A model generated the notes under the pieces. The model did no database searches. It was not told where the DNA came from and saw only the letters and a list, made by a program, of their open reading frames with translations. The position numbers and the translations under genes were made by a program. Positions 1 through 64,000 of a DNA stretch of 64,000 bases are shown piece by piece. The first letter of the stretch is position 1. Each line of letters starts with the position of its first letter. Source of the DNA: Magnetococcales bacterium (GTDB lineage: Bacteria > Pseudomonadota > Magnetococcia > Magnetococcales > Magnetaquicoccaceae). The stretch spans positions 1 to 64,000 of the forward strand of contig JADGAZ010000006.1 of the NCBI GenBank assembly GCA_015231755.1, given 5' to 3'.

Positions 1-150
1 CGGCTTGCCTACATGTTGCGTGATTCCTGCTGCTCCATGCTGTTGACGCAACAAAAATATCTCGACACGCTGCCAACTCGGGATCTCTCGGTCCATTGTC
101 TGGATGCTGACCAGGCGCCCCCACACCACGGACGCGGGTGGAGCCTTTGA
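1..150 (+). pseudogene. Fragment of a nonribosomal peptide synthetase adenylation domain
   Basis: Frame 1 is open from the window edge to a TGA at 148-150. Its first 40 residues contain RLAYMLRDS, MLLTQ, a Leu-Pro turn and VHCLDAD. This matches the segment of NRPS adenylation domains just after core A2, where the consensus is roughly ERLAYMLEDSG..VLLTQ....LP....VLCLD. The resemblance stops near base 120. A different gene, the 3' part of recC, then begins in another frame. What remains is therefore a piece of an NRPS gene cut at its 3' side, with its 5' side outside the window. It may be a true rearrangement or an assembly join. The NRPS reading rests on about 40 residues. Confidence 0.6.
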
Positions 151-1040
151 CCTTGGGAGAGTTGGGGCGTTTTTTGAAGGATCCGGTCAAGAGTTTCTTT
201 CAGCAGCGGTTGGGGGTGCGTTTTGAAAGCGAGGAGACCTTGCTGGAGGATCAGGAACCCTTTGCCCTGGACGGTCTGGAGACCTGGAAGTTGCTGGATG
301 GCCTGTTGCGGGAACCGGAGGAACGGGGGGTGTCCGAGGGGCTGGAGCGGGTTCGTTTGCGGGGTCAACTGGCTGCCGGTGGGTTCGGAGTGCTGATGGC
401 CGAAGCGTTGCGGGCGCCTTGGGAAGAGGTATCGGGGCGGTGTCGGGTGGCGCGGGCCCGCTGGCCGCTTGCGGTTGCCGACGAGGAGGAGGTGGCCTGG
501 GAGGGGGTGGTCGCAGGAGAGCTTGTGAAGATCGTGGATCGGGTGAGCGGCGTGGGGGTGGATGGTCTGGGTCGACGGGGTCGGGTGGTGGTGACGGCGA
601 GTGTGCTGGTGAAGGGTCAGGCCAGCCGGTTGGACAAGACCATCGTGCCCTGGGTGGAGCATCTGGGGGCCCATCTGGCCGGAGGTCCGTTGACCACGGT
701 GGTGCTGGGTCGGGGGGGGGAGATCGTGTTTGGGCCTTTGACGGTGGCGGAGGCCGGCGACAGGCTCAACGGGATTGTGACCGCCTGGCGGCAGGGGATG
801 TCTCAGCCGTTGCCCCTGGCCGTCCGGACCGCTTTTGTCTGGCTGGCGGGGCAGGCGGATGGGGAGAATGGGCCAGACGGCGCGGTGGAGTATGCCAGGG
901 AGGTGGAGGAGAATCCTTATCTGCGGCGGAGCTATCCGGATTATGCGTCGCTGGTGGCCGGCGGGGGTTTCGCCACCCTGGCGGAGGCGCTGTTGAAACC
1001 GTTGCGGGATGCGGCGGAAAGAGGGGACCGTGATGGCTGA
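138..1040 (+). pseudogene. recC: RecC C-terminal part, 5'-truncated
   Basis: The 300-residue frame begins at a GTG and carries the RecC C-terminal signature: a hydrophobic L..L..FLKDPVKSFFQQRLGV block at residues 5-28, followed by the degenerate nuclease-fold region of RecC. RecC is the chi-recognising subunit of RecBCD and is normally about 1,100 residues, so roughly 800 residues are missing. The same frame is closed upstream by a TGA at 108-110, and the bases before it encode an unrelated NRPS fragment. The gene is therefore broken or wrongly joined here. It overlaps recB by 8 bases, as in a normal recC-recB-recD operon, so the family call is supported by both motif and context. Whether the GTG at 138 is used is unknown. 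Confidence 0.75.
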
Positions 1041-4000
1041 GGGGATGTTGCCGGTGGAACTGGATCCCTTGCGGTTTGCGTTGCGGGGCCGTCACCTGAT
1101 CGAAGCCAGCGCCGGAACCGGCAAGACCTACACCATCGCGTTGCTGTATGTGCGGTTGGTGCTGGGACATGGGGAGGCGCGGGAGGGGGTGGTGCGGCCA
1201 TTGACCCCTCCGGAGATTCTGGTGGTTACCTTCACCAAGGCGGCCACCCGGGAGTTGCGGGACCGGATCCGGGTGCGACTGTCCGAGGCGGCGGCCTGTT
1301 TCCGGGCCGATGCCGGGGATGCAACCGGAGACAAGGCCGGAGAAAGACCTGGAGAAAAATCCGGTGACAAGGCCCTTTTGGCCCTGCGCGGGGAGTATCC
1401 GTCGGACTCCTGGCCCGGTTGCGCCCGCAAGCTGCAACTGGCCGCCGAGTGGATGGACGAGGCGTCGGTGGAGACCATTCATGGCTGGTGCAACCGCATG
1501 TTGCGGGAACACGCTTTCGACAGCGACAGTTTGTTCACCCAGCAACTGGAGGCGGATCAGGGGGAGTTGCTGGCGGAGGTGGTGCGGGATTACTGGCGGG
1601 TGTTTCTGGCTCCGTTGACTTTGGAGCCGGCACGGGAGGCTTACGCCTGTTGGCCGCATGTGGGGGTGTTGCAGGAGAAGGTGCGTCGGCTGTTGCGCCA
1701 CACCGAGGGCATCAACGACGGGCAGACCGACCCTCCCGCCGCGATTCTGGAGGAAGGTCTGGTCATCAAGCGACGGCTTGCGGCCATGAAGCCGGATTGG
1801 CGGATATGGGTGCCGGAGTTGCGCGGGTTGCTGGATCGGGCGGTGGCGGCCAAACAGGTGGATGGGCGCAAGATCCAGGCCCGTTATTACGGACCCTGGC
1901 TGAACGCCCTGGAGCAGTGGGCCCAGGATCCCGCGCCTTCGTTGTTGGTCTTGAGCGACACTGCCTGGCAGCGTCTGACTCAGGATGGTCTGGCTGAGGC
2001 GTGGAAGCGGGATGCCCCGCCGGAGCATCCCGCGTTGCGCGCTTTGATGGTGATCCGGCGGGAACAGGCGGGGCTGGCGCGGAATGGTCACCGTTTGCTG
2101 GGGCATGCGGCGGGTTGGATCGCGGAGCGGTTCGCGGCCGAGAAGGCCGGGCGGGCCTTGATGGAGTTTGACGACGTGTTGCAGCGTCTGGATGCCGGAT
2201 TGCGCGGTCCCAATGGGGCGCGACTGGCGGGGATCATCCGTCAGCAATTTCCCGTGGCCCTGATCGACGAGTTTCAGGATACGGATCCGCTGCAATACCG
2301 GATCTTTGACACGGTTTATCCGGACCACACCGGGGAGGGGGATGGCACGGCATTGATTTTGATCGGCGATCCCAAGCAGGCGATCTATTCGTTTCGGGGT
2401 GCGGACATCCATACTTATCTATTGGCCCGGCGTCTGCCCCCGGCGCGTATCCACACCTTGAAAACCAACCATCGCGCCACCACGGCCATGGTGGCGGCGG
2501 TCAACCGGCTGTTTTCCAGCGCCGAGGGGCGGGGGGGAGCCGGGGCTTTTTTGCAGCGGGGGAGCGATGGCGCCAATCCCATTCCTTTTGTGGCGGTGGA
2601 GGCCCAGGGGCGGGGGGATGTCTTTATGGTGGACCAGGAAATCCCCCCCGCCATGACCGTGTGGTGGTCGGAGGATTCTCTGGCGGCCATGGCGGAGGCC
2701 TGCGCGGGGGAGATGGTGCGGCTGTTGACTTTGGGACAGTCGGGTCGGGCCGGGTTCGCCGGGCCGGATGCGCTCTGGCGACCGGTGGCGCCGTCGGACA
2801 TGGCGGTATTGGTGAATGGCCGCAAGGAGTTTGAGGCCATGCGGGTCGCCCTGGGGGCGCGGGGGGTGCGGTGTGTCTATCTTTCCGACAAGGAGTCGGT
2901 GTTTCAGACCCCTCGGGCTGTGGAGTTGCGTCATTGGCTGGCGGCTTGCGCCGCGCCGGAGGATCCGAAACGGATTCGCGCCGCTTTGGCCACCGGGATT
3001 CTGGGACTGGGCTGGGATGAGATCGACGCTTTGAGCCGGGATGAGGGGCTGTTGGATCGGCGCATCCGGCAGTTTCGCGTCTATCAGGAGTGTTGGCGTC
3101 GTCAGGGGGTGTTGCCGATGTTGCGACGCCTGATGCACGATTTCCGGGTGCCGGAACGCTTGCTGGGGGAGGGGTGGAGCGGGGAGGCGGATGGGGAGCG
3201 GGTGTTGACCGACTTGTTGCATCTGGCCGAACTGCTGCAAAAGAACAGCGCCGCCCGGGAGGGGGAGCAGGCGTTGATCCGGGATCTGGATCAGCAGATC
3301 CGGGACGGGGAGCGGGGTGCGGAAGAGGAGGGGGAACGGCTGATGCGGCTGGAAAGCGATGCGGATCTGGTGCGCGTCGTGACCGTACACAAGTCCAAGG
3401 GGCTGGAGTACCCGTTGGTTTTTTTTCCATTCGCCGCCAGTTGCCGCCCGGTGAGCAGCCGGGATTTGCCCACGGTCTGGCGTGACGCTCAGGGAGAAGC
3501 CCGTTTGGCGTTCGACGATCCGGATGGCGCGGTGATCGGGCAGTTGGACCGGGAGCGGCTGCGGGAGGATGTGCGCAAGCTGTATGTGGCCTTGACCCGC
3601 GCCCGGTATGCCACCTGGGTGGGGATCGTGGTCACGGGTGGCAGTGGAGGGTTTGACAAAAGCGCCATCCGACACCTTCTGACCAGCCAGGAGAAGCTCA
3701 CCATTGAGGAACTCGCCCCGCTGCTGACCGCCCTGAATCATCCCGGATCCCCCATTCTGGCCGCTCCCGCCCCGGCTCCCGAACCGTTGCGTTTTCAGCC
3801 TGTCGAACAACGGCAGGCCATCGGTGGCGCCCGTCGTGTCCGCAGGGTGGTGCGGGAGGGGTGGTGGATCGGCAGTTATTCGGCCATCAACACCCCGGCT
3901 GGCCGGATCGCGGGGGTGGAGGCTCCGGAGAGTCCGGGGGAGGATCTGTTCCGGGAGTTGGGTTGGGGCCGGGAGGAGGGGCAGCCGGATGAAGAGGCTG

Positions 4001-4782
4001 TTTTCGCGGAGATGGGGGGGATGCGTTCCTGGCATGCCTTTCCACGGGGGGCCAAGGCAGGCACCTTTTTGCACGAGTTGCTCTCCTGGTGCGCGTTGCA
4101 GGGGTTTGCGCGGGTGGTCGCCAACCCGGAAGGGTTGCGGGAGGTGGTGGCCCGGCGTTGTCAGCCTCGGGGCTGGAGTGGCTGGAGCGATGTGGTGACC
4201 CTGTGGCTGCTGCGGATTGTGTCCACACCGTTGGATTTTTCTGCCTTGACCGGCGAGCCGGACAGCCTGTGCCGCCTGATGGATCTGACCACCTGTCAGG
4301 CGGAAATGGAGTTTCTGGTGGCGGCCCGACGGGTTCGGACCGGGGAGATCGATCGGCTGGTGTGTGCCCATACCTTGCGCGGAGCGGAGCGTCCCGGCGT
4401 GGCGGAGCAGGTGTTGCATGGCATGCTGAAGGGGTTCATGGATTTGGTGTTCGAGTACCGGGGGCGGTATTTCGTGCTGGATTACAAATCCAATCACCTG
4501 GGTTGGGAGGATCGGGCCTACGGCGGGGAGAATCTGTGCGCCGAAATGCTCCAGGCCCGCTATGAGTTGCAGTATGTGTTGTATCTGTTCGCCTTGCATC
4601 GCCATCTTCAGGCGCGGTTGCCGGATTATGATTATGATCGCCACATGGGTGGGGCGATCCATTGGTTTGTGCGGGGGCTGGAGGCTCCGGGGCAGGGGGT
4701 GTTCGTGGATCGACCCTCCCGGCAACTGTTCGAGGCGTTGGATGGGCTGTTCGACGATCTCCAGCCGGAGGAGCAGCCATGA
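1033..4782 (+). CDS. recB: RecBCD subunit RecB: helicase-nuclease
   Basis: RecB is the 3'-5' helicase and only nuclease of RecBCD, which processes double-strand ends for recombination and destroys foreign linear DNA. The 1,249-residue product has a UvrD-type Walker A (ASAGTGKT, residues 25-32), Walker B with DEFQDTDP near 412, GDPKQAIYSFRGAD, and the late helicase motif VHKSKGLEYP. The C-terminal nuclease domain shows GTFLHELL near 1010 and the catalytic LDYKSN near 1150, so it looks active. The ATG at 1033 is preferred over an in-frame ATG at 1009 because GAGGGG lies just upstream and the homology starts right after it. It overlaps the recC stop by 8 bases and recD by ATGA. Confidence 0.95.
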   Translation: MAEGMLPVELDPLRFALRGRHLIEASAGTGKTYTIALLYVRLVLGHGEAREGVVRPLTPPEILVVTFTKAATRELRDRIRVRLSEAAACFRADAGDATGDKAGERPGEKSGDKALLALRGEYPSDSWPGCARKLQLAAEWMDEASVETIHGWCNRMLREHAFDSDSLFTQQLEADQGELLAEVVRDYWRVFLAPLTLEPAREAYACWPHVGVLQEKVRRLLRHTEGINDGQTDPPAAILEEGLVIKRRLAAMKPDWRIWVPELRGLLDRAVAAKQVDGRKIQARYYGPWLNALEQWAQDPAPSLLVLSDTAWQRLTQDGLAEAWKRDAPPEHPALRALMVIRREQAGLARNGHRLLGHAAGWIAERFAAEKAGRALMEFDDVLQRLDAGLRGPNGARLAGIIRQQFPVALIDEFQDTDPLQYRIFDTVYPDHTGEGDGTALILIGDPKQAIYSFRGADIHTYLLARRLPPARIHTLKTNHRATTAMVAAVNRLFSSAEGRGGAGAFLQRGSDGANPIPFVAVEAQGRGDVFMVDQEIPPAMTVWWSEDSLAAMAEACAGEMVRLLTLGQSGRAGFAGPDALWRPVAPSDMAVLVNGRKEFEAMRVALGARGVRCVYLSDKESVFQTPRAVELRHWLAACAAPEDPKRIRAALATGILGLGWDEIDALSRDEGLLDRRIRQFRVYQECWRRQGVLPMLRRLMHDFRVPERLLGEGWSGEADGERVLTDLLHLAELLQKNSAAREGEQALIRDLDQQIRDGERGAEEEGERLMRLESDADLVRVVTVHKSKGLEYPLVFFPFAASCRPVSSRDLPTVWRDAQGEARLAFDDPDGAVIGQLDRERLREDVRKLYVALTRARYATWVGIVVTGGSGGFDKSAIRHLLTSQEKLTIEELAPLLTALNHPGSPILAAPAPAPEPLRFQPVEQRQAIGGARRVRRVVREGWWIGSYSAINTPAGRIAGVEAPESPGEDLFRELGWGREEGQPDEEAVFAEMGGMRSWHAFPRGAKAGTFLHELLSWCALQGFARVVANPEGLREVVARRCQPRGWSGWSDVVTLWLLRIVSTPLDFSALTGEPDSLCRLMDLTTCQAEMEFLVAARRVRTGEIDRLVCAHTLRGAERPGVAEQVLHGMLKGFMDLVFEYRGRYFVLDYKSNHLGWEDRAYGGENLCAEMLQARYELQYVLYLFALHRHLQARLPDYDYDRHMGGAIHWFVRGLEAPGQGVFVDRPSRQLFEALDGLFDDLQPEEQP

Positions 4783-6893
4783 TGACCCCATTCGATATGC
4801 TCGCGCTCCTGGCCCGTTGGCAGAAGTACTCCTGGTTGCGGCCCATGGATGTGGCTTTTGCCGGTTTTTTGCAGGAGATGGCCCCGGCCTGCGATCCGTG
4901 GTTGTTGCTGGCCGCGGCCCTGGTGAGCCATCAGGCCGGGCGGGGACATGTGCAACTGGATCTGGGGGCGGTGCTGGTCCATCCGGAGTTGGCCCTGGCC
5001 ATTCCCCCGGAAGGGGTCCGAGTCCCCGAGCTTCGGGATCCGGATCGGCCCGACCGGGTGTTGGCCGGATTGGACCTGAAACGCTGGCAGGACGCCCTCG
5101 CCTATCCCGTAGTGGTGCAGTGGGATTCCGGCGGCGAGGAGGCCAGCAACACCCCGTTGGTTTTCCATCGGAATTGTCTGTATTTGCGTCGCCATTGGCA
5201 GTGCGAGCGGGAGGTGCGTGCGGGTCTGGCGTGGCGTCTGGCCATGCCGGTCACGCCGATGCCCCAGGCCGGAGCGATCCGACGGATTCTCGATGGGCTG
5301 TTGCCCACCCGTACCGGGTTGGGTGAGCGTGCGGACTGGCAAAGAATGGCCTGCTCCCTCATGGCCCGCAGCCGGTTCGGGGTGATCACCGGCGGGCCGG
5401 GCACCGGCAAGACCACCACCGTGGTCCGGCTGTTGGCCCTGTTGCAGCTTCTGGCCCTCGGCGGGCAGCCGGAAGGGGAGAGAGAGTCGGGAGGCAGGCC
5501 GCCGCGTCCGTTGCGCATCCGTCTGGCCGCGCCCACCGGCAAGGCGGCGGCCCGTTTGAGCGACTCCATCACCGGCGAGATCGACCGTCTGGCCCGAACG
5601 GGTCAGGGGTGGGGAAAAGAGACCGATCTGGCCATTCCCCGTCAGGTGACCACCTTGCACCGCCTGTTGGGAGCGCAGCCGGAGAGCCGTCATTTTCGCC
5701 ACAATGCCACCCATCCGTTGTGGATCGATGTGTTGGTGATCGACGAAGCCTCCATGGTGGGGCTGGAACTGATGGCCGATGTGCTGGCCGCGCTTCCGGC
5801 CTCGGCCCGCCTGTTCTTGTTGGGGGACCGGGACCAGCTCGCTTCGGTGGAGGCCGGTTCCTTGCTGGGGGAGTTGTGTCAACGGGCGGTGGCCGGGCAC
5901 TACACCCCGCAGACCGCCCTTTGGTTGCAGGAGTCCACGGGACACCCGCTGGAAGACGAGCGGATCGATCCGGAAGGGACTCCTTTGGATCAGGCGGTGG
6001 TGATGCTGCGGCGCAATTTTCGTTTTTCCGAGTCGAGCGGCATCGGTCGGCTGGCTCAGGCGGTCAACACCGGGGATCCGGATGCGGTGGCGGCCATCTG
6101 GAATCAAGGCTATGAGGATCTGGCGTGGTTTGCCATGGCCGAACAGGAGGCGTTGTTCGCGGCTTTGGTGGTCGATGGGGTGGAGGTGGTGAATTCGGTG
6201 GTGGTGGCCTCTTCCAGAGGCGGAGAGTATGCCGCCCGTCGGGGGGGGTATCGGGGATATCTGGCCTGTGTGCGGGAGCGCAGACCGGCGCTGGAGGCGG
6301 GACCCGAGGCGTTTGATCACTGGGCGACCGAGGTGGCTTGCGCCCATGGGGGATTTCAGGTGTTGTGCGTGTTGCGTCAGGGTCCATGGGGGGTGGAGGG
6401 GTTGAACGGACGCATTGCCCGCCATTTGCGGGAGGCGGGATGGATCCCGGGGGGCCGGGAGTGGTATCCGGGCCGACCGGTGATGATCACCCGCAACAAT
6501 CATGAACTGGGGCTGATGAACGGGGATATTGGCATCACCCTGGAGCGGCCCGTGGAGGGGCAATGGACCTTGCGGGTGGCGTTTCCCGGCAAGAGTGGCA
6601 CGGATGAGACGGTGCGCTGGTTTCCGCCGAGCCGTCTGTCCCACGTCGAGACGGTTTTCGCCCTCACGGTTCACAAGTCCCAAGGCTCGGAGTTCTCCCG
6701 CGTGGCGCTGGTGCTGCCCGATCACCCCACCCCGATCCTCACCCGCGAACTGCTCTACACCGGCATCACCCGCGCCCGTGATGGCTTTGTGCTGGCCTGC
6801 GCCGGGGATCGCTCTCTGCTGCAACAGGCGGTGACCCGCCGCGTGACCCGCGCCGGTGGCGTGGTGGCAGGCGAAGGGGGGGGATTGGGGTGA
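4779..6893 (+). CDS. recD: RecBCD subunit RecD: 5'-3' helicase
   Basis: RecD is the fast 5'-3' SF1 helicase of RecBCD. The 704-residue frame carries Walker A GGPGTGKTT near residue 205, PTGKAAARLS, TLHRLLG, Walker B VIDEASMV, GDRDQLASVEAGSLLGEL, and the C-terminal VHKSQGSE and LLYTGITRAR motifs. This is the complete and ordered RecD1 set at normal length. The ATG at 4779 overlaps the recB stop as ATGA, which suggests translational coupling. The upstream frame extension lies wholly within recB and is not used. About 280 bases with no clear gene follow before the next CDS. Confidence 0.95.
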   Translation: MMTPFDMLALLARWQKYSWLRPMDVAFAGFLQEMAPACDPWLLLAAALVSHQAGRGHVQLDLGAVLVHPELALAIPPEGVRVPELRDPDRPDRVLAGLDLKRWQDALAYPVVVQWDSGGEEASNTPLVFHRNCLYLRRHWQCEREVRAGLAWRLAMPVTPMPQAGAIRRILDGLLPTRTGLGERADWQRMACSLMARSRFGVITGGPGTGKTTTVVRLLALLQLLALGGQPEGERESGGRPPRPLRIRLAAPTGKAAARLSDSITGEIDRLARTGQGWGKETDLAIPRQVTTLHRLLGAQPESRHFRHNATHPLWIDVLVIDEASMVGLELMADVLAALPASARLFLLGDRDQLASVEAGSLLGELCQRAVAGHYTPQTALWLQESTGHPLEDERIDPEGTPLDQAVVMLRRNFRFSESSGIGRLAQAVNTGDPDAVAAIWNQGYEDLAWFAMAEQEALFAALVVDGVEVVNSVVVASSRGGEYAARRGGYRGYLACVRERRPALEAGPEAFDHWATEVACAHGGFQVLCVLRQGPWGVEGLNGRIARHLREAGWIPGGREWYPGRPVMITRNNHELGLMNGDIGITLERPVEGQWTLRVAFPGKSGTDETVRWFPPSRLSHVETVFALTVHKSQGSEFSRVALVLPDHPTPILTRELLYTGITRARDGFVLACAGDRSLLQQAVTRRVTRAGGVVAGEGGGLG

Positions 6894-7084
6894 TCGGTGT
6901 TGGTATTGGAGGGGGTGGGGTGGTAGGATGGTTGGGATGAAAGCAACGTGAAGCGGTTCTTGCGCTACAGTTGCGCCCGAATTCTGGAAAATGTGCCGAA
7001 AATGGTCCAGAATGTGGTTAAAGATGGGTAAATCTCATTGATTTTAAGGAAGGAATAGGTCAATCAGACGCCAAGCCGCTCCGC

Positions 7085-7146
7085 AGCCCGTTAAAGTTGC
7101 TCCATCGGCGTTCAGAGCGACAAAGCGATCACGGCGTGAACGGGCT
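7085..7146 (+). promoter_or_regulatory. Inverted repeat in the leader of the PHP-ATPase gene
   Basis: AGCCCGTT (7085-7092) and AACGGGCT (7139-7146) form 8-bp perfect arms around a 46-base loop that itself contains GC-rich short repeats. The structure ends 30 bases before the start codon, ahead of a strong Shine-Dalgarno. It may be a leader hairpin or a regulator site. The rest of the 6894-7175 gap shows no gene, and the sequence turns visibly more AT-rich from about 6950. No promoter could be chosen confidently. Confidence 0.3.
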
Positions 7147-7175
7147 TCTGTTGGGGGACTCAAGGAGGTACACCC

Positions 7176-10007
7176 ATGAACGAATATCAGGGTATGCGTT
7201 GGTTCAAATGCGATCTGCATGTTCATACGCCAGCAGATCCACAGCATTGGCAAGGCTCCCCCATCGTTCCCGGCCAGGAGTCACTGAGCGCCACAGAGTT
7301 TGCGGAGGCGTGCCATCAAACTGGATTGGATGCGATTGCCGTCACGGATCACAATTTCCTTAGTAAAGACTTTTTGCCCTATCTCAAGGATGCATTGGCT
7401 GAGATCGAGCATAAACATGGACACAAGATAATACTGTTTCCAGGATTCGAATTTGAAGCCGATGTTGGAAAAGGCATGCATGTACTTTGTCTTTTTGAAC
7501 CGGATACGAATCTGTTGACAATTGACCATATTTTGACGGAATGTGGGGTTTATCTCCCAAGAGTTCAGGATGGCAGACTCCAGAAGTCGGTTAAGAGGTT
7601 GCCTGAGATTCTTGGTATTATTCAAAAGGGAAATGAGCAATCGGGATGGCGTGGGATTGTGATTGTCCCGCATGTTTTTGAAAACAGTTTATTTGATAAT
7701 GACCGGATCAGCGAATGGCTGCAACAAGAAGAATTCATCAATCCTGATCTTTTGGCGGTTGAAGTTCCGAAACCCGTCGAAAGAATGGGAACGAATTTTA
7801 AAAAATTGTTTCGTTCAGGATCAGATTGTGATCCCGGATGGCGACGATCTCGCCCCATTGCCACCTTAATGGGGTCTGACAATAAAAAGCTGATCGAAAA
7901 AGATGCATCAGGCCGACCGGTAGCCAACAGTTTGGGTTATCGGTACACCTGGATCAAGATGTCGAAACCGTCCATCGAGTCGTTGCGACAGGCCTTCCTG
8001 GATCCGGATTCCCGTATCCGTCCATCTGGAGACGATCCATCCAGTCAGGAAAAACACGCGCGCATCTTGTCTCTGTCGGTAAACAATGCCGCTTTCCTGG
8101 GGAATCAGCAAATCGTTTTTTCTCCCAATTTTAACGCCATCATTGGCGGTCGCGGCAGTGGCAAGTCGGCGATCCTGGAAGGGATGCGTCTGGCCATGGG
8201 CAAGGACGATGATCCAAAGTTGGATGACAGAGCCAGGGAGAAGGTCAGGCGCATCCGGGAGTTGTTGACAAAGAATGCTGGTTCCCAAGTGCGGGTCCAT
8301 TGGCGTGATGCTGACGGAGTGGAGGATCATCTGCTTTACGTGGTAACACAAGCAGGCAATGGTTCCTGCCGCGTTGCGGATCGATCCATGCAGGATCTCT
8401 CTTCCTTTCTGAGTGATCTGCCGGTGCAATTTTTCAGTCAGCAGCAGTTGAATCAGATCACGGAACGAGGTGGAAATGTGCTATTGACCCTCCTGGATGA
8501 ATTCTCCAGAGAGGAACTGAAACCTTTGTTGCAAAAGGAATCCGAACTGCGACGTGAGATTGGGCAACTCTTCACATCCACGGCCATTCTTGAGCAAACG
8601 GACAAGGATCTGAGTCGTCTGCAACAAGAAAGTGCCGACCTGGAACGGCAATGGGAGGCCCGTTCCGCCCTTCAGGAGGATGCCCGCAAACATCAAGGAC
8701 TCAAAGCAGAACAAGCCTATATTCAAAAAATGAAAAGCGCTTTGGAGGAGGATTTTGTTCGTTTGACAGATGTGGCGAACGATATTTACGAAACGCATGT
8801 AGACTTGGGATCGATCATCGAACGATGGCCTCACGGAGCGTGGTTCCAGGAAAAGAATGAGCGGATTTTACAAGCCAAGGAAATCCTGAAAGACACCATT
8901 GGCCAAGCGGTGGAAACCTGCCGCAAGACTGTTTCCGAGATGTTTGGAGGCGATCCGAAATGGCCTGACATCGAACAGCAGTTTGAACAAGCCGATGCGA
9001 CGTTTGCCCAGGCTTGCGCGGCCAAGGGTATTGATCCCGCAGATGTCAGTCGGATTCAGGAAATTGGCCAGAAGAGAACCTTCAAAAAGCAGGAACTGGA
9101 ACAGAAGAAGAAAGAACGTCTCCGGTTGCAACAGCTTCTGGGAAAGATGCCGGAATTGTTCCAGCAACTGCATGCCAATTGGTTGGCCTGTCATGAGGTT
9201 CGCAAGCGCGTCGCCGATGAGATCGTGCAAGCTGCTAAGTCTGGTAGCAAGTCGGTGATCGGATTGATGGTATCCTATTTTTCAGATGCGGTTTCATTTA
9301 AAACGGTTTGGAGAAAATTAAAGCCAAAAGGCACTACTCGGTTGGGACGAAACTGGGAAGAAATTGGGGAAATTTTCCGAGAAGAGTATCTGAATGGTGG
9401 GTATGGCGACCGTGCTTCCTTATGGTTCATTTTGCAATCCTGGATGGAATCCGAAGAAACCATGCCAGCCAGGTTGCAAACAGAACTTGGGAAACTTCAG
9501 ATTTCTATGACAGAAATCAAATTGCATTTTTCTGATACTGTACGTCAGGAGTGGCAGGAAACGCAACTGATTCGTATCGACGACACAGTGGATCTTGTGT
9601 TGTACCAAAGCAATGGTCATGACGAGGTTGGTCGGGTTTCGGATGGCACTCTTTCCGATGGTCAACGTAATACAGCGGCTTTGGCCATGTTGTTGGCCAG
9701 AGGGAATCATCCTCTGGTTATTGACCAACCGGAAGACGAGTTGGATTCCAATTTTATTTTCCAGGAACTGGTTCCCATGCTGCGTCGATTGAAGCATTCC
9801 CGACAGATCATCCTGGTCACCCATAACGCCAATCTCCCCGTCAACGGAGATGCCGACTTGGTGTATGCGCTTAAAGCGCAGGGTGGGCATGGCGTCAAAC
9901 GCGCTACAGGAGGATTGGATCGGGCGGATGTGACCCTGGCAGTTCTGGACATCATGGAGGGATCTGAACAGGCTTTTCGCCAGCGTAAAGAAAAGTACCA
10001 TTTCTGA
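7176..10007 (+). CDS. PHP-domain / SMC-like ATPase, probable antiphage protein (Ppl/TrlF-like)
   Basis: The 943-residue product starts with a PHP phosphoesterase domain: CDLHVHTP near residues 12-19, AVTDHN near 57, FEFEAD and VPHVF follow as candidate metal ligands. An SMC/RecF-type ATPase follows: Walker A GGRGSGKS near 325, FSQQQLNQI near 425, a long charged helical stretch of about 430-720 that looks like a coiled coil, a signature LSDGQRNT near 826, Walker B VIDQPEDELDSN near 849, and an H-loop VTHNANL. This PHP-plus-ATPase layout matches, from memory, the single-gene Ppl defence system and the TrlF family name; neither was checked. The start is fixed by AAGGAGGT at 7162-7169. Base composition is lower in GC than the flanking rec and sbc genes, which suggests transfer. 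It is followed after 14 bases by an AlbA_2/GHKL gene. Confidence 0.85.
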   Translation: MNEYQGMRWFKCDLHVHTPADPQHWQGSPIVPGQESLSATEFAEACHQTGLDAIAVTDHNFLSKDFLPYLKDALAEIEHKHGHKIILFPGFEFEADVGKGMHVLCLFEPDTNLLTIDHILTECGVYLPRVQDGRLQKSVKRLPEILGIIQKGNEQSGWRGIVIVPHVFENSLFDNDRISEWLQQEEFINPDLLAVEVPKPVERMGTNFKKLFRSGSDCDPGWRRSRPIATLMGSDNKKLIEKDASGRPVANSLGYRYTWIKMSKPSIESLRQAFLDPDSRIRPSGDDPSSQEKHARILSLSVNNAAFLGNQQIVFSPNFNAIIGGRGSGKSAILEGMRLAMGKDDDPKLDDRAREKVRRIRELLTKNAGSQVRVHWRDADGVEDHLLYVVTQAGNGSCRVADRSMQDLSSFLSDLPVQFFSQQQLNQITERGGNVLLTLLDEFSREELKPLLQKESELRREIGQLFTSTAILEQTDKDLSRLQQESADLERQWEARSALQEDARKHQGLKAEQAYIQKMKSALEEDFVRLTDVANDIYETHVDLGSIIERWPHGAWFQEKNERILQAKEILKDTIGQAVETCRKTVSEMFGGDPKWPDIEQQFEQADATFAQACAAKGIDPADVSRIQEIGQKRTFKKQELEQKKKERLRLQQLLGKMPELFQQLHANWLACHEVRKRVADEIVQAAKSGSKSVIGLMVSYFSDAVSFKTVWRKLKPKGTTRLGRNWEEIGEIFREEYLNGGYGDRASLWFILQSWMESEETMPARLQTELGKLQISMTEIKLHFSDTVRQEWQETQLIRIDDTVDLVLYQSNGHDEVGRVSDGTLSDGQRNTAALAMLLARGNHPLVIDQPEDELDSNFIFQELVPMLRRLKHSRQIILVTHNANLPVNGDADLVYALKAQGGHGVKRATGGLDRADVTLAVLDIMEGSEQAFRQRKEKYHF

Positions 10008-10021
10008 AACGGACAACATCC

Positions 10022-11332
10022 ATGTATGAATCCACTGATGAATTGATGCGCGAAATACTCGCGGGTGAGGACACCTACCTGGAATTCAAGGAGGTGGTCT
10101 TCCGTGGAGACCAACCCCGTTTTGCCAACGAGGAAGGCCGCGCACCCAAAATGATCGCAGAAGTTTTCGTGAGCATGGCCAACACCGAAGGCGGGAGCGT
10201 GGTATTTGGTATCAACAAATTCGGGGAGGTGGTGGGTATCGACCCTGACAAACGCAACCTCCTGGAACAATGGGTGGTCAACTGTGCCTTGGACTCTTGT
10301 GAGCCAAAAGGCAGCCTGGAGCCGCGATTGAATTGGCGTTATCTGCCAAACCTTGATGGTGTGGACAAGTTGGTCTTGCATCTCGATGTTCCAAAGTCGC
10401 GTTATTATGTTCATCACACGTCGGATGGAAAATTTTTGAAACGGGTTGGCAGTCATCGCACCCCCATTCCTGCGGAGCAACTTGGGCGTTTACTGGCGAC
10501 CAGAAGCTTGTTGATGCCCTTCGAGGAACGTCCTTGTCCTGGCACGTTGCTGGACTCGTTTAATCGGGAACGGTTTGATGCCTACTATACGAGACGCTTT
10601 GGTTCCCCATTGCGTGAAAGCGGCGTTCCTGTCGAGCGGTTACTGGAAAATTTGAAGTTGGGGCTGAGGATGGATGATGGTTCATGGCGTTTGACCAATC
10701 TTGGGGTTCTATTGTTCACGGATCGTCCACAAAACCACCTGACGGGTGCTTACATCGAAATCGCCATGCACGATCATGCGGTGGCCGATGGAAATACTTT
10801 GGATGTCAAACGTTTTGAAGGACCGGTCAGCAATCAAATTGAATCCGTGCTCGATTATCTTCTGAAAAGCCCTTTTCTCGCCATCCGTTCTGAAAAAACC
10901 GCCTTGGGGCGAGTGGATAAACCTGCCTATAGCGCACTGGCCGTTCAGGAAGCAATCGTCAATGCCGTGGTCCATCGTGACTATGAATTGACGGGTTCCC
11001 AGATCATCATCAACGTATTTCCTGACCGATTGGAAATCAGAAATCCGGGTTTCCTGCACAATACCCTGAAGCCGGAAGACCTGTACGCCGGTTGTCAGCC
11101 TATGCGACGTAATCAGCATTTGTCTGGTTTTTTCCGTGATTTTCCCAGCCCTGTTAACGGACGCAGCCTGATGGAGGCACGAGGCGTGGTTTTTCTCTCT
11201 TTGGTACGGGAAAGCATGGAGCTGTCCGGTCGCACTCCTTCCTTTGAAGTGATTGGTCAAGGGATCAAATTGACCATCTTTGCGGGAGGAGTGGATGCGG
11301 ATCGGATGATCACAGAGTCTCGGGGTGAGTAA
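10022..11332 (+). CDS. AlbA_2 (Schlafen-like) protein with C-terminal GHKL ATP-binding domain
   Basis: The 436-residue product opens with an AlbA_2 (former AAA_4) domain at about residues 10-150: GEDTYLEFKE, then VSMANTEGGSVVFGI, FLKRVGSHRTPIP. The C-terminal half has the HATPase_c_4 pattern ALAVQEAIVNAVVHRDYE near 315 and PDRLEIRNPGFL near 340. Proteins of this COG2865-like type are common in defence islands and mobile regions; their biochemical role is mostly unsettled. It lies 14 bases after the PHP-ATPase gene, so the two are almost certainly cotranscribed. It shares that gene's lower GC content. I infer a partner or regulator role in the same system. Confidence 0.85.
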   Translation: MYESTDELMREILAGEDTYLEFKEVVFRGDQPRFANEEGRAPKMIAEVFVSMANTEGGSVVFGINKFGEVVGIDPDKRNLLEQWVVNCALDSCEPKGSLEPRLNWRYLPNLDGVDKLVLHLDVPKSRYYVHHTSDGKFLKRVGSHRTPIPAEQLGRLLATRSLLMPFEERPCPGTLLDSFNRERFDAYYTRRFGSPLRESGVPVERLLENLKLGLRMDDGSWRLTNLGVLLFTDRPQNHLTGAYIEIAMHDHAVADGNTLDVKRFEGPVSNQIESVLDYLLKSPFLAIRSEKTALGRVDKPAYSALAVQEAIVNAVVHRDYELTGSQIIINVFPDRLEIRNPGFLHNTLKPEDLYAGCQPMRRNQHLSGFFRDFPSPVNGRSLMEARGVVFLSLVRESMELSGRTPSFEVIGQGIKLTIFAGGVDADRMITESRGE

Positions 11333-11451
11333 CCAGCCAGCAGCGGCATGACTCGACCCGTTTTCGCTTCAATAGGGTCCATTTGACACGGCGTTCTTGC
11401 GGAACCTGGAGAGTGATTTCGTTTTATTGTTTGTCTCGGAGATGATGCCCC

Positions 11452-12378
11452 ATGACCCGTGATGCAACCATGCCGTTGATTGTGGCGATCTCTTCCCGGG
11501 CGTTGTTCGATCTGGAGGCCAGCCACGCGGTGTTTTGTGAACAGGGAGTGGAGGCGTATGCCCGCTGGCAGATCGAACGGGAGGAAGAACCCCTGAAGCC
11601 GGGGCCGGCTTTTCCTTTGGTGCGCAAGCTGCTGGCCTTGAACCGGCTGGATCCGGCCCTGCCCAGCCGGGTCGAGGTGATTCTGCTCTCCCGCAACAGC
11701 GCGGATACCGGTTTGCGGGTGTTCAACGCCATCCGGCACCATGGGTTGGAGATCACCCGGGCGGTTTTCACCACCGGTGGCAACCTTTGGCCATACGCGG
11801 CGGCGTTTCAGGCCCATCTGTTCTTGTCGCTGGATCCGGAAGACGCGCGGCTGGCTTCCCAGGCCGGATTGGCCGCGGCGGTGATTCTGGCCCCCGGTGG
11901 GGAGTCGGTGTCGGAGGCGGGCAACAGTCCGTTGCGCATCGCTTTCGACGGGGACGCGGTGCTGTTTTCGGATGCGTCGGAGCGGATCTATCAGGAGCAG
12001 GGATTGGCCGCCTTTCAGGAACACGAAGCCCGCACCGCCCGAGAGCCTTTGCCGGAAGGGCCGTTCAAGCCGTTCTTGGAGGCGATCCAGCGGATTCAAC
12101 GTCTGCATCCGGTCCACTGCCCGATTCGCACCGCTTTGGTCACCTCGCGGGGGGCGCCGGCCCACGAACGGGTCATCCGCACCTTGCGGGCCTGGGACAT
12201 TCGGGTGGATGAGCTGCTGTTTTTGGGGGGAAGGGACAAGGGATCGTTTCTGGCCGCCTTCGGGGCCGATATCTTCTTCGACGATCAGACCGGACATTGC
12301 GAGTCGGTGCGCCGTTTCGTTCCGGCGGGTCATGTGGTGCGGGGTGTCACCAATCCGATCGGATCCGGTGCTGCATGA
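11452..12378 (+). CDS. 5'-nucleotidase (NT5C1/PF06189 family)
   Basis: The 308-residue protein matches the cytosolic 5'-nucleotidase family PF06189: LIVAISSRALFDLE at the N-terminus, SRNSADTGLRVFNAI near 82, FTTGGNLWPY near 104, IAFDGDAVLFSD near 164, LVTSRGAPAHERV near 228 and DIFFDDQTGHCE near 275. These enzymes dephosphorylate nucleoside monophosphates using HAD-type Asp residues. It overlaps sbcD by ATGA. A role in clearing nucleotides released by SbcCD or RecBCD digestion is inference from the operon only. The ATG at 11452 follows a GGAGATGATG stretch. Confidence 0.88.
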   Translation: MTRDATMPLIVAISSRALFDLEASHAVFCEQGVEAYARWQIEREEEPLKPGPAFPLVRKLLALNRLDPALPSRVEVILLSRNSADTGLRVFNAIRHHGLEITRAVFTTGGNLWPYAAAFQAHLFLSLDPEDARLASQAGLAAAVILAPGGESVSEAGNSPLRIAFDGDAVLFSDASERIYQEQGLAAFQEHEARTAREPLPEGPFKPFLEAIQRIQRLHPVHCPIRTALVTSRGAPAHERVIRTLRAWDIRVDELLFLGGRDKGSFLAAFGADIFFDDQTGHCESVRRFVPAGHVVRGVTNPIGSGAA

Positions 12379-13625
12379 AAATCTGTCACACCTCGGATTG
12401 GCATCTGGGTCATCTGCTGTGCGGACAGAGACGGCATGAAGAATTCGCGGCCTTTTTGGAGTGGATGGTGGCCACGATTCAACACGAACAGGTCGACGCG
12501 CTGCTGATTGCCGGGGATCTGTTCGATACCGCCACGCCGGGCCATCGGGCCCAGGCACTGTATTACCGTTTCTTGTCCGCCGTGGCGCGGTCGTCGTGTC
12601 GGCATGTGGTGGTGATCGGGGGCAATCACGACTCCCCTTCTTTCCTGGACGCCCCCAAAAGTTTGTTGTCCGCGCTGCATGTCCATGTGGTCGGGGCGAT
12701 CACCGACCATCCCGCCGATGAGGTGCTGGTGCTGAAATCCCCGGAAGGGGTACCGGAACTGCTCGTCTGCGCGGTGCCTTATCTGCGGGATCGGGATATC
12801 CGCCTGTCCGAAGCCGCCGAAAGCCTGGAAGACAAGGATCGCAAATTGGTCGAGGGGATCCGCCATCATTACGACACGGTGATCTCTCTGGCCTTGCGTC
12901 AGCGTCGGGAGTGGGGGGAGGAGATTCCTCTGGTGGTCATGGGGCATCTGTTCGCCAGCGGGGGACGGGTGAACGACGGGGATGGCATGCGGGAGTTGTA
13001 TGTGGGTTCCCTGGCCCAGGTTTCGTCCGGGATCTTTCCGCAGGAGGTGGATTATCTGGCCCTGGGGCATCTGCATCTGGCCCAGAAACTGGGGGGGGAG
13101 GAGACCCGGCGTTACAGCGGCTCGCCGTTGCCTTTGGGGTTTGGCGAGGCGGGACGGCCGAAGAGTGTGTGTCTGGTGACGTTTCAGGGGCGGGCGGCCG
13201 AGGTTGCGTTGTTTCCGGTGCCGGTGTTTCGCAGGCTCGAACGGATCCGGGGGGACCGGGAGGCGATTCTGGAGCGCATCCGGACGTTGGTGCAAGAGGG
13301 AACGCAGGGCGAGCCGGAGCGGGTATGGATCGAGGTGGTCCACACCGGTGCCGAGTTGATCGGGGATTTGCGGCAGCGGCTGACCGAGTGGGTGGCCGGG
13401 AGTGGGTTGGAGATCGTGCGCATCAAGGATGAGCGGCTGTCGGGCCGTGGGGTGGCCGGGGGAGCGGACCGGGAGGGGGAGCGGGTCGAGGAGTTGGACG
13501 CAGAGGCGGTGTTCGAGCGTTGTCTGGTGGTCCGGGGGGTGCCCGAGGAGCAGTGTGCCGGGCTGCGTCTGGCGTATCGGGAGATTGTGGCTGCGCTTCA
13601 CGATGAGGATCCCCACGCGCCGTGA
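12375..13625 (+). CDS. sbcD: Exonuclease subunit SbcD
   Basis: SbcD (bacterial Mre11) is the nuclease of the SbcCD complex, which opens DNA hairpins and trims blocked ends. The 416-residue product has the calcineurin-type phosphoesterase motifs in order: SDWHLGH (residues 7-13), AGDLFDTA near 47, GGNHDSP near 82, VMGHLFASGG near 190 and LGHLHLAQ near 231. The ATG at 12375 overlaps the 5'-nucleotidase stop as ATGA. The frame extends further upstream but only inside that gene. sbcC follows after 19 bases, giving the usual sbcD-sbcC order. Confidence 0.95.
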   Translation: MKICHTSDWHLGHLLCGQRRHEEFAAFLEWMVATIQHEQVDALLIAGDLFDTATPGHRAQALYYRFLSAVARSSCRHVVVIGGNHDSPSFLDAPKSLLSALHVHVVGAITDHPADEVLVLKSPEGVPELLVCAVPYLRDRDIRLSEAAESLEDKDRKLVEGIRHHYDTVISLALRQRREWGEEIPLVVMGHLFASGGRVNDGDGMRELYVGSLAQVSSGIFPQEVDYLALGHLHLAQKLGGEETRRYSGSPLPLGFGEAGRPKSVCLVTFQGRAAEVALFPVPVFRRLERIRGDREAILERIRTLVQEGTQGEPERVWIEVVHTGAELIGDLRQRLTEWVAGSGLEIVRIKDERLSGRGVAGGADREGERVEELDAEAVFERCLVVRGVPEEQCAGLRLAYREIVAALHDEDPHAP

Positions 13626-13644
13626 CGACGGCAAGGAGCGGGCG

Positions 13645-16600
13645 ATGCGTATTTTGCAGGTGCGTTTCAAGAATCTGAACTCCCTGGTTGGCGAGTGGTC
13701 CATGGACTTGACCCATCCGGCCTTTGTGGCGGATGGGATTTTTGTGATCACCGGTCCCACCGGGGCGGGCAAGACCACTTTGTTTGATGCCATCTGTCTG
13801 GCCCTGTACGGCAGCACGCCCCGGCTGGGTCGGATCAGTCGCGGCGACAACGAAATCATGTCCCGTTTGAGCGGTGAGTGTTTCGCCGAGGTGACTTTCG
13901 AGACCGGCAGTGGGCGTTATCGGTGTCACTGGCGTCAGCATCGGGCGCGCCGCAAGGCGGGAGGGGAGTTGCAGCCTCCGGCCCACGAGATCGCCGACGC
14001 CGACACCGGCAAGATCCTGGAAGAGAAACTCGCGGCGGTGGTCGGGCGGGTGGAGCAGGTGACGGGCATGGATTTCGACCGCTTCACCCGTTCCATGCTG
14101 CTGGCCCAGGGGCAGTTTGCCGCTTTTCTGCACGCCGCCCAGGGCGCCAGGGCCGAGATTTTGGAGCAGCTTACCGGCACGGAGGTCTACAGCCGGATTT
14201 CGAGTCAGGTCCATCGGCGTCGCGGCGACGAGCGGCGCAAACAAGAGAAGCTGGAAGACGAGTTGGCCGGAATCCGTTCCCTGGATGACGAGGAGGAGCG
14301 GCGTTTATCCCTGGATCTGGCCCGGGGGATTCTGGTGGAAGAGGCGTTGCGCAATCGGCTGGCGGGGCTGGAGCGGGCGTTGTCCTGGCGGGCCGGGATG
14401 GTGGCCTTGGAAGCGGAATTGGCTGGACTGGCGGCCCGGAGACAGGAGTGGTCCCGACGCTGGGAGGCGTTTGCCCCGGTGCGGGAGGAGTTGCGCCGCG
14501 CTCATCTGGCTTGGGAACGGATGGCCCGGTATCAGGAGTTGTCCCGGTTGCGGGGGTTGCAGGCTGCCGATCAGGCTGCCCGGGAGGTGCTGTTGGAGCA
14601 ACGGCCCAAGGTGGTGGTCGCGGTCGAAGAGGCGGAACGGATGCTGATCCAGGCCCGTGAGCGGTGGGAGCGGAGCCGGAGCGATCAGCAGGCGGTGGCC
14701 ATGGAGATTCGGGTGGCGCGGGAGCTGGATGTGCGTCTGGCGGAGAAGGCCGGACCGGTGCGCATGGCCACAGAGGCGTTGTCCGCGTCGCACAGGCGGT
14801 TGAGCGGGGAGCGGGCGCTCCGGGAAAAGGATCGGCTGGCCTGGGAGCGGCAATCGCAAGAGTGGCAACAGTTGGGGATCACCCTGACGGAGCATGCCCT
14901 GGATCGGGGGTTGGTGGAGCAGTCCACCGGGATTCAGGCCCGTCTGGAGCAGTGGCGGGAGGTGGGGGTGCGGCGTCGGGCGGCCTTGAAGGCCGTGGAG
15001 GGGTTGACCCGGCAGTGGGCGGAGAGCGGCGTGGTGTTGACCCGCTGTGACGAGGCGTGGAACGCCTTGAAGGAGCAGGTTGCCGGCAGCCATCGGGGGT
15101 ATCTGGAGAAGCGGCGGGATCTGGAGGATCGGCTGGAGCGGCGTGACGCCTCGGTGTGGCGTGGGGAGTGGGGGGCGCTGCGGGAGCGGTCGTTGCGGCT
15201 GGAGTCTTTGGTGGGTTTTCTGCGTACACTGCGGGAGTTGCGGGAGGAGCGGGAGGGGTTGGGGCAGCGTCGGGCAGAGCTGTTGGCCGTGCAACGCCGA
15301 CTGGATGAACGGCTGGAGGAGGCGGAGCGGCAACGTCTGGAGCGGGAGGCGGAGCGCAACGGGCTGGAGCAGCGGTTGTCCGACATTCAGGGCATCTTGA
15401 ATTTCGAGCAGGCCCGTCAGCGTTTGCGGGCGGGGCAGGAGTGTCCCTTGTGCGGGGCCAGGGAGCATCCGTTTGTGGAGGCGGATCACCTGCCGGTGCC
15501 GGATGAGACCCGGGAGGCGTTGCGGCGGGTGCGGGAGACGTGGCAACAGGTGTGGGAGGGGCTGCAAGCGTTGCGGTTGGAACGGTTGGGGGCTGAAAAG
15601 GATCTGGAGCGGGTGGAAGGTCGCATCGGCGAGTGTGGGGCTGCATCCAAGGAGTTGGAGGCGGATGTCCAGCAGGCGTGTGCGGATTTGGGTCTGGAGG
15701 TGGAGCGGGTGATGGCCTGCGAGTCGGAAGCGGCGCGACTGCTGGAGGAGAGTCGGGAGGGTCTGATCCGGGAGTCTGCCAGGGTCGCGGCCATCGATGC
15801 GCTGGAAAAGGAAGTGGGGGTGTTGCGGGAGGCGTTGGAGGGGGTGCGTGTCCGTGAGGCCAGCGCGGAGCGGGAGCGTGGGGAGGCCTTGCATCGGCGG
15901 GAGGGGATCGGGCGGGAGTTGGAGCGGGTCGGTGGGGAGCGGGAGGATCTGGAGCGGCGGGAGCGGGAGTTGCGCCATGGTTTGGAGCGGGTATTGGCGG
16001 AGTATGGCCTTGATTTGAGCAGGTTTGATGATCTGGAGAGTCTGCGGGGGGAGTTGACCCGGCGGCGGGAGCGTTGGCTGGCTTTGGAGGCCCGCAAAGG
16101 GGTTTTGGAGGGATCGATTGGGAAGCTGGAGTGGGCGTTGAACCATCGGGCCGGACAGATTCAGGGGCTGGAAGAAGAGGCGCACGCCCTGGAGCGCGGG
16201 CTGGCGACGTTGCGGGAGGAGTGGGAGGGGTTGAAGGGGGAGCGGTGGCGGGTGTTCGGGGAGAAGAGTCCGGATCAAGAAGAGTGGCGGCTGGCCGAGG
16301 CGGTGCGCGCGGCGGAAAACCGGGTGAATGGTTTGACCACCGATCTGGAGCGCGGGCGGCAGGAGCGGGCGCGGCTGGAAAGCGGACTGGCGGAGCTGGA
16401 ACGGACCCTGAACGAACGGGCGGGACAGTTGGCCGGGGAGGAGTCCGGGTTCCGGGTGGAGTTGGCGGGGTTGGGATTTGTGGACGAGGCGGATTTTGTC
16501 GCGGCGGTTTTGCCGGAGGAGGCCCGTCGGCAGGGGCTGCTGCGGGAGAAGGGGTTGTCCGACGAGGAGACGGAACTGCGCTCTTTGGAAAACGAAAAGC

Positions 16601-17328
16601 GCGGGCGTCTGGCGGATGAGCGCTCCAGACAGATGACGGATCGATCCGTCGAGGTTTTGGAGTTGGCCCGCAACCGGTGCGGGGTGCGGCAGCGGGCTTT
16701 GCAGCAGGCGATGGGGGGCATGCGTCTGAAACTGACCGAACACGCTTTGGCCCAGCAACAAAAACAAGAGCAGTTGCGGATTTTAGAGGCGCAAAAGAGG
16801 GAGTGCGCCCGCTGGGAGCAGTTGCATGAGCTGATCGGTTCCGAAGACGGCAAACGGTATCGCGAGTTTGTGCAGGGGTTGACCTTCGAGCGGGTGCTGA
16901 TTCTGGCCAACCGGCAGTTGCGCGGCATGACGGATCGTTATGCCCTGGTGCCGGACCCGGAGCATCCGTTGAACATTCACATGGTGGATTATTATCAGGC
17001 CGGGGAGGTGCGCTCGGCTCGGAATCTGTCCGGTGGCGAGACTTTTCTGGTGAGTCTGGCGTTGGCGTTGGGGCTGTCGGGCATGGCCAGTCGCACGATC
17101 CGGGTGGATTCGCTATTTCTGGATGAGGGGTTCGGCACCCTGGACGAGGAGGCCTTGGAGGTGGCCCTGGAGACGTTGGCCGGGTTGCGTCGCGAGGGCA
17201 AGTTGATCGGGGTGATTTCCCACGTTTCCGCGCTTCAGGAACGGATTCGCACCCGGATTCGGGTCACGCCCCGGTCCGGTGGTCGCAGTGTGTTGTCCGG
17301 ACCGGGGTGCGATGGACCCAGGGGGTGA
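13645..17328 (+). CDS. sbcC: Exonuclease subunit SbcC (Rad50-like ATPase)
   Basis: SbcC is the Rad50-type ATPase partner of SbcD. The 1,227-residue product begins MRILQVRFKNLNSL and has Walker A GPTGAGKTT near 36, two long coiled-coil arms rich in Glu, Arg and Leu, a zinc hook CPLC near residue 600, and at the C-terminus the ABC signature LSGGETFLVSLALALG near 1127 with Walker B LFLDEGFGTLDEE. The ATG at 13645 follows AAGGAG at 13633-13638 and fits the conserved N-terminus. An upstream in-frame extension lies inside sbcD and is rejected. Length is slightly above the roughly 1,050 residues of E. coli, within the coiled coils. Confidence 0.95.
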   Translation: MRILQVRFKNLNSLVGEWSMDLTHPAFVADGIFVITGPTGAGKTTLFDAICLALYGSTPRLGRISRGDNEIMSRLSGECFAEVTFETGSGRYRCHWRQHRARRKAGGELQPPAHEIADADTGKILEEKLAAVVGRVEQVTGMDFDRFTRSMLLAQGQFAAFLHAAQGARAEILEQLTGTEVYSRISSQVHRRRGDERRKQEKLEDELAGIRSLDDEEERRLSLDLARGILVEEALRNRLAGLERALSWRAGMVALEAELAGLAARRQEWSRRWEAFAPVREELRRAHLAWERMARYQELSRLRGLQAADQAAREVLLEQRPKVVVAVEEAERMLIQARERWERSRSDQQAVAMEIRVARELDVRLAEKAGPVRMATEALSASHRRLSGERALREKDRLAWERQSQEWQQLGITLTEHALDRGLVEQSTGIQARLEQWREVGVRRRAALKAVEGLTRQWAESGVVLTRCDEAWNALKEQVAGSHRGYLEKRRDLEDRLERRDASVWRGEWGALRERSLRLESLVGFLRTLRELREEREGLGQRRAELLAVQRRLDERLEEAERQRLEREAERNGLEQRLSDIQGILNFEQARQRLRAGQECPLCGAREHPFVEADHLPVPDETREALRRVRETWQQVWEGLQALRLERLGAEKDLERVEGRIGECGAASKELEADVQQACADLGLEVERVMACESEAARLLEESREGLIRESARVAAIDALEKEVGVLREALEGVRVREASAERERGEALHRREGIGRELERVGGEREDLERRERELRHGLERVLAEYGLDLSRFDDLESLRGELTRRRERWLALEARKGVLEGSIGKLEWALNHRAGQIQGLEEEAHALERGLATLREEWEGLKGERWRVFGEKSPDQEEWRLAEAVRAAENRVNGLTTDLERGRQERARLESGLAELERTLNERAGQLAGEESGFRVELAGLGFVDEADFVAAVLPEEARRQGLLREKGLSDEETELRSLENEKRGRLADERSRQMTDRSVEVLELARNRCGVRQRALQQAMGGMRLKLTEHALAQQQKQEQLRILEAQKRECARWEQLHELIGSEDGKRYREFVQGLTFERVLILANRQLRGMTDRYALVPDPEHPLNIHMVDYYQAGEVRSARNLSGGETFLVSLALALGLSGMASRTIRVDSLFLDEGFGTLDEEALEVALETLAGLRREGKLIGVISHVSALQERIRTRIRVTPRSGGRSVLSGPGCDGPRG

Positions 17329-17518
17329 TTTCGGATTGGGAGTGTGGGGGTCGTGTTGTGCTTGACCTGTCGGGGCAAGGGCTGTATGGAATATATGGCG
17401 TGAATGGGTGGGGATTGATGATGCCCACTTTGTTTTTTCGATCCGGCGATCTTTTCCGATCCGGTTGACCCATCCGAAGGCGGCGCACTTCCGGTCGTCG
17501 TCCAAGCGAGCGCGAAAT

Positions 17519-19789
17519 ATGAACGGGGCCCTTGTTGAACAGGCGCGGGTGCTGATCGTCGATGACCTGCCAACCAATGTCAAGGTGCTGGTGGAGACCT
17601 TGCGGGGGGAGTATGCGGTATCGGTGGCCACCCACGGTCCAGAGGCGTTGAGACTGGCTGGACAGGCTCCCATGCCGGATTTGATCCTGCTGGATGTCAT
17701 CATGCCCGGCATGGATGGGTATGAGGTGTGCGAGCGACTCAAGGCCAGAGAAGTGACGCGGGAAATTCCGGTGATCTTCGTCACCGCCAAGGTGGATGCC
17801 AGCGACGAAGCCAAGGGATTCGCCCTGGGGGCGGTGGATTACATTGTCAAGCCGTTTCACAGCAACGCCGTGCTGGCCCGGGTGCGCAATCATCTGGAAC
17901 TCAAGCGTCATCGGGACTCCCTGCGGCGCATGATGGAGGATCTGGCCCGGGCCAGGGACGCCGCCGAGGCGGCCAACCGGGCCAAAAGCGATTTTCTGGC
18001 CAACATGAGCCACGAAATCCGTACCCCCATGAACAGCATCATCGGCATGACCGAACTGGTCTTGGAAACCGAAGCCGATCCCACACGGCGCAAATATTTG
18101 AGTACGGCCCTGTCATCGGCCCGCAGCCTGTTGCGGCTGATCAACAATATTCTGGATCTTTCCAAGGTCGAAAGCGGCAATCTGCAACTGGAAACCGTGG
18201 TCTTCGACCTGCGGCAGGTGGTCGAGGAGTCTTTGGAATCCATGGCCATCCTGGCCCGGTCCCGGAAACTGGAGTTGACCTGGCAGATCGCGGCGCGGAT
18301 TCCCAACTGTTTTTTCGGGGATCCCACCCGGTTGCGGCAGGTGTTGATGAATTTGCTGGGCAATGCCATCAAGTTCACCGAGCGGGGCGGCGTGGAGATC
18401 GGTGTGGAACCGGTTGCCGAAGGGATCCGTTTCGCGGTGCGCGACAGCGGAATCGGCATTCCCATGGATCGTCAGGGGCGGATTTTCGACCGGTTCACCC
18501 AGGGGGATCCTTCCGCCACCCGCAAATACGGGGGAACCGGTCTGGGAACCACCATTTCCAAAGAGATTGTGGAAAAGATGGGGGGGCGCATCTGGGTGGA
18601 GAGCGCGCCGGGTCAGGGGAGCACTTTTTATTTTGTCATTCCGTTGGAGTCGGCCAAGGGGGTACCCTGGTGCCGGGAGCGCCGCAATCCGGGGCGGGGG
18701 GTGGAACGGGGGGTGCTGATGCGGGCGCCGTTGCACATTTTGCTGGCGGAAGACGTGGAGGCCAACCGGATTCTGGCGGTCACCCGTCTCGAACAGCGGG
18801 GACACAAGGTGACCGTGGCCGAGGATGGCCTTTTGGCCCTGTACGCCTGCGAACGGCACCGTTTTGACCTGATCCTGATGGATCTGCAAATGCCCAACAT
18901 GGATGGCCTGACCGTCACCCGTCGGATCCGGGAGCGGGAGGCCGGATCCAATCCCCCGGAACATGTGCCGATCATCGCCCTGACGGCCCATTCCATGGTC
19001 GAGGACCGGGAGCAGTGTCTGGCGGCGGGCATGGATGAGTTTGTCTCCAAACCCATCGATTTCGCGCGATTGTTTGGGATCATGGCCGGCATATTTCCGG
19101 CGACGGTCCGGGATGGCGTGCTTATGGAGTGTCGCGAAACCGTGGTCAAGGCGTCGGGATTCCCCGAATTGCCGGGGCTGGACGTGATGGCCGGCATCGG
19201 CATGTGGCGCGACGCCGGGAAATACCGTCAGGCTTTGATCGGATTTGCCCGGCGACACGCCGGGGATGCCCAGCGGATCCGGGAGGCGGTGCGGACCGGG
19301 AATTTCAGACTGGCCGAGGTGTTGACCCATGCCTTGAAGGGTGCGGCAGGATCCTTGGCCGCCGCGGAACTGGAAGAGGCCGCCGCGGTCCTGGATGGGG
19401 GATTGCGTACCGGCGCGCGCCATCTGGAGGCGCTGGTGGCGGGTGTGGAAGGGATTTTGTCCCGGGTGGTGGTCTCGTGTCGCACTCTGGATCCGGAGCC
19501 GGATGGGAGTCCAGCCACGGTGGCCTTGGAGGGCGGGATGGTGGTTGTGGAGGCGTGTCATGTGGCGCTGGTGGAGCGGATCGCCGCTGCCTTGGACCAT
19601 GGGGACGCCCTGACCGCCGAGGCCGCCTTGCCGGAACTGGAGGCATGGTTGCACGGCACCCGTTTTGAATCCGGTTTTCAGGCTTTGGCCGAGTTGGTGG
19701 AGGAGATCCATTGCGTGCAGGCACAAGAAACGTTGCGTCAACTGATGGCTGATCTGGGAATGGAGCGGCATGGAAACGGAATCTCATAA
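17519..19789 (+). CDS. Hybrid sensor kinase: REC-HisKA-HATPase-REC-Hpt
   Basis: This 756-residue signalling protein has no membrane segment. It starts with a receiver domain ([32 protein letters not shown]; residues 8-125), then a HisKA domain with SHEIRTPMN near 163, a catalytic HATPase with N, G1 and G2 boxes (ending [12 protein letters not shown]), a second receiver ([24 protein letters not shown]) at about 405-525, and a C-terminal Hpt domain with the phosphorylatable His in [10 protein letters not shown] near 603. It is a complete internal phosphorelay. The frame opens at 17408, but the ATG at 17519 just before the receiver is preferred; the Shine-Dalgarno is weak. It overlaps the next kinase gene by 20 bases, so the two are probably one unit. 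Confidence 0.92.
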
Positions 19790-20891
19790 CTTCAAGATTC
19801 TGATCGTGGACGATGAACCCACCAATCTCAAACTGTTGAGGGAGGTGTTGCGTCACGAATACGCTTTGGTGTTCGCCAGAAACGGCGAGGAGCTGTTGCG
19901 TCTTGCCGCCGATGGACCGGATTTGATTCTGTTGGACATCATGATGCCCGACATGGATGGTTATGAAGCCTGTTCCCGGCTGAAATCCCATGAGGCCACC
20001 CGGGACATTCCGGTCATTTTCGTCACGGCCCGGATCGAGATCGAAGACGAGGTCAGGGGATTGGAGGTCGGGGCGGTGGATTATCTCACCAAGCCGATCC
20101 AGGGGGCCATCGTGCGTGCCCGGGTCAAGTCCCATTTGCAGTTGAGGCAGGCCCAGCAGATCATTCAGAAACAAAACGAGGAGTTGCGCAACGCCGCCAA
20201 ATTGCGTGATGACGTGGAGCAGATCGTGCGTCACGACTTGAAAGGGCCGCTGAACGCCATAATCGGCATGCCGAGTGTGTTGATCGCCGAATGGAATCTG
20301 GACGAAGAGCAGGCCAAATCGTTGCAGGTGATCGAGGATGCGGGATTTCGCATGCTGGAGATGATCAATCGGTCTTTGGATCTGTACAAAATGGAGCGGG
20401 GCAGTTATCGGGTGATGGCCAAGCCGGTGGATGTGCTGCTGGTGTTGCGGCGGATTCTCTCCGAGTTGAACCGCCTAATGAACACCAGAAAATTGGTCAT
20501 GCGCATTCTGGTGCAGGGGCGGCCCGTGCAGGGAGAGGAGCGGTTCCTGGTGTTGGGGGAGGAGTTGTTGTGTCACTCCATGCTGTCGAATCTGCTCAAG
20601 AACGGGGTGGAGGCCTCACCTCGGGGCGAGGAGTTGCTGGTGGATCTGACCCGGGACCAGGAGATGGCCCAGATCCGCATGGGCAACAAGGGCAGTGTGC
20701 CGGAGGCGATCCGGGGCACCTTTTTCGACAAGTTCGTCACCTCCGGCAAGAGCAACGGGGTGGGATTGGGCACCTATTCCGCCAGACTCATCGTCAACAC
20801 CCTGGGGGGGACCATTCGTCTGGATGCTTCCCGGGAGGGGGAAACCGTCATCGTGATCCGTCTGCCCCATGGAGCGGAAGCGTCAGCCTGA
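19770..20891 (+). CDS. Response regulator fused to histidine kinase (REC-HisKA-HATPase)
   Basis: The 373-residue protein has an N-terminal receiver ([37 protein letters not shown]) at residues 9-125, a short coiled linker, a HisKA-like helix with [12 protein letters not shown] whose His is near 155, and a HATPase domain ([14 protein letters not shown] as N box; [13 protein letters not shown] as G2 box). The H-D-L-K-G-P dimerisation motif is the HWE/cyanobacterial-like variant rather than SHELRTP. It overlaps the preceding hybrid kinase by 20 bases. The convergent minus-strand transporter pair ends 36 bases away. The signal sensed cannot be told from the sequence. Confidence 0.9.
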
Positions 20892-20926
20892 AGCGGTCAG
20901 TCTGCGGCGCGACCCTGATTGATGGG

Positions 20927-21970
20927 TCATTCGTAATATTTGTTGATGGAGCGGGCCGCCGCTTCGTATACCCGGGGCAAGGTGAGATGACGGGCCAGCA
21001 CCAGCGGAGCGCGCATGGCCACCACAAACTGCTCGGTGGCGCGCATGGGGGGCGGTTGGGGTGGTTTGTTGGAACCGATCAGGGTCAGGGCTAGTCGGGC
21101 CGCCACCTCGCCTTGTTCAAACGGAGAGGTGCCGATGGCCAGCATGCCCCCATCCTCGGCGAAAAATCCGTTGGTGCCGATCAGAGGCATGGTGGCGTGA
21201 CGCTCGGTCCAGTCGATCAACTCCTGGGCCGGCACCAACTCCTGACCGGTGGCCGAACGCCGGATCTTGCGGTAATTCGAAGTGATCAGAAAATTCGCTT
21301 GACCCGCGCTTTCCCGCACCGCCTGTTGCCATGCGTCGAAGGTATCCACCAGTCGGGAATCCAGCACCCGGATCGGCGCCATGTCGTGGGCGCGGAAATT
21401 CTTTTCATCCCCCAGCACGGTTTCCGAGAGGTCACCGATGAAGCGGATGGCCAAGGGTTGACGCATGGCGTTGTGCTGGGCGATCAGCAGCAGGGTCTCC
21501 CGGAGGGCGGCCATGGGGAGCCGTTCGAGTATGCCGGTGACATTGCGGGCGTGATCGAAACCGTAGTCGGCGGGTTGATTGTTGACCCCGGCAAACACGA
21601 TCTGGATGGTGGGATGGTCGATCAGATGGCGGGTGACATAATCCTGGGCGTCGTCGTCGATGGCGATGATCACGTCCGGCGGCGCGACATCGATCATGCG
21701 GCGTATCGAGGTGCCCGCGTTGGTTTTGAATTCCGGCCAGGGATGGCGTTTGGTGTCCAGGTAATACCAGGTGATGGCGCACTCCCGATGGTCATCCAGC
21801 ACCCGGTGAAGCCCGATGTTGACATCCTTGACCCACGAATAATTTTTATCATAGCTGTGCAGGATCATGATCTTCGGTTTGCTGCCATTGAACCAGGCGG
21901 GCAGGATCACCGACAGAACGAAAAAAATGCCGATCAGCCATTTTTTGAGATGAATCGTCCAGAGTCTCAT
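20927..21970 (-). CDS. ABC-type substrate-binding-like protein (ABC_sub_bind), membrane-anchored
   Basis: The 347-residue product starts with a basic stretch and one hydrophobic helix (residues 10-27), a signal anchor or signal peptide. It then shows the periplasmic-binding fold of the ABC_sub_bind family: PKIMILHSYDKNYSWV, PPDVIIAIDDDAQDYV, IQIVFAGVNN and ATMPLIGTNGFFAEDGGMLAI. Such domains also serve as sensors for kinases and other membrane proteins. No ABC permease or ATPase genes adjoin it. Its ATG overlaps the stop of the upstream cNMP-domain/SLC13 gene as ATGA, which suggests the two act together. The frame extends upstream to 23218 only as an artefact within the SLC13 gene. Confidence 0.8.
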   Translation of the reverse strand: MRLWTIHLKKWLIGIFFVLSVILPAWFNGSKPKIMILHSYDKNYSWVKDVNIGLHRVLDDHRECAITWYYLDTKRHPWPEFKTNAGTSIRRMIDVAPPDVIIAIDDDAQDYVTRHLIDHPTIQIVFAGVNNQPADYGFDHARNVTGILERLPMAALRETLLLIAQHNAMRQPLAIRFIGDLSETVLGDEKNFRAHDMAPIRVLDSRLVDTFDAWQQAVRESAGQANFLITSNYRKIRRSATGQELVPAQELIDWTERHATMPLIGTNGFFAEDGGMLAIGTSPFEQGEVAARLALTLIGSNKPPQPPPMRATEQFVVAMRAPLVLARHLTLPRVYEAAARSINKYYE

Positions 21971-23886
21971 AACAGGCCCAGCATTTTCCAATAGGGGAAC
22001 GAGGCGTAGATCGCCAGCAGGCGGAACAGGTTCATCCAGGCGTTGAAGGCCAGAAAGGTCGATTCCCGGTACAAGGTGTTGACCTCCTGAAATTTCTGGT
22101 AGTACGAGCATTGATAGGGCATGAACCAGATTTCGCCAAAAATCAGGATGATGAATCCTACGATCCAGGGATTCACCCCGTAGACTCCCGCCAGAGGGAT
22201 GAACAAGGTGATCAGCACGATGATGGTGATGCTGATGGGGATCACCAGACGGACCAGGGAGACCAACAGGAACAACAGCAGCACGAAGAGTCCGAAGTCG
22301 TCGCGCATGGTGACGCCCAGTGTGGGCAACGCGCTGGCCAGATGCTGGTCCAGCCCCAGATGGTTGAACACGCTCACCAGTCCGGTCAGTTCGCACAGAT
22401 ACAGCAGAAAAGGCCAATCCACCTTTTCCGTCAGCTCTTTTTTTCGCAACGAGCCAAACAGCAGCAGACCATAGAAAATGGCCATGCCCAGCAGGGTGGG
22501 TTGAATCCGGTGCAGCGAGGAGGAGGCCATGCCCAGGATGAAGACCCCGATGCCCAGCAGAGCGGCCCACTCCCGGTGTTTGAGGGGGCCGAGGAGGGCC
22601 AGTTGGGATTCCAGTCTGGTTTTGTCGAGTCGGGGGGACTCCTGGTTGCGCAACAGCACGGAGGCGCATACCCCATGGGCCAGCAGCATGATCAGGGCGA
22701 ACACGCTTGCCGCTGTCAGCCATCCCATACCCTGAAATTGATCCTGGGCCTGGGGGGATAGCAGGCTGAACAGGGCGAAGTTGACCGATTTGCTGGTGAC
22801 GAACAGGGCGGACATCAGGCTCACCCCGTTGAAGGCGCTGACCGCCAATTGGGTGGCCGCGCCACCCTGGGGCGTGAAACGAAGGTTTTGGACCATATCC
22901 TCGAAAAAGGGGGTCACCATGGCCAGACGGGCATTGATGGACGGAATCATCGGGGTGAGAAAGAAACCGGTCATGGCGAGGCCGAAGTTGTTCCAGAAGC
23001 GGGAACCCGGCAGGTGATACAATAACAGCAGCAAGGTGCGATAGCCGAGTCCGGAGGAGACGATGACCGTGCTCAATCCCAGGATGCTCATGGCCATCAG
23101 AAAGCCGTTCGAGGTGAATCCGGAAAGTACCACCGCCGGGGGCACCAGACCGGCCATGAGAATGGCCACGATGGCGAACAGACCGGGGATGTAGTCGTCC
23201 ACCAGGGTGAACATCCACATCATGACCGTGGCGGCGGAGATGGCCAGAAACGACGAGATGTTGCGATCCAGGTTCCAGTGTTCGCCGGCCACCAGCACGC
23301 CGATGGGCAGCAGCGTGGCCAGCAGCCAGCCCACGGACTGGCTGGAGGTGTGGTCGTCGGGTTTGCGGGTCGAGGCTTTCGGGGCCAGGGTGGGGAGGTG
23401 CTGACCGCTCATGCGGCTCATCAGCGCGCCGACGCAGGAGATCTGGACCTGGGGTTGTTCCGCCACCAGCGCCCGCAGCGCGGTCCGGGGAATGAACAGG
23501 GCCTCAACCGGGGTGATGGCCAGACAGGTCACGAAATAGCCGGCAAAATCGGTGGCGCTCTCTTCTCCGCAGCGGTCGTGTTCCACCAAAACCGTACTGC
23601 CATCTTCTTTTTGCAGACGGATTGTGCCAGAGGTTACCAGAAACAGCCCTTCCGCCGGGGTGTTGGCCTGGAACAAGGCGGTGTCCACGGGGCAGACGCG
23701 TTCTTCGATGGCCGGCAGCAGGCGGGCCAGCGCGGGGTAATGGCATTGTGTGAAAATCGGATCACGCAATAATCTTTCAATGATTTTCGATCCGGCATGC
23801 GTTGCGGACACGGCAGTTTGACCCTTGTGGATGGCGCGCACGAGTGGGGGGGGTGAAATCGGGTCAGAATAACCTCGAACCTTCAC
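21967..23886 (-). CDS. Cyclic-nucleotide-binding domain fused to SLC13/DASS-type permease
   Basis: The 639-residue protein has an N-terminal CAP/cNMP-binding-like domain at about residues 35-150 (FQANTPAEGLFLVTSGTIRL is the typical beta-roll segment) followed by about 11-12 hydrophobic helices from residue 185. These resemble the SLC13/CitT/ArsB ion-transporter superfamily (GFTSNGFLMAMSILGLS; SINARLAMVTPFFEDM). The domain order suggests a carboxylate or anion transporter gated or regulated by a bound ligand or by an associated protein. The start is a GTG at 23886; no good alternative ATG precedes the sensor domain. It is followed with ATGA overlap by a substrate-binding-like protein. Substrate unknown. 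Confidence 0.8.
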   Translation of the reverse strand: MKVRGYSDPISPPPLVRAIHKGQTAVSATHAGSKIIERLLRDPIFTQCHYPALARLLPAIEERVCPVDTALFQANTPAEGLFLVTSGTIRLQKEDGSTVLVEHDRCGEESATDFAGYFVTCLAITPVEALFIPRTALRALVAEQPQVQISCVGALMSRMSGQHLPTLAPKASTRKPDDHTSSQSVGWLLATLLPIGVLVAGEHWNLDRNISSFLAISAATVMMWMFTLVDDYIPGLFAIVAILMAGLVPPAVVLSGFTSNGFLMAMSILGLSTVIVSSGLGYRTLLLLLYHLPGSRFWNNFGLAMTGFFLTPMIPSINARLAMVTPFFEDMVQNLRFTPQGGAATQLAVSAFNGVSLMSALFVTSKSVNFALFSLLSPQAQDQFQGMGWLTAASVFALIMLLAHGVCASVLLRNQESPRLDKTRLESQLALLGPLKHREWAALLGIGVFILGMASSSLHRIQPTLLGMAIFYGLLLFGSLRKKELTEKVDWPFLLYLCELTGLVSVFNHLGLDQHLASALPTLGVTMRDDFGLFVLLLFLLVSLVRLVIPISITIIVLITLFIPLAGVYGVNPWIVGFIILIFGEIWFMPYQCSYYQKFQEVNTLYRESTFLAFNAWMNLFRLLAIYASFPYWKMLGLL

Positions 23887-23922
23887 TCACTCAAGATGAA
23901 TTGACAAGCGGGCGGTTCGGTG

Positions 23923-23965
23923 CAGGCGTCTTGGCAGGGAATGTCCAACAGGCGTCTTGGCAGGG
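23923..23965. repeat. Direct repeat of 17 bp upstream of the SLC13-like operon
   Basis: CAGGCGTCTTGGCAGGG occurs at 23923-23939 and again, identical, at 23949-23965, with a 26-bp period. The repeats lie 37-79 bases upstream of the GTG start of the minus-strand permease gene. A regulator site is possible; nothing else in the sequence proves it. The remaining bases up to 24060 show no gene. Confidence 0.4.
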
Positions 23966-24060
23966 GAGTGCCCATTCCAAGGTGCGCGGGGATGGGCCGG
24001 AAACCCAGGAAGCCGGGGCCATCCACGAGGGGCGGCCCCTGGCTTGCCGGTTGGGATCGG

Positions 24061-24408
24061 TCAGTGGATGGGGTGCAGGTCGCGGGTCTGGGCGACCCCG
24101 GCGGAATAGCCCCATTTCTCTTTCATTTCAAAGGCGGTTTCGATGATTTCGTCTTCCGGGATGTTCAAGTAGTTGGCGATGACACCGGTGCGCCAATAGG
24201 GTTCTCCGTGTTCGTCGTATCCGGTGGGTTGGGGATGGGGGCCGAAGATTTCCTCCATGGCCTGGCGCATGGCCTGACGCACTTGAGGCTCTTTGCTCAT
24301 GGCCAGGTACTCCCAGGCATCGTCGAAGGCGGGATGTTCGGGGCCGACTTCCACGATCGACAGGGCTTGATCGATCCAGGATTCCATGTGCACTGGGGAT
24401 ATCATCAT
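24061..24408 (-). CDS. Hypothetical protein, 115 residues
   Basis: I do not recognise this family. The product is acidic and helical, with ALSIVEVGPEHPAFDDAWEY, a middle segment AMRQAMEEIFGPHPQPTG and a C-terminal IPEDEIIETAFEMKEKWG. It has no signal peptide, membrane helix or Cys motif. The ATG at 24408 (with a second at 24405) is preferred over an upstream in-frame ATG at 24486, because a GGGAG lies 8-12 bases before it. The gene stands alone between divergent or distant neighbours. It uses the same GC-rich codons as its surroundings, which supports its being real. Confidence 0.65.
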   Translation of the reverse strand: MMISPVHMESWIDQALSIVEVGPEHPAFDDAWEYLAMSKEPQVRQAMRQAMEEIFGPHPQPTGYDEHGEPYWRTGVIANYLNIPEDEIIETAFEMKEKWGYSAGVAQTRDLHPIH

Positions 24409-24604
24409 CCGTAACTCCCAAGGGTGAACCGTGAAACACGAAGGACCGTTTTCGCGTTTGAAACGGTCTGGAGAGCCTTGACGCAAAGTTTATGCCGGGT
24501 GGAAAAATGGCTGTTTTTCGGCTGTTCGTTTTCGGGCCATGGCGGAAGCGGGCAAAAATTGCCCGGGGCATGGGGTCAAATTTGCCCGTGCGGGCTGACT
24601 TGAC

Positions 24605-25507
24605 GTGGATTTTTTCTTGCCAGAAGATAGCCGGGGGGGTAAACCCGTGTGTGATGGATCATGGACTCTTACAAAACAAGGCGATAAGCCGGTGCTCAGG
24701 TTTTTCAGATGGTTGTTTTCCTCTGTCTCCGACGACGACGCGGAGTGGAATGCGCCGCCGGTGCCCCCGGAGGAGAGGGTGCCGTTCGTGCCCCGGATTC
24801 CCGACCATACCCGTCTTTACGCGGTGGGGGATATCCATGGGCGTGCCGACCTGCTGCGCACTCTTCACGGGTTGATCCGGGACGATTGTGCCGGTTTGTC
24901 CGTTTCGGTGCGTCGGATCATCGTTTATCTGGGGGATTACATCGATCGGGGCGAAGACAGCAAGGGAGTGATCGACCTGTTGTTGAACGAGCCATTGCCC
25001 GGTTTCGAGACAGTGTTTCTCAAGGGAAACCACGAAGCCGAGTTGCAGGATTTTTTGGTCAATCCCACCGGTGGCCATCTTTGGACCCAGTGCGGGGGCA
25101 TGAACACGGCGTTGAGTTATCAGGTGCGGGTGGCGCCCCGGATTGTGGCGGAAGAGCGCATGCGTGACCTGCGGGATCAATTGCTGGTGGCCATGCCGGT
25201 GGAGCATCAATCCTTTTTGGCATCGTTACGGTTTCGTTTTGAATTGGGAGACTATTTTTTCACCCATGCCGGGGTCAGGCCCGGCCTGCCTTTGAGCCAG
25301 CAAAGACCACCGGATTTATTGTGGATCAGAGACCCGTTTTTGTATTATGATGGCCATTTTGGGAAAATGGTGGTGCATGGCCATACCGTGGTGGCCGCTC
25401 CGGTCGTGACCACCAACCGCATCGGCATCGATACCGGAGCCTATCACTCCGGGCATCTGACTGGTTTGGTCCTGGAGGGGACGGAGCAACGGTTTCTGAC
25501 CACCTGA
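24605..25507 (+). CDS. PPP-type metallophosphatase (serine/threonine phosphatase or ApaH-like)
   Basis: The protein shows the full PPP/calcineurin motif series: YAVGDIHGRADLL near residue 76, VYLGDYIDRGEDSKGV near 107, FLKGNHEAEL near 136, FTHAGVRPG near 220 and MVVHGHTVV near 258. These residues bind the two-metal centre. Bacterial members dephosphorylate Ser/Thr proteins or dinucleoside tetraphosphates; the sequence alone does not separate these. The frame starts with GTG at 24605. A GTG at 24692, with AAGG about 8 bases upstream, is an equally likely start that would give 271 residues. No operon partner is evident. Confidence 0.88.
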   Translation: MDFFLPEDSRGGKPVCDGSWTLTKQGDKPVLRFFRWLFSSVSDDDAEWNAPPVPPEERVPFVPRIPDHTRLYAVGDIHGRADLLRTLHGLIRDDCAGLSVSVRRIIVYLGDYIDRGEDSKGVIDLLLNEPLPGFETVFLKGNHEAELQDFLVNPTGGHLWTQCGGMNTALSYQVRVAPRIVAEERMRDLRDQLLVAMPVEHQSFLASLRFRFELGDYFFTHAGVRPGLPLSQQRPPDLLWIRDPFLYYDGHFGKMVVHGHTVVAAPVVTTNRIGIDTGAYHSGHLTGLVLEGTEQRFLTT

Positions 25508-25578
25508 AAATCAGAAACCAGCGGAAACTTGTCGCCGATCTGGCTCGGGGGTATGCTGTACCTTTATGGTTTGGGATC

Positions 25579-27540
25579 ATGGTCATGTCAACTCTTGGGG
25601 ATGGCAACGTGGACAAGCGCCGGATTGTTATTGCTCTGCTCATCGGCTGGGCCAGCGCCCAACCCGGTGATGTCGCGGCCTTCGCGGTGGGAGAGATCGC
25701 GGTTTTGTCTCCCCCGGCCCGCAAGTTCCGGGCGGAAATCCCGTTGCGTCTGAACGAAGGAGAGTCGATCAAGCTGGTCAGGCTGGGCAATGCCACGGAT
25801 TACCGGGTCATGGGTCTGACCCGCGCCCAGTCGTTGGACAACATCACGGTCAAAACCGTCGAGAATGGGTCGGAAACCAGGGTCTATCTCTCCTCCGACA
25901 CCCCCTTGTCCCCGAAGGGGTTCGATCTGTTGTTGCGGGTCACCTCCTCCAAGCATACCAATTTTCCGGTGTTTCGCATTCAGGGCAACTCCCCCTCCCT
26001 GACCAGTGGTGATTTGGCCCAGGAAAAATCCGCTGCCAAACCGGGTTCCGAGGCCGCTTCGGGGGCGTCAGCCGCCAAGGGGGAGACCGTCTCGTCCGCC
26101 GCCAAAACCGAAACCTCCGTCGCCAAAGCGGAGACCCCACCCAAAGCGGAGACCCCACCCAAGGCGGAGACCCCACCCAAAGCGGAGACCCCACCCAAAG
26201 CGGAGACCCCACCCAAAGCGGAGACCCCAGCCAGAAAAGAGACTTCCTCCAAGGCGGAAGCGCCGGCCAAAAAGGAGACTGCCGCCAAGGGAGAGCCTGC
26301 GGCCAAGGCGGCTGGTGGCGAAGTCAGGGTGCCGTTGGAGGCCCAGTTGGCCATCGAGGCGAAGTTGGCCGAGGAAGAGGCCAAGGCCGCCGAGGCCAAA
26401 TCCAATCCCAAGGGAAAAACTCCGCTCCAGGGGGCCAAGAGTCTATCGGGCCAGACCAGTCCGTCTTTGTCCCCCGGCGGCAAACAGTATGGTCCGGTTC
26501 GGGCCGGCGACACCCTCACTTCCATCGCCCGTGGTCTGCTCACCAGCAAGGGCGTGACGTTGCATCAGTTCATGGCCGGCATCTATGAGCGCAATCCGGA
26601 ACATTTTCTCTCCGGCAACATGAACAATCTGATCTCCGGCGGGATTCTGAAAATCCCTTCCATGGATGAAGTCCGGGCCATCAACGACCGTCAGGCCCGG
26701 GTGTTGTGCATGGCCCACACCAAGGCCTGGGAACAGATGCTGGCAGGTCAGAACGTGCCACCCCCGCCGCAAAATGTGCTGCTGGTGCCCATCGACGGGG
26801 CCAAACCCGCCTCCTCCGCGTCTTCTCCCACTGCCCCGTCCGGGGAGGCCGTTGTGGCCGCCGCGGCGTCGGGAGAGCCACGGACCACGGCACCCGCCCC
26901 CCGTGAGGAGCCTCACGCCGCGTCGCCGCCCCAATCCCAACTGGTGAGCATCGCCCCGCCGGGCAGCGGAGGGGGGCTGGAGAATATCCTGGTCCGGTTG
27001 CAAAGCCAGTTGGGGGAGTTGACCGAGGTGCTGAAAAGCAGTCAGGCCCAGCAGGTCAAGCTGGAGTCCCGGGTGTCGGCCCTGGAGCTTTCCCGTACCG
27101 ATGGGGAGTCCCTGGCCAATCGGGTCGCCGCTTTGGAAAAAGCGGTGCGGACCGCTCCGCTCCAGGCCGCAAGCGGTGGGACTTCGACTCCGGTGCCGGA
27201 TGGCCAGCCGCCGCTGGCCTGGGTCGGGGCGTTGTTCGCCGTGGCAGGATTGCTGTTTGCCGGGGTGCTGGCCTGGTTGGGTCGGCGCTGGAACCGACAG
27301 GCCCAGCAGGATGGCTTGAGGCAACTGCTGAGCGTGACCGCCAAGGAGTATCCGGAAGTGGCGCGGGATATCATACGCCAGTTCGACACCCGCAAGAACG
27401 AGCCGTTCATTCCATCGATTCACGCGGGCAAACTGGACGGCGTGCCTCCGCCTCCGGGCAAAAAGGTGGTCAATGGTGATCTGTTGCACAGCGTGAATCG
27501 GCTCAGCGCCATGGATGCGGGTCGGGGAGAGACGAAATGA
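25579..27540 (+). CDS. FimV-like protein with LysM-type core domain and Lys-Ala-Glu-Pro repeats
   Basis: The 653-residue product begins with a signal-peptide-like helix (residues 13-35) and a FimV-type N-terminal beta domain (AVGEIAVLSPPARKFRAEIPL; RVYLSSDTPLSPKGFDLLLRV). A low-complexity Ala/Lys/Glu/Pro region with five six-residue repeats follows. The FimV core then appears at about residues 310-370 (YGPVRAGDTLTSIARGL; QFMAGIYERNPEHFLSGNMNNL). Next come a Pro/Ala linker, a short coiled coil near 465-525, one transmembrane helix near 550-570 and a short cytoplasmic tail. FimV/HubP/TspA proteins bind peptidoglycan and organise the cell pole in other bacteria. It heads an operon with a coiled-coil membrane protein and an actin-like ATPase. 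The next gene overlaps by ATGA. Confidence 0.85.
   Translation: MVMSTLGDGNVDKRRIVIALLIGWASAQPGDVAAFAVGEIAVLSPPARKFRAEIPLRLNEGESIKLVRLGNATDYRVMGLTRAQSLDNITVKTVENGSETRVYLSSDTPLSPKGFDLLLRVTSSKHTNFPVFRIQGNSPSLTSGDLAQEKSAAKPGSEAASGASAAKGETVSSAAKTETSVAKAETPPKAETPPKAETPPKAETPPKAETPPKAETPARKETSSKAEAPAKKETAAKGEPAAKAAGGEVRVPLEAQLAIEAKLAEEEAKAAEAKSNPKGKTPLQGAKSLSGQTSPSLSPGGKQYGPVRAGDTLTSIARGLLTSKGVTLHQFMAGIYERNPEHFLSGNMNNLISGGILKIPSMDEVRAINDRQARVLCMAHTKAWEQMLAGQNVPPPPQNVLLVPIDGAKPASSASSPTAPSGEAVVAAAASGEPRTTAPAPREEPHAASPPQSQLVSIAPPGSGGGLENILVRLQSQLGELTEVLKSSQAQQVKLESRVSALELSRTDGESLANRVAALEKAVRTAPLQAASGGTSTPVPDGQPPLAWVGALFAVAGLLFAGVLAWLGRRWNRQAQQDGLRQLLSVTAKEYPEVARDIIRQFDTRKNEPFIPSIHAGKLDGVPPPPGKKVVNGDLLHSVNRLSAMDAGRGETK
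26131..26220 (+). repeat. Five 18-bp tandem repeats inside the FimV-like gene
   Basis: The unit GAGACCCCACCCAAAGCG is repeated five times from 26131, with one variant copy (AAGGCG) and a degenerate sixth from 26221. Each unit encodes ETPPKA, so the repeat stays in frame and builds a flexible, charged Pro-rich spacer. Copy number could vary by replication slippage without breaking the frame. It is coding, not a CRISPR. Confidence 0.95.
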
Positions 27541-28004
27541 TCAAGGTGGTGCGTGGTCTTTTGGTGGGGCTGGGATTGGGGTTCGCCCTGTTGTACGCCA
27601 GTGATCAGTCTTTGCAGATCTATCTGGCCTCTCTGGCGTTGATGGTGCTGGTGGGGTTGTTGATTCCTTTGGAACAGCAGGAGCGTCAACTGGGTCGGCA
27701 GGATGATAAACTGGAGCAGTTGCTCGCCATGACCCGGGCCATCGATGGCCGTTTGCACACGTTGGAGGAACGGGTGGAGGCGCTCAAGATCCTGGTCGAG
27801 GCGGATGCCGAAGACGATGAGGAAGAGGACGAACCCGCACCCCGTTTTGAAATTCGCGACGATCCGGAACGGGATCGTTATTTCCCGGCCATTCAGTCCA
27901 GTCTGCCCGAGAGTCGCTCGGTGATGGGCCATGGCCGGCGTACCGTGGAGCGCAGTGTCGAGGATGTGGCGCGCAAACTGGCCTCCATGCAGCGCGGTGA
28001 TTGA
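27537..28004 (+). CDS. Small membrane protein with coiled coil
   Basis: The 155-residue product has two hydrophobic helices at about residues 4-20 and 27-44, a charged coiled-coil segment (about 47-88), then an acidic run DAEDDEEEDEP and a hydrophilic tail. I recognise no family. The ATG overlaps the FimV-like gene stop as ATGA, and an actin-like ATPase follows after about 80 bases. The arrangement suggests a membrane adaptor between the cell-pole protein and the filament protein, but that is inference only. Confidence 0.75.
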   Translation: MIKVVRGLLVGLGLGFALLYASDQSLQIYLASLALMVLVGLLIPLEQQERQLGRQDDKLEQLLAMTRAIDGRLHTLEERVEALKILVEADAEDDEEEDEPAPRFEIRDDPERDRYFPAIQSSLPESRSVMGHGRRTVERSVEDVARKLASMQRGD

Positions 28005-28086
28005 TTGCCGTTGACTTTGCCAAAGGGTTGACCTAAATCTCATGCCTGTCCATTTTATCAAAACCCATCAGGAGGAAAATCGCCTC

Positions 28087-29181
28087 ATGAGCACATCCTC
28101 TGACACCCCGGCATCCCCGGCGGCGCCTGTTTTGCACTCCTCTACCCCTCCGGTCGTCCGTCCCCCCGCCCCGGTGCGTCTGCCGCAGGTGAACCTCGGA
28201 CTGGACGTGGGCACCATGAATCTGGTGTGCGCCCGGGCCAATACCCTGGGAAAAATCGAGATCTCCAGCTTGAGAAACGTCTTTCTGACCGTGGATGACG
28301 TGAACATCGAAGGCATGGACCTCTCCAAAATTAGCCATGCCCGCATCGATGACGGCGTGTTCATTTTGTCTCACGATGCCTATAATTTTGCCAATATTTT
28401 TGGCCACCGTCTCAGCCGCTCGATGCAAAAGGGCATGATCAGTCCCGAGGATATCAACTCCACAGATATCCTGGCGGTGATGATCCGTGAACTGTTGGCC
28501 ATCGAACCGGGGGTGATGCCGGGCAAGTGTGTCTATTCGGTGCCTGGGGATCCCATCAACTCCAAATCCAATGTGTTGTATCATCGCAATATTCTGGGCC
28601 GGATCATCGATGAGATCGGGTTTGAGGCCGAACCTCTCAACGAGGCCACCGCCATTATCTACGCCGAGTGCGCGGATTCGGATTTTTCCGGGATCAGCAT
28701 CTCCTTCGGGGCCGGATTGACCAACGTGGCGGTGGTCTACAAATCCATTCCGGTGCTGGAGTTCGCTCTGGGACGGGGCGGGGACTGGATCGACGACAAT
28801 GTGGCCATGGCGGTCGGTACCATTCCCAACCGGGTGGTGGCCATCAAGGAGAAGGATTTCCATCTGGACCGCTTCGACATGGGCCGCAAGAAAGAGCGCA
28901 AGGTCCGGGAGGCGTTGGGTTTTTATTACAAGAATCTTATTCAGTTCGTGGTCAAAAGCTGTTTGCAGGAGCTGGACCGGCGGGATTTGGATCTGGGATT
29001 CCCGAATCGCATTCCGTTGATCATCTCCGGAGGCACTTCGTTGGCCGGGGGATTCCTGGACTACATCCGCGTCCAGGTGGAAGAGAGTTCCTGGCCTTTG
29101 GAGCTTTCCGAAGTCCGGTACGCGGGGGATCCTTTGAGCTGCGTGGCCCAGGGATGCCTGATCAAGGCTCTGAAGCAGTGA
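28087..29181 (+). CDS. Actin-like ATPase of an unplaced family (MreB/MamK/ParM superfamily)
   Basis: The 364-residue product has the actin-fold nucleotide motifs in order: phosphate-1 LGLDVGTMNLV near residue 38, a connect-1 NEATAIIYAE near 200, phosphate-2 SFGAGLTNVAVV near 220, and the adenosine motif LIISGGTSLAGGF near 318. A Pro- and Ser-rich tail of about 35 residues precedes the fold. Between the motifs the sequence does not look like MreB, FtsA or textbook MamK, so I leave it as a separate actin-like protein. AGGAGG at 28069-28074 fixes the ATG at 28087 rather than an in-frame ATG at 28042. Its neighbours, a FimV-like protein and a coiled-coil membrane protein, suggest a cytoskeletal or positioning role. 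Confidence 0.82.
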   Translation: MSTSSDTPASPAAPVLHSSTPPVVRPPAPVRLPQVNLGLDVGTMNLVCARANTLGKIEISSLRNVFLTVDDVNIEGMDLSKISHARIDDGVFILSHDAYNFANIFGHRLSRSMQKGMISPEDINSTDILAVMIRELLAIEPGVMPGKCVYSVPGDPINSKSNVLYHRNILGRIIDEIGFEAEPLNEATAIIYAECADSDFSGISISFGAGLTNVAVVYKSIPVLEFALGRGGDWIDDNVAMAVGTIPNRVVAIKEKDFHLDRFDMGRKKERKVREALGFYYKNLIQFVVKSCLQELDRRDLDLGFPNRIPLIISGGTSLAGGFLDYIRVQVEESSWPLELSEVRYAGDPLSCVAQGCLIKALKQ

Positions 29182-29236
29182 ATTCAATCTGATTTCCTTT
29201 GTCCGCTCATTCAAGCGTCGCCGGATTCTGGCCGCC

Positions 29237-29980
29237 ATGTCCCCGGATCAGGGGGTATGGCGGCGCTTGATGCGGCGTGTCGCGTTGTTCGCGGGGTTGA
29301 CCGACGCCGAGCACATGGCGTTGCGTCAGCTCGCGGAGCTGTTTTTGCACGAAAAGAATCTCGATCTGGTGGGTGGGGTCCGGCTGGAAGAGGATCAGCG
29401 GCTGCTGTTGGCCGCCCTGGCCTGTCTGCCCATTCTGTCACTGGGTATGGATGCCTACGACCACTGGGAAACCCTGATTGTCTATCCGGGCAAGTTCACC
29501 CCCGGTCGATCCGAGGTGGACGAGGCTGGCGTGGTCCACCCGTCCAAATCCCGGGTGGGAGAGGCGTGGCCCAATGGTCCGGTGATCGTGTCGTGGCGGG
29601 ATGTGGAACGGGATCTGGCCGGGGATTGGGAATATCCCATGAACGTGGTCATTCACGAGATGTGTCATCAGTTGGATGGGCGCACCGGGGGATTCGACGG
29701 CGTGCCTCCTTTACCTTCCGGAATGGATCGCCGCTGCTGGATCCGGGAGTTTACCACCGCCTTCACGGCCTTGCGTCAGGCGGTCGGGCATCAACGCGAA
29801 AGTTTGATCGATCCTTATGCCGGGGAGTCTCCGGCGGAATTTTTTGCCGTGGCGTGTGAAACCTTTTTTGTGGACCCGGAATGCCTCGACGCGGGGTATC
29901 CTGAAATTTACGCCTTGTTGAAACTTTATTTTCGGCAGGATCCGTTGGCGCGGATTGGCCGGGGGAGTGCAAAGAGATGA
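29237..29980 (+). CDS. mtfA: MtfA-type zinc peptidase
   Basis: MtfA (Mlc titration factor A) is a gluzincin-like metallopeptidase. The 247-residue product has the family landmarks: LVGGVRLEEDQRLLLAALA, the zinc motif HEMCHQLD near residue 139, and the downstream Glu in YAGESPAEFFAVACETFF. Length is close to the family norm of about 265. The stop overlaps the cysM start as ATGA. In enterobacteria MtfA binds the glucose repressor Mlc; no Mlc gene is visible here, so the local target is unknown. Confidence 0.9.
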   Translation: MSPDQGVWRRLMRRVALFAGLTDAEHMALRQLAELFLHEKNLDLVGGVRLEEDQRLLLAALACLPILSLGMDAYDHWETLIVYPGKFTPGRSEVDEAGVVHPSKSRVGEAWPNGPVIVSWRDVERDLAGDWEYPMNVVIHEMCHQLDGRTGGFDGVPPLPSGMDRRCWIREFTTAFTALRQAVGHQRESLIDPYAGESPAEFFAVACETFFVDPECLDAGYPEIYALLKLYFRQDPLARIGRGSAKR

Positions 29981-30861
29981 TCACCTTGGAAACCTGTGTT
30001 GGCAATACGCCGTTGGTGGACCTGACCCGTTTGCCCCTGCCTTTTAAGGGAACGCGCATTCTAGTCAAGCTGGAGGGCAACAACCCGGCGGGATCGGTGA
30101 AGGATCGGGCCGCCTTGAGTCTGTTCAACGGGGCCGAGTCCAGGGGTGTGCTCAAACCCGGCATGCGCATCATCGAACCCACCAGCGGCAATACCGGTAT
30201 CGCCCTGGCGATGATCGCCGCCCGCAAGGGGTATCGGATCACGCTGGTGATGCCGGAAAACATGACCCTGGAACGGCGCGCCATCATGAAGGCGTTCGGC
30301 GCCCATCTGGAACTGACCCCCGAGGCCGGCAGCATGGAAGGGGCCATCGATCGGGCACGGGAGATGGTGGAGTCCGGGGAGGGGATTTTGTTCGATCAAT
30401 TTTCCAATCCCGACAACTGGATGGCCCATTATCGCACCACCGGTCCGGAAATTTGGGCCCAGACCGATGGTCAGGTGACCCATTTCGTCAGCGCCATGGG
30501 GACCACCGGGACCATCATGGGGGTCTCCCGGGCCTTGAAAGAGCGCAATGCCGCCATTCGGATCATCGGCGTGCAGCCGGATGCGGAATCCCGTATTCCG
30601 GGCATCCGCCGCTGGCCCAAAGAGTATCTGCCCAGAATTTTCGAGCCGCAACGGGTGGATCAGATTCTGGATGTCCACGAAGAAGAGGCCCGGGAGGTGA
30701 CCCATCGTCTGGCCCGGGAGGAGGGGATCTTTGCCGGTCATTCGGCGGGCGGGGCGGTGGCGGCGGCTTTGCGTCTGGCCGGAGAGTTGACCCAACCCGG
30801 CGTGATCGTCACCGTGTTGCCGGACCGGGGAGATCGTTATCTTTCCAGCTCATTGTTCTAA
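29977..30861 (+). CDS. cysM: Cysteine synthase B (PLP enzyme)
   Basis: CysM makes cysteine from O-acetylserine and sulfide or thiosulfate. The 294-residue product shows the cysteine-synthase pattern: VGNTPLVDL near residue 8, the PLP-lysine motif [11 protein letters not shown] near 37-47, [11 protein letters not shown] near 68, [12 protein letters not shown] near 171, and [12 protein letters not shown] near 252. Its length and the short C-terminus fit CysM better than CysK. It overlaps mtfA by ATGA. A weak T-run follows the stop without a clear stem. Confidence 0.93.
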
Positions 30862-30905
30862 GGACGGTTTTTTTAACCGGAGCATGTGACGGACTGGAGA
30901 GCGCC

Positions 30906-32891
30906 ATGGGCATTGCGACCGATATGGTCATCATCGTGGTGGCGGCGCTGCTGGGTGGGGGCATCGCCCATCTGCTCAAGCAGCCTCTGATTCTTGGTTA
31001 CATCGTGGCGGGAATTGCGGTCGGACCGTATTCCGGCGGCGTGACCGTGACCCAGATTCACGATATCGAACTGCTGGCCGAAATCGGCGTGGCCTTGCTG
31101 CTGTTCGCGTTGGGGTTGGAGTTTTCGTTCAAGGATCTGCGTCCGGTACGCAAGGTGGCCCTGTTGGGCACCCCTTTGCAGTTGATCGCCAGCATGCTGT
31201 TGGGGTATGGCCTGGGGCGTCTGGCGGGTCTTTCCTGGCAGGTCTCCTTGTGGTTCGGGGCCATGGTTTCGTTGTCCAGCACCATGGTGATCCTCAAAAC
31301 CTTGATGAACCAGGGCTGGATGGGAACCCTCTCCAGCCGCGTGATGATCGGCATGCTCATTGTCCAGGATTTGGCCGTGGTGCCGATGATGATCATCCTG
31401 CCCCAGTTGGATCACCCGGATATGGGAGCCTCGGTGCTGGGTCGGGCCGCCCTCAAGGCCGTGGTGTTTCTGGTGGTCATGGTGCTGGTGGGAACACGGT
31501 TCCTGCCGTGGCTGATGCGCCAGATCGCCCGCTGGAACTCCCGCGAAATGTTCGTGCTTTCGTTGTTGGCCATGGGGTTGGGGGTGGGCTATGCCACCTA
31601 TCTGGCGGGCCTCTCCTTCGCCCTGGGAGCCTTTGTCGCCGGGATGGTGTTGGCGGGATCCCATTTTGGTCATCAGGCGTTGAGCGACATCACCCCGGTG
31701 CGGGATCTGTTCGCCATGCTGTTTTTCGTGTCGGTGGGCATGATGCTCGATCCGGCCTATCTGGTGGATCACATCGGTCTGGTGGCCATGCTGGTGGTGT
31801 TGGCGGGCGTGGGCAAAGGGGCGATTTTCTTTGGTGTCTCCCGGCTGTTCGGTTATGGCAACGTGGTGCCCTGGGCGGTGGGCCTGGGACTGTTCCAGAT
31901 CGGTGAGTTCGCCTTTGTGCTGGCCCGGATCGGCCATGCCGGAGGCTCCATCGACAAGGATGCCTATGCCCTTTTTCTGACCGTGACCATCGTCACCATG
32001 CTGCTGACGCCCCTGGTTTCCGGCATGACTGCCACGTTGTACGCCCTGACCCGTCGCCGCAGCGCGGCGGAACCCCTGGATACCGTCACCTTGCCCGCCG
32101 AGGGCAACGAGGGACATGTGATCGTGATCGGCGCGGGTCGGGTGGGTCGTCAGGTGGCGGATTTGCTGGGACGCATCGGTGTGCCCCGTCTGGTGGTGGA
32201 GATGGATCTGCATCGGCTGGAACGGATCCAGGAAATGGGCGCTCCGGTGCTGTACGGCGATGCCACCAGCGAGGTGGTGTTGCGGGCTGCTGGTGTCGAG
32301 AAGTGTCGCATGCTGATGATCACGATTCCGGATCTGGTCACGTCGTGCGCGGTGATCACCCGTGCCCGGGAGATCCACGATGCCGTGGAGGTGGTGACCC
32401 GGGTGACGGGCCTGGAGCATATCGAAGAGGTCCGTAAATTGAAGGCTCCGGATGTGGTCTGGCCCCATCTGGAGGCCGGTCTGGAAATGGCCCGTCACGC
32501 CATGGTGTTGATGGGCATGCCCCCTGCGGCCATTCATCGTCTGGCCTGGAATTCCCGTCGGGAGATTTACGCCGCCCTGGGCGAGGAGGAAGAGGGGGTG
32601 GTTCGCTCCATGGATCATCTGCGGGCTGCCGAAAATCTGTTTGATCTGGAATGGGTGGCGGTGCAGACCCGTTCCTCTCTGGAGGGCCGTACCATCGGGG
32701 AGATTGATGTGCGCAAGAACAGCGGGGTATCCATCTTGTGTGTCTGGCGTCACGGCGTGCCGCACAACAATCCTGGTCCGGATTTCTGCTTGCAATCCGG
32801 GGATCTGGTGGCCATCATCGGGGCAACCGAGGCCCGTGGGGTTTTTTGTCGATTGGCTGAACCCATACCCGAGCAAGGAGTCGAGGCATGA
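30906..32891 (+). CDS. KefB/CPA2-type cation:proton antiporter with TrkA domain
   Basis: The 661-residue protein has about 12 hydrophobic helices (residues 1-385) typical of the CPA2 Na+/H+ or K+/H+ exchangers ([30 protein letters not shown] variant; [12 protein letters not shown]). A TrkA-N/RCK NAD-binding domain follows from about 400 ([34 protein letters not shown]), then a TrkA-C domain near 565-650. It probably exports K+ or Na+ in exchange for protons under control of the RCK domain. The ATG at 30906 fits the conserved N-terminus; the upstream frame extension lies in cysM. The stop overlaps the DUF3124 gene as ATGA. Confidence 0.9.
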
Positions 32892-33418
32892 ATGGTTGGC
32901 GTCGTTTTTCTTCCCTGAGTCTTTCAGGTCTGGCTCTGGGGCTGTGGGTGGTCGCCGGAGGGGTCGAAGCCCATGAGGCACCCCAACTGACCAAAGGACA
33001 GTCGGTGTATGTGCCGGTCTACTCGTCGGTGATGCATGGCAATCTCAACGACAATGGCAAGCCTTCCGAAATTCTGCTCTCTTCGATGTTGAGCGTGCGC
33101 AACACCGATCCGAAATATCCCCTGACCATCACTTCGGTTCAGTATTACGACACCCATGGCCGGGTGTTGAGGGAACACATCAGCGCCCCCAAGACGTTGC
33201 ATCCCATGGGATCGATGGAGTTCTTCGTGGAATACAAAGAGCGGGATGGGGGCACGGGTGCCAATTTTGTCGTGACCTGGAAGGCGGAACGTGCCATCAA
33301 TCAGCCGATTCTAGAGACGGTGCAGATCTATCACTGGGGTACGCAGGCCCAATCGTTTGTCAGTCGCGGGCAGGTGATCGACATGCATGAGGGAGAGGCG
33401 ACCCGGAAGCCCGACTGA
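32888..33418 (+). CDS. DUF3124 secreted protein
   Basis: The 176-residue product has a signal peptide (residues 1-29, ending GVEA-HEA) and then the DUF3124 pattern: [60 protein letters not shown] and a C-terminal [17 protein letters not shown]. The function of this family is unknown; it should be periplasmic. It is translationally coupled to the antiporter gene by an ATGA overlap and is followed by a strong terminator, so it ends the operon that starts near mtfA. Confidence 0.85.
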
Positions 33419-33452
33419 ATGGCTTTTGGTTGGCAGCGTTGAGAAAAACAAC

Positions 33453-33484
33453 AAAAAGGCCGTCACACCAGGACGGCCTTTTTG
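33453..33484. terminator. Bidirectional rho-independent terminator
   Basis: AAAAAGGCCGTC at 33453-33464 and GACGGCCTTTTT at 33472-33483 form a 12-bp stem with a 7-base loop. The A-run on one side and T-run on the other make it active in both directions. It lies 35 bases after the DUF3124 gene (plus) and about 90 bases downstream of the end of the convergent chemoreceptor gene (minus). Confidence 0.9.
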
Positions 33485-33575
33485 TTGTCGTCTCCCCCGG
33501 GGCATCCGCTAGCCATGACAGCCTGGTTGGGGCGCGACGCCGCAATGAGGGGAAAAGCGAATGGATGCTTTTGCG

Positions 33576-35810
33576 TCAGAAGGTTTCATACGCAGCGTCG
33601 GACGTGGGGCGCTGATCGGAGATTTGTTGGGTGTGCGTCAAGCGTGTCGATTTCTGGTGGTCGTATGCCAGGGAAGGGGTTGTCTTCCTGGAGGGTGACT
33701 GGAGGTGCTGACCGATATTGAAGAAGGAAACCGCTTGAGCCATCAGGTTGGCTTGCGCGTTCAATTCTTCCGCTGTGGCGGCCAACTCCTCGGATGTGCC
33801 GGCATTCTGCTGAACCACCTGATCCAGTTGACGAATGGCTTCGTCAATATGTGAGATGCCTTCGCGTTGTTGTCTGCTGCACTCCGTAATCCCTCGGATA
33901 CGTTCGGCGGTATCTTGAATATCCGGCACGAGCTTGCTGATGATGAGGCCGGCCTGTTCGGAAATGTGAACGCTGGAGGCGGAAAGATGACTAATCTCGC
34001 CGGCTGCGATCTGGCTGCGTTCGGCCAATTTTCTGACCTCCGCCGCCACCACGGCGAAACCTTTACCGTGTTCCCCCGCCCGTGCCGCTTCAATGGCCGC
34101 ATTCAAGGCCAACAGGTTGGTTTGTCGTGCGATTTCTTCAATGATACCGATTTTCGAGGCGATTTCTTTCATGGCGTGGACCGCCTGATTCACGGCGTCT
34201 CCCCCCTTGGCGGCATCCTGGGAGGCTTTCATGGCGATGGTTTGGGTGGTGCTGGCGCTGTCTGTGTTGAGTTGACAGCTTCCGGTGATTTCCTTCAAGG
34301 CCAATACGGTGGCTTCCACGGATGCAGCCTGTTGGGTGGAGGATTGTGACAGCCCCTGAGCCGCTTCCGACAGTTGTTGACTGCCCTGAGCCACTTCGGT
34401 GGCCGCCATTTTGACCTGACCGATGATCGCGTGGAGTTTATGAATCGCCTCGGCCATGATGGAGGCCATGATGCCCACTTCATCCTTTTGCTGGATGTTG
34501 TTGGTGACGGTCAGATTGCCGCGTCCAAACTCCAGCGTCATCTGCTGAAGTGTACGGACCGGAGTGGCGATGACTCGACCAATGAGCCATGAAAAAAGCG
34601 AGCCCAGCAGAAAAATGACTCCACTGGCACCCATCGCCATTCTGGCCTGCTGTTGAGCCGACGCGCTGGCGGTTTTGGATGTGGTGGTCATATCCTCGGA
34701 GGCTTTTTTGGTCAAGTTTTCCAGGAGTGGCTCGATGGCATGTACGGCGGCACGCATGTGTTGCATCAGGTTGTCGAGTTCTTTCTCCTTGGACACCAAT
34801 TGCATCAAGGTCTGGTGGTACTGCTTGCCGGTATCCAACAGTATGGTTTTGTCCTCATCGGAAATGGAAGAGGTCGCGACTTGTTGTCGCCAAGTTTCCA
34901 GTTTCTTTGTTAGGTTGATCGTGTACTTTTCGTCTTTGCGCAGCAGATAATCTTTTTCATCTTTGCGGATTTCAAGATAAATCTGAGACAATCCAGGCAC
35001 ATAACGGAGTTTCAACACGGTTTCGATGTCGTGCGCCAGATTGCGGAAGGAGAGGTCGGAGCCTGCCCCGGTTTTCTCGGGAGACTGGGTGACAGATTCC
35101 TCGAAGTGTTTCAGATATGTTTCCGCCTTGATTGTCAGTTCCTTCTTGACTTCATCATTCAGTGTGGAGTCTGCCACATCCTTGAGAAATTGTTTGACCT
35201 GAATTCTTAATTGATCCAGATATTTCGGATCCTTCCTGAGTTGGAAATCCTTCTCGGAACGCCGCATTTGGAGCAGGGTGACAAAGATGGCCTCTGTGTC
35301 GTAATTCTTGATCTTTTTCTCCAGATTGTGGGCGCTGTCCCGGAATTTTCCCTGGAGTCCGGATTGATGATCCAGACCTTTTTCCGTTTCGTTTTTGACC
35401 AGGTTCGAGAAGGTGGTCAGGTACTCTTCTGACTTCTTTTTGATTTCGGTGGCCAGACGGGCACTTTCGGGGTCATGATTCTTCTGGGAATTGGCCGTCA
35501 TGTCATCGACGATTTGCTGCATGGCCTGGATGCGTTTTTTGACCGCGTCATTGTATTTGGGGTCCTTGCGCAACAAGAAATCTTTTTCTCCGCGTCGGGC
35601 CTCCAGCATCAGGATATTCAACTGTTGCGCGTTGGATTTTTCCACCTCGGCCTGCTCCAACACATCTTCCATGAAGGTGGTTAAGGATTGGGTGAGCGTC
35701 TTATGATAAAGTGTGACAACTCCCAAAAACAAAATGCCAACCACCCCAAATCCAACACTAATTTTAGTCGTGATCTTCATATTGAGAAAACTGTTTGGAA
35801 TGGTCATCAA
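33576..35810 (-). CDS. Methyl-accepting chemotaxis protein with HBM-like sensor domain
   Basis: The 744-residue chemoreceptor has a first membrane helix (about residues 16-35), a long helical periplasmic domain, a second helix near 397-415, a HAMP domain to about 470, and a signalling domain whose hairpin tip contains [20 protein letters not shown]. The sensor contains three spaced copies of E-K-D-F/Y-x-L-R-K-D near residues 74-82, 185-193 and 285-293. This pattern belongs to HBM (helical bimodular) sensors that bind small carboxylates or similar ligands. The ATG at 35810 is used; MKITTK at 35780 is an alternative. It lies downstream of the mamH gene on the same strand, separated by about 250 AT-rich bases. 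Confidence 0.92.
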
Positions 35811-36045
35811 TAAAAGTCCCTTTTTATGAGTACAGGATTAGTATTAATAAGTGTTAACACGCTATGAGTGGGTTGGAGCTGTGTCGTGGAGGAAAAATTA
35901 TCTTGAAGATGGAAACGATTGTCAATCTCATTCTTGAATATTAAACAGAAACTTCATAGAAAAGCGTGCGCGTTTTGTTTTTGTCTGGAACGGTTCAGGA
36001 AAAACAAATTCGCAGGGGGGAGATGCCGGTATGAAATATGGCTGA

Positions 36046-36060
36046 TTAAGATAATCTTAA
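36046..36060. promoter_or_regulatory. Short AT-rich palindrome just after mamH
   Basis: TTAAGAT, one base, ATCTTAA forms a 7-bp inverted repeat ending 5 bases from the mamH stop. It sits about 240 bases upstream of the minus-strand chemoreceptor gene. The stem is too AT-rich to be a convincing terminator, so it may be an operator for the chemoreceptor. The rest of 35811-36064 is AT-rich with no ORF I would accept; it probably holds the chemoreceptor promoter. Confidence 0.3.
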
Positions 36061-36064
36061 GATA

Positions 36065-37372
36065 TCAGGATGGTTTGTTTGCCGCAGATCCATATTGGCA
36101 ATAGGTTTCGCGTATGAACAGCGTCGCGATCAGTCCCATGAGGGAAAAACACAACAGAATGGTGATGCCGGCCTGATACGCGGCGAGTCCTGGCGCGTGG
36201 TTCGTGGCGCCCGCATGGATGAGATCGATGGCCCATCCCACCGAAGGTTGCAAGACCGCGGTTCCGAGGAAGGCGCCGATATTGACGACGCTGGTGGCCA
36301 TGCCGGAGAGCGAATGGGCGTTGACCTCCTTGGCGCATGACCAGCTCAAGGTGAAGCTGGAGGCACACAATCCCATGACAAAAAAGAAAAGATAGCCTGT
36401 GGCACCCTGCATTGTCACCCCGGTCAGCAGCGGCAACCAGCACAAACAATAGGCCAACGCTCCCCCCATCATTACGGGTTTGCGTTGACCGATGCGATCC
36501 GAAATCGTGCCGACAAAAAATGCGCCGATGGAAAATCCCAGCAACAAAAGGGAGGTGCGCCCCGTGGCAGAGGCCCGGTCCAGACCATGGGCATCGCGCA
36601 AGAACGGTACGGCCCACAACCCTCCGAAGGCAAACAGGGAACCCGCCATGCCCATGTTGACCCACAGGCCCGGCCATGTGGCACGATTGTTCAAGACGAT
36701 CTTCAGTCCGTCGTACCAATGTCCCTCATGGGACGGGTGTGCCGCTTTGCCATCCAGTTCCCGCAGACTGGGCAAGCCGATGGTCCCCGGATGATCCCGC
36801 ACCAACCACCAGGCCAGCATGGCCATCAGCAAAGAAAATTCCGCCACGAAGACAAAGACGGTGCGCCAGGAAACATGCTCCAACACCCAGGTGAGGGGGG
36901 CTGCGGCCAACAGCGCCCCCAGATTGCCGAGCAGAATGGTGGCGCCGGTTATGGTTGCAAAATGTCGGTCGTGGAACCAGACGGCATTCAGCTTGAGCAA
37001 CGCGATGAAGGTCACCGAGACCCCCAGCCCAATCAACAACCGACCGGTCACCGCGATGGAAAGGGTGTCCGCCATGCCGAATATCCAGGAACCTCCCCCG
37101 GCGATCAATCCGCCCATCGCCACCACGTGGCGTGGCCCCACGGTATCCACGAGGATGCCTGTGGGTATTTGCATCACCATGTAAACATAGAAGTAGGTCG
37201 CCGCTAGTCCTCCCAGGGAGACGCCGTTTGCCTGAAACGCCTGTTGAAGATCACTGGAAATCGTCGCGGGCGCATAACGGTGGAAGAAGGACAGCATGTA
37301 CGCCAGACCGACCACGACAAACCCAGTCCACCGCAACCGTACCAGTTGCGTCTTTTGGTGAGCGGTCAGCAT
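36065..37372 (-). CDS. mamH: MamH-like major facilitator permease
   Basis: The 435-residue product is a 12-helix MFS permease with the inner-loop motif GILVDTVGPRHVVAMGG near residue 75 and a second-half equivalent GTISDRIGQRKPVMMGG. MamH is an MFS protein of about 430 residues in magnetotactic bacteria and is thought to move iron into magnetosomes. The label rests on its length and on its tight linkage to mamZ and mamX. On its own it would be called a generic nitrate/hexuronate-like MFS protein. The ATG at 37372 starts 7 bases inside the mamZ stop region; an upstream ATG at 37438 is less likely. It ends the mamX-mamZ-mamH operon. Confidence 0.75.
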   Translation of the reverse strand: MLTAHQKTQLVRLRWTGFVVVGLAYMLSFFHRYAPATISSDLQQAFQANGVSLGGLAATYFYVYMVMQIPTGILVDTVGPRHVVAMGGLIAGGGSWIFGMADTLSIAVTGRLLIGLGVSVTFIALLKLNAVWFHDRHFATITGATILLGNLGALLAAAPLTWVLEHVSWRTVFVFVAEFSLLMAMLAWWLVRDHPGTIGLPSLRELDGKAAHPSHEGHWYDGLKIVLNNRATWPGLWVNMGMAGSLFAFGGLWAVPFLRDAHGLDRASATGRTSLLLLGFSIGAFFVGTISDRIGQRKPVMMGGALAYCLCWLPLLTGVTMQGATGYLFFFVMGLCASSFTLSWSCAKEVNAHSLSGMATSVVNIGAFLGTAVLQPSVGWAIDLIHAGATNHAPGLAAYQAGITILLCFSLMGLIATLFIRETYCQYGSAANKPS

Positions 37373-39297
37373 GATGCGCGGTTCTTCTGGATGGTTTTGG
37401 GCGGTGGGGCCTGGAGCGATTGTTGGAATCGATACCACAGCAACAGGCTGACGAGTACCAGATACACATACGGCTCTCCGTTGTCATGGGAGGAGGCCCA
37501 TATGAAATGGAACGCAACCAGAATGTTGATCAGGAAGGTCATCTGATGGATCTGTTTCCACCGTTTGATGCCCAATTTGCGGATGGCGTTGTTGGTGGAG
37601 GTTGCCGCCAGCACGATCAACAGGGCATAGGCGGCCACGCCAAGCAGGGTAAATTCTCTTTTGTAGATGTCTGCCACAATGTCATTCCATTTCAGGTTCC
37701 ATTCCAGCCAGACGAATGTCACGACATGCAAGGTTGCGTAGAAGAAGGCATACAGGCCGATCATCCGGCGGTATTGGCCGAATTGTTTGATGCCGGTCAA
37801 CTCGCTGATGGGACGCAGGGAGAGGGAAATCAACAAGAAATTGAAGGCCCAGTCCCCGAGATAACGGTTGATGAATCCCACCGGCATCTGACCCACGGAA
37901 CTGCCCGGCACATAACCACTGAGCAGTACCCGTCCCAGGAGCCACAGAACCGGCAACATGGAGATCATCCAGATGAGTGGCTTGAGATCCAGACGGTTGC
38001 GTCCTTTGGCGAGCAGGACATGTTGGGCGTTTTCGGTCATGCTGCCGTGAACCAGCCAAATGGCATAGATCATGAGCAGGAGATTGCCTGTGCCGATCAG
38101 CACGAAAGGGGAACGTGGTCCCACGGCATCAAAAAAATATCCCCCGCTTTGCACCAAGACGATCACGCCGAGACTGCCCACCAGCGAGAAAACGCCCTGG
38201 ACGGCGCTCAACATCGGTGCGGGGAACAGTTCGAGGGTCAAGATTTTGGGTGCCGTCAGACTGCCTGCCGATCCGAATCCGATGATGGCCAATGGCACGC
38301 AGATGGACCAACTGAAGGGATTGACCACCAGACTCATCAGCATGAAACCCACGCCGGAAATGCACAGGCTCGCCCCAATGGCGGTAACCCGACTGTGGGC
38401 TTCCATGAACTGTTTCCAGACCGGAATGGAGATCAGCAACACCATTCCGACCAGGCCGATCAGGGCCGCGGCATGGGCCGTGGCATAAACCCGACTCACC
38501 CCCACCAGATCCGCAATGGAGATGTGCCACATGGAAAGAAACAGGCTGAGTACGATCATGTCGGCCCGGACAAAAAAGGTTGCGGCCAGACTCAATTGCA
38601 TGCGCGGATCACGGGCGATCAATTTCAAGGCGTCGTCACCGCCAGAGGGTTCGACCGCCAGATCCTGTTGATGCGGGATCAGTTTTTGTTGGATGATCCA
38701 GGTGCCCGCGATCGAGATCAGGGCCATCATGACCATGACCGAATAGACGGTTCCGGCATCATGGGGAATTTGCATGAGAATGGCGAATATCACCGATCCG
38801 CCGAGGACCAGCATGATGATTTTGTTGATCATCATGCTGGGTGAGTGGTCGGAGGCCGCGGATTTACCGATCAGCGTGGAAATTTCCAGTTGCGCCGTAT
38901 TGGTGCCGATGGAGATCAGAATGCGCATGAGATAATAAAAAACCAGACCGCTCAGTCCCAGTGCGTGATGGGTTTCGTGGCTCAACGGGGCCAATGTGGC
39001 CCCGATGCCGGCTACCAGGAAGCCGAGAAACAACAACACCCCATTGCTGATTCGTTTTTGAATGAATTCAATGTATCCGATCAGCAACAGGCTGATGATT
39101 TCGGTCACCACCACCAGATGGGAGTTGATGACGCCGCTCTCCTCATAAGGAATGCGCAGGGCGTCATCCAGATAGAGGGGTTGCAGACCCACCGCCAGTG
39201 CGATGATCAGCGTGCTGAGACTCGACAGCAGGTAGAGGGTATTGTTGCGATCGGTCCGGCTTTTGGGAGGAAGCGTCGATTCGTTGAGAGGGGTCAT
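37366..39297 (-). CDS. mamZ: MamZ: MFS permease fused to a ferric-reductase-like membrane domain
   Basis: The 643-residue product is a fusion. Residues 25-435 form a 12-helix MFS-type permease. Residues 445-625 form a YedZ/ferric-reductase-like six-helix domain, with conserved-looking histidines in LYAFFYATLHVVTF, RWKQIHQMTFLINILVAFHFIWAS. This architecture is the hallmark of MamZ, which with MamX is proposed to set the iron redox state during magnetite formation. The ATG at 39297 overlaps the mamX stop as ATGA. The frame's further extension lies within mamX. Histidines suitable for b-type haem are present, but haem binding is inferred. Confidence 0.88.
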   Translation of the reverse strand: MTPLNESTLPPKSRTDRNNTLYLLSSLSTLIIALAVGLQPLYLDDALRIPYEESGVINSHLVVVTEIISLLLIGYIEFIQKRISNGVLLFLGFLVAGIGATLAPLSHETHHALGLSGLVFYYLMRILISIGTNTAQLEISTLIGKSAASDHSPSMMINKIIMLVLGGSVIFAILMQIPHDAGTVYSVMVMMALISIAGTWIIQQKLIPHQQDLAVEPSGGDDALKLIARDPRMQLSLAATFFVRADMIVLSLFLSMWHISIADLVGVSRVYATAHAAALIGLVGMVLLISIPVWKQFMEAHSRVTAIGASLCISGVGFMLMSLVVNPFSWSICVPLAIIGFGSAGSLTAPKILTLELFPAPMLSAVQGVFSLVGSLGVIVLVQSGGYFFDAVGPRSPFVLIGTGNLLLMIYAIWLVHGSMTENAQHVLLAKGRNRLDLKPLIWMISMLPVLWLLGRVLLSGYVPGSSVGQMPVGFINRYLGDWAFNFLLISLSLRPISELTGIKQFGQYRRMIGLYAFFYATLHVVTFVWLEWNLKWNDIVADIYKREFTLLGVAAYALLIVLAATSTNNAIRKLGIKRWKQIHQMTFLINILVAFHFIWASSHDNGEPYVYLVLVSLLLWYRFQQSLQAPPPKTIQKNRASC

Positions 39298-40295
39298 TCT
39301 TCGTCCTGATCCTTCAAGCCGTTGCCGGTCCAGGCGCAACGCAAATGTTTGTCGCGCAGGGTGCAAGACTGCCCATTGACTGAAAAGCTTTTGGCGTAGC
39401 GCAGGGCCGTGTGTTTGCTGCCTGTCTCTTTGTAGGCGGTTCCTTTGACGAACAGACCCATGCCAATGCGACAGCCTTGTTTGTTGAGATACCAATCGGG
39501 CGCCAGATTGATCCAGGTTGCCTCATTGATGCCGTCATACACCAGAATATGGGTGTTGACACGACCGGATTGGACCGAATTTTCAACAACACGCACAATT
39601 TTCCCCTGAAACCGGGTGGGGATGAACCGTTCATGCCATTCCGGGTCGAGGGCGGCGGACGCGGGGGTCCGGGGCGGCGCTGAGGAGAGGGACAGGGCTA
39701 CCGTCATCCCGGCGGGGGTCGCAGGCTCGATCGGGGCGGTTGTGGTACGCATCGCAGGGGCCGTGACCATGGGTGGGGATGGATCCACCGGAGCATCCAC
39801 GACCGGGGTGGGGGTGTTCTGGGCGGGGTTGGGCAGGATGCGATGGCAGTTGGCGCAGGGCATCCGATCCCGTCCGTCTTGATGGGAGGCGACCGCGGGC
39901 GTGCCATCCACCACCGGTGGCGCGGAGGCGACACCGGTGTTCACCGGAGCGTCCGTGACCGGGATGTTTTGGGCGGGATTGGGCAGGATGCGATGGCAAT
40001 TGGCGCAGGGCATCCGATCCCGCCCGTCTTGATGGGAGGCGACCGCGGGCGTGCCATCCACCAGGGGAGGCGTGGAGGCGATCCCACTGTTTGGATTGTT
40101 GGCGATGATTTCATGGCAACTGGAACAGGTCATCCGCTCCCGCCCATCCAGATGGGGCGCCGACATGCCCGCCGCGATGGGCGGAGCCTTGTTATAGACG
40201 TGGTCCTCCCAGGGATCTTCCGCGAAAACCGACAGGAAAAAGAGTACCAGACTGAAGGCAATGCTGATGGCCATGAACCATTGAAGCTGTTTCAT
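39294..40295 (-). CDS. mamX: MamX: membrane-anchored c-type cytochrome with three magnetochrome motifs
   Basis: The 333-residue product has one N-terminal hydrophobic helix (residues 6-24) and three CxxCH haem motifs at 57-61, 97-101 and 147-151. Each is preceded by (P)-x-H-x-DGR-(E/D)-RM, the magnetochrome consensus. A Pro/Thr/Ala-rich linker (about 155-215) leads to a C-terminal domain with RFQGKIVRVVENSVQSG and WINLAPDWYLN, which fits MamX. MamX proteins I know of have two haem motifs. Here motifs 2 and 3 are nearly identical and come from a recent 150-bp duplication. It is first in the mamX-mamZ-mamH operon. A ferritin-like DUF2202 gene lies 227 bases upstream on the same strand. Confidence 0.9.
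   Translation of the reverse strand: MKQLQWFMAISIAFSLVLFFLSVFAEDPWEDHVYNKAPPIAAGMSAPHLDGRERMTCSSCHEIIANNPNSGIASTPPLVDGTPAVASHQDGRDRMPCANCHRILPNPAQNIPVTDAPVNTGVASAPPVVDGTPAVASHQDGRDRMPCANCHRILPNPAQNTPTPVVDAPVDPSPPMVTAPAMRTTTAPIEPATPAGMTVALSLSSAPPRTPASAALDPEWHERFIPTRFQGKIVRVVENSVQSGRVNTHILVYDGINEATWINLAPDWYLNKQGCRIGMGLFVKGTAYKETGSKHTALRYAKSFSVNGQSCTLRDKHLRCAWTGNGLKDQDEE
39821..40063 (-). repeat. Recent tandem duplication of a magnetochrome module in mamX
   Basis: The blocks 39821-39913 and 39971-40063 match at 90 of 93 positions (differences at 39828, 39849 and 39873) with a 150-bp period. Each copy encodes residues from V-D-G-T-P through the CANCH haem motif to the L-P-N-P-A-Q linker. The duplication is in frame, adding exactly 50 residues. 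The third, more distant haem motif (residues 57-61) is not part of it. Confidence 0.95.
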
Positions 40296-40522
40296 GGCTC
40301 AAAATATCCGGATGGGGCCAGTGGGTGGACTGGACCAGTCTGTCTGGGTGTGGAAACGGTTGCCAGAGGGGCTTGATCTGTGTTTTCGTCAGATGACTGG
40401 TTGGAAATCATCAAACTTCCTTGCTGTCGTTTGTATCTGGTCACGCATGGGTGACTATGTTTTTTGTATTTCCAAAGGAAGGATCCTTTGTTTTTTATAA
40501 AATGTCAAGCGGTTTCATATTG

Positions 40523-41359
40523 TTACTGGTTCTGGAAAAGACCGGTATCCATGGGGCTGTGCAGAATCGTGTCAAACGACTGTGCAGACAATTTGACGGG
40601 CGCATACGCGACGCCCTGCAATTCCATGCCATGGGCAAAGGCGCGCAGATGATTGAAAGATCCGCGATGAATGAGTGAATAGACTTGAATGATATCGGGT
40701 TTGTCGGTTTCCTTGATGGCGTTTTCAAGATCCAGAATGTCAAGTTCCTCGATCAAGGCCCCGACCCGCAACGCCTCGATCACGGATCGTTGTCCTTGTT
40801 GAGTCAGTTGCTGATACATTTGTGACAGATGGGTATCGACAAAGGATCCCGGGGCTTTTTGTTCTGCCGGATCCGGCAATCCATAACGCTGGATCAATTG
40901 TCCCACGGTGTCCATATGGCGCTGCTCGGCGCGGGAAATGCTGACAAACATGGATATTCCCCACAGGCGGTGCATTTCCTGATAGACATCCCGCGCTAGT
41001 TTTTCTTCTTCTCGCATAAACAGGATGTATCGTGTCTCGTTGGCTGTCAGTGGACCGCTTGAAAATTGCGCCACGACAGGGGTCGCATAGGCGCCGGATG
41101 AGGAGGCGATCGGGCTGTTGTTGTGATGCTCTTTGCCATGATGGGGAGAAAAATGGTCTGTTCCATACAGTGTGATGAGCACGATGACAATCGCCACTCC
41201 CGCCAATCCACCCAGCCAGAACAACAACCGCTTCTGAAGCGTGGGTTCGTTTGCGGAAATGCCACACGCTTCCACGCAATCCTCGTCAGGATTCTTCGGT
41301 TTGTTCTGGCAACGCATATGGCATGAGGAGCCAGAGAAGGAGGATCGGGTTTGATTCAT
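40523..41359 (-). CDS. Membrane-anchored DUF2202 ferritin-like protein with Cys- and His-rich segments
   Basis: The 278-residue product has a Cys-rich N-terminus (CxxxC at 13-17 and CxxxC at 28-32), one transmembrane helix near 46-64, a His-rich stretch (HFSPHHGKEHH) and then a DUF2202 domain. That domain shows MREEEKLARDVYQEMH, RAEQRHMDTVGQLI, LIEELDILDLENAI and GSFNHLRAFAHGM. It looks like a four-helix bundle of the ferritin-like superfamily with Glu and His positions suited to a di-iron site. Metal binding is inferred. Its place directly upstream of mamX on the same strand suggests a part in iron oxidation or handling in the cell envelope or magnetosome. Confidence 0.85.
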   Translation of the reverse strand: MNQTRSSFSGSSCHMRCQNKPKNPDEDCVEACGISANEPTLQKRLLFWLGGLAGVAIVIVLITLYGTDHFSPHHGKEHHNNSPIASSSGAYATPVVAQFSSGPLTANETRYILFMREEEKLARDVYQEMHRLWGISMFVSISRAEQRHMDTVGQLIQRYGLPDPAEQKAPGSFVDTHLSQMYQQLTQQGQRSVIEALRVGALIEELDILDLENAIKETDKPDIIQVYSLIHRGSFNHLRAFAHGMELQGVAYAPVKLSAQSFDTILHSPMDTGLFQNQ

Positions 41360-41411
41360 TTTATTGCTCCGGATTGAACCTGTTCATTCTTTATATTATT
41401 GGTTCTGTCTT

Positions 41412-41567
41412 TCAGTCGGCCATCATTAAAATAAGAATATCCGGATTGTCTGCGCAGCGGTCACAAGTCGGACAGCATGGGCCTCCTTTGACCTGCAACG
41501 GAGTGATTATATCTCTGATTGTCACATCCATCAAAGAGTTCAAGCGGAATTCATCCCTCGCGTCCAT
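41412..41567 (-). CDS. Small Cys-rich ORF, 51 residues
   Basis: An ATG at 41567 opens a 51-residue frame ending in TGA at 41412-41414. The product has an N-terminal hydrophilic part and a Cys cluster GGPCCPTCDRCAD at residues 28-40 (C-C-x2-C-x2-C), followed by a short hydrophobic end. A GGAAAAA precedes the ATG, a weak but usable ribosome site. It ends 52 bases before the DUF2202 gene on the same strand. The cysteine cluster echoes the Cys-rich tail of that protein and suggests metal binding. I recognise no family and the ORF could still be chance. Confidence 0.4.
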   Translation of the reverse strand: MDARDEFRLNSLMDVTIRDIITPLQVKGGPCCPTCDRCADNPDILILMMAD

Positions 41568-41800
41568 TTTTTCCAGGTTTTGAGACGGGGCAATACCGGG
41601 TCGGGCTTGCCGTTCGAGGCGTTCTTTGCGGATTGTTTGGGAAAACGCGCCGGATGTGTTGATTTTCCTTTAGTTTATCAGGAAAAGTGCTCAGAATGGA
41701 GTCGGTCATTTTTGGGGATCCGGCTGTAACCTTTCCAGCCACAACACGAGTGGATCCCTGTCGGGGAAACTGAGCAAGGCCAGGTGGGGTAAAGGGACGC

Positions 41801-43462
41801 ATGACCAGGCTGTTTGCAAAAAGTCGGTGGTGGGCATGGGCCGTGGGTATCGCCATGGTCGCGGTGGTGACCGTGTGGGCGGGATGGCGCCAACTATCCC
41901 TCTCCCCACCGCCGGCCACCCCGTCTCAGCCGTCGGTTCCGGCCCCGTTGCCGGCGGATCGATTGTTTCATCCGGATCTGGTGATTCAAAGCCGCTCCCT
42001 CTCCCAGTTGCCGAAAGACCTGCTCGCGGTGCCTTTCTTGAATACGCTCTTGACCGAGGAGTATGTTTTTTATTACCAGCAGAACGAATCCCGTCTGAGC
42101 CTGGAAGGCAGTTTGCGCCGCATCGCCTATGAGCATGACATGGGGGTCGGGGATACGATCATCGCCCATGTGCTCGACACCCCCGCCCAGGTGGCCTTGT
42201 GGAAAAACAAGGATGGCAAACTTAAAAATTATCTGGTGCTGTTGCCGAAGCAGGGGCTGGTGGGCTTTCTGGATGTCGTGGCCAAGGTGGCGGCCCACGA
42301 TTCCCAACTCAAACGGCACGCCGAAGTCAAATTGGGTGGCGAGATTTCCCACACCATCTGGCGCTTGGAACATACCCCGAAACGTCACCTTTTTTTCACC
42401 ACCCTGAAGGGCCATCTGGCCATCTTCACCGATCCGACCCTGCTGGAGAGCGGGCAGAACGGAGAACGGGCCGGAGTGGTCGGACAATTCATCTCCAGCC
42501 TCGGTCCTGACAGCCTGGGGGCGGGTTTGCGCCTGCCGACACTGGCGGGCAAACATGCGATTGCCGTGCGGGGGGATTATCTCTCTTTTGGTTATCAGCA
42601 TTTTTTTCCGGCGTTGACCGGGATGCGTTTCGACTTCGACGCCTCCGGGTGGAAAACGTGGCTGTTGGCTTCCGCCCCCCTGGCGGCTCCGGGTGACTTG
42701 TGGGGCCGTCTGCCCGCCAATCCGGCGTTGTGCCTGGCGGTGCCGGTGGATCGCGCCCGTTTGTTGGAGTATCTGCGTCCCTTCACCGACAATCCGGAAT
42801 TGCCCCGACTGGTGGAGGCCCTGCGTCCGCCGGCGGCACTTTGCTGGTATGGGGACTCCCATCTGCATACCCCCCTGGCCGTTGTGCCGGTGGGCAACGT
42901 CAACGAAGCCTGGATGCCCATGCTGGCGGAGCTTTTCGCGCGCCTCATCGGTTCGCCGCCCCCCCTGCTCAACAAGGATGCCCCACCTTTGGAATTGCTC
43001 CCGGTGGAAGATCGCGCCTGTCCGGGTGGACGGATCTGGCGACGGTCGGTGCGCTCGGCCCATGGTCTGGAGCAGGCCTCGGGCCAGGGGAGCAAGGGGG
43101 GGGCGTATCGTCATTTTCCGGTGACAGTGGCGTTGTGCCATGGCGCGTTGATTTTTTCTCCGGATCGGACCGTGGCGGAGCGGGCCCTGGCGGTTCTGGA
43201 GAAGCATTATCCCCCCTTGATGGAACAGTTGGCCGCCGGAACCCCGGAGGTCAGCCTGTTGGTTTCCCCGGCGCAACTGGCGCCCCTGTTGCGCAAGAGC
43301 GTGCTGGAAAGCCTGCCTCCCGCCAGCGAGAAGGTGTTTCGCGCCAGCGTTGAAAAGCGTCTGTTGCCTCAGTTGGACCACATCAGCGCCATGTTCCCCT
43401 TTGCCCTGGGGACGCCTCGGGGATCCGATTCCTGGGAGCCTTTGGCTTGGCACGCTTTCTGA
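41801..43462 (+). CDS. yfaA: YfaA-like protein (DUF2138)
   Basis: The 553-residue product has an N-terminal signal anchor (about residues 8-28), a Pro-rich spacer, and a DUF2138-type body: LFHPDLVIQSRSLSQLPKDL, FYYQQNESRLSLEGSLRRIAYEH, RHLFFTTLKGHLAIFTDP. Family function is unknown. It is the first gene of a five-gene set matching E. coli yfaA-yfaT-yfaS-yfaQ-yfaP (Pseudomonas mag genes), which encodes a bacterial alpha-2-macroglobulin system in the periplasm. AAAGGGA lies 7 bases before the ATG. The TTG start of the next gene lies inside this gene's 3' end. The 230-base stretch before it shows no further gene. Confidence 0.88.
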   Translation: MTRLFAKSRWWAWAVGIAMVAVVTVWAGWRQLSLSPPPATPSQPSVPAPLPADRLFHPDLVIQSRSLSQLPKDLLAVPFLNTLLTEEYVFYYQQNESRLSLEGSLRRIAYEHDMGVGDTIIAHVLDTPAQVALWKNKDGKLKNYLVLLPKQGLVGFLDVVAKVAAHDSQLKRHAEVKLGGEISHTIWRLEHTPKRHLFFTTLKGHLAIFTDPTLLESGQNGERAGVVGQFISSLGPDSLGAGLRLPTLAGKHAIAVRGDYLSFGYQHFFPALTGMRFDFDASGWKTWLLASAPLAAPGDLWGRLPANPALCLAVPVDRARLLEYLRPFTDNPELPRLVEALRPPAALCWYGDSHLHTPLAVVPVGNVNEAWMPMLAELFARLIGSPPPLLNKDAPPLELLPVEDRACPGGRIWRRSVRSAHGLEQASGQGSKGGAYRHFPVTVALCHGALIFSPDRTVAERALAVLEKHYPPLMEQLAAGTPEVSLLVSPAQLAPLLRKSVLESLPPASEKVFRASVEKRLLPQLDHISAMFPFALGTPRGSDSWEPLAWHAF

Positions 43463-44097
43463 CCCTTTTCGGCCTGGGGCTGTCTCTGGCGGTATGGGGA
43501 CCGGGTTGGCCGGGGTATGCGGACGAGGAACCGCGACTCGACGCCGCGCAGTCGGAGCTGTTTCGCTCCTGGTTTGTGCGCATCGTCGCCGAAGAGGTGC
43601 GTCGGGGGCCTTCGCCCCGCTGGGTGCATCGGGATTGCGCCAGTCTGGTCCGGTTCGCGGTGCGTGAGACCTTGCGCATCCACGACGAAAAATGGCGCAA
43701 AAGCAGTGGCATGACCCAGACCCTGCTGCCGCCGGAACTCTCCCTCACCCCGGCACAGATGGGGTTGGGGCAACGCTGGAAAACCCCGGAAGGCAACAAG
43801 GCCGCCTATGTTTCCGCCCTGGGGTTGGTGCAGGAGAATACCGTCTTTGTGACCCGGGATCTTTTGCATGCCAGACTGGGAGATCTGCTTTTTTTCGATC
43901 AGGGAGAGGATCAACACCTGATGATCTGGGTCGGCGATGGCGTGACCTATCATCGTGGGGAGTCTTCGCGTCAGGATCATGGTTTGCGGGCGGTTGCGCT
44001 GCAAAGACTGCTCAACTGGAAGGATAGTCGATGGCAACCAAGACCGGAAAATCCCAATTTTTTGGGTGTCTATTCATTTTCTTTTTTGTCGCGTTGA
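43447..44097 (+). CDS. yfaT: YfaT-like protein (DUF1175)
   Basis: The 216-residue product has a signal peptide (residues 1-22) and a DUF1175 domain: FRSWFVRIVAEEVRRGPSPRW, DCASLVRFAVRETLR, LLHARLGDLLFFDQGEDQHLMIWVGD. The C-x-S-L-V-R pattern with the later H-L-M and D recalls a papain-like NlpC/P60 arrangement, as a guess. The start is a TTG at 43447, with GGGAG at 43434-43438; it overlaps yfaA by 16 bases. It overlaps yfaS by 67 bases. The product should act in the periplasm with the alpha-2-macroglobulin. Confidence 0.88.
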   Translation: MARFLTLFGLGLSLAVWGPGWPGYADEEPRLDAAQSELFRSWFVRIVAEEVRRGPSPRWVHRDCASLVRFAVRETLRIHDEKWRKSSGMTQTLLPPELSLTPAQMGLGQRWKTPEGNKAAYVSALGLVQENTVFVTRDLLHARLGDLLFFDQGEDQHLMIWVGDGVTYHRGESSRQDHGLRAVALQRLLNWKDSRWQPRPENPNFLGVYSFSFLSR

Positions 44098-47000
44098 CGG
44101 CGTCCGGCAACGGATGGGCAGGGAGCGATGCCGGTCTGTTGGGCATTCAGCCCAGCGGTTACGGCATGGTCAAGGGCGAAAGCTTCTTTTTGTTGGCGGA
44201 CAGCGGTTTTGGCGCCGGTGAGACGGCGACGATCCGTCTGGAAGGTCCGGCGGCGGCTCTGGAACGTTATACCGGCATCGATATCCTATTGTACCGGATT
44301 CCCGATCCTGTCGGGTTTTTGCGCAAGCAGCCCAATCTTCACCGGGTGCAACTGCCGGGGCGGTACGATGGGGAAGGGCTGTCCAATGCCGTCCATTATG
44401 TCTGGGATGTCTGGTACAAGAAATCCCGATTGGCTTGGCAGCGGATTTTTTCCGCGGATGCCCGTTTCAGTGCGGTCAGTCAGGCGCCGTTGCTCAGTCA
44501 GGCGCCGGCTTACACCTATACTACCGAATTCGAGGACAATCCCCAGTTTCGTCCCTTGTCCCAGTTTCCGCTGGTGAGTCGTTTTCGTTATCCGTTGTGG
44601 GAGGCGGAGCCGATTGCGCCTTCCGCCTCGGTCAAGGTGGAGGGATCCAGCCACGAATTTTTCAAGAAACGTCTGGGTAATGTCCTGTTGCCCCTGGGCA
44701 AACTGCAACCCGGTCTTTATCTGGTGGAAGGGTTGCTGGGACGCTTTCGGGCGACCGCGTTGGTTTTCGTCTCCGACACCGTGGCCATCACCAAGACCTC
44801 CGGCCAGCAGATGCTGGTCTGGACCGCCCACAAGAAGAACGGCGTGCCGGTCCCTGGGGTCAAACTGCTGCTCGCCGATGGCGCGGGTACGTTGCAGGAG
44901 TTGAACACCGGCGCCGATGGCACCGCCTTGTTCACGCGTCAAAGTCCGGAACGCTCCCATCTGATCGCCATGGACCCGGATGGTGGGGTCTTCGTGGCGG
45001 AAAATTTCTATTACGACAGCGAAATCCATAGCGCCAAATTGTATGCCTTCACCGATCGGTCGCTTTACCGTCCGGGGGATCTGGTGCAGTTCAAGCTGGT
45101 GGGACGGCGGTTTCAGGATGCCCAGAACTCCGTTTCCCTGGAGGCTGGTCCCATTTCGGTCGTGGCGTTGGATCCCAATGGCGCTCCGGTGGGATCGACC
45201 ACGTTCCATCTCGATCCCGTCATCGGTGGAAATGGCAGTTTCCGCCTGCCGGAGCAGGCGCCAGCCGGGGGCTATACCCTGCGCATGCTGTATCGGGATG
45301 AACCGTATGCCGCCTCGTTCCGGGTGGCCCGCTACGCCAAGCCCCACTATGACATCGAAATGACTTTGGATAAGCCCTCCTATCGCACCGGGGAAGGCAT
45401 CGCCGGCACCATCCGGGCCACCTATCCGGGAGGGCGTCCGGTCAGCGATCTGACCCTGGAGTTGAACCTGCGGGGTCAAAGTCTGGCTTTGAGCGACTAT
45501 GAACAGCGGCAACGGGGACGTTTTCCCATCGCCTTGGCCAAAAAGGAGTGGAAAACCGATGCCCAGGGGCAGGTGCGCTTTGAATTGCCCGCGGCAGCGG
45601 AAGCGAGTCGTTACACCCTGCGTGTGGCCGGCAGTGACGGTTCCTCCTATCGGGTTTCGGCGGTGAAGGAGTTGCTGATCGATTCCGCCACCCCTGTTTT
45701 CACCCTGGAGAGCGACAGACAGCTCACCCAGCCGGGGGAGTCCGTTCGTTTCACCCTGCGCCGGCGTCCCTCCCCGGAGGGAGCGGCGGTCACCTGGCGG
45801 GCGGTCTGTCTGGAGGATCAATCCCGTCTGGAAGGTTCGGTGCAGGGGGATCACATCGAGGTCCGTTTCGACAAGGCCGGTTCGTATACGGTCATGCTGC
45901 AAGATGCCCAGGGCCATACCCTCGGCACCGTGGCCCATTGGGTGGGCGGTGCCGGCCTTCAGGGGGAACGGGGCGCGATTGGCATTCTGCTCGACAAGGA
46001 GCGTTATCGTCCCGGAGAGACGGTTCATGGCCTGATCACCTTCCCGACACCGGTGCAAGACGCTCTGTTCACCCTCGAACGGGATCAGGTTCATCGGCTG
46101 GGTACGCTCTCCAAGGGGGGAGACTGGTTGCGGTTGACCCGCAAGAGTGAGCGGCAATGGGCGGTTGAAATTCCAGTGACCACGCTGTTCCAACCCAATC
46201 TCACCTTGTCGGCCTTGATGGTGGCGGATGGCGCCTTCATCTTTCAGAACAAAGGCATCCGGGTCGAAAACGATCCGGTTGTCATGACCCTCACTCCGAA
46301 CAAAGGCCGCTATCAGCCCGGAGAACGGGTCACGGTGGATCTGGAGACCTCTTTGGCCAACCAGCCGGTCTCCGCCGACCTGACGGTCAGCGTGGTGGAT
46401 GAGACGGTCTATCTGTTGCAACCGGAACTGGCCCCGGATATACGGGAGTTTTTCGGACATTTGCGCCGCAATCAGGTGCGTACCCATTCCAGCCTGCAAT
46501 TTCACACCTACGATCAGGCGGTGGTCTCCCCGGACCAGGAGAGCGCCACCTTCCACCGTCCTCTCAAGTTGCTGGAACGGCCACGACGGGAGAACATGGA
46601 TACCGCCTTGTGGTTGCCCCATCTGCGCACCGGCGCGGATGGACGGGGTCGTTTCGAGTTCGTGCTGCCGGACTCCATCACCCGTTGGCGGATCACCGCA
46701 CGCGCCACCACGACGGAGGGACGCTTCGGTCAACAGATCGCAACGTTGATCGCGGAGAAGCCCGCCTATCTCAAATGGACCGCCCCCACCCGTTTCCGGG
46801 AAGGGGATACGGTGCAGGGCATGCTGCTGGCTTTCAACATGGGTCATGAGCCGGTGCAGGGGCGCATTCGGCTGCAAGCCGGCGCCACGGTGGAGGAGCG
46901 CGCCGTGACCCTGGTTCCCGGCAGCAATCCGGTGCCGCTGCCGTTGACCATCCGGTCCGATCTGAGCGTGGAGGCGAGCTTGCGGATCCAGGATGTCGAA

Positions 47001-48659
47001 GTGGACCGCTTGCAGGTGCCCATCACCATGCTGCCCATGGGTTGGAACGTCGAGGGTCTGTTGACCGTGCCGTTGCGAGGCAAAACGACCCCCGTGAACC
47101 TGCCGGCGGGTGCCCGCGCCGTGCGCGCCACCTTGGCGGGGGATGGGGACGCCCACTGGTGGCGGGTGGCCGCCGATTTGATCGACTATCCATACGGCTG
47201 CGCGGAACAGACTGCCAGTCGTCTGATTCCGTTGACCTTTGCCTATCGCGCCTTGCGTCGTCAGGGGACCATCCCGGCCAACCGGTTGGAGGAGATGCGG
47301 GATCGGGTGTCCAATCATCGTTTTCGGCTGGCCCAGATGGCGGGACCGGAGGCGGTTTTTGGTTGGTGGGGGGATCAGGGCAGGGGCAGCGTCTTTTTTT
47401 CGGCCTATGCCTATTATGCGGATCATCTGGCGCTCTCCGCGCTTGGTTTGGCGGTCGGTGGTGATCACTGGATGAAACTGTTGGATATTTATCGCAAGTC
47501 GGCGGAGTCCGAATCCCCCTTGTTGCGGACCCTGGCCCTGTGGCTGGCCGGGGAGATGAAATTGCCGGTGCAGACCATGGCTACCGGGGTGGCTCAGGAG
47601 TGGTTGGACAAACCGGAGCCTCGTGCCGGCAAGGGGCTTTCCAAAGCCGGACTGGTGCTGGGGGACGATGGTACCCCGGAAGCCCGGGATTTTGCCCTGG
47701 TTTTGCTTAACGGCATGGTGAATGGACAAAAACGCCTGCTGCCAGCCTTGTCCGGGGCGGCCCAGGAGGCGGAAAAACGTCTTGCCGCCAAGGGCAGTCT
47801 GCTCTCTCAGGCCGCGGTGTTGATGGCGCAGGGGCAGCGTGACCGCAAGCTGGTGAAACCGGAAAAAGTGGCGGAACTGCTGCAACAAACCGTTGCCACC
47901 TCCGCCACCATCGACCGGGCCTTGACCTTGATTTTTCTGGATCGTCTGACCGGAGGCTCCGGTGTGCCGCCGGTGGCGCCGACCTTGTCGTCTCCCTGGA
48001 TTCGTCAGGAGCGGCTGCCGGGAGTGGTGAGCTGGGTGCTGCCCGCCTCATCCGTCGCCAACCCGGTGGAGGTGCCAATCGCCACGGGGGAACAGACGGG
48101 ATGGACCGCGTATCTGGGTTTCGAGGCGCCTGCCCCAGACAAACCAACCGCGTCGATGGCCATTACCCGTCGTTTGTGGCGTCTGACCCCTGCCAAGGAG
48201 CGACCGGCGCCGGATTATTCCGAAGACAATCCGGTCGAGACGCTGTTTGAGGCCAGTGCGGTCACACCGGACCAGCCGTTGGAGTCCGCGGCGATCTATC
48301 TGGACGAAGTGACGTTGGATCCGGGCAAAGGGCATTTTCGTTATGGTCTGCTGGAGGTGCCGCTTCCCCCCGGAGGAGAGATGGAGCCGTTCACCTGGGG
48401 CATGGCGGTTGCGGGTTTGAACGACGCGGAGCAGCCGGTGATGCTGACCGAAACCCACGCCGAGAAGCGGGATGAGCATTATATCGTGCCCATTCCGAAA
48501 CTGGGGGCGGGGGGTGAATCCGGTGTGGTGACGTTGCGTCATTTGTTGAGATTTCCGGTTTATGGCACCATGCGGTTGCCACCGGTGCGTTATTTCTCCA
48601 TGTACAACCCGGCGGAGTGGGCCATGGGTCGGGCCGGATTGCGGCTGACCGTGCCATGA
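44031..48659 (+). CDS. yfaS: Bacterial alpha-2-macroglobulin, YfaS type, with thioester motif
   Basis: The 1,542-residue product has a signal peptide (about 1-30) and the multi-domain macroglobulin layout: repeated MG beta-domains (GAPVGSTTFHLD; KPSYRTGEGIAGTI; KGRYQPGERVTVDLE), the A2M segment TALWLPHLRTGADGRGRFEF and the bait-to-TED region. The thioester domain shows YPYGCAEQT with Cys1057 and Gln1060, so a covalent trap chemistry is available. A C-terminal receptor-like domain follows. Such proteins trap foreign proteases in the periplasm. Length fits E. coli YfaS (about 1,530). The gene overlaps yfaT by 67 bases and the next gene by ATGA. Confidence 0.93.
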   Translation: MATKTGKSQFFGCLFIFFFVALTASGNGWAGSDAGLLGIQPSGYGMVKGESFFLLADSGFGAGETATIRLEGPAAALERYTGIDILLYRIPDPVGFLRKQPNLHRVQLPGRYDGEGLSNAVHYVWDVWYKKSRLAWQRIFSADARFSAVSQAPLLSQAPAYTYTTEFEDNPQFRPLSQFPLVSRFRYPLWEAEPIAPSASVKVEGSSHEFFKKRLGNVLLPLGKLQPGLYLVEGLLGRFRATALVFVSDTVAITKTSGQQMLVWTAHKKNGVPVPGVKLLLADGAGTLQELNTGADGTALFTRQSPERSHLIAMDPDGGVFVAENFYYDSEIHSAKLYAFTDRSLYRPGDLVQFKLVGRRFQDAQNSVSLEAGPISVVALDPNGAPVGSTTFHLDPVIGGNGSFRLPEQAPAGGYTLRMLYRDEPYAASFRVARYAKPHYDIEMTLDKPSYRTGEGIAGTIRATYPGGRPVSDLTLELNLRGQSLALSDYEQRQRGRFPIALAKKEWKTDAQGQVRFELPAAAEASRYTLRVAGSDGSSYRVSAVKELLIDSATPVFTLESDRQLTQPGESVRFTLRRRPSPEGAAVTWRAVCLEDQSRLEGSVQGDHIEVRFDKAGSYTVMLQDAQGHTLGTVAHWVGGAGLQGERGAIGILLDKERYRPGETVHGLITFPTPVQDALFTLERDQVHRLGTLSKGGDWLRLTRKSERQWAVEIPVTTLFQPNLTLSALMVADGAFIFQNKGIRVENDPVVMTLTPNKGRYQPGERVTVDLETSLANQPVSADLTVSVVDETVYLLQPELAPDIREFFGHLRRNQVRTHSSLQFHTYDQAVVSPDQESATFHRPLKLLERPRRENMDTALWLPHLRTGADGRGRFEFVLPDSITRWRITARATTTEGRFGQQIATLIAEKPAYLKWTAPTRFREGDTVQGMLLAFNMGHEPVQGRIRLQAGATVEERAVTLVPGSNPVPLPLTIRSDLSVEASLRIQDVEVDRLQVPITMLPMGWNVEGLLTVPLRGKTTPVNLPAGARAVRATLAGDGDAHWWRVAADLIDYPYGCAEQTASRLIPLTFAYRALRRQGTIPANRLEEMRDRVSNHRFRLAQMAGPEAVFGWWGDQGRGSVFFSAYAYYADHLALSALGLAVGGDHWMKLLDIYRKSAESESPLLRTLALWLAGEMKLPVQTMATGVAQEWLDKPEPRAGKGLSKAGLVLGDDGTPEARDFALVLLNGMVNGQKRLLPALSGAAQEAEKRLAAKGSLLSQAAVLMAQGQRDRKLVKPEKVAELLQQTVATSATIDRALTLIFLDRLTGGSGVPPVAPTLSSPWIRQERLPGVVSWVLPASSVANPVEVPIATGEQTGWTAYLGFEAPAPDKPTASMAITRRLWRLTPAKERPAPDYSEDNPVETLFEASAVTPDQPLESAAIYLDEVTLDPGKGHFRYGLLEVPLPPGGEMEPFTWGMAVAGLNDAEQPVMLTETHAEKRDEHYIVPIPKLGAGGESGVVTLRHLLRFPVYGTMRLPPVRYFSMYNPAEWAMGRAGLRLTVP

Positions 48660-49027
48660 GACCTCCCTGGAAGGCAATTGGCATGGGATTGAGCCTGTGG
48701 TGGTGCCAGGTCGATGTGGCCTGGGCGGGTTGCGCCCATGCGTTCGACCTGGAGGCGTGGATGGCGCAACGCGCCGGGGCGTGGTGGCGCCGTTTGGCGC
48801 CTTTGGCGGGCGCCGAGCCTCCCGGAGGCATCGAAATCTGCCGGATTCCTGCGGGCAGGCCCCATGCCCGTGGCGGGCGTATCGTTTTGCCTCCGTTACG
48901 CGAGGAGGAGGCGCGGTTGTCCGTGGCGCACGAATATGTGCATCTGGTTTTTCGCCATCATCCCCGCACCCGTGATGAACGGTTTGTGGAACAGATGGCG
49001 CGGGAATTGATTCTGGGGGAGCAATGA
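48656..49027 (+). CDS. Minimal YfaQ-like protein (DUF2300 C-terminal part) with HExxH-type motif
   Basis: The 123-residue product has a signal-peptide-like start (residues 1-28), then PAGRPHARGGRIVLPPLREE and the motif HEYVHLVFRHHPRTRDERFVE. The HExxH pattern with a downstream Glu resembles a zinc metallopeptidase site and matches the end of YfaQ/DUF2300 proteins, which are about 550 residues in E. coli. Here only this end is present, with its own start. The ATG overlaps yfaS as ATGA, so the short form appears intended, not a leftover. Peptidase activity is unproven. Confidence 0.7.
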   Translation: MRPPWKAIGMGLSLWWCQVDVAWAGCAHAFDLEAWMAQRAGAWWRRLAPLAGAEPPGGIEICRIPAGRPHARGGRIVLPPLREEEARLSVAHEYVHLVFRHHPRTRDERFVEQMARELILGEQ

Positions 49028-49028
49028 C

Positions 49029-50099
49029 ATGAAACGCCCATTGGCTCTTTTGGTCTGGCTGCTGTCCACGGTGTGGGTTGGGGCAGCCGGTTTTGATTGT
49101 CAGAAGGCGGCCACACCGGTGGAACGCCTGATTTGTGGCGATGCGGAACTGGTGGCGGCTGATTCCCGCATGGTGGACATCTTCAATCGACTGCAAGAGG
49201 TGTTCAAGGAGGACGAGACCCAGCGGACATGGCACAAACAGACCCAGTTGACCTGGCTGAAGGAGACCCGCAACCGCTGTGGTGATGTCGCCTGTCTGAA
49301 AGAGGTCTATCGGCAACGCAATGTGGTGTTGGAACAATTGGTTCCCCAGCCGATTGTCCTGGATGGGCCGATTGGGGGATGGCGCAACGACTTCGGCGAG
49401 GAGGTGGTCTACGTCCAGCAGGTGAACTATCCGGCCACCGGCGTCAACACCCAGGAGGAGGGGGATCAGTTCGGCGTGGCCCGCAAGAATGCCTCCTTGA
49501 TCCGGGGCCGGATCGCGTCACATCTCAAACCCTCCAGCGACCAACCCCTCAAGATGATCGTCAACGGGATTCCCATGCCTTTGCTGTTGGATGAGGATGG
49601 TCGTTTTGCCCGACCCTATTTGTTCGGGACCGGCTCCAACGGGGTGGAGATTCGTTCTCCGGATGGGTCGGCTGTGGTGCGGCGGCAGTTTTATGAGGCC
49701 TATAACGAAAAAGTGCGGCCCCGGATGCGGATCGTGTTGTCGTGGGACAGCAATGGTACCGATCTGGATTTGCATGTCATCACGCCCAAGGGGGAGCATT
49801 GCGCCTATTTCAACCGGGCCATTCCCAGTGGCGGGGCCTTGGATGTGGATGTGACCACGGGATTCGGCCCGGAAATTTTTTCGCATCCGACCCCGCCTGC
49901 TGGTCAATATCTGCTTTATCTCAATTATTTCGGCGACGGTTCGGATGACAGGCATCCGAATCCTCTTCAGCCCATCACCGTGGCCACCATCACCGTGGTG
50001 ACCGAGGAGAACACACCGGACGAAAAAATGCGGACCTTCACGGTTCCGGTGCGTCGTCCGGGCGAACTGGTGGAGGTGGCTAAATTTTTGTATCCGTAG
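49029..50099 (+). CDS. YfaP-like protein (DUF2135) with N-terminal LprI-like domain
   Basis: The 356-residue product has a signal peptide (residues 1-20), an LprI/DUF1311-type segment at about 21-105 (FDCQKAATPVERLICGDAEL; RNRCGDVACLKEVYRQR) and a DUF2135 C-terminal domain (RIVLSWDSNGTDLDLHVITPKGEHCAYF; PPAGQYLLYLNYFG). YfaP in E. coli has only the DUF2135 part at about 260 residues. LprI-type domains inhibit lysozyme in mycobacteria, so this fusion may add envelope protection to the macroglobulin system; that is inference. It is the last gene of the operon. GGGGGAGCA precedes the ATG. Confidence 0.85.
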   Translation: MKRPLALLVWLLSTVWVGAAGFDCQKAATPVERLICGDAELVAADSRMVDIFNRLQEVFKEDETQRTWHKQTQLTWLKETRNRCGDVACLKEVYRQRNVVLEQLVPQPIVLDGPIGGWRNDFGEEVVYVQQVNYPATGVNTQEEGDQFGVARKNASLIRGRIASHLKPSSDQPLKMIVNGIPMPLLLDEDGRFARPYLFGTGSNGVEIRSPDGSAVVRRQFYEAYNEKVRPRMRIVLSWDSNGTDLDLHVITPKGEHCAYFNRAIPSGGALDVDVTTGFGPEIFSHPTPPAGQYLLYLNYFGDGSDDRHPNPLQPITVATITVVTEENTPDEKMRTFTVPVRRPGELVEVAKFLYP

Positions 50100-50134
50100 A
50101 TTGTTTTCGCTTCAATCGTTGCGTGGGCCTTTAG

Positions 50135-51616
50135 TCAGGTGCCGCAGAAGGTCTGGAAAGGCCGTTGGGGTGGGGGAGGCGGGTCGGCATGGCCTTTTGC
50201 GGCGGGTTGATCGTCGCAGGGGTGACGCAACAGGGCCAGGAGTGTTTCAAACGGTCCGATGTCACCCTGGCGTGCGGCCTCCAGGGCGGTTTCGACCCGA
50301 TGATTGCGTGGAATGTAGGCCGGATTGGCCGCCCGCATGCTGGCATACCGTGCTTTGGCGTCCATCGCATCCCGTTGCAGGCGCGTGCGCCAGCGTACCA
50401 CCCAGGAGTCGAATGCGGCGGGTTGCGTGAACAAAGACCGGACCGACGCATCGGCTTCGTGATCCACCGCCGCGGCGCACAGTCTCCGGAAGGTCAACGT
50501 GAAATCGGCTCCGCCGTTTTGCATGATCGACAGCAGATCCTGAATGAGCGCGACATCCTCCGGGGCGCTGGCGCCAAGACCCAGTTTGCGGCGCATGCCT
50601 TCCAGCCAGTATTGGGTGAAGCGTCCGTGAAATCCGTCGATGATCGCGCTTGCCCGTTCCAGCGCAACCTGGTTGCCCAGTCCCATGATCGGCAGCAGTG
50701 TTCCGGCCAATCGGGCCAGATTCCAGGCGGCGATCCCGGGTTGGTTTCCAAACGCGTACCGCCCCCACTGATCGATGGAACTGAAGACCGTTCCCGGATC
50801 GTAGGCGTCCAGAAATGCGCAGGGGCCATAATCGATGGTCTCCCCCGATACGGTCATGTTGTCGGTGTTCATCACTCCATGGATGAACCCCACCAGCATC
50901 CAGCGTGCGATCAGGAATGCCTGTCGTTCTGTCACTGCCTGCAACAGGGCCAGATATGGATCCTTTTGGGGTTCGATTTCGGGAAAATGGCGCGCCAGCA
51001 CATGATCCGCCAGGAGGCGCACCGCCTGATGGTCGCCTCTGGCGGCGAAATATTCAAAGGTGCCGATGCGGATATGACTGGCGGCAACCCGTGTCAGGAC
51101 AGCGCCCGGCAGGGGTTGTTCGCGTCTGACGATTTCTCCCGTGGCGACTGCGGCCAGGGCGCGTGTGGTGGGAATGCCCAGGGCGTGCATGGCCTCCGAA
51201 ACGAGATACTCCCGCAATACCGGACCCATCCAGGCTCTGCCGTCGCCCTGACGCGAATAGGGGGTTCTGCCGGATCCTTTCAACTGGATATCGCGTCTGT
51301 TTCCATTCCGGTCGATGACTTCGCCGAGCAGAATGGCGCGTCCGTCACCCAACCTGGGAACGAAATGTCCAAACTGATGCCCCGCGTAGACCATCGCGAT
51401 CGGAACGGCATCCGTCGGCAATCGGTTCCCGGAAAACAGCAGAGGCGCCCAGGGTTCCAAAGCGGCGGGATCCAGTCCAAGTTCAGCGGCCAGGGCGTGG
51501 TTGAACACCATCAGACGTGGGTTGGCCACCGGAACCGGGGCGACCCGGGCATAAAAAGATTCGGGCAGTGTCTGGTAGCTGTTTTTGAAATTGAAGGCAA
51601 TCGAAGGTGGTGTCAT
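50135..51616 (-). CDS. selO: Protein adenylyltransferase SelO (YdiU family)
   Basis: SelO is a pseudokinase-fold enzyme that transfers AMP to proteins. The 493-residue product has the family blocks: VYAGHQFGHFVPRLGDGRAILLGE near residue 78, DIQLKGSGRTPYSRQGDGRA near 107, SEAMHALGIPTTRAL near 140, HGVMNTDNMTVSGETIDYGPC near 245 and the C-terminal TFCGT. Length is normal (E. coli about 480). It is the cysteine-type C-terminus, not a selenocysteine. The stop lies 36 bases from the convergent yfaP stop. The upstream hybrid kinase gene ends 93 bases away on the same strand. Confidence 0.94.
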   Translation of the reverse strand: MTPPSIAFNFKNSYQTLPESFYARVAPVPVANPRLMVFNHALAAELGLDPAALEPWAPLLFSGNRLPTDAVPIAMVYAGHQFGHFVPRLGDGRAILLGEVIDRNGNRRDIQLKGSGRTPYSRQGDGRAWMGPVLREYLVSEAMHALGIPTTRALAAVATGEIVRREQPLPGAVLTRVAASHIRIGTFEYFAARGDHQAVRLLADHVLARHFPEIEPQKDPYLALLQAVTERQAFLIARWMLVGFIHGVMNTDNMTVSGETIDYGPCAFLDAYDPGTVFSSIDQWGRYAFGNQPGIAAWNLARLAGTLLPIMGLGNQVALERASAIIDGFHGRFTQYWLEGMRRKLGLGASAPEDVALIQDLLSIMQNGGADFTLTFRRLCAAAVDHEADASVRSLFTQPAAFDSWVVRWRTRLQRDAMDAKARYASMRAANPAYIPRNHRVETALEAARQGDIGPFETLLALLRHPCDDQPAAKGHADPPPPPQRPFQTFCGT

Positions 51617-51709
51617 CAGGCAGAACTCCTGTTGTGAGGATCCATCTGTTTTCTTCTGCTTTGGTGTCCACCTTCAGGGTATGCGCGGGTCACGCGAAGG
51701 GGTGACTTG

Positions 51710-54175
51710 TCAGCAGGAGAGAGGGTCGGGTTGCGGACGCTTGGGGATATCCTGGAGCGTGGATAGCAGCTTTTTTTTACCGATCGGTTTGGTGAGATAA
51801 AGGGTTCCACCGGCTTGGTGGCAGCGTTCCACCTCTCCTTCCATGGCATGGGCGGAGAGGGTGACGATGGGCAGTGGCGGATGGCCGTTTTCTTGTTCCC
51901 ATTTTCGGATCTGCCGTATGGCGGTGTAGCCGTCCATGCGGGGCATCTGCACATCCATGATCACCACATCGAACCACTCCTGGAGGACCTGATCCACCGC
52001 CTCCACCCCGTCTGTCACCATGACCAGGCGGTGTGGGGTGTTTTGCAGATAGGCTTCAAAGAGTATGCGGTTTTCTTCCACATCTTCGGCCAGCAGGATG
52101 TTGAGTCTCGTGGCGTTGGGCGTGGGACTGTTGGTATCGGCCACCACGGGGGAGACGGTTGCCTGCGCCGTGCGCACCGGCAGGGTGAAATGAAAGGTGC
52201 TGCCTGCACCCAGTTGGCTCTCCACCCGGATGGTTCCCCCCATCATTTCCACCAGACGCCGGGAGATGGTCAACCCCAGACCTGTGCCGCCAAAACGGCG
52301 TGTGATACCGGTGTCGGCCTGCATGAACCGCTCGAAGATTTGTCCCAACTGTTCCGGCGCGATGCCGATGCCTGTGTCCCGGACCGAAAACTGCAAGCTG
52401 TCCGGCGTATCCGGGCTGGGGGTGAGCAGAACCTCGATCTGACCCGAGGTGGTGAACTTGATGGCGTTGCCCAACAGATTGATCAGGATCTGACGCACCC
52501 GATTGTCGTCCCCCAGCACCGATTCGGGGATTTGGGGCGCGCTCCATTCGGTCATGGTCAGCCCTTTCTCTTCGGCGGCCATGCGCATCAGGTCCACGGT
52601 ATCCTCCAGAACCCGGCGCGGTGAAAAAGGCTCCTGGGCCAACTGGAAGTGTCCGGATTCGATGCGGGAGAAGTCCAGGACATCGTTGATCACCCCCAGC
52701 AGAGCCTTGCCAGAACGGTGCATGGTTTGGGCGAAATGGTGTTGATGTGGGTTGAGGTCGGTTTCCAGTAGCAGTTCGGCCATGCCCAGAACCACGTTCA
52801 TGGGGGTGCGGATTTCGTGGCTCATGGCGGCCAGAAACTCCCCCTTGGCCCGATTGCCCGCTTCTGCCGCCTCTTTGGCTTGGCGTAATTTCTCTTCAAA
52901 GAGGTGGCGTTCGGTCACATCGGAGATGACCCCTTCCCAGATGCTGTCTCCGTTGTTTTCCCGGCGGCCCGAAGACTCGATGAGCATCCAGCGTACCTGA
53001 TTGTGGATGAGAAAACGTCCCTCCCAGCGAAACGGGTTCAGGGTGAGGCGCGCTTCCCGATTGGCTGCGATGAATTCAGGCAGATCCTCCGGATGGACCG
53101 GGGCGAAGGTGGCGTTGGCATCCTGCATGATCTGTTCACGGGAACGCTGGAGCATGTGGCAAAAGCGGTCGCTGACATAATCAAAGCTCATGGATTCGTC
53201 GGCGCACATGCGAAAGGTGTAGACCCCTACCGGAATGCGGCTGGTCAATTCATCAAACTGACGCTTTCTGCTCAGCAGGTTGGATTCCATTTCCATACGT
53301 TGGGTGATGTCGCGGGCGGCGGCGTAGATCAACTCCCCTTCCGAACGGGCGCGCCATTCGATCCAGCGTTCCCCGCCGTCTTTGTGTCGGTAGCGGTTGA
53401 CAAAATGAATTACCGGGAGCTGTCTCGACAGGGTATCGAGGGCCTCTTTGGTGGCGGCCAGATCGTCGGGGTGGACAAAATCCAGAAAAGACTGGCCTTC
53501 CAGATCGATCAGGGAGTATCCCAAGGTCTCTTCCCAGGCGGGATTGAGTTTGCGGAAATACCCCTGGAGATCGGCGATGCACAACAGATCCAGGGATTGG
53601 TGAAAAAAACGGTCCAGCTCCGCGGTTTTGCAGCGCAAGGCCTCCTGGATCCGTTGCCGGATGTGGTCGCGGATGCGATTGGCCAGGGTCAGGGCCAGAT
53701 GGTCGAAAAAAATCGGCAGGTGTTGTCGCAGGGAGGCGCTGTTGATTTGCAGGTTTTCGATCTTGACCACACCGATCAGTTCTTCCCCCACCAGCAGCGG
53801 AAAGGCCCAGTGCCAGGGACCGGGAATGACCCCATCGTGCAGCTTGACATGACCCGGAGTGGTGGACTGCTCCAGGAAGGTGCGACTTTGCGCCACCTGG
53901 GCGACCAGGGGATCGGTGATGGTCGAAACCTTGGTATCGTCGGCCAGAAACGAGGCCAGATGCAACTCTTCGCCAATCCAGTAGTGGATCGATATGTCGG
54001 TGCCACCGATGGTCTCCACCACCGACGTGAGCATTTGGTGGACCATCTCGTCCAGATCCTGTCCCGTATTCAGCCGTTCGATGAGGCGGATGATCAGTTG
54101 CAGATTGGATTTTTCTTCGGCCAGTCGATGCAGGCGTGCGTTCAGATGTCGCATTTCCCGTTCCGGGTTATCCAT
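51710..54175 (-). CDS. GAF-PAS-PAS hybrid sensor histidine kinase
   Basis: This soluble 821-residue kinase has, in order: a short coiled N-terminus, a GAF domain (about 35-170), two PAS domains (about 195-305 and 315-430; the first with CIADLQGYFRKLNPAWEETLG), a HisKA domain with the phosphorylatable His in [10 protein letters not shown] near 452, a HATPase domain ([30 protein letters not shown]) and a receiver ([30 protein letters not shown]) at about 695-815. The ATG overlaps the DUF1638 stop by 8 bases, so it is coupled to the corrinoid methyl-transfer genes upstream. The signal is unknown. No Hpt domain follows. Confidence 0.92.
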   Translation of the reverse strand: MDNPEREMRHLNARLHRLAEEKSNLQLIIRLIERLNTGQDLDEMVHQMLTSVVETIGGTDISIHYWIGEELHLASFLADDTKVSTITDPLVAQVAQSRTFLEQSTTPGHVKLHDGVIPGPWHWAFPLLVGEELIGVVKIENLQINSASLRQHLPIFFDHLALTLANRIRDHIRQRIQEALRCKTAELDRFFHQSLDLLCIADLQGYFRKLNPAWEETLGYSLIDLEGQSFLDFVHPDDLAATKEALDTLSRQLPVIHFVNRYRHKDGGERWIEWRARSEGELIYAAARDITQRMEMESNLLSRKRQFDELTSRIPVGVYTFRMCADESMSFDYVSDRFCHMLQRSREQIMQDANATFAPVHPEDLPEFIAANREARLTLNPFRWEGRFLIHNQVRWMLIESSGRRENNGDSIWEGVISDVTERHLFEEKLRQAKEAAEAGNRAKGEFLAAMSHEIRTPMNVVLGMAELLLETDLNPHQHHFAQTMHRSGKALLGVINDVLDFSRIESGHFQLAQEPFSPRRVLEDTVDLMRMAAEEKGLTMTEWSAPQIPESVLGDDNRVRQILINLLGNAIKFTTSGQIEVLLTPSPDTPDSLQFSVRDTGIGIAPEQLGQIFERFMQADTGITRRFGGTGLGLTISRRLVEMMGGTIRVESQLGAGSTFHFTLPVRTAQATVSPVVADTNSPTPNATRLNILLAEDVEENRILFEAYLQNTPHRLVMVTDGVEAVDQVLQEWFDVVIMDVQMPRMDGYTAIRQIRKWEQENGHPPLPIVTLSAHAMEGEVERCHQAGGTLYLTKPIGKKKLLSTLQDIPKRPQPDPLSC

Positions 54176-54794
54176 GGGGCATGCGCTCCGTCTGGTCGGC
54201 GGCTTTGCGGGCGATGGCCTCCATCAGCACCGTTTCGAGATGATCCAGGGAGACATGCATCCAGCGCAGGGGCAAAGCGAGATAGTCGGCAGCGGCTTGC
54301 GCCTCGTGACGGAAATCTCCGGAACAGGAGGTTTGCACGGCCACGATACGTTTGTGGCTGGCGTGGAAAATTTCCTGGACCACAGAGCGATTGGTGCCAA
54401 AAACCGAAGCGAGCATGGGACGCCAGCACAATGCCCAATCCTCCAGCAGAAAATAGCTGCCCTCTTCCAGTTCCTCCACGAACCGTTCATGGCCCAGCAG
54501 CATGACGATGCAGTTCTGGCCCTGGGTGCGCAAGGTGTGGTGGTGGTCCAGATAGTTTTCCATGCGGGGATGGCAGCAGCCGTAAAAGACGATGGTATCG
54601 TGTTGTTGTTGCGTTTCTTGATCCAGGGCTTGATTCAATTGGCTGGAGAGGCGGTCGAGATGGTTGTGCAGGGTGGAGTCCAGATAGTGGGCTTCCAGGG
54701 GCCAGCCGTTTTTGCGGATCAGGTGGTCCACCTCTTTGTGGAGAATCCCGCATCCCACCAGTCGCATGGGTTGGCATGGCGGAGCGGTGATCAT
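54168..54794 (-). CDS. DUF1638 protein of a corrinoid methyl-transfer cluster
   Basis: The 208-residue product matches DUF1638: RLVGCGILHKEVDHLI near residue 12, HYLDSTLHNHLDRL near 37, IVFYGCCHPRMENYL near 68 and CIVMLLGHERFVEELEEGSYFL. Its Cys residues in GCG and YGCCH are metal-ligand candidates. DUF1638 genes often sit beside corrinoid proteins and methyltransferases. Its role is not settled. The ATG at 54794 overlaps the methyltransferase stop as ATGA; an ATG at 54809 is an alternative. The 3' end overlaps the hybrid kinase start. Confidence 0.85.
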   Translation of the reverse strand: MITAPPCQPMRLVGCGILHKEVDHLIRKNGWPLEAHYLDSTLHNHLDRLSSQLNQALDQETQQQHDTIVFYGCCHPRMENYLDHHHTLRTQGQNCIVMLLGHERFVEELEEGSYFLLEDWALCWRPMLASVFGTNRSVVQEIFHASHKRIVAVQTSCSGDFRHEAQAAADYLALPLRWMHVSLDHLETVLMEAIARKAADQTERMPHG

Positions 54795-55819
54795 GGATAG
54801 TGACCGCATTCAAAAGCGGCGTTCAGCATGGCGTGTATGTTGGCTTCGGGGATGGCCAGGGGCATCACGCCGGTACCCAACAGAAAATGGCCCCCTGGCA
54901 TGCCGATCCGGCAGAGCCGTTGCACCTCGGCGCGGGTCTGTTCCGGGGTCCAGGTGATCATTTTGATGTCGTCGATCACCCCACAGGTCACGCCCCGATC
55001 CCCAATGAGTGTTTTGGCCTCTTCCAGACGGTCCAAGGGGCTGATGTAATAGACCCCGATTTTGAGGGCGTCCATGACCCGTTGAATCACCCGGTTGAAA
55101 GGAGCCATGCCGCAGTAATAGACGATTCCCCCGGTTCCGCCCGCCTCCAGGTCGCGGCGCATCCAGGGCAGGGAGAAACTTTCAAAGCGTTTCATGCCCA
55201 CAAAGGAGGGGGAACCGAAGGGGGTGGAGTAGACCAGAACATCTGCCCCCGCCTCCCGATAGGCCGCTGCCTGCTTTTGAAGGAGTTCCGAACACTTGGC
55301 CAACAGCCGATCACGCAGCGCCTCGGGGCCCGAGAGCAGCAGTTCCATCCAGCGTTCCATGCCCATCAGCAGGGCCGGCAGGGTGGTGGAGGCGGTCAGA
55401 TAGGCGCAGATGGGATATCGTCCCGCTGACTCCTGGCGCAGGATTCTCAGACAGCGGGCGGTCTCCTGCCAAGCCGGGTGATGGGTGATGTCGTCGGGCA
55501 CCGTCAGGCGATCGATGTCGTCCGGGGATTGGATGACAAAATCCGCCACATTGGGCGGGCCGTCCTCGGCGAAGAGAATCTCCTGGCAGCCGAACAGTTC
55601 GGCCTCCTTGCCGACATAAAAAAGGCTCCAGAGGTTGTCGTATCCGTAGCGTTCGCGCATGCGCAACTGGCCAGCGGCCACGTTTTCGCCGCTGGCGTAG
55701 TATTCTTTGAGGGGGAGTCCCAGTTCTCTGGCACCCTGATCCAGCAGATTGCAAAAAATCGGAATTCGGGGTGTGGGTTGCCCCAGGAGGGTGGCGCTGA
55801 GTATCTCTTTGGGGGTCAT
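54791..55819 (-). CDS. UroD-like corrinoid methyltransferase (MtaA/MtbA superfamily), altered zinc site
   Basis: The 342-residue protein has the uroporphyrinogen-decarboxylase-type fold common to MtaA/MtbA methyltransferases: IPIFCNLLDQGARELGL, FGCQEILFAEDGPPNVADFVI, the central CAYLTASTTLPALLMG and the C-terminal IPEANIHAMLNAA. These enzymes move methyl groups between a corrinoid protein and a thiol or other acceptor. Zinc in the MtaA type is held by an HxC pair and a later Cys. Here the first site reads YYCG and the later one GTGVMP with no Cys, so a different metal site or acceptor is likely. It is coupled by ATGA to both the corrinoid gene and DUF1638. Confidence 0.85.
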   Translation of the reverse strand: MTPKEILSATLLGQPTPRIPIFCNLLDQGARELGLPLKEYYASGENVAAGQLRMRERYGYDNLWSLFYVGKEAELFGCQEILFAEDGPPNVADFVIQSPDDIDRLTVPDDITHHPAWQETARCLRILRQESAGRYPICAYLTASTTLPALLMGMERWMELLLSGPEALRDRLLAKCSELLQKQAAAYREAGADVLVYSTPFGSPSFVGMKRFESFSLPWMRRDLEAGGTGGIVYYCGMAPFNRVIQRVMDALKIGVYYISPLDRLEEAKTLIGDRGVTCGVIDDIKMITWTPEQTRAEVQRLCRIGMPGGHFLLGTGVMPLAIPEANIHAMLNAAFECGHYP

Positions 55820-56484
55820 GGGCGTCGCACCTCCTGAATGAGATCGGTGATGACCTTGCCCGCGCTCACTCCGTCCGGTGCCCAACCATCGGCGCCCACG
55901 CTTTGGCAGAGCGTGTCGTCGAAGCGGTATGGCGCGCCGCCCACCACCAGGCGGATACGCGCTTCCAGGTTGTGTTCCTGCAGCAGACGCCGTACCTTGC
56001 GTGGTCCTTCGTCGCTTGTGGCGGTATGGACCATCATGGCCGAGATGGCGATCACCTGGGCGTCGAATGCCAACGCTTCCTGGATGAACCGTTCTGCCGG
56101 CACGTTCACCCCCAGATCCTTGACTTCCACCATCAGCGCCTTCAGGCATCCCATCACGATCCGTTTGCCCAGGGAGTGCAGATCCCCCCGCGCCGTACCC
56201 ATCACCACCCGACCGATTACCTGGGGGGGATGTTGAAACTGTTCCAGCATTTTTTCGGTGACCTCGGCGGCGATCTGGGCGGTCATGAAGTGTTGCGCCA
56301 GATTGGCATCCGGATCATGGGTGATGCGGGACATCATCTCTTCGACCGCTGGAATCACCACCTGGAATACCACCTCTTCCGGAGTGATTCCGTTGGCCAG
56401 GGCACCGTTCACTACCTGAAAGGCGGCCTGACGGTCGGTGTCGAACACCGCCTCGCTATAAGCCTGGATGATCTTTGTGATCAT
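55816..56484 (-). CDS. Corrinoid (B12-binding) methyl-carrier protein
   Basis: The 222-residue product has the helical cap domain (residues 1-85) and a cobalamin-binding Rossmann domain with the axial-histidine motif D101-L-H103-S-L-G106, followed by IVMGCLKALMVEVKDLGVNVP and the late GGAPYRFDDTLCQSVGADGWAPDG. This is the MtaC/MtbC/MtmC type that carries a methyl group on cobalt. Substrate specificity cannot be read. No substrate methyltransferase of the MtmB or MtaB type is visible in the window. It lies 43 bases after the activator gene and overlaps the UroD-like gene by ATGA. Confidence 0.93.
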   Translation of the reverse strand: MITKIIQAYSEAVFDTDRQAAFQVVNGALANGITPEEVVFQVVIPAVEEMMSRITHDPDANLAQHFMTAQIAAEVTEKMLEQFQHPPQVIGRVVMGTARGDLHSLGKRIVMGCLKALMVEVKDLGVNVPAERFIQEALAFDAQVIAISAMMVHTATSDEGPRKVRRLLQEHNLEARIRLVVGGAPYRFDDTLCQSVGADGWAPDGVSAGKVITDLIQEVRRP

Positions 56485-56527
56485 TGGTGGTTTTCAGATG
56501 GGGTCTTTTTGAATAAAAATCATAATT

Positions 56528-58132
56528 TTAATTGTTGATTGGCATGATATCACCGATGGCCCGCAAGTGCAAATGTTGAATGAATTCCTCTTCAAATCGC
56601 GTACTTGTCGAAAGGTTCACCGGGTGTATCACCGGGAGCCACTGTTGAAAGAGTTGCGCCCCGTTTGGGGAGAGCAAAGCCATTTCGCATCCTTGCAGGG
56701 CAGCGCCCGGCAGACTGTGGAGTTTTTCCGGGTTCAAGGGAGGGATGAGGCCCAATTGTTGGGCATGCAGCCCGTTGATGCCGTTGCCGAAGGCGCCGCA
56801 AATCCAGAGATGGTTCAAGTCACTCCAGGTCATCCGGGCTTGCTGGAGCAGGATCGACATGGCAGCGGCGCAGGCCGCCTTGGCCCGCTGGAAGGTATCC
56901 ACATCCTTGGGGGTGACGGTGATGTGGGGGTAATCGGGCAGAAGGGGGTATCCATTGGGACTGCAGGGAGAGGCGAAGCGTCCGGAGGGTTTCAGGATGG
57001 CTTGTTGGCGCAGCACAGCGATGGCGTCCAGCAGGCCGGAACCGCAAAAACCTTTGGGACTTTCTCCGTTGGTGACGTGGCAGGTCAGGGTGTCGTGTTG
57101 GCGGGTGATCCGATGGATGGCCCCTGTTTCGGCGTTCATGCCATGGCGGACTCCGGAGACTTCAAAGGCCGGGCCACCGGGTGTGGAGGTGATATACAGG
57201 GTCTGGCCATCCCACAGGGCCAATTCGATGTTGGTGCCCAGGTCCAGCAGCAGGGATCCGGGAGGGCCTTTGGGCAGTTGACTGGCCACCACGCCCGCCA
57301 ACAGGTCGGAGCCGATGAACGGGGAGACTGGCGGCAGCAGGGTGATTTGGGCGTTGGGCCATTCCCAATGCCGTTGCCAAGCGGCGGGGTCATCGGGTTG
57401 GCAGTGGATGGGCAGATGTTCGGCGTTTGGATCCAGGAGTGGGGTGGTGTTGGTGCCCGCCAGCAAAGTGAGCATGGCGGTATTGCCCACGATCATCACC
57501 TGACCGATTTTCTTCAGCATGGGTGTGACCTCCCCCAGATCGCGGGCGAGCATATCGCGGACGGCGTGGAGGATGGCTTCGCGCGGCAATTGGGCCAGTT
57601 CTGCGGCCCGTTGCGGGGTGCGGTTGGCTTCGGTCAAACGGTTGAGGATGTCGGCCCCGTGGATCTCCTGGGGATTGATTCCCCAGCGGCTGGCGATTCG
57701 ACGTTTGGCGGTGCGGTCCCACAAGGTGATACGCAAGTGGGTGGTTCCCAAGTCCACCGCCACGCCCAATGGATATGGGGAGGGGGTGGGTGGGGTGTTC
57801 GGGGGGTGATGCAGTTCTGGTGGCGGAATGCTTTTCCAGGGAGATGGCGCTGCCGGTTGGATCAATTGGAGTTCGCAGGGGCCTGCGGGGCGCAGTTGGC
57901 AAGCTAGGCGGTAGCCTTCCGCTCTTTGCGCCGGGGTGAGTTTTTCCCACTCCGAGCGGGTCGGTGGATTGCATGCTCCGTGGATCAGGAGAATGCAACA
58001 GGCGCCGCAACTGCCATTGCCCCCGCAGGAAGCACGTACCCGCAAGTGTGTGGTATCCAGCAATTCGCGGACCGATGCCCCTTGGATCAGCGCAAGGCGC
58101 AACAGCGTATCCCCACAGCGTATCGTCACCAT
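56528..58132 (-). CDS. Corrinoid activator: 2Fe-2S ferredoxin fused to ASKHA ATPase (RACO/RamA-like function)
   Basis: The 534-residue product begins with a plant-type ferredoxin domain, with cluster cysteines in SCGGNGSCGACC (C36, C42, C45) and YRLACQL near 78. A middle linker leads to an ASKHA (actin-like) ATPase from about 120 (VAVDLGTTHLRITLWD; SLLLDLGTNIELALWD; WICGAFGNGING). This is the reductive activator of corrinoid proteins (RACO/DUF4445), which uses ATP to return Co(II) to Co(I). The ATG at 58132 is chosen because homology begins there; the frame runs on to 58306. It heads the cluster. No B12 riboswitch was recognised upstream. Confidence 0.92.
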   Translation of the reverse strand: MVTIRCGDTLLRLALIQGASVRELLDTTHLRVRASCGGNGSCGACCILLIHGACNPPTRSEWEKLTPAQRAEGYRLACQLRPAGPCELQLIQPAAPSPWKSIPPPELHHPPNTPPTPSPYPLGVAVDLGTTHLRITLWDRTAKRRIASRWGINPQEIHGADILNRLTEANRTPQRAAELAQLPREAILHAVRDMLARDLGEVTPMLKKIGQVMIVGNTAMLTLLAGTNTTPLLDPNAEHLPIHCQPDDPAAWQRHWEWPNAQITLLPPVSPFIGSDLLAGVVASQLPKGPPGSLLLDLGTNIELALWDGQTLYITSTPGGPAFEVSGVRHGMNAETGAIHRITRQHDTLTCHVTNGESPKGFCGSGLLDAIAVLRQQAILKPSGRFASPCSPNGYPLLPDYPHITVTPKDVDTFQRAKAACAAAMSILLQQARMTWSDLNHLWICGAFGNGINGLHAQQLGLIPPLNPEKLHSLPGAALQGCEMALLSPNGAQLFQQWLPVIHPVNLSTSTRFEEEFIQHLHLRAIGDIMPINN

Positions 58133-58475
58133 TATTGATTCGTCCCGGCGTATGAATGGTCGCAACCGTCGAAACGGGTTATGGCCTCGGGTGCCCCCCG
58201 CGCATGCAATCTCCCTGATCCAGAAAAAAGAATTCCATGCCAGGAAGTCGTGGGTGAGGTCGCGTTTTTTGATACCAGGATGATACCAGAAACCAACCCC
58301 GCGCAACGAACGAATCTTTCCACCTTAGGGCACAGTGGATCGTTTTGATTTCTGAGCGGGAGAGGTGTCAGAGCGCATTGGATGCGATTGTCAATGCCGG
58401 CAAGAAGCGGTAGATTCTGGGGATTCCCTTTGAGAACGGTGTCTGCCATCCGGGCTTGCAACGTTCACCAACAAT
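58133..58475. other. 343-base intergenic stretch between divergent genes
   Basis: This region separates the minus-strand corrinoid cluster from the plus-strand DUF1643-like gene. It should hold both promoters. I see two GATACCAG copies near 58271-58290 and no believable ORF. A CCACTGTG on the minus strand near 58331 recalls a cobalamin-riboswitch piece, but the other conserved parts are absent or wrongly spaced. I see no tRNA or mobile element. Confidence 0.5.
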
Positions 58476-59216
58476 ATGAGACCAACAATGCCGCCCATGG
58501 TTCGTTCTGACGCCTTGTACGCCAAGGAGTTATCCAAAATTTTCAGCGTCTATGGCCGATTCTACCGTATCCGTCTGGGTGGGACCGAATATCCTTGTCG
58601 TTCGGTGTTGGAGTTGGTGGATCGAAGGACCCTCCCAGGATCCGACCCCAATGTTTGGGACAGCCATTCTCCAGATCTCCATGTGGTGATGATGAATCCC
58701 GGGTCATCGCATCCGCTTCCAGTCGATACCCCGATCTCCTCGGTTTCCACGCCTGCGGCTATTTCAAAGATTCGTCTCGTGCCGACCAGACCGGACAATA
58801 CCCAATATCAAATCATGAGAATCATGGTGGCCAGGGGGTACCGTCACGCACGCATCGTGAATCTGTCCGATTTGCGAGAACCCAAAAGTCCGGTGTTTCT
58901 GGGCATGGTGGAGACATTGCGTCATGTTGCCGGCGGAGAGGTTCACTCCTTGTTCTGCGAAGCGAGACAAGGCGAACGGGAACGAATACTGGCATCTTCC
59001 ACATCCGTGCCGGTGATTGTCGGCTGGGGGCGGCATCCAGGGTTGAAAGGGTTGGCGCAACAGTGTTTGGGAAAACTCAAGGATCGGATCCTGGTGGGTG
59101 CTCCTGTGGACCGGGAACCCTGTCTGTTCGCCCACCCAAGCCCCATGTTGCAAAGCATGAAGGATGCCTGGCTTGCAGCTGTACTGGCGCAGTTGGTCCC
59201 CGGATTGCCGACTTGA
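58476..59216 (+). CDS. DUF1643-like protein
   Basis: The 246-residue product resembles DUF1643: LHVVMMNPGSSHPLP near residue 70, a D-N-T-Q-Y motif near 108, GYRHARIVNLSDLREPKSP near 122 and VPVIVGWGRHPGLKGLAQ near 178. This family is scattered in accessory regions; its function is unknown. It has no signal peptide or membrane helix. The Shine-Dalgarno is poor (AATATG context), so an ATG at 58488 or 58497 is possible. It stands alone, convergent with the Rpn-type gene, sharing an inverted repeat between the stops. Confidence 0.65.
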   Translation: MRPTMPPMVRSDALYAKELSKIFSVYGRFYRIRLGGTEYPCRSVLELVDRRTLPGSDPNVWDSHSPDLHVVMMNPGSSHPLPVDTPISSVSTPAAISKIRLVPTRPDNTQYQIMRIMVARGYRHARIVNLSDLREPKSPVFLGMVETLRHVAGGEVHSLFCEARQGERERILASSTSVPVIVGWGRHPGLKGLAQQCLGKLKDRILVGAPVDREPCLFAHPSPMLQSMKDAWLAAVLAQLVPGLPT

Positions 59217-59278
59217 GCCTGAATGGCTTCCAACCAAGGTTCAGCCGATTCTGGATGTGACCACCCAGGGATCCTCAT

Positions 59279-59321
59279 GTGACGGGGGCGACCTTCCCAG
59301 TCCGGTGACATCCCCCGTCAC
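59279..59321. terminator. Inverted repeat between convergent genes
   Basis: GTGACGGGGG (59279-59288) and CCCCCGTCAC (59312-59321) are perfect 10-bp arms with a 23-base loop. They lie between the DUF1643-like gene and the Rpn-type gene and include the Rpn stop codon. There is no T-run, so a rho-independent function is uncertain; it may act as a transcript-stabilising hairpin. Confidence 0.5.
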
Positions 59322-60286
59322 GATATGAATACCTCATCCACAGAGTTGGCGAACACGAAGTTGTCGCTCCATGCTTCGATTCGTTCCAGGTCCGCCGAGT
59401 TCACCTTTGCGGCCACCCAGTCTGGTATTTGGCCAAATTTGCGACGCATCTGTTTGAGCAGCATGGAAGCCGCTTCTTCCTGTCGTCCTTCCTGTCGTCC
59501 GATTTGTCTCCCTCTCCGTTCACCCTTGGCAATCATATCCTGTGCGAACATGGACATCATTTTTTCTTCCTCCTCGGGACGTACTCTGCGAATGATCTCA
59601 CGTACCATCGGTTCGTCGTAACTGCGGTAGGTCTCCACCACGTAACGCATGAGGAATCGAAAGTCCTCATCCGGAATTCCGACCAGTGCTTCGACCAGCA
59701 ACTCTTTCACCTCAATTTGTTGGCCATCGCGGGTCGCGTATTTCGCCGCCAACAGCCACGCCCGCAGGCTGGGTTGACGGGATAGTTGCCGATCGTCAAT
59801 CCGGCCCAGATCTAGCACCGTGAACCGGAAATTCAGCAGATACGGACGCCAACCCGTTTCAGCGTCCACCAGGGCCAGAAATTCATCCGGGATCCGCCAG
59901 ATGGCCGAGCCATGATAGAATACAAAGGGGATGATGGCCGGAAGATGTTTCCACTCTGGATTTTCGCGTTCCCATTGCTTCAATGCCTCGATCAGGTATT
60001 TCAGCAATTGCCACCCGATACGCGCGTCGGGAGCGCTCTTGTGCTCAATCAGCACGTACAACAAAGCGGCCCGACCGGTGATCGTCTTGACCCGGTAGAG
60101 TCGGTCCGTCAGGTGGGCGCGCAGTTCCTCATCGACGAATGAACCATCCATCAACTCCGGTGGATCGGGGGACAGCACCTCCACCACTGCTTTTGGCAAC
60201 CGTTCCCGCAGCAACGTTCCCGCCGTATCCGGATTGGAAAGCAAAGCCTTCAGGAATCGGTCGTGGGGATGAATCATATCAGTCAT
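59318..60286 (-). CDS. Rpn-family PD-(D/E)XK nuclease (YhgA-like)
   Basis: The 322-residue product matches the Rpn/transposase_31 family: IHPHDRFLKALLSNPDTAGTLL at the start, DEELRAHLTDRLYRVKT with the catalytic Asp, LLYVLIEHKSAPD with the ExK pair near residues 80-90, and IIPFVFYHGSAIW. A C-terminal charged tail contains GRQIGRQEGRQEE. These proteins are DNA nucleases that promote recombination and are often found as accessory genes. Active-site residues look intact. The ATG at 60286 has GAAGG upstream; a longer frame to 60388 is rejected. It sits next to a tRNA-Ile gene on the same strand. Confidence 0.9.
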   Translation of the reverse strand: MTDMIHPHDRFLKALLSNPDTAGTLLRERLPKAVVEVLSPDPPELMDGSFVDEELRAHLTDRLYRVKTITGRAALLYVLIEHKSAPDARIGWQLLKYLIEALKQWERENPEWKHLPAIIPFVFYHGSAIWRIPDEFLALVDAETGWRPYLLNFRFTVLDLGRIDDRQLSRQPSLRAWLLAAKYATRDGQQIEVKELLVEALVGIPDEDFRFLMRYVVETYRSYDEPMVREIIRRVRPEEEEKMMSMFAQDMIAKGERRGRQIGRQEGRQEEAASMLLKQMRRKFGQIPDWVAAKVNSADLERIEAWSDNFVFANSVDEVFIS

Positions 60287-60471
60287 TGGACCTTCGCGAC
60301 CGCTGGAATCTCTATCTTGTCTTTGATTTTCGTGAAAATCCGCTTCAGTGTCCAGTGAAATCAAACGGCCTGCGCGCCAAATAGCCAAGCAAGGGGGATT
60401 CGCTCGGGGCGGATGGGGTTTGGGGTGGGGGTGGTCTTGTTGCGTGTTGAAAAGACTGGACTTTTTTGAAC

Positions 60472-60496
60472 AAAAAAGCCGCCCCGAAGGGCGGCC
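60472..60496 (-). terminator. Rho-independent terminator after tRNA-Ile
   Basis: On the minus strand the sequence reads as a 7-bp GC stem (GCCGCCC/GGGCGGC) with a TTCG-type tetraloop, followed by a T-run (60477-60472). It lies 32 bases after the end of tRNA-Ile and is oriented for it. Confidence 0.85.
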
Positions 60497-60527
60497 TTGA
60501 TGATGAGAATCTTAATTTTTTAAAAAA

Positions 60528-60604
<77 letters not shown>

Positions 60605-60623
60605 TTGCTGTGTAACAGGGCCA

Positions 60624-60652
60624 TTTATACACGGTTTGAGGAAGGGGGTCAA
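60624..60652 (-). promoter_or_regulatory. Sigma-70-type promoter of tRNA-Ile
   Basis: On the minus strand TTGACC (60652-60647) and TATAAA (60629-60624) are separated by 17 bases, and the tRNA 5' end lies 20 bases downstream. This is close to the sigma-70 consensus. Confidence 0.75.
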
Positions 60653-60698
60653 GGGGTGGAATCGTTATTTTTTGCGAGAGAGTTTTTTCTAAGGAAGG

Positions 60699-60728
60699 TT
60701 GACAATGGGGGGCGTTTTGGGCCAAACT
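60699..60728 (+). promoter_or_regulatory. Probable promoter of tRNA-Ser(GCT)
   Basis: TTGACA at 60699-60704 is a perfect -35 box. CAAACT at 60723-60728 (18-base spacing) is a weak -10. The tRNA begins 17 bases further on. Confidence 0.5.
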
Positions 60729-60744
60729 GTTGATCGACCCCCAA

Positions 60745-60835
60745 GGAGAGATGGCCGAGCCGGCTGAAGGCGGCACCCTGCTAAGGTGTTATACTCGAAA
60801 GGGTATCGAGGGTTCGAATCCCTCTCTCTCCGCCA
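60745..60835 (+). tRNA. tRNA-Ser (GCT)
   Basis: A 91-base class II tRNA: acceptor GGAGAGA/TCTCTCC, anticodon arm CACCCTGCTAAGGTG with anticodon GCT, a long variable arm (TTATACTCGAAAGGGTATC), T-arm GGGTTCGAATCCC and an encoded CCA. The long variable arm supports serine. Confidence 0.97.
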
Positions 60836-60967
60836 TTTGTTCCTGCCGTTCGTTGTGCCTGCCGGTTTCATCCCTTGTCGATCAAGATCCTCTCAAGGTA
60901 ACCTGTCCGAATGAACGCGTACAGCCCAAGGCTGCTCAACGCCTTTTTTTGGTGATTGTTCTGGGCA

Positions 60968-61336
60968 ATGGAGAAGGGAATGGATTCGACACCCCCTGAA
61001 ACGGCTTTCTATGATCTTCATGTTTTCTGTTGTGTCAATTCCCGGGATCCCGGCCATCCCCGAGGGGATTGTTCCCGCAGAGGGTCGGTGGCGTTGCATG
61101 CCTATCTGAAAGGGCGTGTCAAGTCGCTGCCGAATGTTGGCAGCGTGCGCATCAACCAGTCCGGCTGTCTGGACCGCTGTGAACTGGGGCCGGTGATGGT
61201 GATCTATCCGGAGGGTGTCTGGTATCATTATCGTACCCCGGAGGACGTGGATGAAATCCTGGATCGCCACATTGTTTCGGGCGAACGGGTATACCGACTG
61301 CTTCTCAACAACGACGCGCTTCATCCTCCGGTCTGA
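60968..61336 (+). CDS. Thioredoxin-fold 2Fe-2S ferredoxin
   Basis: The 122-residue product matches the thioredoxin-like (Shethna-type, COG3411) 2Fe-2S ferredoxins: LHVFCCVNSRDPGHPRGDC near residues 15-33 and VRINQSGCLDRCELGPVMVIYP near 60-80. This gives the C-x(n)-C and C-x3-C ligand spacing. The partner reactions are unknown. Possible starts are TTG 60956, ATG 60968 and ATG 60980; 60968 is used here. The DUF2155 and TadA-like genes follow on the same strand. Confidence 0.88.
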   Translation: MEKGMDSTPPETAFYDLHVFCCVNSRDPGHPRGDCSRRGSVALHAYLKGRVKSLPNVGSVRINQSGCLDRCELGPVMVIYPEGVWYHYRTPEDVDEILDRHIVSGERVYRLLLNNDALHPPV

Positions 61337-61360
61337 TCGAACCATCCGGGAAACAGGGCG

Positions 61361-61921
61361 ATGAACAAAACCAAACAGACATTCCGAATCTGGCCGTGGC
61401 TTCTGGTGATGGTGGCGATTGGTGGGGTGGTGGGATATGTCAAGAACATGCCCGAACCATTGACCAAGGCCCGATTCATCTCCGTGGACACCAAGGACAC
61501 CAACAAAACCCCCCGATTGCCTTTGGCTCCCCATGTCCACCAGTTGCGTGCTCGTCCCGACGAGGCCATGGCCCGTGCCACCACCGGTCTGCCCATGCGT
61601 TTCCGGTTGATGGACAAACGTACCATGCGCATCGATCAACTGGTGATCGCCGTGGGTGAACTGCACGCCACCCCCTGGGGAGGTTGGATCCTGCCTCGGG
61701 CCTACGCGCCGGATCTGGTGATCCGGGAAGGGGAGGCGGTGCATGGTCCCGAGGGACATGTCAATCCGGCGGTGTGGGTGGAGTTGAAAAACTCGGATCA
61801 GAAATCCTTCTATGAAGGGTGGCTCTTCGCCCGGGATTCGGCCCAGACCGCCTGGGATCATCCTCGCTTTGATTTGACCTTTCTGGGGGTCGCCGTCGAG
61901 GCCCCGCCCGAGAAACGATGA
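61361..61921 (+). CDS. DUF2155 membrane-anchored protein
   Basis: The 186-residue product has one N-terminal membrane helix (about residues 9-27) and then the DUF2155 pattern: FRLMDKRTMRIDQLVIAVGEL near 87, ELKNSDQKSFYEGWLFARDS near 145 and DHPRFDLTFLGV. DUF2155 proteins are common in alphaproteobacteria and magnetococci; their function is unknown, and they are predicted to be periplasmic. It starts 25 bases after the ferredoxin gene and overlaps the deaminase gene by ATGA. Confidence 0.83.
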   Translation: MNKTKQTFRIWPWLLVMVAIGGVVGYVKNMPEPLTKARFISVDTKDTNKTPRLPLAPHVHQLRARPDEAMARATTGLPMRFRLMDKRTMRIDQLVIAVGELHATPWGGWILPRAYAPDLVIREGEAVHGPEGHVNPAVWVELKNSDQKSFYEGWLFARDSAQTAWDHPRFDLTFLGVAVEAPPEKR

Positions 61922-62379
61922 GTGACTGGCTGTCTGCCGAGGGGGCGGCGGCCTTGTTGGCTCTGGTTGGCGCCGCCGAGGCGGGTGCCCGGGATGAGGT
62001 GCCGGTGGGGGCGGTGTTGACCGATGCGCTGGGTCGAATCCTCGGGGTGTGCGGCAATCTTTGCGTGAGCAACGCCGATCCGGTGGGACATGCCGAAATG
62101 CGGGTGATGCGGCAGGTGGCCCGATGCCTCGACAATTATCGACTCACCGCAACCCGGATGGCCGTGTCTTTGGAACCGTGTCCCATGTGCCGCGAGGCCG
62201 CCTCCCTGGCCAGAGTGGACCAAATCCGCTTCGCGGCGCGTCGGGAGGGTGGTTTTGCGGAGGTGGTGGATCCGTTTTTGGCTCAGGATGCGGAATATGG
62301 GGCCTCTTCGGTGGCGTTGTTGCAATTTTTTTTCTCGGAGAGACGTGCGGACTTGAATTCTTCCGGAAAGTCTGTTTAA
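61918..62379 (+). CDS. TadA-like tRNA adenosine / nucleoside deaminase
   Basis: The 153-residue product has the zinc deaminase motifs HAEMRVMRQ near residue 59 (HAE) and EPCPMCREAASLARV near 85 (PCxxC), plus VPVGAV near 28. TadA converts adenosine to inosine at the wobble base of tRNA-Arg. Downstream of the zinc site the usual GA-x(n)-S block is replaced by REGGFAEVVDP, so it may be a diverged TadA or another cytosine/guanine deaminase. The ATG overlaps DUF2155 as ATGA. Confidence 0.78.
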   Translation: MSDWLSAEGAAALLALVGAAEAGARDEVPVGAVLTDALGRILGVCGNLCVSNADPVGHAEMRVMRQVARCLDNYRLTATRMAVSLEPCPMCREAASLARVDQIRFAARREGGFAEVVDPFLAQDAEYGASSVALLQFFFSERRADLNSSGKSV

Positions 62380-62460
62380 ATCCCCTGATTCCGACGATGA
62401 GGCGCTTGATTGAGTCGCCGCTCTTCGGAAAAGCCATCCGCGGTGGCGTTTTGGATTCGC

Positions 62461-62550
62461 GGAGAGATGACCGAGCGGTTGAAGGTGCACGCCTGGAAAG
62501 CGTGTGTACTCTAATCAGTACCGAGGGTTCGAATCCCTCTCTCTCCGCCA
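62461..62550 (+). tRNA. tRNA-Ser (GGA)
   Basis: A 90-base class II tRNA: acceptor GGAGAGA/TCTCTCC, anticodon arm CACGCCTGGAAAGCGTG with anticodon GGA, a long variable arm (TGTACTCTAATCAGTAC), T-arm GGGTTCGAATCCC and an encoded CCA. Acceptor and T-arm match the other tRNA-Ser in this window. Confidence 0.97.
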
Positions 62551-62608
62551 TTATCCCACCCCATTGTCTGTCCTTTGGAAGTTCACCCTTCCTTGCTTTT
62601 GGATCAGT

Positions 62609-62726
62609 GGGCGGCGTTGATGGTCAGGTCATGCGCAACAAAAACCCGTGAACCCCGTCAGGACCGGAAGGTAGCAGCGGCAGCGGGACCTTTTGTGTGC
62701 CGTATACCACCTGACCGGAGCCGCCC
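62609..62726 (+). ncRNA. ffs: 4.5S / SRP RNA
   Basis: The apical signature GTGAACCCCGTCAGGACCGG followed by AAGGTAGCAGC is the conserved SRP domain IV (GTCAGG..GGAAGGTAGCAGC). Arms GGGCGGC (62609-62615) with GGTCAGGT and ACCTGACC with GCCGCCC (62720-62726) pair to close the hairpin, giving about 118 bases. This small SRP RNA binds Ffh. The 5' and 3' ends are set from the pairing, not from a promoter. dnaX begins 20 bases further on. Confidence 0.93.
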
Positions 62727-62746
62727 TTAATTTTCGGGTACTCCTC

Positions 62747-64000
62747 ATGTCCTCTTATGTTGTTCTGGCCCGTCGTTGGCGGCCGAGGAATTTTGATGCC
62801 CTGGTCGGTCAGCAACATGTGGTGCGGGCCTTAAGAAACGCCATCTCCAGCGGAAGAGTGCCCCATGCGTTTCTTTTTTCCGGCACCCGGGGGGTGGGCA
62901 AGACCACCTTGGCCCGGATTCTGGCCATGCGGCTCAACTGTCGCGACGCCCAGACCCCCGAACCCTGTGGTACCTGCGCCTCTTGTCAAGAGGTGATCGC
63001 CGGTTCTCATCCGGATGTCATGGAGATCGACGCCGCTTCGCGCACCAAGGTGGAGCAGATGCGGGAATTGTTGGAACTCGCTCCGTATGCGCCCTCCTCT
63101 TCGCCCTACAAAGTTTTCATTCTCGACGAAATTCACATGTTGTCCACCCAGTCCTTCAACGCCTTGTTGAAGACTCTGGAAGAGCCACCCTCCCACGTCA
63201 AGTTCATTTTTGCCACCACCGAACCGCGCAAGATTCCCGCCACCATTTTGAGTCGCTGTCAGCGTCATGACTTGAAACGGGTCACGGCGGCCCAGTTGAT
63301 CGGGCATCTGGAAAGCATCATGCAAAAAGAGGGGATCCCCTGGGATGCCGCCGCGTTGGAGGCGGTGGTCCGGGCTGCGGATGGATCGGTGCGGGATGGG
63401 TTGTCGTTGTTGGATCAGGTCATTGCCCACGGCAACGGCGAAGTGCGTCTGGAGGCGGTGCAGACCCTGCTGGGATTGACCGATCTGGAGGCGGTGGAGA
63501 GTCTGGTGGAGCATGTGCTGACCGGGCGTGGACCCGACGTGTTGAGTGCCGCCGACCGGTTTCACGCCGGAGGGGTGGAACCGGTCGCCTTGATGCGGGA
63601 TCTGCTGGATCTGGTGCATCGGCGGGCGCGGGCGCGGGTGACGGCCAATCCTGTCCCGACCACCGGACCGACTCTGGAACAGTTGCAGATGGTCTATCAG
63701 ACCTTCCTGAAGGGGGAAGGGGAGATCAAGGTGGCGGATCAACCCGCCCAGGCTCTGGAAATGGTCTTGTTGCGGGCCGCCTATTTGAAGCCGATTCCCG
63801 ATCTGGAGCAATTGATCGCCAATCTGGGGCCGGGTTCCGGTGCTCCTCCCGCGTTGGGTATCCCCGGGAATACCCGGAGGGGTTCCCCGGGACCAGGGGG
63901 GGCGGTTGCCCTGGGAACGGCGGGACCGTCCGTGTCAACCCTTCCGCTGGAACCGCCATCGGTGGCCTTGGTGACGGAGGCGGTTGCGACCACCCAACCC
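62747..64000 (+). CDS. dnaX: DNA polymerase III gamma/tau subunit DnaX, N-terminal part
   Basis: DnaX is the clamp-loader ATPase of the replisome. The 418 residues present start SYVVLARRWRPRNFDALVGQ, with Walker A GTRGVGKTT near 45, the zinc module CRDAQTPEPCGTCASC near 63-78, Walker B ILDEIHMLS near 123, sensor-1 ATTEPRKIP and arginine finger SRCQRHDL. The gene runs off the window edge inside the Pro/Gly-rich linker after domain III. Any tau/gamma frameshift site lies outside. The ATG at 62747 gives the canonical N-terminus. It follows the SRP RNA, a common arrangement. Confidence 0.97.
   Translation, partial: MSSYVVLARRWRPRNFDALVGQQHVVRALRNAISSGRVPHAFLFSGTRGVGKTTLARILAMRLNCRDAQTPEPCGTCASCQEVIAGSHPDVMEIDAASRTKVEQMRELLELAPYAPSSSPYKVFILDEIHMLSTQSFNALLKTLEEPPSHVKFIFATTEPRKIPATILSRCQRHDLKRVTAAQLIGHLESIMQKEGIPWDAAALEAVVRAADGSVRDGLSLLDQVIAHGNGEVRLEAVQTLLGLTDLEAVESLVEHVLTGRGPDVLSAADRFHAGGVEPVALMRDLLDLVHRRARARVTANPVPTTGPTLEQLQMVYQTFLKGEGEIKVADQPAQALEMVLLRAAYLKPIPDLEQLIANLGPGSGAPPALGIPGNTRRGSPGPGGAVALGTAGPSVSTLPLEPPSVALVTEAVATTQP

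Follow-up and report, generated by a model that had tools for sequence, protein, structure and literature searches.

Introduction

In single-gene PHP-ATPase systems, among them Ppl, sensing and killing are believed to reside in one polypeptide chain; Ppl itself is a 3'-5' ssDNA exonuclease that is licensed by NTP depletion. This PHP exonuclease/ATPase, which acts as a single-gene anti-phage system, sets the precedent for PHP-ATPase defence (PMC12904381). Proteins of the layout Schlafen RNase + minimal histidine kinase + wHTH have been reported from BREX loci (PMC12839542), in a text that makes no mention of PHP or TrlF. TrlF is a family name only (NCBIfam NF045780), and we found no functional paper in the literature under that name. 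Here we describe a trlF gene that is followed by a gene for a Schlafen-like AlbA_2/GHKL protein, a pair that is not listed as a system in PADLOC or NCBIfam. The two genes occupy positions 7176-11332 of a 64,000-nt window (the whole stretch of DNA that was analysed) from the Magnetococcales bacterium contig JADGAZ010000006.1.

Results

The gene pair and its insertion site

Both open reading frames lie on the forward strand, 14 bp apart: trlF (7176-10007, 943 aa), with the putative Shine-Dalgarno sequence AAGGAGG read straight from the sequence at 7163-7169 (+), and the partner gene (10022-11332, 436 aa). The initial annotation, which had described a PHP/SMC ATPase gene followed 14 bases on by an AlbA_2/HATPase_c_4 gene, is confirmed with respect to both reading frames and their domains, as is its observation that the pair is lower in GC than the rec and sbc genes (0.49-0.51 vs 0.64-0.66): trlF has a GC content of 0.491 and the partner gene of 0.513, against 0.648 for recB, 0.664 for recD, 0.640 for the 5'-nucleotidase gene and 0.640 for sbcD. 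Upstream lie recB and recD (4662-6893, +; RecD_N/AAA_19/UvrD_C_2), and downstream a 5'-nucleotidase gene (11452-12378, +; PF06189, E 5e-121), then sbcD and sbcC. The pair had been placed between recBCD and sbcDC, with no mention of the 5'-nucleotidase gene; the rec and sbc flanks stand, but since this gene precedes sbcD, the interval is recD/5'-nucleotidase and not recD/sbcD. The 5'-nucleotidase gene adjoins sbcD in two further genomes as well (G010 and G009). Repair genes rather than defence genes thus border the insert on either side, and no core BREX or Hma genes were found beside the pair in the window.

When the corresponding intervals were compared in relatives without the insert, the recD-5'-nucleotidase interval of G010 was empty, and in G004 recD directly abuts sbcD. 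The pair is therefore not a core gene set held at a common site by all relatives, and a core-gene explanation was rejected. At the left border, the final ~30 codons of an IS transposase remain (6940-7031, +; ~96% identity to G006, where the counterpart is the 3' end of a transposase reading that is longer but decayed). The right border holds 93 bp from the interior of this transposase (11298-11390, +; 86-87% identity to a transposase-internal stretch of G006), with the final codons of the partner gene extending into it. From the reading of the translation, the transposase is tentatively IS1182-like; the direct repeats found flanking the insert in the window are short and chance-like. As its foreign GC content, the empty site in G010 and the transposase fragments on both sides show, the gene pair is an insert at the recD/5'-nucleotidase site. 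A phage-borne origin was considered and rejected: TrlF relatives occur on many viral contigs, with the partner also present in only 1 of 51 loci, and the partner relatives in phage and plasmid records are distant (<30% identity among the matches listed).

Domains and motifs of TrlF

Model NF045780 (TrlF_fam_ATP) covers residues 6-942 of the 943 with 542 bits, well over its cut-off of 350, and the protein combines a PHP domain with an SMC/Rad50-like ABC ATPase and a coiled coil. Of the earlier assignment to a "Ppl/TrlF type" the TrlF half holds; Ppl membership was rejected, with model NF042955 reaching 239.6 bits vs a cut-off of 1000. Pfam recognizes SMC_N/AAA_23/AAA_21 domains, and the AF2 model (mean pLDDT 84.7) retrieves heads of SMC, RecN, RecF, Rad50 and JetC as top Foldseek matches, with the long helices of a coiled-coil arm at aa 445-686 (8508-9233, +). 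The ABC/SMC ATPase motifs are intact: G324, G329, K330 and S331 of Walker A (aa 324-331; 8145-8168, +) are invariant in 48/48 sequences, as are S827, G829, D850, Q851 and E853 in the stretch (9651-9746, +) that holds the ABC signature LSDGQ (aa 826-830) and the Walker B/D-loop DQPEDELD (aa 850-857), and also H883.

No PHP domain was called in a Pfam scan of TrlF at E<=1e-3; the assignment follows from the TrlF and Ppl models, which cover residue 6 onward, and from the pattern H-x-H, D-H, E, H, H, D. Relative to the canonical set of PHP metal-site residues, H15, H17, D58-H59, E92, H102, H166 and D235 are retained, the last of these being read by eye because the automatic alignment places it one column off. 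The final canonical His is replaced by Lys in 7/7 members of the window clade.

The Schlafen-like partner

Both domains of the partner, SLFN_AlbA_2 and HATPase_c_4, exceed their Pfam cut-offs, and a Foldseek search with its AF2 model (pLDDT 85.8) gives 3lmm as best match, followed by Schlafens (E 5e-6 to 1e-3). Within the SLFN_AlbA_2 domain (aa 16-148; 10067-10465, +; PF04326, E 4.6e-13), E16 and E21 are invariant in 42/42 relatives, and the position of the catalytic Asp is held by D in 34 and by K in 8, which are L125 and every Magnetococcales member (seven) of the window clade. The Glu-Glu-Asp catalytic triad is thus incomplete in the window partner, where both Glu are present and the Asp is replaced by K66 (10217-10219). 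In SLFN13, mutation of any of the three active-site acids diminished activity (PMC5862951). Because the window clade carries Lys in place of the catalytic Asp, RNase activity of the window partner appears doubtful; and with Lys also in place of the last PHP His, either nuclease could be weak in this clade.

The GHKL-like HATPase_c_4 domain (aa 325-418; 10994-11275, +), described by Pfam as a putative RecG C-terminal domain, is immediately preceded by an N-box-like motif, EAIVNAVVHRDY (aa 310-321), whose core residues E310, N314, H318, R319 and D320 are invariant in 42/42. The glycine boxes of this predicted domain appear atypical.

Exchange of the PHP domain

The pair is found at the same site in G006 with about 96% DNA identity to the window copy, and only the PHP domain differs, with 32% identity there as compared to 95% in the ATPase and 99% in the partner. 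The window PHP domain is instead 96% identical to that of G003, a different lineage, and the PHP and ATPase trees are in strong conflict (AU p = 2e-74 and 4e-4). The first 20 residues, which carry the H15-x-H17 metal motif (7176-7237, +), form a constant anchor conserved in the window clade, and the 60-bp block from 7157 is 98% identical to G006. The exchanged cassette, here called type A, follows at 7238-7919 (+) with a GC content of 0.457; at the aa level it is 32% identical to G006 and 96% to G003. A second variable patch, at aa 701-796 (9276-9563, +), has strongly diverged from G003 (dN 0.30, dS 0.65, as opposed to 0.02/0.29 in the next segment). Between window and G003, dS is 0.177 in the PHP domain vs 0.28 in the neighbouring ATPase. 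The pair is under purifying selection (dN/dS 0.10 for PHP, 0.23-0.29 for the ATPase and 0.07-0.09 for the partner). As judged from draft assemblies of three genomes, that of the window (G000), G006 and G003, these patterns indicate a recent, in-frame exchange of a nuclease module of ~0.7 kb that involved the PHP domain only.

Distribution of the pairing

In 399 genomes of the phylum, the partner adjoins TrlF in 21 of the 31 full TrlF matches above cut-off, and TrlF is found at or near the partner in ~37 of 80 loci from many phyla. The association is real and recurrent, and co-occurrence is not rare; the fixed AlbA_2 partner proposed initially is upheld as a recurrent pairing but not as an obligatory one, since 10 of the 31 matches lack it. 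Neither is AlbA2 an exclusive partner of TrlF, an option rejected on account of its other neighbours, which include an SNF2 helicase with an N6/N4 methylase, an AAA_15 ATPase or an Eco57I methylase.

In G012, from the same family, the pair lies within BREX (BrxC-PglX-AbiU-PtuA-x-TrlF-AlbA2-PglZ), and in L142 within Hma (HmaA-HmaB-TrlF-AlbA2-HmaC). Hma-like genes are close to the pair in L134, L141 and L166 as well, a JetC gene in L136, and MADS, Wadjet or type III methylase genes in other loci. In G003 the pair is on a different contig than recD and sbcD, and among the relatives examined it is near rec/sbc only in G000 and G006.

Discussion

We consider it probable that the pair constitutes a horizontally acquired two-gene anti-MGE cassette, most likely directed against phage, with an exchangeable PHP module. 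TrlF would be the core component, its SMC/Rad50-like head and coiled coil binding a nucleic-acid feature of the invader, whereupon an ATP-dependent rearrangement may allow the fused PHP metal nuclease to act, by analogy with Ppl. The Schlafen-AlbA_2/GHKL protein would be co-expressed as a second component. Where all three Schlafen-type catalytic acids are present, as they are in most relatives, it may serve as a backup RNase; since the Asp is Lys in the window clade, the likelier role of the partner there is to bind nucleic acid or nucleotide and to regulate TrlF. The PHP module has been replaced in frame via recombination between the conserved anchors, leaving ATPase and partner unchanged, and we infer that under phage pressure the exchange probably changed which substrates or inhibitors are recognized. 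Counting against this reading of the locus are the repair genes right beside the insert, the 10 of 31 TrlF matches that lack the partner, and the Lys at one position of each nuclease site.

Several other readings of the locus deserve attention. TrlF could be the sensor for a partner that works as an active Schlafen-type RNase and cleaves tRNA to abort infection; the invariant Glu pair, the Asp in 34/42, the Foldseek matches to Schlafens and the naming of such proteins as Schlafen RNases in the BREX survey (PMC12839542) all fit, but the Lys of the window clade and L125, together with the sensitivity of SLFN13 to loss of any one acid (PMC5862951), make this unlikely. Quite unlikely, too, is an anti-plasmid or DNA-topology system of the Wadjet kind rather than an anti-phage one: the SMC-like head, the Foldseek match to JetC of Wadjet and the JetC gene in L136 would suit it, yet none of the JetA/B/D-like partners is present at the window, the domain layout is Ppl/TrlF-like, and relatives sit in phage-defence operons.

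The surrounding repair genes invite two further explanations. A non-defence role, as a DNA-repair accessory or as a self-regulated operon in which the AlbA_2/GHKL protein controls transcription, would agree with these neighbours and with the RecG label of HATPase_c_4; it is improbable in view of the patchy, mobile distribution, the relatives within BREX and Hma, and a domain exchange typical of conflict systems. That the pair guards RecBCD or SbcCD, as had been suggested from its position, we regard as the least probable reading. Systems that monitor RecBCD, as Gabija/OLD nucleases do, have precedent (PMC12904381), and the pair does lie between recD and 5'-nucleotidase/sbcD in both G000 and G006; however, guarding is not supported because relatives have the pair elsewhere, on another contig in G003 and inside BREX in G012, and the IS remnants account for the position as an insertion.

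Returning to the anti-phage cassette, a more far-reaching version can be offered tentatively and with less confidence: TrlF and AlbA_2/GHKL may form a distinct, undescribed two-gene defence module that stands alone or is inserted in BREX/Hma operons, in which the PHP domain is a recombinational cassette, swapped between conserved anchors, that changes the target range of a constant ATPase-partner chassis, akin to restriction specificity domains. The recurrent partner and the pairs inside BREX and Hma suggest a shared backup module, and the operons of G000 and G006, near-identical save mainly for the PHP domain, present a natural experiment on which part sets the target.

Comparison with known systems

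Among the closest known systems is Ppl, whose domain order equals that of the window TrlF and whose models give partial matches (PADLOC Ppl 7e-52; NCBIfam Ppl 240 bits); Ppl is one gene as compared to two at the window, where the clade also lacks the last canonical PHP His. Within the TrlF family, the window protein is marked by its coupling to an AlbA_2/GHKL gene and by its exchanged PHP module. SMC/Rad50-like heads are common to TrlF and the defence ATPases of Wadjet, Lamassu and MADS (PADLOC mad3 match 9e-21), but no JetABD, LmuAC or MADS gene set lies beside the window pair. In Hma, the helicase-methylase-ATPase system, the pair sits between HmaB and HmaC in L142, whereas the window locus is without Hma genes. 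The Schlafen-GHKL proteins of BREX share the AlbA_2 + GHKL layout of the partner, and relatives reside inside BREX; unlike these, the window copy lies outside BREX, beside TrlF, and its clade has lost the catalytic Asp.

Insertion of the gene pair downstream of recD

The two genes lie on the same strand and exactly where the initial annotation had placed them, trlF at 7176-10007 (943 aa) and the partner gene at 10022-11332 (436 aa), separated by 14 bp. The NCBIfam model TrlF_fam_ATP spans the whole 943-aa protein with 542 bits (family cut-off 350 bits), while the Ppl model gives 240 bits, far under its cut-off of 1000 bits; of the combined Ppl/TrlF-type label the TrlF half is thus retained, and membership of Ppl is ruled out by score. 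Pfam detects only the ATPase parts in this protein, and SLFN_AlbA_2 plus HATPase_c_4 in the partner. The GC content of trlF (0.491) and of the partner gene (0.513) is, as had been noticed, lower than that of the flanking recB, recD, 5'-nucleotidase gene, sbcD and sbcC (0.64-0.66). The siting between recBCD and sbcDC holds in general, but the direct 3' neighbour is the 5'-nucleotidase gene, followed by sbcD and sbcC.

Comparison of the recD-sbcD interval showed the insert to be common to the window and the related genome G006; in G010, from the same genus, recD is followed directly by the 5'-nucleotidase gene (~140 bp between), and in G004 recD adjoins sbcD. Judged from these sequences, the pair is an insert in the interval between recD and the 5'-nucleotidase gene. 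Transposase remnants mark both borders: the last ~30 codons are kept on the left (6940-7031), where G006 has more of the gene in a decayed state, and the right border (11298-11390) derives from the interior of the same transposase, with the final codons of the partner gene extending into it. The element is tentatively IS1182-like. G006 also carries, between recD and trlF, a 321-aa ORF that is absent from the window (L049 13977-14942, minus strand; G006:C70). It precedes the decayed transposase and opens with the same 18 bases (ATGACCCGTGATGCAACC) as the window 5'-nucleotidase gene, possibly reflecting a duplication of the target region.

Exchange of the PHP domain

The window and G006 are ~96% identical in DNA across recB/recD, most of trlF, the partner gene, the 5'-nucleotidase gene and sbcDC, yet this similarity collapses at 7238-7919. 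The proteins are 95% identical in the ATPase and 99% in the partner, as opposed to 32% in the PHP core (aa 21-235); in pairwise comparisons of 51 TrlF proteins, no other pair had an ATPase identity that exceeded its PHP identity by so much. With G003, in contrast, the window shows 96% identity in the PHP core and just 84% in the ATPase, and synonymous divergence between these two is 0.177 in the PHP part versus 0.28 in the adjoining ATPase. A grouping of the window with G006 was rejected for the PHP tree (AU p = 1.8e-74), as was its grouping with G003 for the ATPase tree (p = 4e-4). Since PHP and ATPase of G006 are about equally diverged from those of G036, G013, G012 and G002 (57-66% and 61-69% identity), G006 looks vertically inherited and the PHP of the window looks acquired from a G003-like lineage. 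The exchange is based on these three genomes, nearly all relevant assemblies being drafts, though either PHP type was seen again in one or more additional genomes. The two junctions preserve the reading frame and lie inside conserved anchors, at aa 1-20, where the H-x-H motif is located, and around aa 245-262; a second patch variable between the window and G003 covers aa 701-796.

Two side observations concern other combinations of these domains. A third PHP of the window type, truncated and without the ATPase part (G021:C93, L059 8719-9252; 64-67% identical), is either what remains of a further exchange or a copy that has decayed. The solo TrlF proteins L098 and L109, 62% identical in PHP and 26% in the ATPase, form by these values a mosaic of the reverse kind to that of the window and G006.

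Conservation and proposed role

The ATPase motifs of TrlF are invariant (48/48), and its AF2 model (pLDDT 84.7) matches SMC, RecN, RecF, Rad50 and JetC heads in Foldseek. Against the canonical PHP residue set, the window protein keeps the candidates H15, H17, D58-H59, E92, H102, H166 and D235; the final His of the set is replaced by Lys throughout the seven members of the window clade. Residues E16 and E21 of the partner, the counterparts of E205 and E210 in rat SLFN13, are invariant (42/42), and the Schlafen Asp position is Asp in 34 of the 42 and Lys in the seven window-clade Magnetococcales members and L125. By their dN/dS values, PHP (0.10, window-G003), ATPase (0.23-0.29) and partner (0.07-0.09) are under purifying selection.

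The most economical account of the pair would be a mobile anti-MGE cassette, whose function and substrate, like the cause of the PHP exchange, we infer. TrlF would combine a sensor ATPase and a PHP nuclease in one protein, with PHP as the exchangeable module, and the Schlafen/GHKL protein would be its co-expressed partner, with a regulatory or a weak catalytic role in the window clade.

Recurrence of the pair and relation to known systems

The initial annotation had raised the possibility of a fixed AlbA_2 partner. Among 31 TrlF matches over the family cut-off in 399 genomes of the phylum, an AlbA2 gene is adjacent in 21 and not adjacent in 10, so the association is frequent but not fixed. A search begun from the partner reached 80 named loci in many phyla, covering several of the bacteria and one archaeon, and roughly 37 of these loci have TrlF at or near the partner; a few of the 37 are at contig ends or without direct adjacency, and the counts are approximate as some contigs end within the neighbourhood. 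Partner loci without TrlF have an SNF2 helicase with an N6/N4 methylase, an AAA_15 ATPase or an Eco57I methylase, from which we conclude that this protein is a defence-type component in shared use, for which pairing with TrlF is one common setting.

Three further observations were made on these genes. In four marine gammaproteobacterial loci (L151, L131, L135, L147) the same AlbA2/GHKL partner adjoins the SNF2 helicase and N6/N4 methylase, possibly a further defence operon. The AlbA2 gene of G003 is split at aa ~270 over two contigs (end of L051, G003:C74, and G003:C75:146303-146785), which would fit a later insertion. Magnetococcales also have a TrlF-like ATPase that is shorter (~650 aa) and lacks the PHP part, at G027:C1 (L027, L123) and elsewhere, with several copies in G027.

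The pair is also found within known defence loci, in the order BrxC-PglX-AbiU-PtuA-x-TrlF-AlbA2-PglZ in G012, from the family of the window, and HmaA-HmaB-TrlF-AlbA2-HmaC in L142; other pairs lie near PtuA, MADS, Wadjet JetC or type III methylase genes. A 2026 survey describes, from BREX loci, fusions of Schlafen RNases with a minimal histidine kinase and wHTH; PHP and TrlF are unmentioned in it (PMC12839542). The nearest worked-out precedent for the window TrlF is Ppl, a single-gene PHP/ATPase antiphage system (PMC12904381), from which it differs by its score under the cut-off of the Ppl model.
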